A DNA stretch of 51,705 nucleotides from NCBI GenBank assembly GCA_943330915.2, contig CALQJO020000016.1, positions 1-51,705 of the forward strand, given 5' to 3'. The notes under the pieces are model-generated. The model was not told the origin of the DNA and ran no database searches. It saw nothing but the letters and a program-made list of their open reading frames with translations. This stretch comes from Rhodoferax sp. OV413 (GTDB lineage: Bacteria > Pseudomonadota > Gammaproteobacteria > Pseudomonadales > Pseudohongiellaceae). Position numbers and translations under genes: made by a program. Shown piece by piece: positions 1-51,705 of this stretch. Each line of letters opens with the position of its first letter. The first letter of the stretch is position 1.

Positions 1-659
1 AACTCCGACGGCTCAACGCTTTGTGTTGAGGCCATCAGCCCCCAACGCACGCCGAGTTCACGGCCACTATCCAACGTGGCACTGACAATTCTCGCCTCGA
101 TCAATACCTGTTTGACCGGCACATCGATGACCGTCAGCAACTCTTCAATCGCCTGCAAACTGGCGCTGTCATCTCGCATGATCAACGTGTTCGTGCGTTG
201 ATCCACTCTTGCAGAACCGCGTGCGGACAACAATCCAGTCGCGGATTCTGCATTTTCGACGGTTAACAGCGCTAACACAGACTGAGCGTCTGCATAGTTG
301 AGCTGCAGGTAACGCGTCTGCAGGGTTTCCTGTAACTGATGACGAAGTTCTATCTCGGCATCCTGTCGGGCAAGTTGCTCCGCGCTGGCAACCGAGAGCA
401 CGTTACCGCGCAGACGGAAAGCCAACTCGCGCCCCAACAGCACCATGTCCAGCGTTTGCTCAGCCGACAAATGCTCAACATGCACACTAACCACTCCGCC
501 GGTGTCTCCTGACAGCACCAGATTCAGACCCAATTCATCGGCGATGATCTGCAATGCCTCTGCCAAGGGCACATCGACAAAATGGAAAGTGAGCAAACCA
601 TCACCATCCGCCGAGTCAGCCCGGGCACTCAACGCCGTCAGCATCAAGGACAGCCACAA
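1..659 (-). CDS. pilQ: Type IV pilus secretin PilQ, N-terminal part (gene runs off the window)
   Basis: Outer-membrane secretin subunit through which the pilus fibre leaves the cell; only the N-terminal ~220 residues lie here. After a hydrophobic signal sequence ending in SARA, the protein has an STN/N0-type domain (FHFVDVPLAEALQIIADELG) followed by an N1-type domain (TNTLIMRDD, then VIDVPVKQVLIEARIV), both typical of secretins. It lies 25 bases downstream of the pilO-like gene, and the pilMNO context makes PilQ the best name among secretins. The start is uncertain: TTG at 659 has an AGAGG about ten bases upstream, whereas the first in-frame ATG (644) would leave a very short signal peptide. 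The secretin pore domain is outside the window. Confidence 0.85.
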   Translation of the reverse strand, partial: MWLSLMLTALSARADSADGDGLLTFHFVDVPLAEALQIIADELGLNLVLSGDTGGVVSVHVEHLSAEQTLDMVLLGRELAFRLRGNVLSVASAEQLARQDAEIELRHQLQETLQTRYLQLNYADAQSVLALLTVENAESATGLLSARGSARVDQRTNTLIMRDDSASLQAIEELLTVIDVPVKQVLIEARIVSATLDSGRELGVRWGLMASTQSVEPSE

Positions 660-684
660 TATCAGTATGCCTCTGCAGAGACAG

Positions 685-1431
685 TTAATTGTTCGAAACA
701 CGTTGCAGCCGCCCCTCGTTGTCCGTGCGCAGATACACAAGGCTGTTGCCGTTGTCTCTGAGAATGAAGCCTTTTGCCTGACCTCGAGGAGATTGATCAA
801 CAAGCACTGTGCCAGACGTTGATGTTACCCCCGGGGTCGCCAGATCCGGCTGCATCACGAAATCGTCATCAACATACAAGCCTGTCTCAACCTTGATGCT
901 CATGGAGAGCTCGTATCCTGCATGATCAGCCAGCACCTGCAGATTCAGACCCTGCATGCGTGCGTGATAAATGGTCTGGCGGATTTCTGACCAGAACTCC
1001 ACCAGCGCACTCATTGAAAGATGCGCGCTGATGTCAATGGCCAAAGCGCCATCGACGTCAACCGCACCGGGACGAATGTACTGAAGACGCACATGATTTG
1101 ACCGGGCAATTGCGCGAATCAGGTCAAGCAGATAACTGAGTTCCGGTTTACGGCTATCAACGTGCTCTACAATATCTGCACCAAAACTCTGTCGCCACAG
1201 CGACAATTGTCTGGTGTTGAGCTCTTGAATCGAAAATTCGATATCCTGCAGTTGCACCACCGACTCGGCGAATGCCAACTCCCTGTCCCTTGGCAACCAC
1301 TTCATCAGGGAGTACCAAAGCAACAGCACTGACAGCAGATTGATCACCAAAAAAACCACGATCAGCAGTATCCGCTCAGACCGACCCAATCGGCCAATTC
1401 GGGAAAAAACTGTGTGATTACCGATCTGCAT
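685..1431 (-). CDS. pilO: PilO-like alignment subcomplex protein with extra C-terminal tail
   Basis: Inner-membrane protein that pairs with PilN in the periplasm to link the pilus motor to the secretin. The 248-residue protein has a cytoplasmic N-terminus, one membrane helix at about residues 20-43, a coiled-coil-like stretch (45-80) and a ferredoxin-like periplasmic region. It is longer than the usual ~207 residues. The last ~45 residues (from GTVLVDQSP to the end) could stand for part of PilP, because no pilP gene lies between this gene and pilQ. It overlaps the end of pilN by 14 bases, as in a co-translated operon. Sequence conservation is weak, so the name rests on topology and position. 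Confidence 0.7.
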   Translation of the reverse strand: MQIGNHTVFSRIGRLGRSERILLIVVFLVINLLSVLLLWYSLMKWLPRDRELAFAESVVQLQDIEFSIQELNTRQLSLWRQSFGADIVEHVDSRKPELSYLLDLIRAIARSNHVRLQYIRPGAVDVDGALAIDISAHLSMSALVEFWSEIRQTIYHARMQGLNLQVLADHAGYELSMSIKVETGLYVDDDFVMQPDLATPGVTSTSGTVLVDQSPRGQAKGFILRDNGNSLVYLRTDNEGRLQRVSNN

Positions 1432-1954
1432 GGTGCCCGTCCGCGACTGATGACACCTGTTTCGAAATCACAAACTGGTACTTACCGTTTGTGGCCAGCT
1501 CAATCTGGTGGTCTTCCTGTTGTGCCAGAGCCTGATGTTTTAGATACCGGAGGGTGCTGGCATCATCAGACTCTCCCGATAGTTGCAGTTGCTGGCCAGT
1601 CCACTGCACCTTGCTTATTCTTACCGCATTATCCAGCCCTGCCCATTCTTGCATCCGCGCCTGCCAAGCGGCATTTTGTTGCCAATACGTGTGTCGCGCC
1701 TGCTGCCTCTGATTAATTGCCAGGCGCGTCTCATAAGACTGCTGCATAAATTGCTGCAGGGCCGCAGCGCTCAACAATTGCTGCTGTAATTGCGTCATGC
1801 GCTGCTCTGCCAGTCGCTGCTCCGTAAAAAACGCCTTCAGGATGAGAATCACAGCGAAGGCAGTTAAGGCTAGTATCACTGTCAGCACTTGTAAGGTCCG
1901 GCGCAGCCGTTGGCTATACAAAGTCTGCCGCCATGGCAATAAGTTCATTGACAT
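1418..1954 (-). CDS. pilN: Type IV pilus assembly protein PilN
   Basis: Inner-membrane alignment protein. The start at 1954 gives a 178-residue protein beginning MSMNLLPWR; the short cytoplasmic NLLPWR motif is the segment that docks into PilM in this family. A membrane helix follows at about residues 21-42, then a Gln-rich coiled coil (45-105) and a small periplasmic domain. The start overlaps the end of pilM by ten bases, and a GGAG lies eight bases upstream inside pilM. An ATG at 1948 is a possible alternative. With pilM and pilO it forms the conserved pilus alignment operon. Confidence 0.85.
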   Translation of the reverse strand: MSMNLLPWRQTLYSQRLRRTLQVLTVILALTAFAVILILKAFFTEQRLAEQRMTQLQQQLLSAAALQQFMQQSYETRLAINQRQQARHTYWQQNAAWQARMQEWAGLDNAVRISKVQWTGQQLQLSGESDDASTLRYLKHQALAQQEDHQIELATNGKYQFVISKQVSSVADGHHADR

Positions 1955-2916
1955 GTCATCGGCTCCTGCATAGCCAGTGCAATTGCGGGCGCCAGTATTG
2001 TCGGGGGTAACGATTTCGAATGCAGACAAGCGTTATCAATGGGCCAGTCTGTAAACGGGTCTATGCTTTGCGGGTTGAAGCCAAAGAACTGTCTGATCAA
2101 CTCACTCAGGCCGGACGTTGCCGCTCTTCCACCATACAGCAGAACCCGCGCCGGCTGAGTGAGCATCTCTGACATTCGATACTGCTGCAGGGCTCTGCGC
2201 ATGATGAGCAGAAACCCCGAGCAATCAGCCTGCATCTGTCCGCCCGACAGCGGGTAACTACGCACGTATCCTGGGATGCCAGCAGTCATGGCACAAAGGC
2301 GAACGGAACTGAAACCGGCATCAATGTAGAGATGAAGGGAGTTGTCAGCGTCAAGCAGGTGAGCCATCTGATTCTCTCCTGCCCGCGGGGAGCTGGCCGC
2401 GGCCAGCACCATCACATCGATGGCAACCTGCACAGGCATACGGCGAACAGCGCGCAATGGCTGCAAACAGTCCTGCATCAGGGCGTCAGTACAAACTGCA
2501 GTCAGCCACACCCTGGTGAGCTGATGTCCTGTGTCAGAATCCCCGTCTGCCGGGGTCACCGGGCAATAGTCCATAAACAGACCTTGCTGGTCTTCCTGCG
2601 GCAAGTGCTTTTCAATATCCAATCTAAGGGCCAGATCAACCTGGTGCAAATCGAGGGTCGCCGGGAGTTTAGTTTTTCGGAACATCACACCTGCGCAGTG
2701 AATGGCCAGAACTATTCTGGGCTGACTCAGCCGCAACCAGCATGGCAACGAACCCAGCATGCTGCCTAGCGTTTTGCCAGGATTGTCAGCCACCGGCTCG
2801 CTCTTGGCGCACAGCAGCAGCCAGCGATGCTGACGTCGACGCAGCACTGCAAGTTTGATCGCATAGCTTCCTATATCAATTCCGATAACGGGTGTTCTGC
2901 AGCCTGACATCGCCAT
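1945..2916 (-). CDS. pilM: Type IV pilus assembly ATPase-fold protein PilM
   Basis: Cytoplasmic actin/FtsA-fold protein that binds the N-terminal peptide of PilN. The N-terminal phosphate-binding motif VIGIDIGSYAIKLAVL is clear, and LYIDAGFSSVRLCAM forms the second nucleotide-binding loop near residue 200; LLYGGRA lies near residue 265. At 323 residues it is shorter than the usual ~350. It is the first gene of the leftward pil operon and diverges from the penicillin-binding protein gene at 3101, the same arrangement as in Pseudomonas. A purine-rich AGGGAAGGG lies just before the ATG. Confidence 0.88.
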   Translation of the reverse strand: MAMSGCRTPVIGIDIGSYAIKLAVLRRRQHRWLLLCAKSEPVADNPGKTLGSMLGSLPCWLRLSQPRIVLAIHCAGVMFRKTKLPATLDLHQVDLALRLDIEKHLPQEDQQGLFMDYCPVTPADGDSDTGHQLTRVWLTAVCTDALMQDCLQPLRAVRRMPVQVAIDVMVLAAASSPRAGENQMAHLLDADNSLHLYIDAGFSSVRLCAMTAGIPGYVRSYPLSGGQMQADCSGFLLIMRRALQQYRMSEMLTQPARVLLYGGRAATSGLSELIRQFFGFNPQSIDPFTDWPIDNACLHSKSLPPTILAPAIALAMQEPMTCQ

Positions 2917-3002
2917 GCCCTTCCCTGGTCATGTCTGAGGTAATGATGGTTACACAACTGATTTGTAGTCCATACAGCACTCTCCTGCCGGAATATTTTC
3001 TG

Positions 3003-3031
3003 GGGCAATCCATCAAAATGAGGGCTATAAT
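3003..3031 (+). promoter_or_regulatory. Possible sigma-70 promoter for the PBP1A gene
   Basis: A perfect TATAAT at 3026-3031 lies 70 bases before the gene start in the pilM/PBP1A divergent region. The hexamer 17 bases upstream (GGGCAA) matches the -35 consensus poorly, so this is only a candidate. Confidence 0.35.
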
Positions 3032-3100
3032 CATGCACTTGGAAAGACACGCCGGAGTTGGCGGTCTACTGTAAACAACTGGTCGTCGCCGCAGGACTGC

Positions 3101-5416
3101 ATGCTCATGACGAAAACCATAAAATTCATGTTCTGGTTCGGCATCTTCTGCCTGAGCGGGATATTGATGGTGGCATCAGCCGCCTACCTTTACCTGTCCC
3201 CGCAATTGCCCTCCGCCGAGACCTACCGGCAGGTGCAGCTGGAGACGCCGCTGCGCATTCTGACCGCGGATTTGCGACTTATAGAAGAGATTGGCGTACG
3301 CCGAGATCCGATCAGCTACGAGGAAATTCCTCCGATGATGGTCAACGCCGTTATCGCCAGTGAAGATGCGCGCTTTTACTCTCACCCCGGCGTTGATTTC
3401 CGGGGCCTGGTGCGTGGCTTTTACGGATTTGTCCGCGGCGTTAACCTGGGCGGTGGCAGCACCATCACCATGCAGCTCGCCAACAATATTTCGTTCGACA
3501 GCGATAGCGTGTACGCGCGCAAACTCAAGGAGATACCGTTTGCGCTCAGGCTGCAGCAAGAACTTACCAAAGAAGAAATTCTCACGCTTTATCTGAATCT
3601 TGTGTTTTTTGGACAAGGCGCTGAAGGCATCAGCTCAGCAGCGGCGGTTTACTACGGCAAAACAGTTAACCAAATGACCATCGGTGAGATGGCGACCATG
3701 GTGTCTCTGTTGCCATGCCCTTCGGTCTGCAATCCGATCACCGATCCCGAACGCGCGCGGGTTCGACGAGATGTGGTAATCAACAAAATGCTGGCACAAG
3801 GCATGATCACGCATGAGCAACATGCACAGAGCCTGGTGGAGCCGATTAACGCCAGCCGTCACTTGCGCACCATTGAAGTCAATGCCCCCTACGTGGCTGA
3901 AATGGTCAGGCAGCAGTTATATGCCCAGTATGGTGAAGATATCTATCGCCTTGGCATTGAAGTCATCACCTCTATTGACAGCCGGCTGCAAAATGCTGCG
4001 ACATCAGCATTGACGAATGGTCTTGAAAACTATTACGACCGGCGCCACGGATATCGGGGGCCGGAGGCCAGATTGCCAACGTCGGGTGATGACCGGCACG
4101 AACGTTGGTTGAGCGAACTGGCCGTCAGGCCAGATTACGGAAACCATGTTCCCGGCGTCGTTAGCACTGTCAATGATCGTTCCATCGATGTGATGTTACG
4201 AGACGGCTCGACCGTGACCGTCAACTGGTCTGGACTGGAATGGGCCAGACCTTTTATAACGCGCGATAATGCGTGGCCGGTGCCCACACAGGCCTCTGAG
4301 GTTGCGCGCACCGGAGATGTTGTGCGGCTGCGCATAAGTAGCACCGGGGAATGGCAACTTGGGCAAGTACCGGAACTGCAAGGTGCCATCGTTTCAGTCT
4401 CTCCGGACAATGGCGACATCCTGGCTCTGGTGGGCGGATACGACTTTCGCTTCAGCCAGGTAAACCGGGCGATCGCCTCACGGCCGCCAGGTTCGGGCTT
4501 CAAACCTTTCTTATATGGTACTGCGCTTGAAAGCGGATTTACCGCCGCATCGCTGATCAACGATGCACCGTTTTCACGCGGCGACTACCGTCCTCAAAAT
4601 TACGAGCGCAATTTTGTCGGACCCATCACCTTGCGTAACGCCATCAAAGATTCCAGGAACGTGCCAGCCGTGCGCCTGTTTGATCAGCTGGGCTGGGAAA
4701 AGGTGTTTGATTTTGCAGGCCGGTTTGGATTTCGTACCGAGAACTTTCCGCGCAATGACCTGACCATTGCCTTGGGTAGCCAGGACGTACAACCTCTCGA
4801 AATGGCCAGTGCCTACGCCATGATTGCGAATGGCGGCCAACGGATCCAGCCCACGCTGATCAAAAAAATTAAAACGGTGCAGGGTGTGGTTTTTGAAGCA
4901 CAAACGCCCGCGCCTGCAACAGTGACCGATCCCCGCGTCGCCTACATACTCAACACCATGCTGCGCAGTGTGGTTGAGGCCGGCAGTGGCCGACGTATCG
5001 CACGGGAAATTGATCGACGCGATCTGATGGGGAAAACCGGAACCACCAACGGACCGGCGGAACTGTGGTTTACCGGTTTTAATCGCGATATCTCCACCAG
5101 CGTGTTTGTCGGCTTTGATACCCCTGAAGCGCTGGGCGAATCCGAGCAGGGCGCCACGGTTGCTGTCCCTATCTGGATCGACTATATGAAACAGGCACTT
5201 GAAGGACGACCCGAAAACACAATGAGTCGCCCGGACGGATTGGTCGACCGCCTGATCGACCGAGAATCCGGCGAAATCGCCAGACCAGGGCAGGCTGATA
5301 CCATGTTTGAAGTGTTTATGGCCGAGTCAGCGCCTGCAGAATTTCGCAACCAGCAACAACCGCGAACCCCGGATCGGGATAATCAGAACACACTCTCTAC
5401 CGAGATCATATTCTGA
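3101..5416 (+). CDS. mrcA: Penicillin-binding protein 1A (bifunctional peptidoglycan synthase)
   Basis: Class A PBP that polymerises lipid II into glycan strands and cross-links them in the periplasm. One N-terminal membrane anchor (residues ~7-30) is followed by a GT51 transglycosylase domain with the catalytic glutamate in ASEDARFYSHPGVD and the GGSTITMQLANN motif. An OB-like insert comes next, then the transpeptidase domain with the active serine in PGSGFKPF (SxxK), SRN, and KTGTT. At 771 residues it is slightly short for the family. ATG 3107 is an alternative start better placed behind AGGA. It is divergent from pilM and ends in the terminator shared with rpmE. Confidence 0.95.
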   Translation: MLMTKTIKFMFWFGIFCLSGILMVASAAYLYLSPQLPSAETYRQVQLETPLRILTADLRLIEEIGVRRDPISYEEIPPMMVNAVIASEDARFYSHPGVDFRGLVRGFYGFVRGVNLGGGSTITMQLANNISFDSDSVYARKLKEIPFALRLQQELTKEEILTLYLNLVFFGQGAEGISSAAAVYYGKTVNQMTIGEMATMVSLLPCPSVCNPITDPERARVRRDVVINKMLAQGMITHEQHAQSLVEPINASRHLRTIEVNAPYVAEMVRQQLYAQYGEDIYRLGIEVITSIDSRLQNAATSALTNGLENYYDRRHGYRGPEARLPTSGDDRHERWLSELAVRPDYGNHVPGVVSTVNDRSIDVMLRDGSTVTVNWSGLEWARPFITRDNAWPVPTQASEVARTGDVVRLRISSTGEWQLGQVPELQGAIVSVSPDNGDILALVGGYDFRFSQVNRAIASRPPGSGFKPFLYGTALESGFTAASLINDAPFSRGDYRPQNYERNFVGPITLRNAIKDSRNVPAVRLFDQLGWEKVFDFAGRFGFRTENFPRNDLTIALGSQDVQPLEMASAYAMIANGGQRIQPTLIKKIKTVQGVVFEAQTPAPATVTDPRVAYILNTMLRSVVEAGSGRRIAREIDRRDLMGKTGTTNGPAELWFTGFNRDISTSVFVGFDTPEALGESEQGATVAVPIWIDYMKQALEGRPENTMSRPDGLVDRLIDRESGEIARPGQADTMFEVFMAESAPAEFRNQQQPRTPDRDNQNTLSTEIIF

Positions 5417-5431
5417 AAAAGTTTCGCCCAT

Positions 5432-5461
5432 AAAAAAGCCCCGATTTCCGGGGCTCTTTTT
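5432..5461. terminator. Bidirectional Rho-independent terminator between mrcA and rpmE
   Basis: A 7-bp stem (AGCCCCG with CGGGGCT) closes a five-base loop. It is preceded by an A-run and followed by CTTTTT, so it works for the rightward mrcA transcript and, read on the other strand, for leftward rpmE. Confidence 0.9.
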
Positions 5462-5483
5462 AGCAGGTCAGGGCACTGACAAC

Positions 5484-5696
5484 TTACTTGACTATGCGGC
5501 TACCAAAACGCTTGTTGAAGCGATCAATACGGCCGGCGCTGTCCAGTATCTTCTGTTTGCCCGTGTAAAAAGGGTGGCAAGCTGCACAGACATCGACCAA
5601 CATGTCGCGGCCCAGCGTAGAACGGGTGTTGATAACGTTGCCACAACTGCAGGTAGCTTTGATTGCAACATAATTGGGATGAATATCAGCTTTCAT
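5484..5696 (-). CDS. rpmE: 50S ribosomal protein L31
   Basis: Large-subunit protein forming part of the inter-subunit bridge. It is 70 residues, beginning [10 protein letters not shown], with the zinc-type Cys pattern C-x-C near residues 16-18 and C-x-x-C at CAACHPF, and ending [11 protein letters not shown]. It is therefore the zinc-binding form rather than the Cys-free paralogue. The start at 5696 matches the family length. It converges on mrcA across a shared terminator; its own promoter lies in 5697-5866, where nothing else is visible. Confidence 0.97.
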
Positions 5697-5866
5697 GGTA
5701 TGTCCTCGTAAATTAATGGTATCGCCGCGCGCCACCAACTAAAATCTGACGCGCACCATACCTGAGCAAGTACCACATCGCAGACAATCCCGAATTGGAT
5801 TGGCCATTTGTGGCTATTCAGAAAAGGGCGCCATTGTAACAGACAATAACGACTAAGCAAGAGAGC

Positions 5867-6187
5867 TTAACTGGACTGGTTTACCTGCGCGCGGATGCGC
5901 TCATGGTTACGCACCGTTTCCCGCATAATCTGCGCCAGAATATCTGTCAGCAGCTCCGGGTTCAGCTGATGAGCCTCACACAATTTGCGGATGCTGGAGA
6001 GCTTTTCCTCTTCCCGCTTGGGATCAACTGAGTTCAGACCTGCGCTCGCCTTGAGCTCACCTACTTTTTGAGTCAGCGCAAAACGATTTGCCAACAGCAG
6101 CACCAAGGCATGGTCAAGGCGGTCAATCTGCTGCCGCAACGAGAGTAATTCTTTCAAAACCTCGGACTGGGCATTGTTGCTGTTCAA
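5867..6187 (-). CDS. Chorismate mutase, AroQ type
   Basis: Converts chorismate to prephenate for phenylalanine and tyrosine synthesis. It is a small all-helical protein; the first long helix (LLSLRQQIDRLDHALVLLLANRF) carries the usual arginines, followed by KVGELKA and PKREEEKLSSI, which match the AroQ fold. I choose TTG at 6187 because AGGAG lies five bases upstream, giving 106 residues. A GTG at 6220 in frame is possible but has no such site. It stands alone, without a fused dehydratase or dehydrogenase, and is divergent from priA. Confidence 0.85.
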   Translation of the reverse strand: MNSNNAQSEVLKELLSLRQQIDRLDHALVLLLANRFALTQKVGELKASAGLNSVDPKREEEKLSSIRKLCEAHQLNPELLTDILAQIMRETVRNHERIRAQVNQSS

Positions 6188-6356
6188 GATAGCTCCTGTT
6201 GTTCGCGCAAGATCAGCCACCGCTGAACGGTGGTTGTTTGACCGGGAGTATAATGGAAGCCTCGCCCGGCTAAAACCAGTTATAATCGCCGGCCATCAAA
6301 TGACATCCGGCCGGAACCGCACTGACCCATGCTTGTTGACCTGCGCCTGTTTATTC

Positions 6357-8423
6357 ATGTCTGACTCAAATTCTGCCATGCCGGATTCGCTCGCCATCGT
6401 CCGGGTTGCGGTTCCTACGCCTTTGCGTCGCAGCTTCGATTATCTGTTGCCTGCAGCACTGGCCTCAGAACAACCCGGCATTCAACCCGGCATCCGTGTG
6501 CTTGTGCCCTTTGGCAACAGAGAGCTGACTGCGGTTGTACTGCAACTGGACTCAAAGTCCGAATTGCAGACTGACAAACTTAAAGCAGTCATCAGTATTC
6601 TGGACAGTGAACCGCTGATTCCCGCGCACCTGCTCAGTCTTTGGGTGTGGGCGGCAAAATACTATCAGCACCCTGTTGGTGATGCGCTGCACTCGCTTAT
6701 GCCGGCGAGTCTGCGTGGCACTGCATCAGCCAAAATCAAAATTCACGCCATCGACAGCCAACAATCGCAAACCAGACACACCTATCCGGCTGAGCAACAA
6801 CAAGTGCTTAACTCTGCACAACAAGCTGCTTGCGACCAGATTACCGGGGCCCTTGGTCGATACCAGGGTTTTTTGCTCGACGGGGTCACCGGCAGCGGCA
6901 AAACAGAAGTCTATCTGCAAGCGATTGCCAGGGCGCGAGCGCTTGGTAAACAGGCCTTGGTGCTGGTGCCGGAAATCAGCCTGACACCTCAGACACTGGC
7001 CCGGTTTCAGCAGCGTTTTGATGAACCCATTGCAGTCCTGCATTCCGGTTTAACAGCAAGGCAGCGTTTAAATGCGTGGTTGGCCGCCTCGTCAGCACAG
7101 GCTGGCATTATTATCGGGACGCGGTCTGCCGTCTTTACACCCATGTTGGCACCGGGCCTTATCATTGTTGACGAAGAGCACGATGGCTCCTTCAAGCAAC
7201 AGGATGGCTTCCGTTATTCAGCACGAGATCTGGCCGTGATGCGCGCATCGGCAGAACAGATCCCGATTGTGCTGGGCTCTGCAACGCCCAGCCTTGAGAG
7301 CCTGCACAATGCCTCGTCTGGACGCTATAGCCGATTGCAACTGCCTGAGCGAGCCGGCGTGGCAAACAAACCAGCCTTTGTGCTGGTTGATACCCTCACC
7401 CAAAACATGCAACAAGGATTTTCTGCGCTGTTACTGGATCACATCCAACGGCACACCCGTGATGGCAATCAAGTATTGGTGTTTATCAATCGTCGTGGTT
7501 TTGCTCCCCTACAGCAGTGTGGCGATTGTGGCTGGACTGCCGAGTGCACGTTCTGCGACGCACGTCTGACCATCCACAAAAATCCTCCACATCTGTGCTG
7601 TCACCACTGCGAACGGCGGCATCCGATTTTTCGTCACTGCCCTGATTGTGGCGGCAAATCCATGCAAGCGGTCGGTGTCGGCACTGAACGCAGTGAAGCC
7701 TTCCTGAAACAATGTTTTCCGGCCACGGATGTCATCCGCATTGATCGCGATGTGACTCGTAAAAAAGATGAACTGGAACGTTTGTTAGCCAAAGTTCAAC
7801 ATGGTGGCCCCTGCATCCTGGTGGGCACACAAATGCTGGCCAAAGGACATCACTTCCCAGATGTGACATTGGTCGCCGTACTTGAAGCTGATAGTGGATT
7901 GTTCAGCGCAGACTTCCGCGGCCAGGAATTTATGGCTCAATTGCTGACACAGGTCGCCGGCAGGGCCGGGCGCGCTGACAAGCCTGGCGAGGTGTTAATT
8001 CAAACTCGGCATGCAACGCATCAAAGCCTACAGCTACTTATTAACCGTGGGTATCATGCGCTGGCCGATCAATTGATGCTGGAACGGCAAAGTACCAGCA
8101 TGCCGCCCTTTACCTCTCTGGCCTGTTTGCGTGCCGAAGCCATCAACAGTCAGGCGCCGATGGAATTTCTGATGAAAGCGCGGACATTGATTGAACAACT
8201 CTGTGCCTCACAATTTCCGCATCAGGCCATCATGATCAACGGCCCGTTGCCTGCACCCATGGAAAAGCGTGCCAATCGTTTCCGCCAGCAATTACTTGTC
8301 CGCGCCCATCAACGGCAAGACCTGCAGCAATTGCTGGGCACCCTGTGTCTGCAACTGGAAGGCCTGAGCAGTCAAAGACTCGTGCGCTGGTCAGTGGATG
8401 TTGACCCACAGGATATGATGTAA
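6357..8423 (+). CDS. priA: Primosomal protein N' (replication restart helicase PriA)
   Basis: 3'-5' DNA helicase that reloads the replisome at stalled forks. The N-terminal 3'-DNA-binding domain (VAVPTPLRRSFDYLLP) is followed by helicase lobe 1 with Walker A GVTGSGKTEVYLQ and Walker B IIVDEEHDGSFKQQ. A Cys-rich zinc insertion follows (CGDCGWTAECTFC and later CCHHCE, HCPDCGG), then lobe 2 with VAGRAGR. The start is ATG 6357, giving 688 residues, a little below the usual ~730; ATG 6378 is an alternative. Two TATAAT boxes (6249 and 6281) lie upstream. In Pseudomonas argS follows priA, but here the SPOR gene follows directly. Confidence 0.96.
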   Translation: MSDSNSAMPDSLAIVRVAVPTPLRRSFDYLLPAALASEQPGIQPGIRVLVPFGNRELTAVVLQLDSKSELQTDKLKAVISILDSEPLIPAHLLSLWVWAAKYYQHPVGDALHSLMPASLRGTASAKIKIHAIDSQQSQTRHTYPAEQQQVLNSAQQAACDQITGALGRYQGFLLDGVTGSGKTEVYLQAIARARALGKQALVLVPEISLTPQTLARFQQRFDEPIAVLHSGLTARQRLNAWLAASSAQAGIIIGTRSAVFTPMLAPGLIIVDEEHDGSFKQQDGFRYSARDLAVMRASAEQIPIVLGSATPSLESLHNASSGRYSRLQLPERAGVANKPAFVLVDTLTQNMQQGFSALLLDHIQRHTRDGNQVLVFINRRGFAPLQQCGDCGWTAECTFCDARLTIHKNPPHLCCHHCERRHPIFRHCPDCGGKSMQAVGVGTERSEAFLKQCFPATDVIRIDRDVTRKKDELERLLAKVQHGGPCILVGTQMLAKGHHFPDVTLVAVLEADSGLFSADFRGQEFMAQLLTQVAGRAGRADKPGEVLIQTRHATHQSLQLLINRGYHALADQLMLERQSTSMPPFTSLACLRAEAINSQAPMEFLMKARTLIEQLCASQFPHQAIMINGPLPAPMEKRANRFRQQLLVRAHQRQDLQQLLGTLCLQLEGLSSQRLVRWSVDVDPQDMM

Positions 8424-8489
8424 AGCCCGGATGCGTGTATTATCTGCACCCTTGACTGAGCAACAGCCTTTTTGAGGATAGACCGCCAG

Positions 8490-9350
8490 ATGGAACAGGA
8501 TTTCGCAAAAAGACGCACCCGCACACCACTGGCTGAACCTTCCGCGGTAGCACAGCCATCCAGCCTCGGATTACTGTTGACGGGGTTGGTTACCGGAATT
8601 GCCGTCGGGTTGTTTATCGCACTGATGGTTTACCTCTCAGGGGCATTGCCACCAGCACCCGGTCATGTTGTTGCGCCGGACAGTCGCGAGATCGAAACAC
8701 CCGACATTGCAAGCGCTGACAGCGAAGGCGGACTGACCCAAGAGCAACAACGGGAAGCTCAACGTCTGCAACTGGAGTTTTATCAGGAGCTACCTAATTA
8801 CGAAGTGGTAGTCAATGTGACACCCGTTGAAGGGGCAGTATTGCGCACTCCCGCGGTTGCGGTCGCCACCACTGACAGTAGTCCCCTGGTTGAGACTGAC
8901 ACCGTTGTTGAAAACAGTGCTGTAGTGACGGATGGCACCAGAGCGGAAAGCCTAGCTACTGACAACACCGAGACGCAGACAGCGGCGGCCATCCCCGTTG
9001 ATGTGACAGATCCGGTCTCTGCTGCTTTGCTTGAAATCAGCAACAGGTCTCCCGTGGTCCCTGCTGCTCCTGCGCAAGCAACGGCGCCAGCATCGACCGA
9101 GGCTGACATCAGCCCTTCCTTTATGCTGCAAGCTGGCGCCTTTCAACAGCAGGCCACAGCCAATACTCAACTGAACAGATTGTTGGGGCTTGGGCTCAAT
9201 GCCCGCATCCGCGAGGAAACCTTGCCCGGCCGTATACTTTACCTGGTGCAGGCAGGGCCTTATGACTCTCGTGATGACATGTTGCAGGCCGAACGCGTGT
9301 TACGCAGCAACAGCATCGACAGTATGAGAATAACCCTGAGCCAACCTTGA
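8490..9350 (+). CDS. SPOR-domain membrane protein, FtsN-like
   Basis: Single-pass inner-membrane protein that probably binds denuded septal peptidoglycan. A basic cytoplasmic N-terminus (KRRTRTPL) is followed by one membrane helix (~residues 28-50), then a long Ala/Thr/Val-rich periplasmic linker. A C-terminal SPOR domain of about 75 residues runs from [15 protein letters not shown] through [17 protein letters not shown] 8490 has AGGA eleven bases upstream. Its place just before hslVU matches the Pseudomonas FtsN-like SPOR gene. Whether it is essential for division, as E. coli FtsN is, cannot be read from the sequence. Confidence 0.88.
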
Positions 9351-9420
9351 ACACAGGCTGGCAGTCCCAATATTCCTGAGAGCAGATATATCAGTCCCAC
9401 ATTTTCCAAGGAGAAGCGCG

Positions 9421-9960
9421 TTGGAGCAGTTTCGCGGTACCACCATACTGTCTGTGCGACGTAACAATAAAATTGTGATTGGTGGCGACGGCCAAGTGTC
9501 ACAAGGCAACACCGTGTTAAAGGGCAATGCCCGCAAAGTCAGGCGCCTTTACAAAGATCAGGTTCTTGCAGGATTTGCCGGTGGCACAGCCGATGCATTC
9601 ACCTTGTTTGAACGCTTTGAAGAACAGCTGGAAAAACATCAGGGTAAACTGGTGCGCTCCGCAGTATCCCTTGCAAAACTGTGGCGCACCGAGCGCTCCT
9701 TGCGCCGTCTCGAAGCGCTTCTGGTAGTTGCTGACAAAGATGCCTCGCTGATCATCACCGGAAACGGCGATGTCATCGAACCCGAAGATGGCCTGATGGC
9801 CATCGGATCAGGCGGATCATTTGCATTGTCTGCAGCGCGGGCTCTGTACTTCAACACCGATCTCGACGCACGCACCATTGTTGGAAAAAGCCTGGGCATT
9901 GCCGCAGACATCTGCGTGTATACCAATCACCAGCACGTTATTGAAGAACTCGAATACTAA
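9421..9960 (+). CDS. hslV: ATP-dependent protease subunit HslV
   Basis: Proteolytic core of the HslUV (ClpYQ) complex, a proteasome-like threonine protease. The product begins MEQFRG then TTILSVRR, so a six-residue propeptide must be removed to expose the catalytic threonine. [22 protein letters not shown] and [17 protein letters not shown] are family signatures. The start is TTG at 9421, chosen because AAGGAG sits seven bases before it and no ATG fits. It is followed 33 bases later by hslU, with which it must be co-expressed. Confidence 0.97.
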
Positions 9961-9993
9961 TCGGTTGCCGCCCAATTTTTCAGGACTACTTGC

Positions 9994-11343
9994 ATGACCA
10001 TGATGACTCCCAGAGAAATCGCCTCAGAACTTGACCGACATATTGTGGGGCAAAAGGCTGCCAAACGCGCCGTTGCCATCGCATTGCGCAACCGCTGGCG
10101 ACGTATGCAGCTGGGGGCTGATATCCGTCAGGAAATCACCCCAAAAAATATTCTGATGATTGGCCCGACCGGCGTGGGCAAAACCGAAATCGCACGCCGG
10201 CTCGCCAAACTGGCCAATGCGCCGTTTATCAAGGTTGAGGCAACCAAATTCACGGAAGTCGGTTATGTGGGCCGCGATGTTGAATCTATCATTCGCGACC
10301 TGGTGGATATCGCCATCAAAATGTTGCGTGACGAGCAGATTCGCAAAGTCCAGCACCGCGCCGAAGAAGCCGCTGAAGACCGAGTGCTTGATGCGCTGTT
10401 GCCGCCACCTCCACGGGTACCCAATGCCGCCGCCGAACTGTCAGGCAACGACCCTCAATCCGCCACACGCCAGATGTTTCGTAAAAAACTGCGCGAAGGC
10501 GATCTGGATGACAAAGAAATCGAAATCAGTGTTGCGGAAGGTCTTGGCGGTGTAGAGATTATGGCGCCCCCCGGCCTTGAAGAAATGACCAGTCAACTGA
10601 AGTCCATGTTCTCTTCCATGCAGAATGGGCGAAAAAAATCCCGTCGCATGCCCGTCAAAGCGGCGCTGCGCCTGCTCCGGGAAGAGGAAGCGTCCAAGCT
10701 TATCAATGAAGACGAATTAAAGGCTCTCGCCATTGAAGCGACCGAGCAAACCGGCATTGTGTTTATCGACGAAATAGACAAGGTTACCGAACGGGGTCAG
10801 ACCGGTCATAGTGGCGTCTCGCGGGAAGGTGTTCAGCGCGACCTGTTGCCATTGATCGAAGGCTCAACGGTGACAACCAAATACGGCAGTGTCAAAACCG
10901 ACCACATTCTGTTTATCGCATCCGGAGCGTTTCACCTGTCCAAACCCTCGGATCTGATTCCTGAACTGCAGGGACGACTGCCCATCCGTGTTGAGCTCGA
11001 AGCACTGACTGCAGAAGACTTTGAGCGCATCCTGACTGAACCCAATGCATCGCTGACAGAACAGTACCGGGCGCTGCTAAGCACTGAAAACATGCACATC
11101 CGCTTTACGGCTGAAGGCATCAAATCGCTGGCAAAAACCGCCTGGGAGGTTAACGAGCGCACCGAGAATATTGGCGCCCGCCGCCTGCACACAGTGATGG
11201 AGCGCCTGCTGGAAGAAGTGTCGTTCAGCGCATCTGATCTTGGCGTGGGCGATCAGAAAGAACTGGTCATTGATGCAGAGTATGTTGAGCAGCAACTCGG
11301 CGATCTGGCCCGCAATGAGGATCTGAGCAGGTTCATCCTCTGA
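9994..11343 (+). CDS. hslU: ATP-dependent protease ATPase subunit HslU
   Basis: AAA+ unfoldase that feeds substrates into HslV. The N-terminal ELDRHIVGQ box and Walker [17 protein letters not shown] near residue 60 are clear. The inserted I domain lies roughly at residues 110-240. Walker [11 protein letters not shown] is near residue 255, and the sensor-2 region [18 protein letters not shown] is near residue 390. The 449 residues match the family, and the C-terminal DLSRFIL is the tail that docks into HslV. Its stop codon overlaps the next start by one base (TGATG). Confidence 0.98.
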
Positions 11344-11780
11344 TGTCAGACACCCATGAATCAGCCGCAACACTTGCGCCGCAACCCACGGGCATCCGTT
11401 TGCGACGCAAAAGTGCATTACTGGAATTGAGTTATGCCGATGGCCGGGTGTTTGAACTGCCTGCCGAGTTGTTGCGCGTTTATTCGCCGTCGGCTGACGT
11501 CAAAGGTCATGGCAAAGGCCAGGCTGTGCTGCAGGTCGGCAAACGCCACGTCGGCCTCAGCGGCATAGAGGCCATGGGCAACTATGCCGTCCGTCTGGAC
11601 TTTGATGACGGGCACAACTCGGGCATTTTCAGCTGGGATTATCTTTATCTGCTGGCGACTCAACAGCAGACTGTATGGCAGGACTACCTGAACCGCCTGG
11701 AAGCTGCCGGCAAAAGCCGCGATGCGTTGCCAGCGGGTACACAAGTCATTAACATTGTGGACCCCGCGCGTCGCATCTGA
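11343..11780 (+). CDS. DUF971 (GBBH-like N-terminal domain) protein
   Basis: Small cytoplasmic protein of 145 residues matching the domain found at the N-terminus of gamma-butyrobetaine hydroxylase: IRLRRKSALLELSYADG, ELPAELLRVYSPSAD, and GNYAVRLDFDDGHNSGIFSWDYL. The catalytic dioxygenase domain is absent. The start overlaps the hslU stop by one base, and the gene sits between hslU and the ubiquinone genes as in Pseudomonas. The family has been linked to iron-sulfur or metal handling, but its role is not settled and none is assigned here. Confidence 0.85.
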   Translation: MSDTHESAATLAPQPTGIRLRRKSALLELSYADGRVFELPAELLRVYSPSADVKGHGKGQAVLQVGKRHVGLSGIEAMGNYAVRLDFDDGHNSGIFSWDYLYLLATQQQTVWQDYLNRLEAAGKSRDALPAGTQVINIVDPARRI

Positions 11781-11843
11781 ACTGCGCAGGATGACATCTC
11801 TCAAACCTCAATACCGGTTTAACCGGCAGCAAGCGGCGGCCTT

Positions 11844-12626
11844 ATGAGCAACACTCAAGACTCCGGGCATCACTCAGAAAGTCAGGGTGCAGAGTCAAAA
11901 ACCCATTTTGGTTATGAGCAGGTCAGTCCTGTGGAAAAAACCCGCCGCGTTGGACAGGTATTCCATTCCGTTGCCAATCGTTATGACGTCATGAATGACC
12001 TCATTTCAGTCGGCACTCACCGCATTATCAAGCGACTGACGGTTGAACTGAGCGGCGTAAGACCCGGCCATACCGTACTGGATCTGGCTGGCGGTACCGG
12101 CGATTTTTCTATGCGCTTTGCACCGCTGGTTGGCAGCACCGGACAGATTGTACTAGCCGACATCAATGATTCCATGCTCAAGGTTGGACGCGATCGGCTT
12201 ATTGATAAAGGCATTACCAGCAACGTTCATATTGCCCAGGTCAATGCTGAAACCTTGCCGTTTGCAGATGAGACCTTTGATTGCATCGTGATTGCTTACG
12301 GACTGCGTAACGTGACCGACAAAGACAAGGCGCTGCGCTCGATGTACCGCACCCTCAAACAGGGTGGCCGAGCGCTGGTGCTGGAGTTTTCCAAACCCGT
12401 CAATCCGGTGCTCGGCAAAGCCTATGACGCCTTTTCAACCTTATGGCCAGTGGCCGGCAAAGTGGTTACCGGTGACGCTGACAGTTACAAATATCTGGTT
12501 GAATCGATCCGTATGCACCCGGATCAGGAAACGCTGAAGACCATGATGCAGGATGCCGGTTTCCGCGACTGCAAATATCACAACCTGATTGGCGGCATCA
12601 GCGCCATCCACGTTGGATACCGCTAA
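11844..12626 (+). CDS. ubiE: Ubiquinone/menaquinone biosynthesis C-methyltransferase UbiE
   Basis: SAM-dependent methyltransferase acting on the benzoquinol ring in ubiquinone synthesis. The product is 260 residues, with [18 protein letters not shown], motif [15 protein letters not shown] near residue 80, [24 protein letters not shown] and the C-terminal [11 protein letters not shown]. It is complete and normal in length. The ubiJ start lies one base after its stop, so the two are co-translated. Confidence 0.97.
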
Positions 12627-12627
12627 C

Positions 12628-13269
12628 ATGTTTTCCGCCGCGCTGAGCCAGATTATTGAAGCCGGGCTCAATGGACTGTTGCGCAGGGATCCCCATCTGC
12701 TGAGCAGTCTCAACAGGGTGGCTGCAGGCAAAAGTCTCAGATTAACCAGCACCCGTCCCGGCGCAGATGACGGGGCAACTGCATGGCAATTGACCCTGAT
12801 CATTACCCCCGAAAAACTGCATGTGCACAGTAACTCCGCTGACCATGCAGACACCTGCATCTCTGGCAGTCCGCGCGCATTGGCGGCACTGCTTTTCAGC
12901 AACGATCCGGCGGCCGCGCTCTACCATCCCGATATTGTGCTATCGGGCGATATTCATCTGATACAGACAATACACAAAACACTCACTGCTTCCGGTACGC
13001 GCTGGGATGATGTGCTGGCACCGATGCTTAAACCGCTGCTGGGCGACAGTGGTGTGTCGGTGCTGACAAACGCCGTCAATGTCAGTGCTGGCGTTGTCCG
13101 CAACGCCGGGCAGTCCTTGCAGTTGAATGTGCGTGATTATCTGCAGGAGGAGTCCGGTCTGTTGCCAGCCCATGCGCAGACAGAGGACAGCAACACTCGC
13201 CTGGATTCGCTGCGGCTGCGAATTGATCGGCTGCACGCCAGAATCGATCTGTTGAGGCAGAAAATCTGA
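12628..13269 (+). CDS. ubiJ: Ubiquinone biosynthesis accessory factor UbiJ (SCP2 domain)
   Basis: Lipid-binding accessory protein of the soluble ubiquinone-synthesis complex. It is 213 residues with an SCP2-like N-terminal half, including a long apolar first helix (AALSQIIEAGLNGLL) and the ISGSPRALAALLF segment. A helical C-terminus ends in a coiled coil with repeated LRLRIDRLHARIDLLRQ. ATG 12628 directly follows the ubiE stop. In E. coli and Pseudomonas ubiB comes next; here it does not, and a 265-base gap (13270-13534) with no convincing gene leads to the bufferin-like operon. Confidence 0.87.
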   Translation: MFSAALSQIIEAGLNGLLRRDPHLLSSLNRVAAGKSLRLTSTRPGADDGATAWQLTLIITPEKLHVHSNSADHADTCISGSPRALAALLFSNDPAAALYHPDIVLSGDIHLIQTIHKTLTASGTRWDDVLAPMLKPLLGDSGVSVLTNAVNVSAGVVRNAGQSLQLNVRDYLQEESGLLPAHAQTEDSNTRLDSLRLRIDRLHARIDLLRQKI

Positions 13270-13534
13270 CGTCCGGACGCTTGTTTAGTCTGCGCCCGAG
13301 CTGTGACAAATTGCCGCAGCGCCTTGTAATGCGTCTGCAGGTTGGGATAATCCAGCCAACGATGGCAAGCGTAAAAACGTGACAACGCTGGTGAAAGCAT
13401 TTATGACGGTACCTGCGCTGTTAAGCGCACATTCAGTCAGGTTCGCACACAATAAAATTGAGCTTAATCCGGTCAGATGGGCAAACCGGCATCACCCTTA
13501 GAAGTACACTATCGACGCTCAGGAGAGTATCCGC

Positions 13535-14056
13535 ATGAAACGAACCGATGGATTTAGCCTGGCAACCGCCGCAGCGGCATTGCTGATGTCTGGCTCCGGC
13601 ATGGCAGAGCTCGACGTAAATCAGACCAACCCTGATGACCCTATCAAGATCAGCGTCTGCCAGAATGTCAGTGGCGAAGGGCAAAGCGCTTGCAAAGGTT
13701 TTGGCAATGATGCCGGTGCGGGCGCCAACAGCTGCAGCGCAGTTGGTTTTGTGGCAGTCACCAGCGGCAACGGTGCTTTTTCCGCAGCACTGTGCCAGGT
13801 GCTGGGTGGCACACAGGCCGCGAGCCTGACCGCCAAGCCTGACTTTACGCTGGGCGAAACCGCTGTCAGCGTAACTTACTGCAACGATGTGTTCACCTGC
13901 GCCGGTCTGAGCGCCTGCAAGGGTAATTCCAATGCCGCCTGCGCGGGAAAAAACAGCTGCCACGGCATAGGTTTTGTGGGTGTGTACTCGGGCAGTGAAG
14001 AGCTGTCCAATGCATTGTGTGAAAAACTGGGTGGCAGCGCACTGTCATCCCTTTAA
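13535..14056 (+). CDS. Cys-rich bufferin-like RiPP precursor with two internal repeats
   Basis: Secreted 173-residue protein with a signal peptide (about 1-24, cleavage after GMA). The mature part holds ten Cys: 42, 53, 67, 87 in repeat 1, and 116, 122, 127, 136, 142, 162 in repeat 2. C42/53/67/87 align with C116/127/142/162 at spacings 11/14/20 and 11/15/20. Each repeat contains ACKG, NSC, GFV and a final LC-x-x-LGG. Next to a DUF692 oxidase and a DUF2063 protein this is the layout of bufferins, periplasmic copper-binding peptides whose Cys are oxidised to thiooxazoles. It lacks the CYGIAKAG signature I associate with DUF2282 precursors and is closer to the CKG-x-N-x-C type. AGGAGAG precedes the ATG. 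The modification and metal are inferred. Confidence 0.75.
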   Translation: MKRTDGFSLATAAAALLMSGSGMAELDVNQTNPDDPIKISVCQNVSGEGQSACKGFGNDAGAGANSCSAVGFVAVTSGNGAFSAALCQVLGGTQAASLTAKPDFTLGETAVSVTYCNDVFTCAGLSACKGNSNAACAGKNSCHGIGFVGVYSGSEELSNALCEKLGGSALSSL

Positions 14057-14068
14057 TCAGGTGTGAGC

Positions 14069-14917
14069 ATGCTCGGATTCGGGCTGGGACTGCGCAGTCA
14101 ACACTATGACTATGTGCTGGAGCATCAGCCGGCGGTAGACTGGTTTGAACTGATCACAGAGAACTATCTGGCGCCTGGCGGGCGTCCCCGTGCCATCTTG
14201 CATAAAATCCGAGCGCACTACCCCGTAGTGCTGCACGGATTGTCGTTTAACATCGGCAGCAACGAAGCGCCGGATCTGCATTATCTCGCACAGCTCAAAG
14301 CCCTGATCAACGACATACAACCGGCCTGGGTATCCGATCACATCTGCTGGACTGGCCTGCACGGCAAGACCTCTCATGACCTGCTGCCAATAGCCTATAA
14401 CCCTGAAACATTGTCTCAGGTGGCAGACAAGGTCAACCGCATTCAGGATGCGCTGCAGCAGCGCATTGTGCTGGAGAATCCCTCTGTCTATCTGCAGTTT
14501 CGCTCCGCGAGCATGAGTGAACCTGACTTCATCAATTCGCTGACCGTGCAAACCGGCTGTCGCATCCTGCTGGATGTCAATAACGTTTACGTCAGTTGTT
14601 TTAATCTGGGCCAGGATCCTTACGCCCATATCTGCGCGCTGAAACACAACAGTGTTCAACAGTTCCATCTGGCCGGGCATACCCACAACGGCAACCACAT
14701 TATCGACACCCATGACCACCCGGTCAGTGATGCGGTATGGGAGCTCTATGCGCACGCCTGCCGACACTTTGGTGAAACCGCCACTTTACTGGAGCGCGAT
14801 GATCATATTCCGCCATTCCCTGAGTTAATGGCTGAACTTGAGCTGGCGCGCCAGAAACAGCAACAAGCACTGGCAGTAACGCCGACACAGGGCGTTCTGC
14901 AGGGGACCGTGGCGTGA
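14069..14917 (+). CDS. bufB: DUF692 multinuclear non-heme iron oxidase (MNIO, BufB-like)
   Basis: TIM-barrel oxidase that modifies cysteines in RiPP precursors (relatives: MbnB, TglH, BufB). The product is 282 residues beginning MLGFGLGLR. Likely metal ligands are in DWFELITENYL, VVLHGLSFNIGS, WVSDHICW, VLENPS, LLDVNNVYVS, FHLAGHTHNG, DTHDHPV and LLERDDHIPPF, all family signatures. AGGTG precedes ATG 14069, which I prefer over GTG 14063. It lies 12 bases after the precursor gene and overlaps the DUF2063 start by four bases, so the three form one operon. The natural substrate is inferred to be the 13535 product. Confidence 0.93.
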   Translation: MLGFGLGLRSQHYDYVLEHQPAVDWFELITENYLAPGGRPRAILHKIRAHYPVVLHGLSFNIGSNEAPDLHYLAQLKALINDIQPAWVSDHICWTGLHGKTSHDLLPIAYNPETLSQVADKVNRIQDALQQRIVLENPSVYLQFRSASMSEPDFINSLTVQTGCRILLDVNNVYVSCFNLGQDPYAHICALKHNSVQQFHLAGHTHNGNHIIDTHDHPVSDAVWELYAHACRHFGETATLLERDDHIPPFPELMAELELARQKQQQALAVTPTQGVLQGTVA

Positions 14918-15732
14918 ATTGGCAACAGGAGCAGCAGGCTTTCTGGGAATGGATGACCCGCCCGCAGGACCTGCGCCTCAGTGCTGATGCCATCGATGCC
15001 CTCATGGCGCCGCATCAGGCGCTGAGTCAGGTAGAAGCGCTGGCTATCTACAATAACGCCTATCATCAGCGACTGATCCAGATATCCTCTGAACTTTACC
15101 CGGTGCTGTATCACACACTGGGCGATGACGTGTATACGCGGCTGTGGCTGGAGTACATCGCGCAGCATCCCCCCAGACCAGGACCCATGGGCCTGCTCGG
15201 AGAACATCTGCTGGAATTTGCCAGACAACATGCTCAATTTGGTCAACTGCCAGCCTTGCTGGATATTATTGAACTGGAAAGTCTGCTGATCAGCCTGTTC
15301 GACACTGCTGACGAGTTGCCATTAACACGACAGATGCTGCAATCCTTGCCGGCTGATCAATGGCCTGAGATGTGCTGGTTACCCAGGCAGGACTGGGCAC
15401 TGATGGATAGCCGCTATGATATGGAAGCTTACTGGCTGTTGATGCAGACACATCTGGCGAAGGAGAACGCGGTTGCGGGCGAAACCGGATTTGCAGTTCC
15501 CCTTCACGCGCCTGAACAGACCGCTTTTTATGTGGTACGACGTGTTAACCATCGCATGCAGTTTCAACGCATCAACCAGGCGATGATGGTATTTCTGCTG
15601 GCCATACAACAACGGGTTTGTTTTGCCGGGCAATGCGAGCAACTGGCAGAGCAATTCCCGCAGGAAGATATTGCACAACTGAGCCTGACACTGCTGCTGA
15701 AGAGCATTGATCTGCAACTGATCCGGGCCTGA
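14914..15732 (+). CDS. bufC: DUF2063 partner protein (BufC-like precursor recognition protein)
   Basis: A 272-residue protein with the DUF2063 N-terminal domain: LSQVEALAIYNNAYHQRL, then SSELYPVLYHTLGDD, LEYIAQHPPRPG and LLEFARQH. DUF2063 proteins accompany DUF692 oxidases and are thought to present the precursor peptide. The C-terminal half (PLHAPEQTAFYVVRRVNHRMQF region, then a helical end) resembles the second domain seen in some family members. The start is GTG in the overlap GTGA with the oxidase stop, showing translational coupling. It converges on the OsmC gene with 20 bases between. Confidence 0.88.
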   Translation: MNWQQEQQAFWEWMTRPQDLRLSADAIDALMAPHQALSQVEALAIYNNAYHQRLIQISSELYPVLYHTLGDDVYTRLWLEYIAQHPPRPGPMGLLGEHLLEFARQHAQFGQLPALLDIIELESLLISLFDTADELPLTRQMLQSLPADQWPEMCWLPRQDWALMDSRYDMEAYWLLMQTHLAKENAVAGETGFAVPLHAPEQTAFYVVRRVNHRMQFQRINQAMMVFLLAIQQRVCFAGQCEQLAEQFPQEDIAQLSLTLLLKSIDLQLIRA

Positions 15733-15752
15733 CAAAACAGATCAATCGCTGC

Positions 15753-16172
15753 TTAGATCTCAATGACCTCAAAGCTGTGAGTGATTTTCACACCGCCGGC
15801 CGCCAGCATAATCGATGCCGAACAGTATTTTTCAGCTGACAGGTTGACCGCGCGTTCCACCTGTTTTTCGCTGAGCCCGCGTCCGCTGACCTTAAAGTGC
15901 AGGTGGATCGTTTCAAATACCGCAGGCGTGGCATCTGCGCGTGTCGCCTCAATGTCAGCAACACAGCCAATAACATCCTGGCGCGATTTTTTCAGGATGC
16001 TCACCACGTCAAACGAGGAGCAACCACCAGTACCTATCAGTACCATTTCCATCGGGCGCAGCCCCATGTTGCGTCCACCACTGCTTTCCGGACCATCCAT
16101 GACCACTGCGTGACCACTGCCGGACTCACCTAGAAACATCGCACCATCTACCCAACGTACCGTTGCTTTCAT
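15753..16172 (-). CDS. OsmC/YhfA-family protein
   Basis: Small thiol-dependent peroxidase-fold protein, 139 residues. The two family cysteines sit in GTGGCSSFDVV and SAEKYCSAS, and RPMEMVLIG is also typical. It diverges from crp, the same placement as yhfA in E. coli, so it is more likely the YhfA branch than a true OsmC or Ohr. The substrate is not known; a role in detoxifying organic peroxides is only family-level inference. Confidence 0.9.
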   Translation of the reverse strand: MKATVRWVDGAMFLGESGSGHAVVMDGPESSGGRNMGLRPMEMVLIGTGGCSSFDVVSILKKSRQDVIGCVADIEATRADATPAVFETIHLHFKVSGRGLSEKQVERAVNLSAEKYCSASIMLAAGGVKITHSFEVIEI

Positions 16173-16274
16173 GCGTCACCTTGAACAAAAATCAAAAAGT
16201 GCCAAGTAAACTTTGAACTGAACAACGCAATTTCGCCCTGGCTGCGCAAGATTACCACAGCGAACTGATCTGGG

Positions 16275-16305
16275 TTAGGTTAGCTGACTTGGCATGCGCT
16301 ACAAT
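16275..16305 (+). promoter_or_regulatory. Possible promoter upstream of crp/vfr
   Basis: TACAAT at 16300-16305 is a good -10 box 43 bases before the crp start. A TTAGGT 19 bases upstream is the best but weak -35 match, so an activator may be needed. No convincing palindromic CRP site was found by eye. Confidence 0.3.
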
Positions 16306-16347
16306 CCATTGGCTCTTAAAACAGCAAGAGATCGGGAGACACTACCT

Positions 16348-16983
16348 ATGGCGTTAATGGCCATAACACCCCACATAGACGATCTGGACAACTTTTTGGA
16401 TTGCTGCCAGCTTCGCCACTACGAACGTGGTAACACGATTATTCATACCGGCGATGTGCCATCAACCTTGTTTTATCTGATCAAAGGGGGAGTGTCTGTC
16501 ATCCTCGAAGAGGATGAGCAGAAAGAAGTTGTGGTTGCCTATCTTAGCCCGGGCGATTTTTTTGGTGAAATGGGTTTATTTGATTCTCATAAAGCGCGCA
16601 GCGCCTGCTGCCGGGCACGCTTTCCCAGCGATATTGCAGAGATCAGCTACGACAGCTTTACTGATTATGCCCACCAACACCCTGATATCTTGTTTACCAT
16701 CGGAAAACAGATGGCCAACCGCCTGCGAAATACCACACGTAAAGTCGGGGACCTGACGTTTTATGATGTAACAGGACGTATCGCCCGAACGCTGATCGAG
16801 TTAAGCAAAGAACCTGACGCCGTTACTCATCCTGATGGCATGCAGATCAAGATTACGCGACAGGAGATTGGTCGCCTGGTGAACTGCTCGCGTGAGATGG
16901 CCGGTCGGGTTCTCAAGACGCTGGAGGAACAGAACCTGATCTCCGTTCACGGACAAACCGTTGTTGTGTTTGGAACTCGCTAG
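16348..16983 (+). CDS. vfr: cAMP receptor protein homologue (Crp/Vfr)
   Basis: Cyclic-AMP-responsive transcription factor. The 211 residues fit Crp/Vfr. The cyclic-nucleotide-binding domain has PGDFFGEMGLFDSHKARSACCRA (phosphate-binding cassette), and the winged helix near the C-terminus contains TRQEIGRLVNCSREMAGRVL, the Crp recognition helix. ATG 16348 is used because GGGAG lies nine bases upstream; an in-frame ATG at 16294 lacks a site and would add 18 residues. Its position beside trpC and the YhfA gene is the pseudomonad vfr layout. It converges on trpC with 42 bases between. Confidence 0.94.
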   Translation: MALMAITPHIDDLDNFLDCCQLRHYERGNTIIHTGDVPSTLFYLIKGGVSVILEEDEQKEVVVAYLSPGDFFGEMGLFDSHKARSACCRARFPSDIAEISYDSFTDYAHQHPDILFTIGKQMANRLRNTTRKVGDLTFYDVTGRIARTLIELSKEPDAVTHPDGMQIKITRQEIGRLVNCSREMAGRVLKTLEEQNLISVHGQTVVVFGTR

Positions 16984-17025
16984 TCAACTAACTCAGCTTT
17001 GCCCGGTAATCATCAGCAAACGGCC

Positions 17026-17823
17026 TTACGCAAACAACTCACGCAATTTGTCACCAGGATTATCTGCCCGCATAAACGTCTCTCCGATAAGGAATCCGTA
17101 TATGCCTTTGGACAACATGCGCTTTACATCCGCTGCGCTGCTGATGCCGCTTTCAGTGACAATCAGCTTGCCATCGGGCACCCGTTCCGCCAGCCGGAAG
17201 GTGGTTTCCAGATCGGTATGAAAGTTGTGCAGATTGCGATTATTCACCCCGATCAGATCAAATCCGGCGGCGAGCGCAATATCCAGTTCACCTTCATTAT
17301 GAACTTCAACCAGCACATCCAGGCCGAAATCAGTCGCGCATTGTGACAGTTCTCGCAAGGCTGGCGGACTGAGCGCCGCGACAATCAGCAAAATACAGTC
17401 AGCACCCATCGCACCGGCTTCCGCAACCTGGTAGCGATCAACAATAAAATCCTTGCGAATGACGGGCAGATCGCAGGCGACTCGTGCCTGTTTGAGGTAC
17501 TCAACACTGCCTTTAAAAAACTGTTCGTCAGTCAGCACCGACAAACAGGCCGCCCCGGCCTCAGCATATTGGCGGGCAATCAGGGCGGCATCAAAATCCT
17601 CACGGATCAGTCCTTTGCTGGGCGAGGCTTTTTTGATTTCAGCAATCACAGCGGGCTGCTTAGCCTCCATACGACTGCGCAGCGCCTTGATAAACCCGCG
17701 TTTGGCAGCGATCTGTTCAATCGCCAGTTTCTGCTGCATCGCAAAACTGGTGCGCTGGCTGTTGCGGCGAACCTCAGTGACTTTCTGCGCGAGGATTTCG
17801 TCAAGAATTGTGCTGGTTTTCAC
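17026..17823 (-). CDS. trpC: Indole-3-glycerol phosphate synthase
   Basis: Closes the indole ring in tryptophan synthesis (CdRP to indole-3-glycerol phosphate). The 265-residue TIM barrel carries VIAEIKKASPSKGLI near residue 55, LSVLTDEQFFKGS, VIRKDFIVD, GADCILLI, GVNNRNLHNF and VTESGI, which hold the catalytic Glu and Lys residues. It is not fused to trpF. It is the last gene of trpGDC, 12 bases after trpD. Confidence 0.98.
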   Translation of the reverse strand: MKTSTILDEILAQKVTEVRRNSQRTSFAMQQKLAIEQIAAKRGFIKALRSRMEAKQPAVIAEIKKASPSKGLIREDFDAALIARQYAEAGAACLSVLTDEQFFKGSVEYLKQARVACDLPVIRKDFIVDRYQVAEAGAMGADCILLIVAALSPPALRELSQCATDFGLDVLVEVHNEGELDIALAAGFDLIGVNNRNLHNFHTDLETTFRLAERVPDGKLIVTESGISSAADVKRMLSKGIYGFLIGETFMRADNPGDKLRELFA

Positions 17824-17835
17824 GCGGCGATGTCC

Positions 17836-18891
17836 TTAGTTTTTTGGTTCAGCCGAAGGCGGTTCGGTCAGCAAAGCCTGCGTAAAGGCAGCCAACTGCT
17901 CCAGTTTTTTCAAAGCAACACCACTGTGAAGAATGGCCTGGGCTTTTTTGACACCGGAGGGCAAGTCGTCACACAGATTGGCGGCATAGATGGCGGCGCC
18001 AGCATTCAGCGCCACAATGTCGCCGGCCGCCTCATTCTCATAAGTCAACGCCTGTCTGACCATGGCCAGACTCTCTTGTGGTGAATTGACTTTCAGCATG
18101 TCAAAACCATCGCGTTGAACCATGCCAAAGTCAGCGGGCTGCACAGTGTAAGCAACCAGCCGTCCATCTCTTAACTCCCCAATGCGGGTGGGCGCGGAAA
18201 TGCTTATCTCATCCAAGCCGTCATCCGAGGACAACACCAGCACATGATGACTACCCATGGATTTGAGTACTTGCAGGATGGGATCAATCCACGCCGCATC
18301 GAATACCCCCAGCACCTGGTTGGGAGCACCTGCCGGGTTAGTCAGCGGGCCAAGCATGTTAAAAATAGTGCGCACACCTATTTCTTTGCGTGGCCCAATC
18401 ACATGTTTCATGGCGCTGTGATGACCCGGTGCAAACATAAACCCAACGCCAACCTGCTCAACACATTGTGCAACCTGAGCCGGTGTCATGTTCAGACGCA
18501 CACCCGCTGCCTCCAGCAAGTCTGCGCTGCCACTTTTACTGGTGGCGCCGCGATTACCGTGTTTGGCAACCCGGGCTCCCGCGCAGGCCGCCACCATGGC
18601 CGCTGACGTAGAAATATTAAAGGTGTCGGTGCTGGTGCCTCCGGTTCCGCAGGTATCGACCAGGTGAGCATCTGGCGGCAACAGCACCGGTGTTGCCAAT
18701 GAACGCATGGTTCTGGCAGCCCCCAACAGCTCCGGGGTTTTGATGCCTTTCATCTGCAGAGCAACTAAAAAAGCGGCTATCTGCGCGTCCGTGCACTGAC
18801 CGGTCATCAGTTCACGCATCAGTGATGCCATTTCCTCAGCGCTTAAATCACGTTCTGCGCACAAATGGCGTATGGCTTGTTTTATATCCAT
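17836..18891 (-). CDS. trpD: Anthranilate phosphoribosyltransferase
   Basis: Transfers phosphoribose from PRPP to anthranilate. The 351-residue product has the N-terminal helical domain and the glycine-rich DTCGTGGTSTDTFNIST loop near residue 82. KHGNRGATSKSGSADLLEA and RTIFNMLGPLTNPAG are further family motifs, and DEIS lies later. It starts two bases after the trpG stop, and both belong to the same leftward operon with trpC. Confidence 0.98.
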   Translation of the reverse strand: MDIKQAIRHLCAERDLSAEEMASLMRELMTGQCTDAQIAAFLVALQMKGIKTPELLGAARTMRSLATPVLLPPDAHLVDTCGTGGTSTDTFNISTSAAMVAACAGARVAKHGNRGATSKSGSADLLEAAGVRLNMTPAQVAQCVEQVGVGFMFAPGHHSAMKHVIGPRKEIGVRTIFNMLGPLTNPAGAPNQVLGVFDAAWIDPILQVLKSMGSHHVLVLSSDDGLDEISISAPTRIGELRDGRLVAYTVQPADFGMVQRDGFDMLKVNSPQESLAMVRQALTYENEAAGDIVALNAGAAIYAANLCDDLPSGVKKAQAILHSGVALKKLEQLAAFTQALLTEPPSAEPKN

Positions 18892-18893
18892 GA

Positions 18894-19475
18894 TTATTTG
18901 CCCTGCAAAAAATTCCTGAATAACTGATGACCGTGTTCACTGAGAATTGACTCGGGGTGGAACTGCACCCCCTGTAGATCCAAGGTTTTATGGCGCACAC
19001 CCATAATCTCGTCCAGAGCGCCATTTTCCAGTTCGGTCCAGGCGGTGATTTCAAGACACTCGGGCAGCGTGGTTTTATCAATCACCAACGAGTGATAGCG
19101 GGTAGCCGTGAACGGGCTGGGCAGATCGCAGAAAACCCCGCTACTGTTATGAAACATCGCCGACAACTTGCCATGCATCACTTGCCGGGCACGAATCACA
19201 TGCCCGCCGTAGGCCTGACCAATCGCCTGATGCCCGAGGCACACACCCAATAAGGGTATCCGCCCGGCAAACGTCTTGATCACATCCAGCGAAACACCCG
19301 CTTCCGTCGGTGTGCAGGGCCCCGGAGAGATCACTATTTTCTCGGGGCTCAGTGACTCAATCTGCGCCAGGGTGATAGCGTCATTACGGTATACCTGCAC
19401 ATCAGCACCCAACTCACCAAGATATTGCACGATGTTGTAGGTAAATGAGTCGTAATTGTCGATCATCAGGATCAT
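18894..19475 (-). CDS. trpG: Anthranilate synthase component II (glutamine amidotransferase)
   Basis: Supplies ammonia from glutamine to TrpE, and often also to PabB. The 193 residues show the class I amidotransferase triad: Cys in [11 protein letters not shown], and His and Glu in [29 protein letters not shown] is the N-terminal signature. Its partner trpE lies 7.5 kb away at 26936-28459. GGAG lies ten bases before the ATG. No leader peptide or attenuator rich in Trp codons was seen upstream. Confidence 0.97.
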
Positions 19476-19573
19476 GAAAAGGGGTCTCCGTAAAATCAGG
19501 CTGCATTTTCGCTGAAATCGTGCTCAACTTAAACCTTGATGATCAATCTGCTGCAAAAGAAGGACGAGACATC

Positions 19574-20044
19574 ATGACTGGCCTCACCAGTTTCGAAAAT
19601 GCCGCGCATGTTATGGAAGAGTTGATCGCAATCCATGACCATCTGGCCGAGCTTTATCAGCGCCTGCAAGAGTCTACCAGCCCGTTGGGCGCCATGTTTC
19701 TTGAGCAGTTATCTTCAAGGGAGAAAAAGCAGTCAGACACTCTTGAACGCTATGAGGATTCCGCTCCAGTGAAGGTATTAAAAACCTGGATACAGATTCC
19801 CTTCCCCGGCGATCCAGACAAGTTCCTTGCCGCCCTTGAACGCGATCTGCCCGAACAACTGTCAACTAATGACATTTATGAACTGGCCAATAAAGCGGAT
19901 GAATTTATCATCAGGCTGCTTGAACATCTGCATGAACGCTGCGAAACAGCCGACGTCAAAAAATTATTTGAGAACCTGCTTGCCGGCGAAAAAATTGAGC
20001 AGATTGCCCTGAGCAAGGCCTACAACTCGCTGCGCGAAATGTAG
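19574..20044 (+). CDS. Ferritin/rubrerythrin-like helical protein of unknown function
   Basis: A 156-residue, mainly helical, acidic protein that I do not recognise as a named family. The helix pattern resembles a ferritin-like four-helix bundle: MEELIAIHDHLAELYQRL, FLEQLSSREKKQSDTLERY, NKADEFIIRLLEHLHERC and FENLLAGEKIEQIAL. In rubrerythrins helices 2 and 4 carry E-x-x-H iron ligands; here those places read EKKQ and EKIEQ, so the usual di-iron site looks incomplete. ATG 19574 follows AAGGACGAG and is preferred to the longer frame from 19520. It is divergent from trpG and converges on the radical SAM gene. Confidence 0.6.
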   Translation: MTGLTSFENAAHVMEELIAIHDHLAELYQRLQESTSPLGAMFLEQLSSREKKQSDTLERYEDSAPVKVLKTWIQIPFPGDPDKFLAALERDLPEQLSTNDIYELANKADEFIIRLLEHLHERCETADVKKLFENLLAGEKIEQIALSKAYNSLREM

Positions 20045-20068
20045 CTAACGGCGCGCGAACGGCCGCAT

Positions 20069-21049
20069 TCAGGCCGGCGCGCTGCAACTGGCTCCAAACT
20101 TGTAACAGCTGAAACACCGGTGATGTCGCAACATAATGCGCGCCTGCATACTTTCTGCCAGTGTAGCCCCCAGATCATAATCAGGATCGTCATCAACCAG
20201 CGTACACGCATAAACCCGCACACCTTTGTCCGTGTTCACCAGCATACGTGTGTAAGTACACATAAAATGAGAGCGGCTTTGTTGTGTCGGATATTTTTCC
20301 ATACACGCGGTGGTGACTTCTGGACTGCCATCGTCAGTACCGGGGGTGCCAAAATCCGGAAACGCAGTGAAGGGCAACTCTTGAGTGATGCCGTGCTGCA
20401 CGAATATGTCGTGGTAAGCGCGCTCAACTGCAATGCTGTCTTCCTGTAATGCCATCTGCCGGGCGATCGAGACTTTAAAATCGTTGTCCAGCAGCCATTT
20501 GAGACTGTCCAGTGACTCTTTAAAACTGCCCTCACCACGCCCGATGTCGTGCCGGGCAGCATCGGGATAATCCAGACTGATGCGGAAACTGATCGGAAAA
20601 GGGTTACTTTTCAACGGCAGCAACTGGTGGGCGCGCTGCGTCAATACCCGGGTGCCGTTGGTCAGCACAAAACAGGGCCGGAACTGGCTGGCGTAATCCA
20701 GAATATTGGCAAAGTCGCGGATCACAAACGGTTCTCCGCCCGTGAATGAAAACTGCTTCACGCCCATGTCCACGGCTTCGTGGATAAAAGGTTTTAGCAT
20801 TTCCAGTGACATGGCTGGCAGGCGCGTATCACCCGGTTTTGATCCCTCAAGACAGAACGGACAGGCCAGATTGCAGGCGGTTCCGGTGTGAATCCATAAC
20901 TCGTCCAGTCGGTCTGAATCGATGTACCCGCGCGCATCACCCTTGCGGGTAACCATCCAGCTGTCTTGGTGTCTTGGCGATATCAGCGAGATGACCGGGA
21001 TAAGATCGCGGGTTTTTGTGTTGTCACTTTCCGTTGTCGAGGTGCTCAC
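20069..21049 (-). CDS. Radical SAM protein with C-terminal Cys cluster, substrate unknown
   Basis: A 326-residue radical SAM enzyme. The 4Fe-4S/SAM motif is CNLACPFC at about residue 59, followed by the SAM-contacting FTGGEPFV and VLTNGTRVL. Further Cys occur at VTTACMEKY, HFMCTYTR, VYACTLVDDD and, at the very end, RCFSCYKFGASCS, which suggest a second cluster as in SPASM/twitch proteins. The start is GTG. It diverges from the photolyase gene across 123 bases. No precursor peptide or obvious partner lies beside it, so no reaction is assigned. Confidence 0.82.
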   Translation of the reverse strand: MSTSTTESDNTKTRDLIPVISLISPRHQDSWMVTRKGDARGYIDSDRLDELWIHTGTACNLACPFCLEGSKPGDTRLPAMSLEMLKPFIHEAVDMGVKQFSFTGGEPFVIRDFANILDYASQFRPCFVLTNGTRVLTQRAHQLLPLKSNPFPISFRISLDYPDAARHDIGRGEGSFKESLDSLKWLLDNDFKVSIARQMALQEDSIAVERAYHDIFVQHGITQELPFTAFPDFGTPGTDDGSPEVTTACMEKYPTQQSRSHFMCTYTRMLVNTDKGVRVYACTLVDDDPDYDLGATLAESMQARIMLRHHRCFSCYKFGASCSAPA

Positions 21050-21099
21050 GGTGATGTTTATTCCCCTGTTTTTGCGTCACAGTGCTGGCTGATATCCGG

Positions 21100-21130
21100 T
21101 TGATCTTTAACATGCCCCGGCGCGTAGAAT
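21100..21130 (+). promoter_or_regulatory. Possible promoter for the photolyase gene
   Basis: TTGATC (21100-21105) and TAGAAT (21125-21130) are separated by 19 bases, longer than ideal, and end 42 bases before the likely start. This is only a weak candidate. Confidence 0.3.
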
Positions 21131-21172
21131 GGTACACCTTTATCCTCACCAGACTCACCCGGAGTTTTTATC

Positions 21173-22699
21173 ATCGCTACACCCGATCTGGCACACCCCC
21201 CTCATACGCAGCGCAGCATCGTCTGGTTTCGCCAGGATCTTAGGCTAAGTGACAATCCTGCACTGATGGCAGCCGCTGCCGCCGGCTCGGTGGTTCCGGT
21301 TTATGTTCTGGATAACATCAATGCCGGCGACTGGGCTATGGGTGGCGCCAGCCGCTGGTGGTTACATCACTCACTGACTGCGCTCAATGCGTCCCTGGAC
21401 GGTAAACTCCTGGTACTGAAAGGCGATGCGCTGGCGCTGATTCCAGTATTGGCAAGGCAACTCAATGCCACCCAGGTTGTCTGGAATCGCTGTTATGAAC
21501 CCTGGCGCGTGCAGCGTGATAAGCGCATCAAGGAGCAACTGCTGCAACAAGGTACCGCAGCACACAGCTTTAATGGTTCGCTATTGTGGGAACCCTGGCA
21601 GGTTCTTAAAGAAGACCAGACACCTTACAAGGTCTTCACGCCGTTTTTCCGTCGTGGCTGCATGAAAGCCGCGGCACCTGCACTGCCGATGCCAACCCCC
21701 TCAAGACTGGACCTGCTGGATGCTCAGCTGATCAGCGGCGATAACCAAGACAGCGCCTCGCAGTTAGCACTGACAGGCCTGACCGGAGATGCGGGCATTG
21801 GCGCCCTGAAGTTGCTGCCTGTCATTACTTGGGACGCGGGCCTGCAGGCACGCTGGAAGGTTGGCGAAAAGGCCGCCAACCACAGACTGATGCACTTTTT
21901 GCAGCATGGCATTCGTGGTTACAAGGAAGGCCGCAACTTTCCTGCCCGGGAAAATGTCTCCGGTTTATCCCCTCATCTGCACTTTGGTGAGATATCACCG
22001 CGGCAGGTGTGGCATGAAGCGCTTGCAGCTGGTCTGAGTGGCGGGCATGAAAACGACCTGGATTGTTTTCAGTCGGAACTGGGCTGGCGGGAATTTTCTT
22101 ACGGGCTGCTGTTCCACAACACTGCGTTACCAAGGCGTGCCATTCAGACGCGCTTTGAGCACTTTCCCTGGCAAAAGAACCCACCCCTTTTAAGCGCATG
22201 GCAACGCGGCGAAACCGGTATACCGCTTGTCGACGCCGGCATGCGCGAACTCTGGCAAACCGGATACATGCATAACCGCGTGCGTATGGTCACAGGCTCC
22301 TTTCTGGTGAAGAACCTGCTCACGCATTGGCATGACGGTGAAGACTGGTTCTGGGATTGCCTGGTCGATGCGGATCTTGCCAGTAACTCGGCGAGCTGGC
22401 AGTGGATTGCCGGATGCGGTGCCGATGCCGCGCCGTACTTCCGGGTGTTTAATGCCGTGACTCAAAGTGAGAAATTTGATGCCGATGGTGAGTATTTGCG
22501 CCGTTACATGCCAGAACTCGCCAGACTGCCAGAGAAGTACATTCATGCGCCGTTTATGGCGCCAGATTCGGTGCTGCGAGCTGCTGGCGTAAAGCTGGAT
22601 GGCAACTATCCAAGACCTGTTGTGGATTTAAAGCATTCCCGAGAGCAGGCGCTGGCAGCATTCAAATCCCTCACAGCTGGCGCTAGTGCAGAGGTTTAA
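21173..22699 (+). CDS. phrB: Deoxyribodipyrimidine photolyase (CPD photolyase/cryptochrome family)
   Basis: Light-driven repair enzyme that splits UV-made pyrimidine dimers. The conserved N-terminus SIVWFRQDLRLSDNPAL lies upstream of the first ATG (21266), so that ATG is not the start. The antenna domain is followed by the FAD domain with EGRNFPARENVSGLSPHLHFGEISPR, FQSELGWREFSYGLL, TGYMHNRVRMV, and DADLASNSASWQW near the end. Between the upstream in-frame stop at 21125 and 21266 there is no ATG, GTG or TTG. GGAG at 21161-21164 points to ATC 21170 or, with better spacing, ATC 21173, giving 508 residues. CTG 21188 is another option. A sequencing error is possible. Confidence 0.9.
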   Translation: MATPDLAHPPHTQRSIVWFRQDLRLSDNPALMAAAAAGSVVPVYVLDNINAGDWAMGGASRWWLHHSLTALNASLDGKLLVLKGDALALIPVLARQLNATQVVWNRCYEPWRVQRDKRIKEQLLQQGTAAHSFNGSLLWEPWQVLKEDQTPYKVFTPFFRRGCMKAAAPALPMPTPSRLDLLDAQLISGDNQDSASQLALTGLTGDAGIGALKLLPVITWDAGLQARWKVGEKAANHRLMHFLQHGIRGYKEGRNFPARENVSGLSPHLHFGEISPRQVWHEALAAGLSGGHENDLDCFQSELGWREFSYGLLFHNTALPRRAIQTRFEHFPWQKNPPLLSAWQRGETGIPLVDAGMRELWQTGYMHNRVRMVTGSFLVKNLLTHWHDGEDWFWDCLVDADLASNSASWQWIAGCGADAAPYFRVFNAVTQSEKFDADGEYLRRYMPELARLPEKYIHAPFMAPDSVLRAAGVKLDGNYPRPVVDLKHSREQALAAFKSLTAGASAEV

Positions 22700-22745
22700 C
22701 GTCGTGAACAGCGCTTAATCTGCGCTGGAAGCTTACGAACCATAA

Positions 22746-23792
22746 TCACTCCGCGTCGCCTTCATAAATAATTTTCCAGCCATCATCGGTCTGCTGCCAC
22801 AGTTGTTCTCTCCAGCCGTACCGGTCGTAATTATTGCTGCGGTAACGCTGGAAAAAGCGCGCCGTTACCAGCCCTTGATCACGGGGATCCGCTATCAGGC
22901 TCACATCAGAAATTTCAACAAAAATATGGGTTTTGCTGCGATTCTCATAAGTCATATTGGATGACCACGCCTGAAAATCGCTCGTCAGATCAGAGAAATT
23001 TACACTGTAATGGGACAGGTAGGCTTCAGTGTTGATGGCAGCCCAATCGCTGCGCCACTGCTCAAATGCCACACTGAGACTGGCCTGCTGAAGCGCCAAT
23101 TTGTCGGCAGACTCCCATTTGATGTCGTCCTCGGACAACACAATGTAAGTTGCCCCAGTCTGAATGTAACCCGTCAGCGTGTTGAAACTGTTGTTGTCCA
23201 CCACAACACATCCGTCTGAATCCATCAACGGGCGCTGGTCGACATGCTTGGGAAGGCCGTGTAGCCAGATGCCATGACCGGTGCGCTTGAGCAAGCGGTC
23301 ATGCGCGTTGGGATAGTTGAGCGGGAACGCGCCATTACCATAAAAATCATCCAGACCGAGGTCTTCAATAAAACTGGTCAGGCGGTAAACTCCGATGGGC
23401 GTGAGCTTGTCGCCTTCAATTTCTTTACCGTAACCATTTTTTCCAATAGAGGTCGGAATAATTTTGATGGTGTTCAAACCACCGTGATTCTGTCGCTCCA
23501 TCACATGCAGACGGCCGCTCTTGAGCTCCACCCACAGCAGGTAGCGCTGATGGTCGGCAAGCTTCAGGACGCCCTGTGGTCTTTGTGGCTCAAGCAGAAT
23601 CTGCTCCCGCCCAAAACCCACATCACTCGTTTCAACCAGCGTGGACATTCTGTTTTCAGTCGAGTTAATCGAAAGAGCAGGGAATGCGCCCGCCTGTGCA
23701 AACAATTTTGGGGATGAAAACGACAACATAACCAATACAAACCACACAGCACTGGTGCTGTCAGTTGATTTGCTTTTGGTTGATTTTGTCAC
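22746..23792 (-). CDS. Periplasmic L,D-transpeptidase (YkuD) with C-terminal NTF2-like domain
   Basis: Secreted enzyme expected to form or edit 3-3 peptidoglycan cross-links or attach proteins to the wall. A signal peptide (about 1-33, ending LFAQA) is followed by a YkuD domain with GDKLTPIGVYRL, His178 in IWLHGLPKH and the nucleophile Cys195 in SDGCVVV. The last ~110 residues form an NTF2-like domain (W-x(3)-W, AYLSHYSVNF, TDDGWKIIYEG), the arrangement of Cds6-type transpeptidases as I recall them. GTG 23792 is chosen because AGGTGG lies six bases upstream; TTG 23816 is the longer alternative. It is divergent from an ATPase that carries the same kind of C-terminal domain. Confidence 0.87.
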   Translation of the reverse strand: MTKSTKSKSTDSTSAVWFVLVMLSFSSPKLFAQAGAFPALSINSTENRMSTLVETSDVGFGREQILLEPQRPQGVLKLADHQRYLLWVELKSGRLHVMERQNHGGLNTIKIIPTSIGKNGYGKEIEGDKLTPIGVYRLTSFIEDLGLDDFYGNGAFPLNYPNAHDRLLKRTGHGIWLHGLPKHVDQRPLMDSDGCVVVDNNSFNTLTGYIQTGATYIVLSEDDIKWESADKLALQQASLSVAFEQWRSDWAAINTEAYLSHYSVNFSDLTSDFQAWSSNMTYENRSKTHIFVEISDVSLIADPRDQGLVTARFFQRYRSNNYDRYGWREQLWQQTDDGWKIIYEGDAE

Positions 23793-24041
23793 TGAAGACC
23801 ACCTGAAGAATTGCAAGCTGGAGGGAAACTACACAAAGAACCCACGATAGGCAAGAACTTGGGGACTGCCTTTAAAGTAACCGCCGGACAATATGTGAAG
23901 AATTGTCAATTTTCCCGGGCATTTCTGGGTAAGATACTGACTGCGCAACCGAGTCGCTTATTTTACCCATCGCCTCGGGAGCGCAGGCAACATTGTTTAC
24001 AATACCGATGTCGTCAAGACTCAAAAGACCATGGGGACATG

Positions 24042-25361
24042 ATGTACTGCGCAGAAGAACCTTATGGCCATGTGTTGCGGCAACTCAAGGCTCAGCTTGG
24101 CAAGCCAGAATTTTTTGTCCGCCTGACCGGTAAAAAAGGTAGCGGCAAATCAGCCTTACTGGAACAGATCGTCGGGTATTACACTGAACACGGCTACCTG
24201 GCCCGCTATTTTCCGACCAGTCCGGACTCACCGATGGCACTGAGAAGTGCGCTGCGCAAAAGCTTCGGTCTGGAACAGGCGCATAATTTCCAACGCAGCC
24301 TGCAGGAACACTTGGTCAGCGAAGCGCTGCATCACAAAGGCATTGTGCTCATCTTTGATGATTGCCACCTGATGAGCAACGCCACCCTGCTCGAACTGAC
24401 CAAACTGACCGATATCCAGTTCAACAACAGCGGCATGCTCTGCCTGATCATAGGCGCATGCGACACCCTTGATAGCAGGCTCAATCGTGATCATGAACTC
24501 AGACCGGTGCTGCAGCGCATCACCCTGAGCACACACCTGAAAGCCATGGATAAAAGAGCTTGCACCTTATTTCTCAGGACGTTTTTTGATGCAGCGGGTC
24601 AGCAGGATCTTGATATTGACGCAGCTGCGCAGACACTGCTCTACAACGCGAGCAAAGGCTTTCCGCATTACCTGTCAGAGGTCGCTGCATTATGCTCAAA
24701 CCTTTACCGGACGAAGGAATTGAGCTCACCGATCAGAAAATCTGATCTTGCTCAGGTGTTAAGACATCCATCCCTGGCCGCGCGAGGACTGTCCCGTAAG
24801 AGGCCAGCACTTCCTCGCAGCATTATGGTTTCCGCAGCCGCACTGGCGTTAATGGCAACCGCATGGATCAGTCAGTTATCAACGCCCCCTGTTGAACCGG
24901 CAGCACTTTCATCCATCTCAGCGGATGCCGCCGACAACAAGAGTCTGGCTGAGATAACCGAGGAGCTGGTGTCGCCGGCAGATGAGCAAACAGTTGCGAG
25001 CACCCCAGGCGTGTTATCGCCAGAGCAAACTCTGAGCAACTGGGTTACTGCCTGGCAGTCTCGCCAACTAGATGCTTACTTTTCTTTTTATCATTCTGAT
25101 TTTTTCCCGCGCGGGTTTGACTCGGTCAGCGCCTGGCAGGAAAACCGCAGACGCAATATCGGCAACCGCGACTGGATTCAGATGCAAGTATCCGAACTGA
25201 GCACCAACACTATTGCCGAGCGCGTCACAGAATTGCAGTTCTGGTTGTTGTACCAATCAGCCGCCTACAGCGATCGCACACACAAGAAAATCATCATGCG
25301 ACTGACGGATGACGGCTGGCAGATCACTGAGGAGATAAATCTGGAAATCATCCATTTATGA
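24042..25361 (+). CDS. ExeA/GspA-like AAA ATPase with one membrane helix and a periplasmic NTF2-like domain
   Basis: A 439-residue inner-membrane protein. Residues 1-258 form an AAA ATPase with Walker A GKKGSGKS (30-37) and Walker B IVLIFDD (101-107), resembling ExeA/GspA ATPases. One membrane helix lies at about 261-278, an acidic linker at 279-325, and an NTF2-like domain at 331-439 (NWVTAWQSRQLDAYFSFYH to TDDGWQITEE). ExeA normally ends in a peptidoglycan-binding domain, so here that part appears replaced. The C-terminal domain resembles that of the divergent L,D-transpeptidase. The start is ATG 24042 or 24039; the 76 codons upstream in frame look non-coding. The function is not known; a role in wall remodelling is inferred. 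Confidence 0.78.
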   Translation: MYCAEEPYGHVLRQLKAQLGKPEFFVRLTGKKGSGKSALLEQIVGYYTEHGYLARYFPTSPDSPMALRSALRKSFGLEQAHNFQRSLQEHLVSEALHHKGIVLIFDDCHLMSNATLLELTKLTDIQFNNSGMLCLIIGACDTLDSRLNRDHELRPVLQRITLSTHLKAMDKRACTLFLRTFFDAAGQQDLDIDAAAQTLLYNASKGFPHYLSEVAALCSNLYRTKELSSPIRKSDLAQVLRHPSLAARGLSRKRPALPRSIMVSAAALALMATAWISQLSTPPVEPAALSSISADAADNKSLAEITEELVSPADEQTVASTPGVLSPEQTLSNWVTAWQSRQLDAYFSFYHSDFFPRGFDSVSAWQENRRRNIGNRDWIQMQVSELSTNTIAERVTELQFWLLYQSAAYSDRTHKKIIMRLTDDGWQITEEINLEIIHL

Positions 25362-25367
25362 GCTTGT

Positions 25368-26015
25368 TTATAACAAACCCAGATTAATGGCCCTTAATAC
25401 CGCCTGAGTCCGATCGCGCACGCCGAGTTTTTCGAGGATGGACGACACCTGATTTTTAACCGTGCCCTCCGATTTATGAATGGTCCGGGAAATTTCGCGA
25501 TTACTGAAACCGCCCGCCATCAGGCGCAGCACTTCGACCTCTTTGTCACTGAGCGACTCAGGTGCGACCAGATTGTCAAAGCGTGGTTCCATTGACGATA
25601 AGCCTTTGAGAATTCGCTCGGTAATGGCTGGCTGCACCAGTGTGCCACCGGCGTATACACTTTCGATGGCGCCAACAAGGCTGTTCAGCGAAACATCCTT
25701 CAACAGATAACCTTTAGCGCCGGCCTGCATGCCCTCCAGCACCAGCTGACTGTCGTCAAAGGTGGTCAGGATAATACTGGGCACCATGCAACCGGCCGCA
25801 CGCATGGCATGCAAGGCATCAATGCCAGTCATTTTTGGCATGCGGATATCCATCAGCAGCACATCGGGCCTGAACTTCTGGATACCCTCAACCACCTGAC
25901 TGCCGTCTCCTACCTGACCCACCACGTCGATGCGTTCACTGAGCTCCAGCAAACTGCAGATACCCAATCGAACCAGATTCTGGTCTTCTGCCAGCATGAC
26001 ACGGATTTTGTTCAT
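25368..26015 (-). CDS. NarL/FixJ-family response regulator (orphan)
   Basis: Two-component transcription factor of 215 residues. The receiver domain has the acidic pair AEDQ near residue 10, phosphoacceptor Asp in LLMDIRMPKMTG near residue 56, and the switch residues TTFDD and K in GYLLKDV. The C-terminal LuxR-type HTH contains LSDKEVEVLRLMAGGFSNREIS and SEGTVKNQVSSILEKLGVRDR. No histidine kinase gene lies in this window. It converges on the ATPase gene with six bases between and diverges from the membrane protein at 26195. Confidence 0.93.
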   Translation of the reverse strand: MNKIRVMLAEDQNLVRLGICSLLELSERIDVVGQVGDGSQVVEGIQKFRPDVLLMDIRMPKMTGIDALHAMRAAGCMVPSIILTTFDDSQLVLEGMQAGAKGYLLKDVSLNSLVGAIESVYAGGTLVQPAITERILKGLSSMEPRFDNLVAPESLSDKEVEVLRLMAGGFSNREISRTIHKSEGTVKNQVSSILEKLGVRDRTQAVLRAINLGLL

Positions 26016-26194
26016 GTACCGAGTGATCTCTTATGGATAAGTGTTGCTGAGTATGCCAGCTGATTATGGCACAGGCGCACGCCAAGGTCGTATAGGCCTT
26101 TAGTAACCGCGCCTGAGATTGCTTTAGTCACTGGACAGGCGCTGACAGCTCTGTCAGGGTAGTGACAAGGACAAGATAGCAAAAGGAGACGTTG

Positions 26195-26929
26195 ATGTTA
26201 TTCATTCACCAGATTGCAGTTTATGTGCATATTGCCGGTGGTTTTGCCGCCCTTTTATTGTTCTGGATCCCGATTTTTGCGCGCAAAGGCTCGGCGATTC
26301 ACAAACGCATCGGGCGCTACTTTGCGATGCTGATGTACATGATTGGAGTGTCGGGTCTGCTGATGAGCTCGATGGATTTGTTGATGCCAGAAGCACTGCA
26401 TCCGGATCGTAGCGTCAGCGGCACCCGCAACACCGCGATGTTTTTATTCTCCCTCAGCCTGCTGGTGCTCACCTCAACCCGCCACGGTTGGCTGACAATC
26501 AACCACCGAGAGAATCGCCAACCCTTGCGTCAACCCTTGCAATTAATTTTGCTGGGTGCATTGCTGATGTGCGGAGCAGGTTTACTGGGACTTGGCGTGG
26601 TGCAGCCAAATCCGATTTTTATCGCGTTCGGGATACTAGAGATAGCGCTGGTATTGGGTATGCTGAGCTACACCTTTAGAAAGCAGCCGTTTCCGCGGCA
26701 ATGGTGGACCGAGCACCTACGCGGACTTATCTCGGCGGGCATCGGCGCGTACACGGCGTTTTTTGTGTTTGGCGCGGTCAGGCTGATAGAGCCGCTGTTT
26801 GTGCAGCTGCCATGGTTACAGATGCTGGTCTGGGTGGGGCCTGGTGTGATCGGCGGCATTGCCATCACTGTTGTCAGCCGGCACTACCGGCTTAAGTTTT
26901 CGCCAAAACCGGCGACCAACAAGAGTTGA
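26195..26929 (+). CDS. DUF2306-like multi-pass membrane protein
   Basis: A 244-residue inner-membrane protein with about seven predicted membrane helices. The first contains HIAGGFAALLLFW, followed by KGSAIHKRIGRYFA, the His-Gly-Lys/His-Arg pattern of DUF2306-like proteins. ATG 26195 follows AAAGGAG at optimal distance. No enzymatic motif is visible and the role is unknown. It diverges from the NarL-type regulator gene, so that regulator may control it, but this is only positional inference. It converges on trpE. Confidence 0.7.
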   Translation: MLFIHQIAVYVHIAGGFAALLLFWIPIFARKGSAIHKRIGRYFAMLMYMIGVSGLLMSSMDLLMPEALHPDRSVSGTRNTAMFLFSLSLLVLTSTRHGWLTINHRENRQPLRQPLQLILLGALLMCGAGLLGLGVVQPNPIFIAFGILEIALVLGMLSYTFRKQPFPRQWWTEHLRGLISAGIGAYTAFFVFGAVRLIEPLFVQLPWLQMLVWVGPGVIGGIAITVVSRHYRLKFSPKPATNKS

Positions 26930-26935
26930 TCGCGG

Positions 26936-28459
26936 TTACAGCTGCAAACCCTTTTGAGCCAGTGAAACGGCGCGGAAAATAGCCCGCGCCTTGTTCATGG
27001 TTTCTTCCCACTCCAGGGTCGGCACTGAATCAGCCACAACACCGGCACCGGCCTGCACATACAAAGTGCCGTCTTTGATGACGGCAGTTCGAATGGCGAT
27101 GGCCATGTCCATGTTGCCACCCCAACCGATGTATCCCATGGCGCCGCCATAGATGCCGCGCTTGATCGGTTCCAGCTCGTCAATGATCTGCATGGCGCGC
27201 ACTTTTGGCGCACCCGACAAGGTGCCAACGGGCAGGGTCGCCTTGAGCACATCGAGCGCAGTTTTGTCATCACTCATCTGACTTTCGACAATCGACGCAA
27301 TGTGCATGACATGAGAATAACGTTCAACAAACATCTTTTTGGGCACATGCACGGAGCCGGTTTTTGACACGCGACCGGAGTCGTTGCGGCTCAGATCAAT
27401 CAACATCAGATGCTCGGCTATTTCTTTGGCATCATTTAGCAGCTCGTGCTCAAGAGCCTGATCCTGCTCATCAGTGGCGCCACGTTTACGTGTACCAGCC
27501 AAGGGCCGCACCGTGATCAATCCGTCCTCAACTCGCGCCAGAATTTCTGGCGATGCGCTGACAATATGGTGATCGCCCATATTAAAAAACACCATGTACG
27601 GCGAGGGATTCAGATAGCGTAGCGCGCGGTAGGCATGAATCGGATCACCATCAAACGGCACTGACATGCGCTGCGCCAGCACGACCTGCATGACGTCACC
27701 GGCCAGAATATAATTTTTGATACTGTTCACCGCTTTTTCATACGGCGCCTGCTGAAAGCTGGAGACAAAATCCTGCTCCGCACTGATGGTATCCGCACGT
27801 GTTTTAGCGATGGGTCGTTGAAAGGGTTGCATCAGCGCAGACTCAATGTCATCGAGCCTTGCGTGTGCTTTATACAAGGCACCTTTTTGTGAGGGGTCCG
27901 CGTGGCACACAATCGAAATAGTGCCGCGCAGGTTGTCAAATACCACAACTTCTTCTGACACCAACAACAGAATTTCCGGTGTGCCTATTTCATCATCACC
28001 GGGCGCCTGTCCCAGCGACGGCTCCACATAGCGCACGGTGTCGTAACTGAAATAACCAACAAGTCCGCCACTGAATTTAGGCACTGCGGACAGCTCAGCA
28101 ACCTTGAATCGATTTTTGTAGGCTTCCACAAAAACAAACGGATCATCCATGTTGTGCTGTTCAATTACCGCACCTTCATGCTCAACCCGCACATCGTTGG
28201 CACTGACACGCACCACTGTTTTACAGGGCAGGCCGATGATCGAAAACCGTCCCCACTTTTCGCCGCCCTGCACTGACTCGAACAGATAGGTGTATTCACC
28301 GCCTGCCAACTTGAGATAGGTACTGAGCGGCGTTTCAAAATCCGCCAGCACTTCACGGACAACGGGCACGCGGTTAAAACCGGCAGCGGCCAGCGCATCA
28401 AAGTCCTGTTGTTGCAGTCGGGTTGCCACAGCGGCAGAGGAAAATTGCGAGCGCGTCAT
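26936..28459 (-). CDS. trpE: Anthranilate synthase component I
   Basis: Makes anthranilate from chorismate with TrpG. The 507-residue product has the feedback-inhibition segment [19 protein letters not shown] near residue 52 and the chorismate-binding half with [58 protein letters not shown] and [11 protein letters not shown]. It is the last gene of amgK-murU-rpe-trpE and is apart from trpGDC, as in pseudomonads. The gph gene that separates rpe and trpE in Pseudomonas is absent. Confidence 0.98.
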
Positions 28460-28474
28460 TGATGAGGTTTCCTT

Positions 28475-29167
28475 TTACACTGCCACTGTGTTGGCCAGCC
28501 GCTGGCGCATGGTGCTGATGGTTTTTTCGTAGGATTCGCTGTTAAAGATGGCTGACCCCGCCACAAACATATCCGCGCCCGCATGGGCAATCTCTGCAAT
28601 GTTATCGGTGGTCACACCGCCATCGATTTCCAGACGGATGTTAAAGCCGCTGGCATCAATCAGCCGGCGCGCCTGTTGCAATTTTTTAAGTGCCATCGGA
28701 ATAAACTTCTGGCCGCCAAATCCGGGGTTCACTGACATGATCAGAATCAGATCAATTTTATCCATCAGGTAGTCGAGGCACTCCAGGCTGGTGGCTGGAT
28801 TAAATACCAGGCCCGCTTTACATCCTGCATCACGGATCAACTGCAATGAGCGATCCACATGCTGAGACGCTTCGGGGTGAAAACTGATGATACTGGCGCC
28901 GGCTTTGGCAAAGTCGCTGATCATCTGATCCACCGGCTGCACCATCAGATGCACATCAATCGGCGCTTTGATGCCGTAGTTTCGCAGCGCTTTACACACC
29001 ATGGGTCCGATGGTCAGGTTGGGGACGTAATGATTGTCCATGACGTCAAAGTGCACCACATCCGCGCCAGCGGCTAATACGGCATCCACCTCGTCACCCA
29101 ATCGCGCAAAGTCGGCAGACAGTATTGATGGAGCTATCAGAAAATCTTTTGTCAGAATGTCTGTCAT
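28475..29167 (-). CDS. rpe: Ribulose-phosphate 3-epimerase
   Basis: Interconverts ribulose 5-phosphate and xylulose 5-phosphate in the pentose phosphate pathway. The 230-residue TIM barrel contains [58 protein letters not shown] and [11 protein letters not shown] with the metal-binding His and catalytic Asp residues. ATG 29167 overlaps the murU stop by one base (TGATG); GTG 29170 is in frame just before it. It lies 15 bases before trpE. Confidence 0.98.
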
Positions 29168-29895
29168 CACAAAGTCGCCGGCTGCGGGTTAAGAAGGCGG
29201 CATTCTAACGCCTTCAGCCGTTCGGGTGAACCGATATCCTGCCAGTCGCCAGCGAAGCACTCACCGCTGACCTGTTGCCGCGTCATTGCGTGGCGCAAGA
29301 CCGGCGACAACGGCAGGCGCTGTACCGTGAACTCTGAGAACAACAGCGGATGCAACACGCTGATACCACTGAAGGTTAATCTGGGTTCCCCCTGATCCGA
29401 CACCCAGCCGTTGTTATCCAGATAAAAATCACCCTGCGGATGATGTGCAGCGTTAGGCACCAATACCAGGTGCGCTAATGCGTGATCAGCACCAAGACCC
29501 GCCGCAACTGTATGCAGCCGGGCAAAGTCATAATCGGTCCACACATCCCCGTTAACCACCACAAACGCCTCCGTCCCCGACAGCGCGCCCCTCAACAGCG
29601 CGCCCCTCAACAGCGGGAGCGCGTTGATGATGCCGCCGGCCGTTTCAAGCAACTCGGTTTCGTGGGAATACTGAATGTGAACACCAAAGCGTGCGCCATC
29701 ACCAAGGGCGGCCGGGATCTGTTCCCCCAGATGATGCAGATTAATCACCAGATCACGGATGCCGGCGCTGGCCAGTTTCAGAATCTGCCATTCAATCAGA
29801 CTGTGGTCTCCAGCGCGCAACAGCGGTTTTGGTGTGGACTCTGTCAGCGGCAACATGCGTTTGCCATGACCAGCGGCCAGAATCATCGCCTTCAT
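29167..29895 (-). CDS. murU: N-acetylmuramate alpha-1-phosphate uridylyltransferase
   Basis: Peptidoglycan-recycling nucleotidyltransferase that makes UDP-MurNAc from MurNAc-1-phosphate, bypassing de novo synthesis and its fosfomycin-sensitive step. The N-terminal [20 protein letters not shown] is the sugar nucleotidyltransferase signature, with [12 protein letters not shown] near residue 115. It overlaps amgK by four bases (ATGA), and AmgK makes its substrate. A 15-base tandem duplication inside the gene adds five residues (LLRGA twice) before the VVNGD motif. Confidence 0.93.
29581..29610. repeat. In-frame 15-bp tandem duplication inside murU
   Basis: Two exact copies of CAGCGCGCCCCTCAA lie head to tail, and a third begins (CAGCG). 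The unit is a multiple of three, so the murU frame stays open. It lies in the coding region just before the VVNGD motif. Confidence 0.9.
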
Positions 29896-31106
29896 AAGGA
29901 GTCCGTTTCGAGCTGCGAAGAAATGTCTGATGCTGACTCCAGGGGTCCGGAAGCCGTCAGCACCCCGTACATATCAATCATCGGACCACGGCGGAACCAA
30001 CGGATAAATGCGTTTAATTCAGGATGTCGCTCACCCACGCTCAGCACGTAGTCCATCACCACCGGCAGGTCCAGCAGGTAGCGCGGCTTGTTATCACGCA
30101 GCGCCAGCCGACAAAAAATACCCAGAACCTTGATGTGCCGCTGCAGACCCATCAGGTCAAAATCGCGCTGAAACGTCTCAAACTCCAGAGTTGCCGGCAC
30201 AATGCCGCGTGCCCTGGCTTCACCAAAGTACTGACGCAGCCAGCGGCTGACATCACTGACCGGCCACACGATGTAACAGTCGCGCAGCAAAGACACCAGA
30301 TCGTAGGTAACCGGGCCGATCACGGCATCCTGAAAGTCAATGATACCGGGCGGCAAATGCTCTGGATGCGAGCCGTCAGCCTGTTGCCGCACCATCAGAT
30401 TGCGGGAGTGATAATCACGATGCACTCGCACCTGTGTCTGCTTCAGCGCGGCCTGTTCCAGAAAGTGCCAGGTGTCAGCCAGCAGCTTTTTCTCATTGTC
30501 ATTGAGTTCTATGCCCAGCATACGGCCACAAAACCACTCATCGAACAGGCTGAGCTCTGTGTGCAAACGCGCCTGATCATACGGTGGCAAACGCGACGGG
30601 CTGGTGTCTGACTGCAGCATCAGCAGTGCATTGATGGCTTGTGTGTACAACACATCAACCCGCTGCATATCACCATCTTCGCCGTTGTCATTGCCCTGCG
30701 CTGCCTGCAGACACGGCAGATACAACTGATCGCCAAAATCTTCCAGCAGCATAAATCCCTGTTCAACATCATGCGCCAGCACCCGCGGCGTGCGCAGACC
30801 TGCCGCAGCAAACTCGGCGGCCGTCAGCAAAAATGCCGGATTATTTTCACGCGCCGGCGGCGCATCCACTAGCATCAGGCTGTTCTTCACGACATCAAGA
30901 CCCGGCAGCGGCAAGTCAGTCAGCGCCCGATAACGGAAATAGCGTCTGAAGCTGGCATCGCCTCCTAAGGGCTTTGCAAGAACGGGCCCGGGATCAGCCC
31001 CCAACAAAGGAGTCAGTACCTGACGCGCCCAGTGCTGCACTTGTTGATGGCGACTATCGATGTAATCACCTGAATCATCACTGGAAAAACGTGGCTCTTG
31101 GGTCAT
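29892..31106 (-). CDS. amgK: N-acetylmuramate/N-acetylglucosamine anomeric kinase
   Basis: Phosphorylates recovered MurNAc or GlcNAc at C1 for MurU. The 404-residue aminoglycoside-phosphotransferase-fold kinase has GGDASFRRYFRY near residue 48, the catalytic loop VHRDYHSRNLMV, and the Mg-binding GIIDFQDAVIGPVTYDLVSLL. It is longer than the ~340 expected, owing to extra N- and C-terminal residues. It is the first gene of the leftward amgK-murU-rpe-trpE operon and diverges from lptD, as in Pseudomonas. Confidence 0.93.
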   Translation of the reverse strand: MTQEPRFSSDDSGDYIDSRHQQVQHWARQVLTPLLGADPGPVLAKPLGGDASFRRYFRYRALTDLPLPGLDVVKNSLMLVDAPPARENNPAFLLTAAEFAAAGLRTPRVLAHDVEQGFMLLEDFGDQLYLPCLQAAQGNDNGEDGDMQRVDVLYTQAINALLMLQSDTSPSRLPPYDQARLHTELSLFDEWFCGRMLGIELNDNEKKLLADTWHFLEQAALKQTQVRVHRDYHSRNLMVRQQADGSHPEHLPPGIIDFQDAVIGPVTYDLVSLLRDCYIVWPVSDVSRWLRQYFGEARARGIVPATLEFETFQRDFDLMGLQRHIKVLGIFCRLALRDNKPRYLLDLPVVMDYVLSVGERHPELNAFIRWFRRGPMIDMYGVLTASGPLESASDISSQLETDSL

Positions 31107-31264
31107 CGCCGAATCTGCTCCGCCGTTACTTTACTTTCTAATGAAAGGTTGATGAATTATGATGCCTGCGCAGATCAACATCGCCTGGGTTGAAGAATTC
31201 CGGGCAACTCGCTGCAGCAATTGAACGCCACCATTCTCTATTGCCGACTGGATCGCCCGCAACC

Positions 31265-33760
31265 ATGTCTGACAGAAAATCAAAAACCAGCCGATTGGCC
31301 GCAGGATGGATGTTGCCTGTGCTGGTGCTGTCCGGACTTCATGGCGCCGCCAATGCGCAGAATCAGACTGCGACACAGAATGCATCCGGCATCATGCAAG
31401 ACTGGGCAACACGCGAGAACATGACCGCCGAGCAGGCGGCCGAGGTGGATCCGGCCTGCTGCGGCATGTTTGTTGAACCTGCTCTGTCCGGAGACAATGC
31501 CACGCTGGATCCTGACAGCGCCCCCACCGAAATTGAAACCTCTACGCGAGTGAGTCAACCGCAACCCAGCCAGGTGTATGTCGAAGGCGATGTCAGCGTC
31601 CGCCAGGGGTACCGCACCCTGTTGGCCAGTGATGGCCTGCATCTGGACGAGGAAACCAACATTCTCACGCTACAAGGCGATGTGGTGTTCCGGGAACCCG
31701 GTTTCCTGGTGACCGGCGAGGGCGCTTTGCTTGATCAGAACGCCGGCGACAACACCATCAGCCAAGCGTCTTACGTGATTCATAACACCCAGATCCATGG
31801 CACCGCGGCGCGCCTGAGCTACAACAGCGACAGCGGCATGATGACCATGGAGAACGGCGCATTCAGCCGGTGTGAACCGATGGATCCGTTCTGGATGGTT
31901 CAAGCCAGCAACCTGATGTTGGACAACGCCAATGGCGTCGGATACGCACGCGACCTGACGCTGCGCCTGCGCGATGTACCGGTTTTTTATTACCCCTACA
32001 CGCTGCAGTTTCCGATTGGTGACCAGCGGGTATCGGGCATACTGCCGCCCAGTATCAGCAACAGCCGTGACAATGGCATTGATATCGCCGTGCCGTACTA
32101 CTTCAATCTGGCACCCCATTACGATGCCACGCTCACCCCGAGACTGATGACCGAGCGCGGCATCATGCTCAATGCCGAATTCCGTTACCTGGCCGACTGG
32201 TCGATGAATGTGGTCAACGTTGCCGCGCTGCCCGATGACAGAACCTATGATGCCAACCGCGCCGCCCTCAGCAGCAATGCCACGCCACAGGCCCGGCGCT
32301 GGTTTGCAGGATTCAGTCACGAAGGTCAGCCCTGGCAGAACTGGCGGACTTTTGTCGACCTCAACACGGTCAGTGATGCAAATTACTTCCGCGATCTGGG
32401 CACACGGAATCTTAATCTGGAAAGCCGCACGCATCTGAACAAAGAAGCCGTTGTGTCCTGGCAGGACGCGCGCTGGCATGCGGAAACCCGCGTACAGCGC
32501 ATACAGTTGCTCGATCCTTACCTGTCCTCCATCGACGTCAATAAACCCTTTGATCGCCTGCCCGAGATCAAACTCAGCCGCCAGGGTGACACCTGGGGCG
32601 CATTGCGTTACGGCGTCGACGGTGCTCATGTGCGCTTTGATCGTTCGCTGGACAGGTCATTGTTATCCGCTGAGCAGATCAACAATGGTGGCCTGGTCTC
32701 TGGCTCCCGCGTCAGTGCAGAACCCTGGCTAAGCCTGCCATTCCGAGGCGCGGGGTACTTCCTGATCCCCGGTGCGCGTTACCGCTACGCCAGCTGGCAA
32801 CTGAACCAGCAAGCCAACAATACGGCTGGCAATCCGGAGCGCGGTGTCGCGGTTTTCAGCCTGGACAGCGGCCTGATTTTTGATCGCCCCGTCACTGTAG
32901 CCGGACTGTCCGCCAATCAGACGCTGGAGCCCAGACTGTACTACCTGTACAGCGAACAGAAAGACCAGCATCTGCTGCCCAATTTTGACAGTGCACAATT
33001 GCACATGAATTTTAATCAACTGTTTCGTGACAATCGCTTCAGTGGCGGCGACCGGGTAGGTGACGCTAACCAGCTCAGTGCCGCCGTTACCAGCCGCCTG
33101 CTGACCGCCGACGGACAAGAGCGCGCCAAGATCAGTGTCGGGCAGATATTTCACTTCGACGACCGCAACGTGTCGCTGGACAGCCCACTGCAAAAATGGC
33201 TCATCCTGCAGCCATTGGACACCGATCGCTCCGCGTTGATTATGGAAGCCAGTTACCACCCGCATGAGCGCTGGCAACTGATGACAGATCTGCAGTGGGA
33301 TCAGGAAAACAACAACATTGATCAGGGCAGCATTGCCGTGCAGTTGCGAGGCGATCAGGAGCGGCTGTTTAACCTGGCTTTCCGCTACCGCGAAAAAACC
33401 GACGTCTTTCTGGACGCGCCTCCCTTGCTGGACCCGCGTATCAAGCAGACTGACATGTCCGCGGTGTGGCCACTGAATGGAAATTGGCGCATGCTGGGTC
33501 GCTGGAACTATGACCACAGCAACAGCAGGAACCTTGAAACCTTCGCAGGTGTCGAATACAGTAACTGTTGTGCCACCGTGCGCCTGATCGCCCGCGACTG
33601 GGTCAATGACTACGAATTTAACGAACTGAATACCAGACAGAACCGGGGCCTCTTTTTCCAGCTTTCCCTGCACGGCCTTGGCGACCTCGCCGGTGGCGGT
33701 CTCGACAGCCTGCTCGGCAACAGCATCCCCGGATTTAAGGAGCAAGACAGTAATGAGTAA
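31265..33760 (+). CDS. lptD: LPS-assembly protein LptD
   Basis: Outer-membrane beta-barrel that inserts lipopolysaccharide into the outer leaflet together with LptE. The 831-residue product has a signal peptide (about 1-30, ending ANAQ), an N-terminal Cys pair in DPACCGMF, and the jellyroll OstA domain (VYVEGDVSVRQGYRTLLASD onward). The barrel ends with the second Cys pair in YSNCCATVRL; these Cys form the disulfides LptD needs. ATG 31265 gives a proper signal peptide; the 25 codons upstream do not. The 3' end overlaps surA by eight bases, fitting because SurA helps fold LptD. Confidence 0.97.
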   Translation: MSDRKSKTSRLAAGWMLPVLVLSGLHGAANAQNQTATQNASGIMQDWATRENMTAEQAAEVDPACCGMFVEPALSGDNATLDPDSAPTEIETSTRVSQPQPSQVYVEGDVSVRQGYRTLLASDGLHLDEETNILTLQGDVVFREPGFLVTGEGALLDQNAGDNTISQASYVIHNTQIHGTAARLSYNSDSGMMTMENGAFSRCEPMDPFWMVQASNLMLDNANGVGYARDLTLRLRDVPVFYYPYTLQFPIGDQRVSGILPPSISNSRDNGIDIAVPYYFNLAPHYDATLTPRLMTERGIMLNAEFRYLADWSMNVVNVAALPDDRTYDANRAALSSNATPQARRWFAGFSHEGQPWQNWRTFVDLNTVSDANYFRDLGTRNLNLESRTHLNKEAVVSWQDARWHAETRVQRIQLLDPYLSSIDVNKPFDRLPEIKLSRQGDTWGALRYGVDGAHVRFDRSLDRSLLSAEQINNGGLVSGSRVSAEPWLSLPFRGAGYFLIPGARYRYASWQLNQQANNTAGNPERGVAVFSLDSGLIFDRPVTVAGLSANQTLEPRLYYLYSEQKDQHLLPNFDSAQLHMNFNQLFRDNRFSGGDRVGDANQLSAAVTSRLLTADGQERAKISVGQIFHFDDRNVSLDSPLQKWLILQPLDTDRSALIMEASYHPHERWQLMTDLQWDQENNNIDQGSIAVQLRGDQERLFNLAFRYREKTDVFLDAPPLLDPRIKQTDMSAVWPLNGNWRMLGRWNYDHSNSRNLETFAGVEYSNCCATVRLIARDWVNDYEFNELNTRQNRGLFFQLSLHGLGDLAGGGLDSLLGNSIPGFKEQDSNE

Positions 33761-35084
33761 CAATTTGCGACAGTTTCTGACCCAGAGCCGACTCATGGGA
33801 ATCAGCAGCGTCACTGCTCTGCTGATGATGGCCACGGGCGCCAATGCGCAGCCACAGGTACTGGACAAGATTATTGCGGTTGTTGACGATGGCGTTGTGC
33901 TGCAAAGCGAGTATGAAGAGCGCGTTCTGGAGGTGCAGGCACGCGCCACCCAGATGAATATGGCCCTTCCACCACCTGATGCACTGCGCGAGCAGGTGAT
34001 GGAAAGCCTGGTCATTGAGAATCTTCAGTTGCAGTTGGCGGAACGTGTTGGCATTCGCTTTGATGATGACACCCTGAACCGGGTGATCACTGATCTTGCC
34101 GAGAGCAGCAACATGAGCTTTGAGCAGTACGTTAGTGCGTTGCAGGCACAGGGTGTCTACACACAGACCCGTGAGCGCATTCGCCGCGAACTGGCGGTCA
34201 ACGAAGTGCAGCGCGGCATGGTCAATCGCCGTATCACCATCACCGACCAGGAAATCGACAACTACCTGAGCTCCGAAGCCGGTCGTATGGCAATGTCGCC
34301 AGACTATCTGGTCGATCAGATTCTGATCCCGGTGCCGGAGTCCGATTCAGAGGCAGTGCGTCAGGCCAAGGAAGCCTTTGCTCGTGAGTTGTATGATCGA
34401 CTGACAGCGGGTGCAGACTTTGCGCAGGTGCGTATGGAGGCTCAACAGTCGGCCGCGGCCAACCCGCCGCAGGGCTTTCAGGTCACTGGCGGCGAATTGG
34501 GATGGCGCAAAGCTGATCAGTTGCCCAGCCTGTTTGTTGACATTGTACCTGCCCTGACCGTTGGGCAGATCAATGAACCCGTCCGCAGCGCCAACGGTTT
34601 CCACCTGATCCGTTTGTCAGATGTACGTGGCGATTCTACCCGCCTTGTCAAACAGACTGAGGCTCGCCACATCCTCATCGCCCCGTCCGAAATACGCACT
34701 GAAGATCAGGCGCGACGTCTTGCTGAATCGGTACATCAACGTATTGTTGACGGCGAAGATTTTGCAGTGCTGGCACGCCAGTTTTCCGATGACACCATGT
34801 CTGTGGTTGCCGGCGGTGATCTGGGCTGGGTCAGTGACGGCGGTATGCCACCACAGTTTGAAGAACAGATCCGCAGCATGGAAGTAGATCAACTGAGTGC
34901 TCCGTTCCGTACCAGTTTTGGCTGGCACGTTGCGGAGGTCACCGGGCGCCGCGAACAGGATCTGAGCCGCGACTATCAGCGCCAGCAGGCGGAGAACGCA
35001 CTGCGTCAACGCAAGTTTGATATTGAACTCGAAAACTGGATGCTGGAAATCCGGGATGAAGCCTACGTCAAAACCATCAACTGA
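33753..35084 (+). CDS. surA: Periplasmic chaperone and peptidyl-prolyl isomerase SurA
   Basis: Escorts unfolded outer-membrane proteins, including LptD. The 443-residue product has a signal peptide (~1-31, ANAQP), the chaperone domain starting VLDKIIAVVDDGVVLQSEYEER, and two parvulin domains. The first ends in GGELGWRKADQLPSLF and NGFHLIRL; the second has RHILI, GGDLGWVSDGGMPPQFEEQ and FGWHVAEV. AAGGAG lies ahead of ATG 33753 inside lptD. pdxA follows within ten bases. Confidence 0.97.
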   Translation: MSNNLRQFLTQSRLMGISSVTALLMMATGANAQPQVLDKIIAVVDDGVVLQSEYEERVLEVQARATQMNMALPPPDALREQVMESLVIENLQLQLAERVGIRFDDDTLNRVITDLAESSNMSFEQYVSALQAQGVYTQTRERIRRELAVNEVQRGMVNRRITITDQEIDNYLSSEAGRMAMSPDYLVDQILIPVPESDSEAVRQAKEAFARELYDRLTAGADFAQVRMEAQQSAAANPPQGFQVTGGELGWRKADQLPSLFVDIVPALTVGQINEPVRSANGFHLIRLSDVRGDSTRLVKQTEARHILIAPSEIRTEDQARRLAESVHQRIVDGEDFAVLARQFSDDTMSVVAGGDLGWVSDGGMPPQFEEQIRSMEVDQLSAPFRTSFGWHVAEVTGRREQDLSRDYQRQQAENALRQRKFDIELENWMLEIRDEAYVKTIN

Positions 35085-35093
35085 TTATTGACC

Positions 35094-36122
35094 ATGCCAA
35101 TGCAACTGGCTGTCACTCCCGGAGAACCCGCCGGCATAGGTCCTGAACTGCTGATTCAATTGATTCAGCAGCCCGAGCGCCTGCCAGCCGACTGCCAGCT
35201 GATTGCGATAACTGATCCGGCACTGCTGCAGGCGCGCGCGACACAGCTTAACCTGCCTTTGACACTGCACGTATGGCAACCCGGGATCACTGCACGGCAA
35301 AGCAAGGCCGGTGAGTTGTGGGTACTGCCCGTTGCACTTAACGTCCCGTGCACGGCAGGCGTTCTAAATTCTGCTAACGCCACATACGTCCTGGAAACCC
35401 TGCGCATCGCCTGTCAGTTGTGTAAAGACAAACACGTTGACGCCATGGTCACCGCGCCGGTGCACAAAGGCATCATCAATGATGCCGGGATTGCGTTCTC
35501 AGGACATACGGAATTTCTTGCTGAGCAGTGCGCTGTTGAACAGACGGTGATGATGCTGGCCACCGAGGGATTGCGTGTGGCACTGGCCACGACTCATCTG
35601 CCATTAAAGGATGTGGCATCGGCAATTACTGGGCCGTTACTGACCAGTGTGCTGACCATTCTGGATGCTGACCTTCGCAGCAAGTTTGGCATTGAGCATC
35701 CGTTTATCCTGGTGTGCGGACTGAACCCGCACGCAGGTGAAGGCGGCCATCTGGGCCGGGAGGAAATCGACATCATTAATCCGGTGCTGGATAAACTGCG
35801 CGATCAAGGAATGCACCTGCAGGGACCCTTGCCCGCAGACACCTTGTTTACTGACAAATACCTGAGCCAAGCCGATGCCGTGCTGGCCATGTACCATGAT
35901 CAGGGTTTACCAGTACTCAAATACAAAGGTTTTGGCCGTGCCAGTAACATCACGCTGGGACTGCCGATTATCCGCACTTCCGTCGATCATGGCACAGCGC
36001 TGGATCTTGCCGGCACCGGACACGCTGACACCGGTAGCCTGCTGAATGCCATTGAAACCGCCTGTCAGATGATTCAGGCGCAACAGCGGGCGTCGGGGCA
36101 GTTGCCATGGAGTGCGGCGTGA
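35094..36122 (+). CDS. pdxA: 4-hydroxythreonine-4-phosphate dehydrogenase
   Basis: NAD-dependent oxidation step in pyridoxal 5'-phosphate synthesis. The 342-residue product has [13 protein letters not shown] at the N-terminus, [27 protein letters not shown], the metal ligands in [17 protein letters not shown], and [16 protein letters not shown] with [17 protein letters not shown] 35094 is chosen; ATG 35100 is also possible. Its stop overlaps the rsmA GTG start by four bases. Confidence 0.97.
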
Positions 36123-36955
36123 GCCAATACAGCAGTCAACACCCGATTACCCAGCCTGATCATCAGGCTCGCAAGCGTTTCGGGCAGAACTTTTTGCACG
36201 ATGCCCACATCATTCGCAAAATCATCCAGGCCATTGCACCACAGCCCGGCCAGCATTTGCTGGAGATTGGTCCGGGGCAAGGCGCGCTCACCATTGCGCT
36301 AGTCAACAGTGGAGCAACGCTGGATGTGGTGGAGCTCGACCGTGACCTTGCCGGGTGGCTGCAGCACTACTTTGCCGACTGCGAGCGCTTTACGCTGCAC
36401 ATGGGCGATGTGCTCAAATTTGACCTACATACGCTGACTCAGCTGCCGCGCAGTATCCGCGTGATCGGTAACCTGCCCTACAATATTTCCACACCCTGTC
36501 TGTTTCATTTGCTGGAGTCCGAAGCACTGATTGATGACATGACGTTTATGTTGCAGAAAGAAGTGGTGCAACGCCTGGCGGCTACTCCTGACGATGATGA
36601 ATACGGGCGGCTCAGTGTGATGGTGCAGTATTTTTGCAGCGTCGAATATTTGTTTGATGTGCCACCGGGGGCATTTAAACCTGCCCCTAAAGTCACCTCG
36701 GCTATTGTGCGATTAGTTCCGCACCGTCACACTAAAGATCAGGCCATGGATACCACATTGTTGAGGGACCTGGTGAGAACAGCGTTTTCGCAGCGGCGCA
36801 AAACACTGCGAAATTGTCTGAAACCGATGATTGGCGATCTCGATGCAAACGCGTTGCCAGTTGATCTGGCCCTGCGACCCGAGAACCTGACGGTTGCCGA
36901 TTATGTCAGGCTTAGTAACGCAATTTGTCGCTTGCGACGTGACGCAACACGGTAA
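36119..36955 (+). CDS. rsmA: 16S rRNA dimethyladenosine transferase
   Basis: Dimethylates the two adjacent adenines in helix 45 of 16S rRNA. The product has [10 protein letters not shown], motif [21 protein letters not shown], catalytic NLPYNISTP and [17 protein letters not shown] 36119 overlaps the pdxA stop (GTGA) and has GGAG six bases upstream, giving 278 residues; ATG 36107 is the longer alternative. It lies in the common surA-pdxA-rsmA-apaG-apaH string. Confidence 0.97.
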
Positions 36956-37014
36956 ACGTTGTTGCGGATATTTGAAGGTGATTGATGCCAGACGCAGTAC
37001 AGGAGCTTATAAAG

Positions 37015-37404
37015 ATGCCGGAATCCAGTCACGACAGATCCGCAATCGAAATTTCCGTTCAGACACAATACCTGCCGGACCAATCAGATCCGGCTAACAA
37101 ACGATTTGCCTTCTCCTATACCATCGGGATCGAAAATCATGGCAAAGAGTCTGTCAAACTGCTGTCACGAAATTGGCTGATAACTGATGACAACAATAAA
37201 GTAGAAGAAGTCAGCGGGCCGGGTGTGGTTGGATTGCAACCCATGATCCATCCCGGACAGAAATTTGTGTACTCCAGTGGTGCCGTGTTAACAACACAAT
37301 TTGGTACCATGCAAGGCAGTTACGAAATGCTTAAGCCTGATGGCAGCCGCTTCGACGCCCCTATACCGGCGTTCTTGCTGTCTCGGCCACACTCGGTGCA
37401 CTGA
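37015..37404 (+). CDS. apaG: ApaG protein
   Basis: Small fibronectin-type-III-like protein of 129 residues, cytoplasmic. EISVQTQYLPDQSDPANKRFAFSYTIGIENHG, LLSRNWLITD, VVGLQPMIHPGQKFVYSSGA and GSYEML are its conserved stretches. ATG 37015 follows AGGAG nine bases upstream and matches the family length better than 36985. The function is poorly defined; it travels with rsmA and apaH as here. Confidence 0.95.
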   Translation: MPESSHDRSAIEISVQTQYLPDQSDPANKRFAFSYTIGIENHGKESVKLLSRNWLITDDNNKVEEVSGPGVVGLQPMIHPGQKFVYSSGAVLTTQFGTMQGSYEMLKPDGSRFDAPIPAFLLSRPHSVH

Positions 37405-37418
37405 CGCCCGGAAGTCTG

Positions 37419-38243
37419 ATGGCAACATATGTAATAGGTGATATTCAAGGGTGTTACAAACCCCTGCGACGTCTGCTCAAGTCAGTCAATTTCCAGACAA
37501 GTTCTGATGCCTTGTGGTGCGTGGGGGATTTGATCAACCGTGGCCCGAAATCACTGGATACCCTGCGTTTTCTGCGTGACCTCGGCAATGCCGCCACCAT
37601 TGTGCTGGGCAATCATGATCTGCACTTTCTGGCGCTTTATCACGGCTGCACCCCTGACTTTGCCACCAATCGTCATACCCTTGAGAAGCTGCTGGCGGCA
37701 CCGGATTGCGGTGAACTGGCGCGCTGGCTGCGCTACAAACCTCTTGCTCATTACGACTGCATCGCAACAGAACAACATGGAGTGCAGTTTTACCTGATGG
37801 TACACGCGGGTCTGGCGCCACAGTGGGGTCTGCGTCGCACTATGGAACTGGCCGCAGAAGTTGAACTGGCGCTGCAAGGCCCCGAACACCTGGATTTCCT
37901 GAGAGGTATGTACGGGGATCTGCCCGCACAGTGGAGCAACAGTCTGCGCGGATTTGAACGACTGCGGGTGATTTCCAATTACCTGACACGCCTGCGTTTT
38001 TGTAACGAACAAGGGGTGATGAACCTGCAGATCAAGGAAGGCACCAATAAAGCCCCCGAAGGATACAAACCCTGGTTCCATTTTGAACGCATCACACCGG
38101 CGACCAACATTTTGTTCGGACACTGGGCCGCGTTGGAAGGGGTCACCGACAGGCCACATGTGTACGCACTGGACACCGGCTGTGTCTGGGGACGCGAGTT
38201 AACCATGATGCGCCTTGAAGACCACAAACTGTTCAGCGTCTGA
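37419..38243 (+). CDS. apaH: Bis(5'-nucleosyl)-tetraphosphatase, symmetrical
   Basis: Hydrolyses Ap4A to two ADP and removes Np4 caps from RNA. The 274-residue metallophosphatase shows the fingerprint motifs YVIGDIQGCYKPL, VGDLINRGPKSLDTL and VLGNHDLHFLA near the N-terminus, and the later His in FGHWA. It is complete, 14 bases after apaG and 15 before cca. Confidence 0.97.
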   Translation: MATYVIGDIQGCYKPLRRLLKSVNFQTSSDALWCVGDLINRGPKSLDTLRFLRDLGNAATIVLGNHDLHFLALYHGCTPDFATNRHTLEKLLAAPDCGELARWLRYKPLAHYDCIATEQHGVQFYLMVHAGLAPQWGLRRTMELAAEVELALQGPEHLDFLRGMYGDLPAQWSNSLRGFERLRVISNYLTRLRFCNEQGVMNLQIKEGTNKAPEGYKPWFHFERITPATNILFGHWAALEGVTDRPHVYALDTGCVWGRELTMMRLEDHKLFSV

Positions 38244-38258
38244 TAGACTCGGCGCACC

Positions 38259-39515
38259 ATGAAAATTTACCTTGTTGGCGGCGCTGTGCGTGACACCCTG
38301 CTTGACCTGTCCGGTTCTGATCGCGACTGGGTGGTGGTGGGCGCTACTATTGACGAGATGCTGACGCAAGGCTTCAAGCCGGTTGGCAAAGACTTCCCAG
38401 TATTTCTGCACCCAAAAACCGGCGAAGAGTACGCGCTGGCGCGCACCGAACGAAAATCCGGCACCGGTTATAAGGGCTTTACGGTCTACGCTGCCGCCGA
38501 TGTCACGCTTGAAGAAGACCTGCAGCGGCGCGATCTCACCATCAACGCTATCGCCATGGATGATCAGAAGCAGATCATTGACCCCTGGGGTGGACAGCGC
38601 GATCTGCAACTAAAACGCCTGCGCCACGTGTCGCCTGCCTTTAGTGAAGATCCCCTTCGTGTGCTGCGGGTGGCGCGATTTGCGGCACGTTTTGCCCCTC
38701 TGGGTTTTGTGATTGCAGATGAGACACAGGCGCTGATGCACACCATGGTTGCGGCGGGCGAGCTTGAGCATCTGATTGCCGAACGCATCTGGCGTGAAAT
38801 CGACACCGCGCTTGGCGAGACCCATGCGCGGGTGTTTATCGAAGTGCTGCGCTCGTGCGGCGCATTGCGTGTGCTGCTGCCTGAACTGGATCGTTTGTTT
38901 GGCGTGCCGCAGACAGCGCTCTGGCATCCGGAGGTTGATACCGGCATCCACGTGTTGATGGTGCTTGATCAGGCCTGCCGACTGTCACAGGATAATGCCG
39001 TCCGTTTTGCGGCACTGATGCATGATCTGGGCAAAGGCACCACACCGCCCGCGGAGTGGCCGCGTCATATCGGACATGAATCACGCGGCGCTCAACTGAT
39101 CGATGCGGTCTGCCGTCGTTTGCGCGTGCCCACCGCCTACGCAGAATTGGCGATCATGGCCAGCCGCTACCACACACATTGCCATCAGGCGCTGACGCTG
39201 CGCCCCAACACCCTGTTAAACCTGTTTGAATCACTTGACGCCTTCCGGCGCGCGGACCGGCTCGACAAGTTTCTGCTAGTGTGCGAAGCCGATGCGCGCG
39301 GGCGGCTTGGGCTGGAGCAACAGGCCTATCCGCAGGCAGACTATCTGCGCCAGGCGTTCCACAACGTCGCCAGCATCAGCGTGCCAGAACTGTTACTTGA
39401 ACATCCGGTTGCCGACGGCCCGCGCGCCGGCGAAACCATCCGCCGACGGCTGCAGGCGCGACGCCTGCAGGTACTCAGGGAATTTGTAAAGCAGCAACGC
39501 AGGATCAACCAGTGA
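38259..39515 (+). CDS. cca: CCA tRNA nucleotidyltransferase (with HD domain)
   Basis: Adds or repairs the CCA end of tRNAs. [14 protein letters not shown] with the metal-binding DRD in [11 protein letters not shown] forms the nucleotidyltransferase head; [12 protein letters not shown] and the neck/body follow. The C-terminal half has an HD phosphohydrolase motif ([11 protein letters not shown]). The 418 residues match the E. coli type with HD activity. The next gene's GTG start overlaps its stop by four bases. Confidence 0.97.
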
Positions 39516-40279
39516 ACGCAGATATGTTGCGCACAGCAGCTGACAAAAAAGTGGTATTGATCACCGGTGCAGCGCGGCGTATCGGAGCGCGTACCGCCGA
39601 AGTCTTTCATTCACACGGTTACCGCGTATTGATTCATTGCAACCGCTCACTGACTGACGCACAGGCGCTGGCAGCCAGGTTCAATCAACAGCGCGCCAAC
39701 AGCGCCTTTTTACTGCAGGCTGACCTCAACAGTGCGCATGATATTCAGGCACTGGCAGATGCTGTGCTGTCACAACATGCGCGACTGGATGTATTGGTCA
39801 ATAACGCCAGCAGCTTTTATGCAACGCCGCTTGCCCGGGTGACTGAAGGGCAATGGGTGGATCTGATGGGAAGCAACGCACACGCCCCGCTCATGTTGTG
39901 CAAAGCGCTGTCGGGACGGCTGCGCGACAGTCAGGGCAGTATCGTCAATCTGACTGACATGAACATCAATCATGGCATGGCGGGTTTCAGTGTCTACACC
40001 ATGGCCAAAGCGGCTTTGCAGGCCATGACACGTTCATTGGCGCGCGAACTGGCACCCGATATCCGCGTCAATGCCGTGTCTCCCGGTGCCATTTTATGGC
40101 CAGAACATGCCAGTGACGCGGTGCTTCATGCCGAGCAACAAGCCACCATCCTGGCAGGTATACCCATGGCGCGACTGGGCACCACGGACGACATAGCACA
40201 GACGGTGTTTTTTCTGGCACATCATGCGCACTACGTCACTGGCCAAACCTGGCGGGTGGATGGCGGCCGCGGCCTCTAA
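39512..40279 (+). CDS. folM: Pteridine reductase / dihydromonapterin reductase (FolM-like SDR)
   Basis: Short-chain dehydrogenase that reduces pterins, allowing tetrahydromonapterin or folate supply. The Rossmann motif [29 protein letters not shown] and the catalytic Tyr/Lys in [10 protein letters not shown] are visible. The RIG after TGAAR is the pteridine-reductase form rather than the usual GIG of SDRs. The start is GTG in the overlap with cca. Folate genes folK and folB lie nearby, which supports the assignment. Confidence 0.85.
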
Positions 40280-41130
40280 TACTGCCACTGACGCGGATCA
40301 ACGCGGTAATACACCTGCAACTGTTCATACAGTTGTGGATGACGCGCAGCCAGTGCATGCGGTCGCTCAAAAAACGCTTCTGTCGCCACCGCAAAAAATT
40401 CTGCCGGTTCGCTGGCACCATAAAAATCCAGCACCTGCTCTTCGGTCTGCAGACTTCTGGCCACAGGATCCTGTGCCAACTGACGCAAGCGCCTGAACTC
40501 CTCATTAAACACCCGTGACCAATCCTGCAAAGCCTGATGACTGCTTAACCAAGGCGCACCATTGGCATGACCAAACTGATTATCAAGTTGATGAGCAAAC
40601 TCGTGCAACACCACGTTGTAACCGTCGGAAAAGTCAGCAGCACCACGTGCCACACTATCCCATGACAGAATAATTTTACCGTCACTCCAGGCCTCACCCG
40701 CCAGCACCGGCATTTTATGGGACACCAGACCCGATTCATCAGCCCGTTCATGGGCCGCCAGAAATTCACTGGGGTAGACCAGGATAGATTTCAGACTTGA
40801 GTAATAGTCACCTGGGCGCTGCAATATCAACAGGCACGCCTGCGCAGCAATGCTGATCCTGACATCATCCGTCATGACAAATCCCGCACAGCCTGTAAAA
40901 CGTTTGTTAGCCAGAAAGTGCTTGATCTGGTTTTTAAGCGCGATTTGCAGCCCTGCCGGCATGCGTTGGAAAAACGGCAAGTCTCGCTTCACCACCTGAA
41001 GCCAGCGCTCAGGGAACGGTTGTTGCTCAATGTGCCGGTGCCGCCAGCGCGGATAGACAAACAGCCAGGCTGCGCTACCTATGACAATCAACACCAACAC
41101 AGCAATTACCACACCACCGGACCACGACAT
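40276..41130 (-). CDS. mtfA: Zinc-dependent peptidase, MtfA family
   Basis: M90-type metallopeptidase. The 284-residue protein has an N-terminal membrane helix (about 5-26), which E. coli MtfA lacks, so it is probably membrane-anchored. The zinc site HEFAH lies in NVVLHEFAHQLD with the downstream FGHANG, and the LVYPSEF motif precedes it. E. coli MtfA binds the Mlc repressor; no Mlc is seen here. The 3' end overlaps folM by four bases, tail to tail. Confidence 0.9.
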   Translation of the reverse strand: MSWSGGVVIAVLVLIVIGSAAWLFVYPRWRHRHIEQQPFPERWLQVVKRDLPFFQRMPAGLQIALKNQIKHFLANKRFTGCAGFVMTDDVRISIAAQACLLILQRPGDYYSSLKSILVYPSEFLAAHERADESGLVSHKMPVLAGEAWSDGKIILSWDSVARGAADFSDGYNVVLHEFAHQLDNQFGHANGAPWLSSHQALQDWSRVFNEEFRRLRQLAQDPVARSLQTEEQVLDFYGASEPAEFFAVATEAFFERPHALAARHPQLYEQLQVYYRVDPRQWQY

Positions 41131-41250
41131 GCATTCACTTCCTGTTTTGGTGAATTTGTGAGCGATACCCTTTGCTCTGACCTGACCGCTTGGTTAAGAT
41201 CGGGGCGATTTTCAAAAAATCAACAACAAAACCTGACAGAGAATTCAACT

Positions 41251-42630
41251 ATGCCGACAAACCGCCGTGAGGGAGAGATTCAACCGGGAATAAAGTGGGG
41301 CCCTTTTGTCTTACGTATTCCTTTTATCCACACCCGATTTGCCTTGCCAGAAATGCTGCAGGGAATTTGTGTTGCCGGAGCCACCGGACTGGCACTTGTG
41401 CCTATCATGGTCGCCTCCTTCGGACTGACCTTTGAAGAAGCTGTCACCATGGCCATGATTCACTCGCTGCTGATTTCCTCAGCGTGGATCATGTTTGGTG
41501 ATCCCATCGGTCCGGGCTGGATCACGCCAGCATTACCGTTCATTTTTGCCTTTGTGCTGGGCACCGCCACCAGTCCGGCGGAACAGTTCCAGTTGATGAC
41601 CGCGCTGTCGCTTAACTTTGCCGCGCTATTGTTCATTCTGGGGGTCACCGGGTTTGGCGCCAAACTGGTCGCATGGGTACCCAACGTGCTCAAAGGCGGC
41701 ATCATTCTGGGCGCCGCCGTGGCTGCGTTTCTGCGGATTTTTGATCAGAATGACGCCGCCAGCGCCATTAACTCTACGCCCATTGCTGCCGTTGCGGCGC
41801 TGGCGCTGTGTATGTTCATGACTTTTTCCAAACCGTTTCAGCGACAGGCCGCAAAAACGCCGGTACTGGCTAAAATTGCCAGCCTGGGATTATTACCTGC
41901 ATTTCTTCTCGCCGGCGTGATTGGCCTGGTGACCGGCGAAATGACCTTCAACATTCAGTCTGGTTTCCTGGATGTGCCCGCCCATGCGGCGAGCCTGTGG
42001 CAAAAAGCATCCCCCATGGTCATTGGCTGGCCGTCTGTGTCCCAGTTTGTGGAGGCGCTGCCCCTGGCGTTTATCACCTACATCCTGTTCTTCGGCGATC
42101 TGGTGACCGCTGAAGAAATGATTAAAAACACACAACCCATGCGTAAGGACGAAAAGCTTGACATCAACAGCAACCGTGCGCACATGTCTACCGGCATCCG
42201 CAACGCGGCGATGGCCATTTTTGCACCGTTCTTTGGCACGCAAGGGGTGTTGTGGACGGGCATTCAGGTGATCATCCTCAAGCGTTGGGCATCGGGTCGC
42301 GACAAAATGGATTCGGTGTTTGACGGCATTGCAGGTTACTACGTGTACGGACTGCCCATCCTGTTTGTGGTGCTGCCGGTGGTGACGCTGCTGCAACCGC
42401 TGCTGCCTATTGCCTTGGCGGTAACTTTGTTGCTCACGGGATTTGCCTGCGCGACGCTGGCGCTGAACGCGGTGACTGATCCTACCGAGCGCGGGGCGAT
42501 GGTGCTGACCGCAATCGCATTCTCTCTGTTTGATCCGTGGACAGGTCTGCTGGCCGGTCTTGCGACTATTGTGGTTGTGGTTGGCCCACATGTGTTCCTG
42601 AAAGCGAGAGCCGACGACCATCCCAAGTAA
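41251..42630 (+). CDS. Multi-pass membrane transporter, NCS2/SLC23-like (tentative)
   Basis: A 459-residue integral membrane protein with about 12-13 hydrophobic segments. A short basic N-terminus precedes LQGICVAGATGLALVPI. GDPIGPGWITPALPFIFAF has the helix-break pattern of nucleobase/ascorbate (NCS2) and sulphate transporters, and YILFFGDLVTAEEMI may form the second half-site. The substrate cannot be told. ATG 41251 is chosen; the frame upstream to 40918 runs through the divergent mtfA gene. Its 3' end overlaps folK by 65 bases, tail to tail. Confidence 0.72.
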   Translation: MPTNRREGEIQPGIKWGPFVLRIPFIHTRFALPEMLQGICVAGATGLALVPIMVASFGLTFEEAVTMAMIHSLLISSAWIMFGDPIGPGWITPALPFIFAFVLGTATSPAEQFQLMTALSLNFAALLFILGVTGFGAKLVAWVPNVLKGGIILGAAVAAFLRIFDQNDAASAINSTPIAAVAALALCMFMTFSKPFQRQAAKTPVLAKIASLGLLPAFLLAGVIGLVTGEMTFNIQSGFLDVPAHAASLWQKASPMVIGWPSVSQFVEALPLAFITYILFFGDLVTAEEMIKNTQPMRKDEKLDINSNRAHMSTGIRNAAMAIFAPFFGTQGVLWTGIQVIILKRWASGRDKMDSVFDGIAGYYVYGLPILFVVLPVVTLLQPLLPIALAVTLLLTGFACATLALNAVTDPTERGAMVLTAIAFSLFDPWTGLLAGLATIVVVVGPHVFLKARADDHPK

Positions 42631-43108
42631 AGTCGACAGGCCAAAGCTTTTGCTGTGAGCGGTCGTAACACGCCCACAAGACCCGATACGAATGTCCCGA
42701 GTGCGGATCAATGCGCTCGGGACACACTTGCGACATGGGCCACAACACATAGGCGTTGACAGTGATCTCCGGTCTGGGCAACACGATACCGTGATGCTCG
42801 CCCTGCAAATCCCCCAGTGTCAGAATGTCGATATCCAGCGTTCGTGGACTGAAGCGATGCTGGTCGCGCTTGCGACCGCTGCAGTTCTCCAACTCTTTGA
42901 GCAACAGACTGATGTCATCCAGCGGCAGGTCCGTATGTGTTGCCACCACCATATTCAGAAAGTTACCACCCTGAAATCCTACTGCCTCACTCTCAAATAC
43001 CGATGACAACACCAGTTCACCAAAATGCGCATGCAACGCGTCCAGCGCCAGCGAAATGTGGTACTCCGGTTGAAGATTACTACCCAGACCTAACGTCAGA
43101 AGTGCCAT
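42566..43108 (-). CDS. folK: 2-amino-4-hydroxy-6-hydroxymethyldihydropteridine pyrophosphokinase
   Basis: Pyrophosphorylates the pterin alcohol in folate synthesis. GLGSNLQPEYHISLALDAL, FLNMVV, and the diagnostic FSPRTLDIDILTLGD are present, followed by HGIVLPRPEIT. The 180 residues are slightly above the usual 160; the extra C-terminal residues are encoded by the part that overlaps the converging permease gene. It lies nine bases after folB on the same strand. Confidence 0.94.
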   Translation of the reverse strand: MALLTLGLGSNLQPEYHISLALDALHAHFGELVLSSVFESEAVGFQGGNFLNMVVATHTDLPLDDISLLLKELENCSGRKRDQHRFSPRTLDIDILTLGDLQGEHHGIVLPRPEITVNAYVLWPMSQVCPERIDPHSGHSYRVLWACYDRSQQKLWPVDFTWDGRRLSLSGTHVGQPQPQ

Positions 43109-43117
43109 GTTGCCTTT

Positions 43118-43486
43118 TTATAACGTTTGCCGGGGAATTTGGCCACGCTCGATAATCACACCCACATCACGTGCGCCGGTCACGGCGCCGGGTTTGCCAA
43201 CACGCAGCCGCAGCCAGGGCACAGGGAATTCACGGAGCACAATCTCGGCCACGCGCTCAGCCATGGTTTCTATCAGCAAAAATTCAGCTTCCTCTACAAA
43301 GCTGATCAAGCGTTTGGACACCGCCTTGTAATCCAGGGTTTTACTGATGTCTTCGGTGGCGGCGGCGGCGCGGGTATCCGTAGCCATGTCCAGATCAAGG
43401 CTGACGGTCTGGCGAATTTTGCGTTCCCAGTCGTAAATGCCGATCACTGTTTGAATTTGTAACTCGCGGATATAGACAATATCCAT
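43118..43486 (-). CDS. folB: Dihydroneopterin aldolase
   Basis: Converts dihydroneopterin to hydroxymethyl-dihydropterin, the substrate of FolK. The 122-residue product begins MDIVYIRELQIQTVIGIYDWER, the typical opening, with TLDYKAVSKRL and LIETMAERVAEIVL. ATG 43486 matches the family start; the frame continues upstream without a plausible beginning. It lies 34 bases after tsaD. The plsY gene that sits between tsaD and folB in Pseudomonas is absent. Confidence 0.96.
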   Translation of the reverse strand: MDIVYIRELQIQTVIGIYDWERKIRQTVSLDLDMATDTRAAAATEDISKTLDYKAVSKRLISFVEEAEFLLIETMAERVAEIVLREFPVPWLRLRVGKPGAVTGARDVGVIIERGQIPRQTL

Positions 43487-43520
43487 CAATACACTCCGGA
43501 TACTTTGGTGGTTGCGTGTG

Positions 43521-44573
43521 TCAGGTTGACAACGGCGCTGCGCTTTGACGCAAGGACGATAGGCTTTCCAGCGGCCAGCGCGGGCGCGCAAAAATGGCCA
43601 GTCCCTCATGCTGGCCAGCCAGCAGACGCTGACAACCCGCATAAGCGATCATCGCACCATTATCGGTGCAGAATTTCGGCTGCGCGTAAAAAAGCTGGCT
43701 GCGCTGACTGTCCACCATCTCCTGCAAACTGGCACGCAGTCGCTTGTTGGCACTGACGCCGCCAGCGATGATCAGTGTTTTTAATCCGCTGTACTGTAAT
43801 GCGCGCCGGCACTTGATCACCAGAGTCTGCACCACGGCTTCTTCAAAGGCCCGTGCCACATCGGCTTTATCCTGTTCAGTGAGTTCAGCCTGTTTACCGA
43901 GCTCGATCAGCGTATTACGTACAGCGGTTTTTAAACCACTGAAACTGAATTCCAGCCCGGGTCTGTTAATCATCGGACGCGGGAACACAAACCGACCGGG
44001 CGTGCCTTGTGTCGCCAGGGCTGCAACACGCGGCCCTCCCGGATACGCAAGCCCAAGCATTTTGGCGACTTTATCAAACGCTTCACCAGCGGCATCATCG
44101 AGCGATTCGCCCAGCAGGCGATATTCACCTACACCCGTCACTGCGACCAATTGTGTATGTCCGCCCGATACCAGCAAAGCAACAAACGGAAACGACGGCG
44201 GATTGGCTTCCAGCATCGGCGCCAGCAGGTGACCTTCCATATGATGAACACCTATGGCCGGCACATTCCATGCCATGGCCAGGGAACGTCCGATAGAGGC
44301 TCCAACCAACAACGCACCTATCAATCCGGGGCCAGCGGTATAGGCAATCCCATTGATCGACGAAGCAGGGCTGCCGGAGTCTTCCATTAACTGACGGATC
44401 ATCGGTAGTGTCTTGCGGATGTGGTCACGTGAGGCCAACTCGGGAATCACACCACCGTAACGGGCATGCATTTTTACCTGGCTATACAAGGCATCACCCT
44501 GCAAACCCTGTTCGCTGTCGTAGATGGCAATCCCGGTTTCGTCACAGGAAGTTTCAATACCGAGTACGCGCAT
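43521..44573 (-). CDS. tsaD: tRNA N6-adenosine threonylcarbamoyltransferase TsaD
   Basis: Catalytic subunit for t6A37 modification of ANN-decoding tRNAs. The 350-residue product begins [19 protein letters not shown]. Iron ligands are in [29 protein letters not shown] follows, and the late Asp is in [16 protein letters not shown] 44573 matches the family. It diverges from rpsU, the same as in E. coli and Pseudomonas. Confidence 0.98.
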
Positions 44574-44710
44574 GCGTGGATTAACCCTGTTAAATGTCAA
44601 CATCCTGCAAATGTCTGTTGACCTGCTGCAAAGGACGTGAATAATACGGCAGCCCGGAGGCTTTGGCCAGACAGCCGATCTCCCGCCGATCAGAAGTTGC
44701 AAATTAGGTT

Positions 44711-44739
44711 TTGCAATTCCGTGTGCGGCGCATTACCAT
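44711..44739 (+). promoter_or_regulatory. Sigma-70-like promoter for rpsU-yqeY-dnaG-rpoD
   Basis: TTGCAA (44711-44716) and TACCAT (44734-44739) are separated by 17 bases, in the tsaD/rpsU divergent region and 40 bases before the rpsU start. The spacing is ideal and the boxes match in most positions. Confidence 0.5.
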
Positions 44740-44779
44740 GTGCGCCCTTTTAAATTGAATGCAAAGGTGTTTGTGCACT

Positions 44780-44995
44780 ATGCCAATGGTTAAACTGAAA
44801 GAAAACGAGCCGTTTGACGTTGCTCTGCGTCGTTTCAAGCGTGCTTGTGAAAAAGCCGGTGTTCTGGCTGAAGTCCGTCGTAAAGAATTTTATGAGAAGC
44901 CCACGTCTGCCCGGAAGCGTAAAGCTGCTGCAGCGGTCAAGCGTCACCTGAAAAAGCTGTCACGCGACAACAAGAAGACCAAACGGTTCTATTGA
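44780..44995 (+). CDS. rpsU: 30S ribosomal protein S21
   Basis: Small-subunit protein needed for initiation. The 71-residue, very basic product begins [19 protein letters not shown], followed by [20 protein letters not shown] and [12 protein letters not shown]. The start is ATG 44780 with AAGGTG upstream. It is the first gene of the macromolecular-synthesis operon with dnaG and rpoD. Confidence 0.98.
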
Positions 44996-45014
44996 TTAAC
45001 AGTCGGGAACTCTT

Positions 45015-45473
45015 ATGGCCGACAGTGCAATCAAGCTCAAGCTGACTGAAGCAATGAAAGACGCGATGCGGGCCAAAGACAAAGCCCGGCTTGGCGCCAT
45101 TCGTCTCGCTTTAGCCGAAGTTAAAAAAGTTGAAGTGGATGAACGAATCGAACCCGATGATACCCGGGTTTTGTCGTTGCTTGAAAAAATGATCAAGCAG
45201 CGCCGCGAATCGATTCGACAGTACGAAGATGCCAAGCGCAGCGATCTGGCCGACGTCGAAAAAGCCGAAATTGTGGTGCTTCAGGAATTTATGCCCGCAG
45301 CTCTTGGCGAGCTGGAAATCGACGCCATTATCACGCAGGCAATCGGTGATTCCGGCGCCGTGAATGCCCAAGAAATGGGCAAAGTCATCGCACTGGTCAA
45401 ACCCCAGGTTGCTGGTCGCGCTGACATGGGTGCCATCAGCCAGAAAATAAAGAGCCGACTTAGCGGCGTCTGA
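45015..45473 (+). CDS. yqeY: GatB/YqeY domain protein
   Basis: A 152-residue cytoplasmic protein resembling the tail domain of the amidotransferase subunit GatB. LTEAMKDAMRAKDKARLGAIRLALAEVK, LEKMIKQRRESIRQYEDAKR, LQEFMPAALGE and VKPQVAGRADMGAIS are its conserved stretches. It sits between rpsU and dnaG, 19 bases after the former, as in pseudomonads. Its role is not established; tRNA binding is suspected from the GatB similarity. Confidence 0.95.
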   Translation: MADSAIKLKLTEAMKDAMRAKDKARLGAIRLALAEVKKVEVDERIEPDDTRVLSLLEKMIKQRRESIRQYEDAKRSDLADVEKAEIVVLQEFMPAALGELEIDAIITQAIGDSGAVNAQEMGKVIALVKPQVAGRADMGAISQKIKSRLSGV

Positions 45474-45494
45474 TCACACAGAGCGGGGCCCGAC

Positions 45495-47351
45495 ATGGCT
45501 GGTCTGATTCCGCAATCCTTTATCGATGACCTGCTGAGCAGAGTCGACATTGTTGAAGTTATCGACAAGCGCGTCAAATTGCGCAAAACCGGCAAAAACT
45601 ATTCTGCCTGCTGCCCGTTTCATCAGGAAAAATCCCCCTCGTTCAGCGTAGAGCCTGACAAGCAATTTTATTACTGCTTCGGGTGCGGCGCCGCCGGCAA
45701 CGCACTGGGTTTTGTGATGAATTTTGACAAAGCCGAGTTTCCGGAAGCGGTTGAATCACTCGCCTCCGACTACGGCCTGACCGTACCGCGTGAAGAAAAA
45801 TCCGCGCACAGCGAGAAGAAGCGCCAAGTACATGAAGATCTTCTCAGCGCCCTCGAGCAGGCCAATCTGTATTACCAGCAGCAGCTGCGCCTGCACCCGG
45901 CGCGCGACAGCGCGGTCAATTATCTCAAAGGTCGCGGCTTGACCGGACAGATTGCCAAACGTTTTGGCATCGGCTTTGCGCCACCGGGCTGGGCCAATCT
46001 GCTCACCCACCTGCAACACTATAAAGTCAGCAAAACCGTGCAGGAACAGGCCGGGCTGGTGATCCCCAAAGAGGCCGACCGCCGTCATAACCAAGACGAC
46101 ACCCACTACGACCGCTTCCGCGACCGCATCATGTTCCCCATTCGCGACAGCCGCGGCCGCGTGATTGCATTTGGCGGGCGCGTACTCGGTGATGACAAGC
46201 CTAAGTATCTGAACTCACCAGAAACCCCGGTGTTTCACAAAGGCAGCGAACTGTACGGCCTGTGGGAGGCACGCAAATCGCGCGTAAAACACGACAGCTA
46301 TCTGATTGTTGAAGGTTATATGGATGTGGTGGCGCTTGCGCAGCACGGCATCGACTTTGCGGTGGCGACCCTGGGTACCGCCACCAGCGCCACGCACCTG
46401 ACGCGCTTGTTCCGGCTGGTCAAAAGTGTGGTGTTCAGTTTTGATGGTGACAACGCCGGTCGCGCCGCCGCGGCTCGCGCCCTGAATGCCGCGCTGCCGT
46501 TGATGGAAGACGGACGCCAGGTGCGGTTTTTGTTTTTGCCCGAGGGCGAAGACCCCGACAGTCTGGTGCGCAAAGAAGGCGCTGACGCGTTCCGCGCACG
46601 GTTGGCCAATGCCAACCCCCTGTCCGATGTGTTTTTTGATCAGCTCGGCAATGCCAATGACTTTGCCAGCATGGACGGCAAGGCGCGCCTGTTCAGTCAG
46701 GCAATTCCACTGATCAAACTGATGCCGCGCGGTTTGTTCCAGCAATTGATGCTGGATAAACTCGCCACCATGGCAGGCACACGCCGCGAAACCATTGATC
46801 AGCTGTTGCAGGAAACGCCCGCAGCCACGCCCGTGGTGACACAAACCGATGATGAACCACCCGCATGGCTGGACGACGCTCACGGCACCCGCAAATCCGC
46901 ACCCGAAGTTCGCGCCAAACGCGACTTCCGCAACCCGGAACCCGCGCCGTTGGCAACGCGACTGAAGCGATCCGCCGGACTGCTGGCCGTCGAATTATTG
47001 TTGCATCAGCCGGCACTGGCCCTAAATGCAACCACAGAGTTGTCATCTTTGACGATACTCGGTGACGAAGACACAAATTTATTGCTGGAACTGCTTGAAG
47101 TTGCGCGTGACGACCCCGATATAGGCACCTACGCGTTGCTGGGTCACTGTTATGGCACACCGGCCGGCAAGCGTCTGACACGATTGTTAAAAAACGAGCG
47201 CATTACCCCGGAAGCGGGTCGCGCAGAAGAGTTCAGTTTTTTGCTGGGTCAACTTCTGCAAGAGGCTCAAAAGCAACAAAAGCGAAAACAATTACTTGAA
47301 CAACTGAAACCTCGCGTCCGGTCGACTAAAAACGATACAGAGGATTCATGA
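45495..47351 (+). CDS. dnaG: DNA primase
   Basis: Makes RNA primers for replication. The N-terminal zinc ribbon (residues ~39-65) has CCPFHQEKSPSF and YYCFGCGAAG. The RNA polymerase core has FGGRVLGDDKPKYLNSPETPVF, and the TOPRIM motifs are VEGYMDVVAL and FSFDGDNAGRAAA. The C-terminal helicase-binding region is present, ending at 618 residues, slightly below the usual ~650. It begins 21 bases after yqeY, and rpoD follows. Confidence 0.98.
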   Translation: MAGLIPQSFIDDLLSRVDIVEVIDKRVKLRKTGKNYSACCPFHQEKSPSFSVEPDKQFYYCFGCGAAGNALGFVMNFDKAEFPEAVESLASDYGLTVPREEKSAHSEKKRQVHEDLLSALEQANLYYQQQLRLHPARDSAVNYLKGRGLTGQIAKRFGIGFAPPGWANLLTHLQHYKVSKTVQEQAGLVIPKEADRRHNQDDTHYDRFRDRIMFPIRDSRGRVIAFGGRVLGDDKPKYLNSPETPVFHKGSELYGLWEARKSRVKHDSYLIVEGYMDVVALAQHGIDFAVATLGTATSATHLTRLFRLVKSVVFSFDGDNAGRAAAARALNAALPLMEDGRQVRFLFLPEGEDPDSLVRKEGADAFRARLANANPLSDVFFDQLGNANDFASMDGKARLFSQAIPLIKLMPRGLFQQLMLDKLATMAGTRRETIDQLLQETPAATPVVTQTDDEPPAWLDDAHGTRKSAPEVRAKRDFRNPEPAPLATRLKRSAGLLAVELLLHQPALALNATTELSSLTILGDEDTNLLLELLEVARDDPDIGTYALLGHCYGTPAGKRLTRLLKNERITPEAGRAEEFSFLLGQLLQEAQKQQKRKQLLEQLKPRVRSTKNDTEDS

Positions 47352-47357
47352 TCGCAG

Positions 47358-47387
47358 CTGGCATAGATGATCTTGCAGGTCTATAAT
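47358..47387 (+). promoter_or_regulatory. Possible internal promoter for rpoD
   Basis: A perfect TATAAT (47382-47387) lies in the dnaG-rpoD gap, 55 bases before the rpoD start. The best -35 is CTGGCA (47358-47363, 18-base spacing). E. coli also has promoters near this place, but the -35 match is modest. Confidence 0.4.
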
Positions 47388-47442
47388 GCCCGGCTAAATT
47401 TTTTGTTTTCAAACCGCCACCTCTTCACTCGAATGGGAAGTT

Positions 47443-49308
<1,866 letters not shown>

Positions 49309-49313
49309 TTATT

Positions 49314-49375
49314 GGGGACGGAGAGATCATTTTTTGTACAGATTTATCTGTACAAAAAATGATCTCTCCGTCCCC
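49314..49375. repeat. Perfect 62-bp palindrome directly downstream of rpoD
   Basis: Two 30-base arms (49314-49343 and 49346-49375) are exact reverse complements around two T bases. The arms begin GGGGACGGAGAGATC and include a T6/A6 run. In RNA or single-stranded DNA this would be a very strong hairpin. No T-run follows it, so it is not a standard Rho-independent terminator, although it may stop or protect the rpoD transcript. The GGGGACGGAG ends recall palindromes mobilised by REP-associated (IS200-like) transposases, but none is in this window and no target-site duplication is evident. Confidence 0.95.
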
Positions 49376-49392
49376 GTAGCTTCAGGCACCCT

Positions 49393-50958
49393 ATGCAGAG
49401 CCTGTTTGACAGCATCAACAACCTGTTCGCGTTTATCCAGCCGGTGTCCGACGCCGTCTGGGCCTTCCCCACCCAATTTGAGTTCTACGCCGCCATCCCC
49501 ATCATCGGCCAGATGTCCATGGCCGTGCTGCTGCTGCTAAGCATGGGCTTGGTATTCACCGTTAGAACTGGCATTGTGCAACGCTTCAGCTTTGCCGAAG
49601 CCTACCGCATCATCATGCGCCAGCATCAGGCCCGCGCCGTTGGCATCAGCCCCAAAGCCGCATTTCTGCTCGGACTCGCCATGCGTGTTGGCCCCGGCAA
49701 TATTGTCGGTGTCACCGGCGCCATCAGCGTAGGCGGCCCCGGCGCATTATTCTGGATGTGGGTTGCCGCGCTACTGGGCATGGCCAGCGCGTTTACCGAA
49801 TCGGTGTTAGCGCAGCTGTTTAAAGAGAAGAAGGACCAGGAATTTGTCGGCGGCCTGCCGTTTTACGGCCGCAGCCTGCTCGGCGGCAAACGCTACGTCG
49901 GGGTGTTTTTATCCATCGCCTTTATTGTGTACGCGCTGTTCAACCTGCCGGCACAAACCTTCAACGTCTTCACCGCCTTCGGCATGATTGCCGAAACTGT
50001 CACCGGCAACGTGGCTGAACGCCAGTCACCGCTCTATATCGGCATTGCCATTGTGTTGGTGATCAGCAGCGCGTGGATGATCCTCGGCGGCATCCGCCGT
50101 GTCATTCGCTACACCAACGTCATGGTACCGGTGATGGCGGTGGTATTCTGCGCGCTGTCACTGCTGATCATTGTGCTCAACGCCAACCTGATCCCGACGT
50201 TTTTCCGCGAAGTGTTCACCGGCGCCTTCTCACCTGACGCCCTGTTTGGCGGCGCCATTGGTGTCGCCATAGCTGAGGGTGTGCGCCGCGGCCTGATGTC
50301 CAACGAAGCCGGCCAAGGCACCATCACCATGGCCGCAGCCGCCGCCGACAACCGCCATCCCTGCGAACAGGGATTTGTGCAAAGCCTCGGCGTGTTTGTC
50401 GACACCCTGGTGATCTGCACACTCAGTGGTTTTATTGTGGTGATTGCCCAGCTCTGGCAAACCGCACCCGACGCCGCCGCCTGGAGCGCCGCCAGCGCAT
50501 CACGCATTGGCACCTACCTGGGCTCCGTACAGTATCTGACACCAACATGGCTCACCGACCCCGCCACCATCGTGCTTAGCCTGTGTTACGCGCTGTTTGC
50601 GTTCACCACACTGCTAGGAATGATCTCGTTTGCAGAAATCTCCGCCAATTTTATCTCACGCTCGGCGCGCTTCATTTTGATGATACGACTGCTGGGCGCC
50701 ATGCTGTTTGTGCCATTTGGTGCGATGACGGTACTGGCGGGACTGGAGCTCGGTAACCTGTGGGCAATTACCGATCTCACAAATATTGTGATGGTGTACC
50801 TGAACATACCGCTGCTGATCCTAGGCGCACCACTCGTGCTCAAAGCGCTGGATCACTACAAACGCACCGGTGGCGGCAGCTTCAACTCAGCTGCCGACAT
50901 TGGTTTGACTACCGCGTACTGGGTCGACGACTTACAGCGACTCAACAAACGCAGCTAG
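49393..50958 (+). CDS. Sodium:alanine symporter (AGCS family)
   Basis: Inner-membrane symporter importing alanine or glycine with Na+. The 521-residue product has about 11 membrane segments. Family signatures include LLGLAMRVGPGNIVGVTGAISVGGPGALFWMW near residue 95 and EGVRRGLMSNEAGQGT near residue 295, the latter diagnostic for AGCS. LLILGAPLVLKALDHYKR lies near the C-terminus. The ATG at 49393 follows the palindrome by 17 bases and has only a weak AGG. The last 27 bases overlap the converging cytochrome gene. Confidence 0.93.
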   Translation: MQSLFDSINNLFAFIQPVSDAVWAFPTQFEFYAAIPIIGQMSMAVLLLLSMGLVFTVRTGIVQRFSFAEAYRIIMRQHQARAVGISPKAAFLLGLAMRVGPGNIVGVTGAISVGGPGALFWMWVAALLGMASAFTESVLAQLFKEKKDQEFVGGLPFYGRSLLGGKRYVGVFLSIAFIVYALFNLPAQTFNVFTAFGMIAETVTGNVAERQSPLYIGIAIVLVISSAWMILGGIRRVIRYTNVMVPVMAVVFCALSLLIIVLNANLIPTFFREVFTGAFSPDALFGGAIGVAIAEGVRRGLMSNEAGQGTITMAAAAADNRHPCEQGFVQSLGVFVDTLVICTLSGFIVVIAQLWQTAPDAAAWSAASASRIGTYLGSVQYLTPTWLTDPATIVLSLCYALFAFTTLLGMISFAEISANFISRSARFILMIRLLGAMLFVPFGAMTVLAGLELGNLWAITDLTNIVMVYLNIPLLILGAPLVLKALDHYKRTGGGSFNSAADIGLTTAYWVDDLQRLNKRS

Positions 50959-51366
50959 GTTCGCGATATCCGCGTCTGACAGCGCCGCCGCAGTGGCATA
51001 CATCAACGCACTTTGCGGGCCACGGGTCTCGCGGTTTTTGTAAGCCGTCAGTGCAGTGGTCACAAAACTTGCGTCACGGCCGGACAATTGCGGGCCAACA
51101 CCACCTTCACCACCTGCACCGTGACACGCTGTGCAACCTACATAGGCGGTCTTGCCGAGCTCAGCTGGACTTGCCGCTGCGGCCGCAGCTGCTGCTGCAC
51201 GCTGTTGATCAAGGATGTTGCCATTAGCAGCAACATACGCCTCGTAACATTCACCGTCACAGGTGTGCACACGTGCCTGCTCAGGCACGTTACGGTTAGC
51301 CATCGCCGTGGTTACGATGACGGCAGTAAACAGCAGAGCAAACAACGGAATCAGCAGGTCTTTCAT
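50932..51366 (-). CDS. Small periplasmic c-type cytochrome
   Basis: A 144-residue class I cytochrome c. A signal peptide (~1-23, ending AMA) is followed by a segment with a Cys pair (HTCDGECYEAY), then a nine-residue Ala run, then the haem domain with CTACH and GAGGEGGVGPQLSG. The Met ligand is probably in QSALMYATAAALSDADIANLAAFV. The haem domain resembles c553/c4-type electron carriers. ATG 51366 has GGAG seven bases upstream. The extra Cys pair is unusual. The partner oxidase or reductase is not in the window. Confidence 0.88.
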   Translation of the reverse strand: MKDLLIPLFALLFTAVIVTTAMANRNVPEQARVHTCDGECYEAYVAANGNILDQQRAAAAAAAAASPAELGKTAYVGCTACHGAGGEGGVGPQLSGRDASFVTTALTAYKNRETRGPQSALMYATAAALSDADIANLAAFVESL

Positions 51367-51566
51367 AACAGCTCCAGAAGTAGTTAGCGCCCTTTCTACG
51401 CGCGGGAGCTCCGTGCAGATTTGCAAAACGCATGCAAAATGCCTCGGGCCCTGCCGGGGTGCCGGAAAAAATAAACAATGTGTTTCCAATTATGATTCGA
51501 CACAACCAGCACCGATCACGGCGCTGCACAACAATGCCTTGTCACTTCATGCCCTGAATTATGGGC

Positions 51567-51595
51567 TGGCGTGATCAGCAGTTCGGCCTTATACT
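51567..51595 (+). promoter_or_regulatory. Possible promoter of the tRNA gene
   Basis: TATACT (51590-51595) is followed by a GC-rich TCGCGTC discriminator, as is common for stringently controlled stable-RNA promoters, 33 bases before the tRNA. The -35 place (TGGCGT, 17-base spacing) is poor. Confidence 0.4.
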
Positions 51596-51628
51596 TCGCG
51601 TCTCGTTTTTTGACGACACTTCAATACC

Positions 51629-51705
<77 letters not shown>

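What the first reader, a model, noticed from the sequence alone, without database searches (positions are those of the whole stretch)
13535..15732. Bufferin-like RiPP operon whose precursor contains two tandem Cys-rich repeats
The precursor's ten Cys fall into two blocks with almost the same spacing (11/14/20 and 11/15/20) about 74 residues apart, each ending LC-x-x-LGG. Repeat 2 has two extra Cys (122, 136). Known bufferin precursors, as I recall them, are single-module; a duplicated, asymmetric precursor next to its DUF692 oxidase and DUF2063 partner could carry two modified copper-binding modules of different capacity. The genes are tightly coupled (12-base gap and 4-base overlap). Copper binding and thiooxazole formation are inferred from the family.
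Basis: partly seen in the sequence, partly recalled or inferred. Interest (0 to 1): 0.72.

Follow-up and report, generated by a model that had tools for sequence, protein, structure and literature searches.

The report
Bufferin precursor with fading first module
A marine bacterium makes a probable copper-binding peptide from a precursor with two copies of one module; across its relatives the first copy keeps losing the cysteines that would be modified but is not itself lost, which suggests it has become a structural or helper part.

Summary
A bufABC operon (13535-15732) encodes a 173-aa BufA2-like precursor (10 Cys, two homologous modules, 28 of 58 positions identical), a BufB-type MNIO (DUF692) and a DUF2063 partner. 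The genome belongs with Pseudohongiella. Two-module Buf2 precursors are not new: 12-Cys duplicates are published, and all 17 two-module loci I fetched outside this family are symmetric 6+6. What is unusual is the asymmetry. In 29 genomes (window included), module 1 keeps its first and last Cys (29/29, the pair expected to form a disulfide) but loses inner, modifiable ones: C2 in 9/29, C3 21/29, C4 0/29, C5 17/29; the whole core loop is gone in 8/29, probably by at least two losses. Module 2 keeps almost all six. Yet the module 1 scaffold is as constrained as module 2's (dN/dS 0.02 each; 0.03 in loop-less pairs), and all 29 retain it. Best reading: module 2 is the thiooxazole/copper module; module 1 is a decommissioned bufferin domain kept for another job (docking BufB-BufC, pseudo-dimer partner, or a periplasmic role). 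No chemistry was tested. New variant of a known kind.

The parts
13469..13489 (.). short inverted repeat CCGGT-N11-ACCGG upstream of bufA; possible operator, unproven
   Evidence: read; similar arms (not always perfect) in five of the six relatives aligned, not in L070; folds no better than shuffles
13521..13526 (+). Shine-Dalgarno-like AGGAGA before bufA
   Evidence: sequence; AGGAGA kept in the seven aligned upstream regions
13535..14056 (+). bufA: two-module BufA2-like precursor, 173 aa, 10 Cys
   Evidence: NF050166 E 3.6e-12 over two stretches, 46.3 bits, under the cut-off of 60
13535..13606 (+). probable Sec signal peptide (residues 1-24)
   Evidence: K/R then hydrophobic stretch ending SGMA, by eye; dN/dS 0.05; helix 3-18 in a low-confidence model; no signal-peptide program run
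13640..13816 (+). module 1 (residues 36-94): 4 Cys (42, 53, 67, 87) = C1, C3, C5, C6 of the six-Cys module
13667..13744 (+). module 1 core loop (residues 45-70), holding C53-K54 and C67; relaxed in the family and deleted in 8 of 29 genomes
13862..14041 (+). module 2 (residues 110-169): complete six-Cys Buf2-type module
13889..13969 (+). module 2 core (residues 119-145) with Cys 122, 128, 136, 142, the expected thiooxazole sites
   Evidence: dN/dS 0.01; chemistry inferred
14069..14917 (+). bufB: MNIO (DUF692) maturase with ERDD as in BufA2-associated enzymes
   Evidence: PF05114 E 1.2e-101, NF050167 352 bits against a cut-off of 310; ERDD in 29 of 29; Phe in that column in 3bww
14914..15732 (+). 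bufC: DUF2063 partner (PME type 1)
   Evidence: PF09836 48.9 bits against a cut-off of 27.2

Best explanation
This is a bufferin-2-like (captophorin) operon. BufA is exported after BufB, guided by BufC, oxidises cysteines of its core to copper-binding 5-thiooxazoles. BufA arose by a duplication that looks peculiar to Pseudohongiellaceae. Module 2 is the working copper module: C116-C162 make the structural disulfide, and C122, C128, C136 and C142 are the sites modified. Module 1 (36-94) is a decommissioned bufferin domain: its outer pair C42-C87 and its strand-strand-helix-strand scaffold are kept, while its modification loop is decaying (two of four inner Cys left here, none in eight relatives). 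It is kept for a role that needs no modified Cys, most likely as a folded docking or pseudo-dimer partner for module 2 or for the BufB-BufC complex. SHOWN by sequence: operon, homologies, duplication, Cys loss pattern, constraint on the module 1 scaffold. INFERRED from the family: thiooxazoles, disulfides, copper, which Cys are modified. INFERRED only: what module 1 does.
For: bufB over its curated cut-off and bufC a DUF2063 protein. Cys tally in 29 genomes, window included: module 1 C1 29, C2 9, C3 21, C4 0, C5 17, C6 29; module 2 C1 29, C2 28, C3 28, C4 26, C5 29, C6 29. Core loop deleted in 8 of 29; one single clade of all eight rejected (AU p 2.5e-54; tree needs 4 changes, at least 2 forced by starred branches). 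dN/dS in 11 pairs: module 1 scaffold 0.02, module 2 scaffold 0.02, module 1 core 0.10, module 2 core 0.01, BufB 0.09; three loop-deleted pairs, module 1 scaffold 0.03; module 1 core against module 2 core p 5e-8, module 1 scaffold against linkers p 5e-7. Module 1 scaffold present in 29 of 29. The loop lies between strands 1 and 2 in both models. In Buf1 the first and last Cys form the disulfide and the central ones are modified (PMC12452194 Fig. 3 legend, read). BufB signature: ERDD in 29 of 29 here and 18 of 19 canonical BufA2 loci, 0 of 15 loci of weaker, mostly Buf1-like hits.
Against: No chemistry, copper binding or expression data. The window's module 1 still has C53-K54 (Cys-Lys motif) and C67, so it may be partly modified. 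NF050166 is hit below its equivalog cut-off. Both AF2 models are of low confidence (mean pLDDT 47.0 and 54.7), so the module 1 fold and any module 1-module 2 contact are weak. The Cys role assignment for Buf2 is carried over from Buf1. The constraint tests rest on few pairs, not all on strictly separate branches. Losing module 2 Cys also occurs: C4 is Gly in 3 of 29, and G014 lacks C2-C3. One fragmentary BufA-like ORF (L078) lacks the start of module 1 and was left out.
Confidence: 0.68

Rival explanations
1. Both modules are modified and bind copper in this species (2 sites in module 1, 4 in module 2); the family simply tolerates variable capacity.
For: C53-K54 and C67 remain in module 1, and BufB keeps the Asp of BufA2-type enzymes. 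In an EGKCG precursor of a related system all six Cys of three cassettes were modified (PMC12538549 section 9).
Against: The module 1 core changes about nine times more often at non-synonymous sites than the module 2 core; C4 is gone in all 29 genomes and the whole loop in 8, while the module 1 scaffold stays as constrained. Capacity alone does not explain that.
Confidence: 0.2
2. Module 1 is a relic on its way out: a duplicate losing function, with no present role.
For: Loss of inner Cys in several lineages and of the whole loop in eight genomes.
Against: Module 1 scaffold dN/dS 0.02-0.03, also where the loop is gone, well below the linkers (p 5e-7 overall; p 0.018 in the three loop-deleted pairs) and below BufB (p 3e-11). 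The scaffold is present in 29 of 29.
Confidence: 0.05
3. The asymmetric precursor is a degenerate branch of the known 12-Cys two-module Buf2 family (one shared duplication).
For: Two modules of the same six-Cys type.
Against: Modules 1 and 2 of this family group together (100/99) against all canonical modules; holding module 1 with canonical module 1 is rejected (AU p 0.016), and module 2 with canonical module 2 (p 0.003). Module offset 74-75 in the window, 61-62 in 17 of 17 canonical ones. Only 49 columns, and gene conversion could mimic this.
Confidence: 0.15

Closest known systems
Buf2 / BufA2 bufferins (Buf_6/12Cys; NF050166), including 12-Cys two-module members such as Cognaticolwellia WP_077285100
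   Same: bufABC order, N-terminal signal-like sequence, six-Cys module with CxG motifs and a final C-x-x-x-GG, BufB-type MNIO with ERDD, DUF2063 partner; duplication known in the roughly 10% of Buf2 that have 12 Cys (PMC12452194)
   Different: NF050166 score under the cut-off; modules 74-75 residues apart instead of 61-62; module 1 has 4 Cys here and 2-5 across the family, against 6+6 in 17 of 17 canonical two-module loci; duplication probably independent
Buf1 bufferins (DUF2282, PF10048)
   Same: outer Cys pair as disulfide, inner Cys modified (published; read); related MNIO and partner
   Different: P0001 gives no Pfam match; the genome has no DUF2282 match; the BufB of Buf1-like loci lack ERDD (0 of 15)
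EGKCG captophorins (fontiphorin, oxazolin, bulbicupramide)
   Same: MNIO plus DUF2063 partner; 5-thiooxazoles and copper (PMC13097082, abstract and sections read)
   Different: Lys-Cys repeats instead of six-Cys modules with Cys-Lys motifs; FonB has Phe250 where the BufB here has Asp (position assigned through 3bww, which aligns with ERDF; FonB itself not aligned)

Membership tests
BufA2 equivalog, NF050166 | score at or above the curated cut-off of 60 bits | tested here: not met
   46.3 bits, E 3.6e-12. Homologous, but filed as a divergent BufA2-like relative, not as an equivalog.
Buf2 (Buf_6/12Cys) bufferins | 6 conserved Cys per module, 6 or 12 in all | tested here: not met
   module 2 has 6, module 1 has 4; 10 in all
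Buf2 bufferins | gene order bufA-bufB-bufC with MNIO and DUF2063 | tested here: met
   matches to all three in this order in 28 of 29 loci of relatives (L078 is the exception)
Buf2 bufferins | Sec signal peptide | tested here: inconclusive
   typical n- and h-regions and SGMA site by eye, helix 3-18 in a low-confidence model; no signal-peptide predictor available
Cys-Lys captophorins (BufA2 type) | multiple Cys-Lys motifs in the precursor | tested here: met
   C53-K54 and C128-K129 in the window; at least one Cys-Lys in 28 of 29, none in G014; criterion from PMC13097082 section 7
Cys-Lys captophorins (BufA2 type) | Asp instead of Phe after the catalytic Asp of the MNIO | tested here: met
   ERDD in 29 of 29; aligned 3bww has ERDF; 18 of 19 canonical BufA2 loci have ERDD, 0 of 15 weaker-hit, mostly Buf1-like loci. 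Criterion from PMC13097082 section 14; FonB itself was not aligned.
BufB maturase, NF050167 | score at or above 310 bits | tested here: met
   352 bits
PME type 1 partner | DUF2063 domain plus RRE domain | tested here: inconclusive
   DUF2063 48.9 against 27.2 bits, met; NGO1945_C 23.8 against 27, just under
bufferins / captophorins | 5-thiooxazoles from Cys, and copper binding | not testable with these tools
   needs mass spectrometry and metal-binding assays
DUF2282 (Buf1) | PF10048 match | tested here: not met
   no Pfam match for P0001 at E up to 10; none in the genome

The most novel reading that the evidence does not exclude
A duplicated RiPP core domain has been converted into an unmodified, disulfide-locked helper domain inside its own precursor: a folded pseudo-substrate that docks the MNIO-partner complex (or pairs with the working module) and lets module 2 be modified or bind copper. 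That would be a built-in leader domain derived from the core itself.
Probability: 0.35. Interest if true: 0.7.

Novelty: new variant of a known kind. Interest (0 to 1): 0.46.

Why it matters
How the MNIO-partner complex recognises precursors is described for methanobactin and pearlin but, in the paper I read, only preliminary for bufferins (PMC12452194 Discussion). A family in which one of two modules has shed its modification sites, up to complete loop deletion, while its scaffold stays under strong selection separates 'needed to be recognised or folded' from 'needed to be modified'. It gives ready-made natural variants (5+6, 4+6, 3+6, 2+6 Cys) for testing what each module does.

Tried and rejected
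Solved structures: no sequence match for bufA; bufB matches MNIO structures such as 3bww, 8hci and 7dz9. Foldseek on the better model gave no hit with E under 0.001 (best E 0.81), as expected from its low confidence; no fold assignment was taken from it. The upstream inverted repeat folds no better than shuffles (z +0.88). Promoter-like sites: 4 against 1.6 +/- 1.5 in shuffles; terminator-like: 3 against 2.3 +/- 1.9; no regulatory claim. A second bufferin in the genome: none found (NF050166, DUF2282). Single origin of the eight loop deletions: rejected; a single origin of the four outside genus code g6 is not rejected (p 0.085). The tree count cannot tell gain from loss. Loop regained by conversion from module 2 instead of lost: considered; the module 1 loops of g1 and g6 share features that module 2 lacks (such as AGAG in place of the C4 region), which favours common descent and loss, but this was judged by eye.

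Dropped rows: L078, a 125-aa ORF whose first part does not match the family and whose 5 kb upstream shows neither ubiE nor ubiJ, was left out of the tallies and trees. Prior reports of degenerate modules: none seen in term finds in the main text of PMC12452194 and PMC13097082 or in the listings of full-text searches (one search was swamped by the word buffering). Supplements could not be read, and the original bufferin paper did not appear in these listings, so 'not reported' is limited to what was searched.

Full report
OBSERVATION. BufA is 173 aa with Cys at 42, 53, 67, 87, 116, 122, 128, 136, 142 and 162. Modules 1 and 2 align with 28 of 58 positions identical; score 132, against a mean of 33.8 and a maximum of 63 in 2000 shuffles.

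IDENTITY OF THE OPERON. BufB matches PF05114 (E 1.2e-101) and NF050167 MNIO_BufB above its cut-off (352 against 310 bits); BufC matches DUF2063. BufA has no Pfam match and matches NF050166 Cu_RiPP_BufA2 at 46.3 bits in two stretches, below the cut-off of 60. PMC13097082 section 14 reports Asp in place of Phe next to the catalytic Asp in enzymes of Cys-Lys precursors, BufA2 included. The BufB here reads ERDD where 3bww reads ERDF; ERDD occurs in 29 of 29 family members, in 18 of 19 canonical BufA2 loci (L105 has ERDA) and in 0 of 15 loci with weaker, mostly Buf1-like hits (best BufB match per locus; L102 and L112 had none). FonB itself was not aligned.

THE ORGANISM. The genome (2.89 Mb, 96.7% complete) has one MNIO, no other BufA2 match and no DUF2282. 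The nearest relatives of BufA in named records are labelled Pseudohongiella or Gammaproteobacteria, such as LSUCC0112 at 95%. Two 'same genus' genomes, G002 and G008, have contigs of the same lengths as Pseudohongiella nitratireducens SCS-49 and Pseudohongiella sp. O18, so the genus is taken to be Pseudohongiella.

WHAT IS KNOWN. Full-text searches led to PMC12452194 (abstract, sections 13, 14, 18, 21 and passages read) and PMC13097082 (abstract, sections 7, 12, 13, 14 and passages read); of PMC12538549 I read the abstract and part 1 of section 9. Section 14 of PMC12452194 states that Buf2 precursors have 6 Cys in 90% of cases and 12 in the rest; [quoted passage not shown] Two-module bufferins are therefore known. 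The Fig. 3 legend says that in Buf1 the central Cys are modified and the first and last form a disulfide. [quoted passage not shown]

SURVEY OUTSIDE THE FAMILY. NF050166 searches covered 390 genomes of the order (E up to 1e-3), 369 of the class and 398 of the phylum (E up to 1e-6) (57, 73 and 34 genomes matched; samples overlap). I fetched all 17 loci, in 15 genomes, whose hit tables showed two modules with the second spanning about profile positions 27-78: all 17 are 6+6, with modules 61-62 residues apart; 15 of 17 carry a thirteenth Cys in the signal region. This choice favours intact modules, because both had to score. As a partial check, of the loci with long frames fetched, those printed show by eye no degenerate second module; two genomes (G851, G862) have enlarged cores instead. 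Many hits with short frames were not fetched. Under-cut-off hits of the order set that I could read (output cut in the middle) were mostly four-Cys Buf1-like proteins.

THE FAMILY OF THE WINDOW. A BufA search found matches in 15 of 15 genomes of the genus and 29 of 137 of the family, both counts including the window's (genus codes g1, g5, g6). ubiE- and ubiJ-like genes lie upstream in 26 of 29 loci of relatives; L081 and L088 do not reach that far, L078 does and lacks them. An osmC-like gene follows in the g1 loci (gene names are recalled and were not tested against a family library). This is consistent with vertical inheritance. Tally over 29: module 1 C1 29, C2 9, C3 21, C4 0, C5 17, C6 29; module 2 C1 29, C2 28, C3 28, C4 26, C5 29, C6 29. 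Eight genomes (G003, G008, G014, G033, G035, G044, G045, G047) have lost the whole module 1 core loop and keep only C1 and C6 there. G014 has also lost 14 residues of the module 2 core (C2-C3 as aligned; the gap placement is ambiguous), and G009, G002 and G040 have Gly for C4 of module 2. Some rows are near-copies, for example G003/G008 and G010/G011.

HISTORY. On a BufB+BufC tree of the 29 (604 columns) the loop deletion needs 4 changes, of which starred branches force at least 2; the eight deletions as one clade are rejected (AU p 2.5e-54). The four outside g6 as one clade are not rejected (p 0.085). On a module tree (63 rows, 49 columns) modules 1 and 2 of the family group together (100/99), and a shared duplication with the canonical two-module proteins is rejected (p 0.016 and 0.003). 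That tree used 9 of the 29 family members and is short.

SELECTION. Over 11 pairs of close relatives (Nei-Gojobori; pairs not all on strictly separate branches) dN/dS is: signal region 0.05, N-terminal linker 0.09, module 1 scaffold 0.02, module 1 core 0.10, linker 95-110 0.08, module 2 scaffold 0.02, module 2 core 0.01, BufB 0.09. In the three loop-deleted pairs module 1 scaffold is 0.03 and module 2 scaffold 0.04. Fisher tests on rounded counts: module 1 core against module 2 core p 5e-8; module 1 scaffold against linkers p 5e-7; against BufB p 3e-11; against module 2 scaffold p 0.60; in loop-deleted pairs against linkers p 0.018. Over all pairs dS is 0.44-0.64 in every segment, so the low dN is not a local mutation effect; within the small subsets dS varies more.

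STRUCTURE. AF2 on 26 sequences gave weak models: window 47.0 mean pLDDT, loop-deleted Pseudohongiella O18 54.7, with module 1 blocks at about 53-78. Both give each module strand-strand-helix-strand, with the core loop between strands 1 and 2, C1 in strand 1 and C6 in the helix. In O18, module 1 closes this gap as a short hairpin. I take this only as a consistent picture.

MECHANISM. Module 2 carries what an ordinary Buf2 module has and is nearly invariant: it is the likely modified copper module. Module 1 has the opposite profile: outer pair and scaffold fixed, modification sites free to vanish. A useless relic should lose scaffold and module as well, which 29 of 29 have not done. A module kept for copper capacity should keep its sites. 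A retained non-modified function fits best. The published preliminary indication, for Buf1, that the signal peptide is part of what BufB-BufC recognises (PMC12452194 Discussion) and the strong constraint on the signal region here make a recognition role for the N-terminal half plausible; a pseudo-dimer or a periplasmic partner role is equally open.

VERDICT. A real and conserved feature; its general kind (two-module bufferin) is published; the decommissioned first module is the new part, seen here by sequence only.

Noticed in passing
L130 (G014) bufA at 3906-4391: A genome in one contig has lost the module 1 core loop and also 14 residues of the module 2 core with the Cys-Lys motif, leaving no Cys-Lys in the precursor, while bufB and bufC match over full length.
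   Followed up: partly
L086 (record titled MAG: Klebsiella pneumoniae isolate ZE-13nov19-95): Its BufB groups firmly inside the window's family with ubiE-ubiJ-like genes upstream; the species label of this record looks wrong.
   Followed up: partly
L128 (G033) bufA at 4009-4482: The signal region ends LMLTGCGG, a lipobox-like site, unlike the other family members; 15 of 17 canonical two-module BufA2 also have a Cys there.
   Followed up: no
L217 (G851) 1275-1613 and L218 (G862) 2325-2759: BufA2-like precursors with an enlarged core (10 and 13 Cys in all) instead of a second module: the opposite trend to the window's family.
   Followed up: no
L210, L212, L213, L214, L215: Proteins of about 230-245 aa with hydrophobic N-terminal segments and a C-terminal BufA2-like module, resembling the published MerC-Buf2 fusions (MerC not tested here).
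   Followed up: no
window 13469-13489: Inverted repeat CCGGT-N11-ACCGG upstream of bufA, similar in five of six aligned relatives; possible operator.
   Followed up: partly
L078: A 125-aa bufA-like ORF whose start does not match the family and whose upstream 5 kb lacks the usual neighbours; perhaps an assembly join or a rearrangement. Left out.
   Followed up: no
L105 (G190) bufB: A canonical two-module BufA2 locus whose BufB reads ERDA instead of ERDD, the only exception among 19.
   Followed up: no
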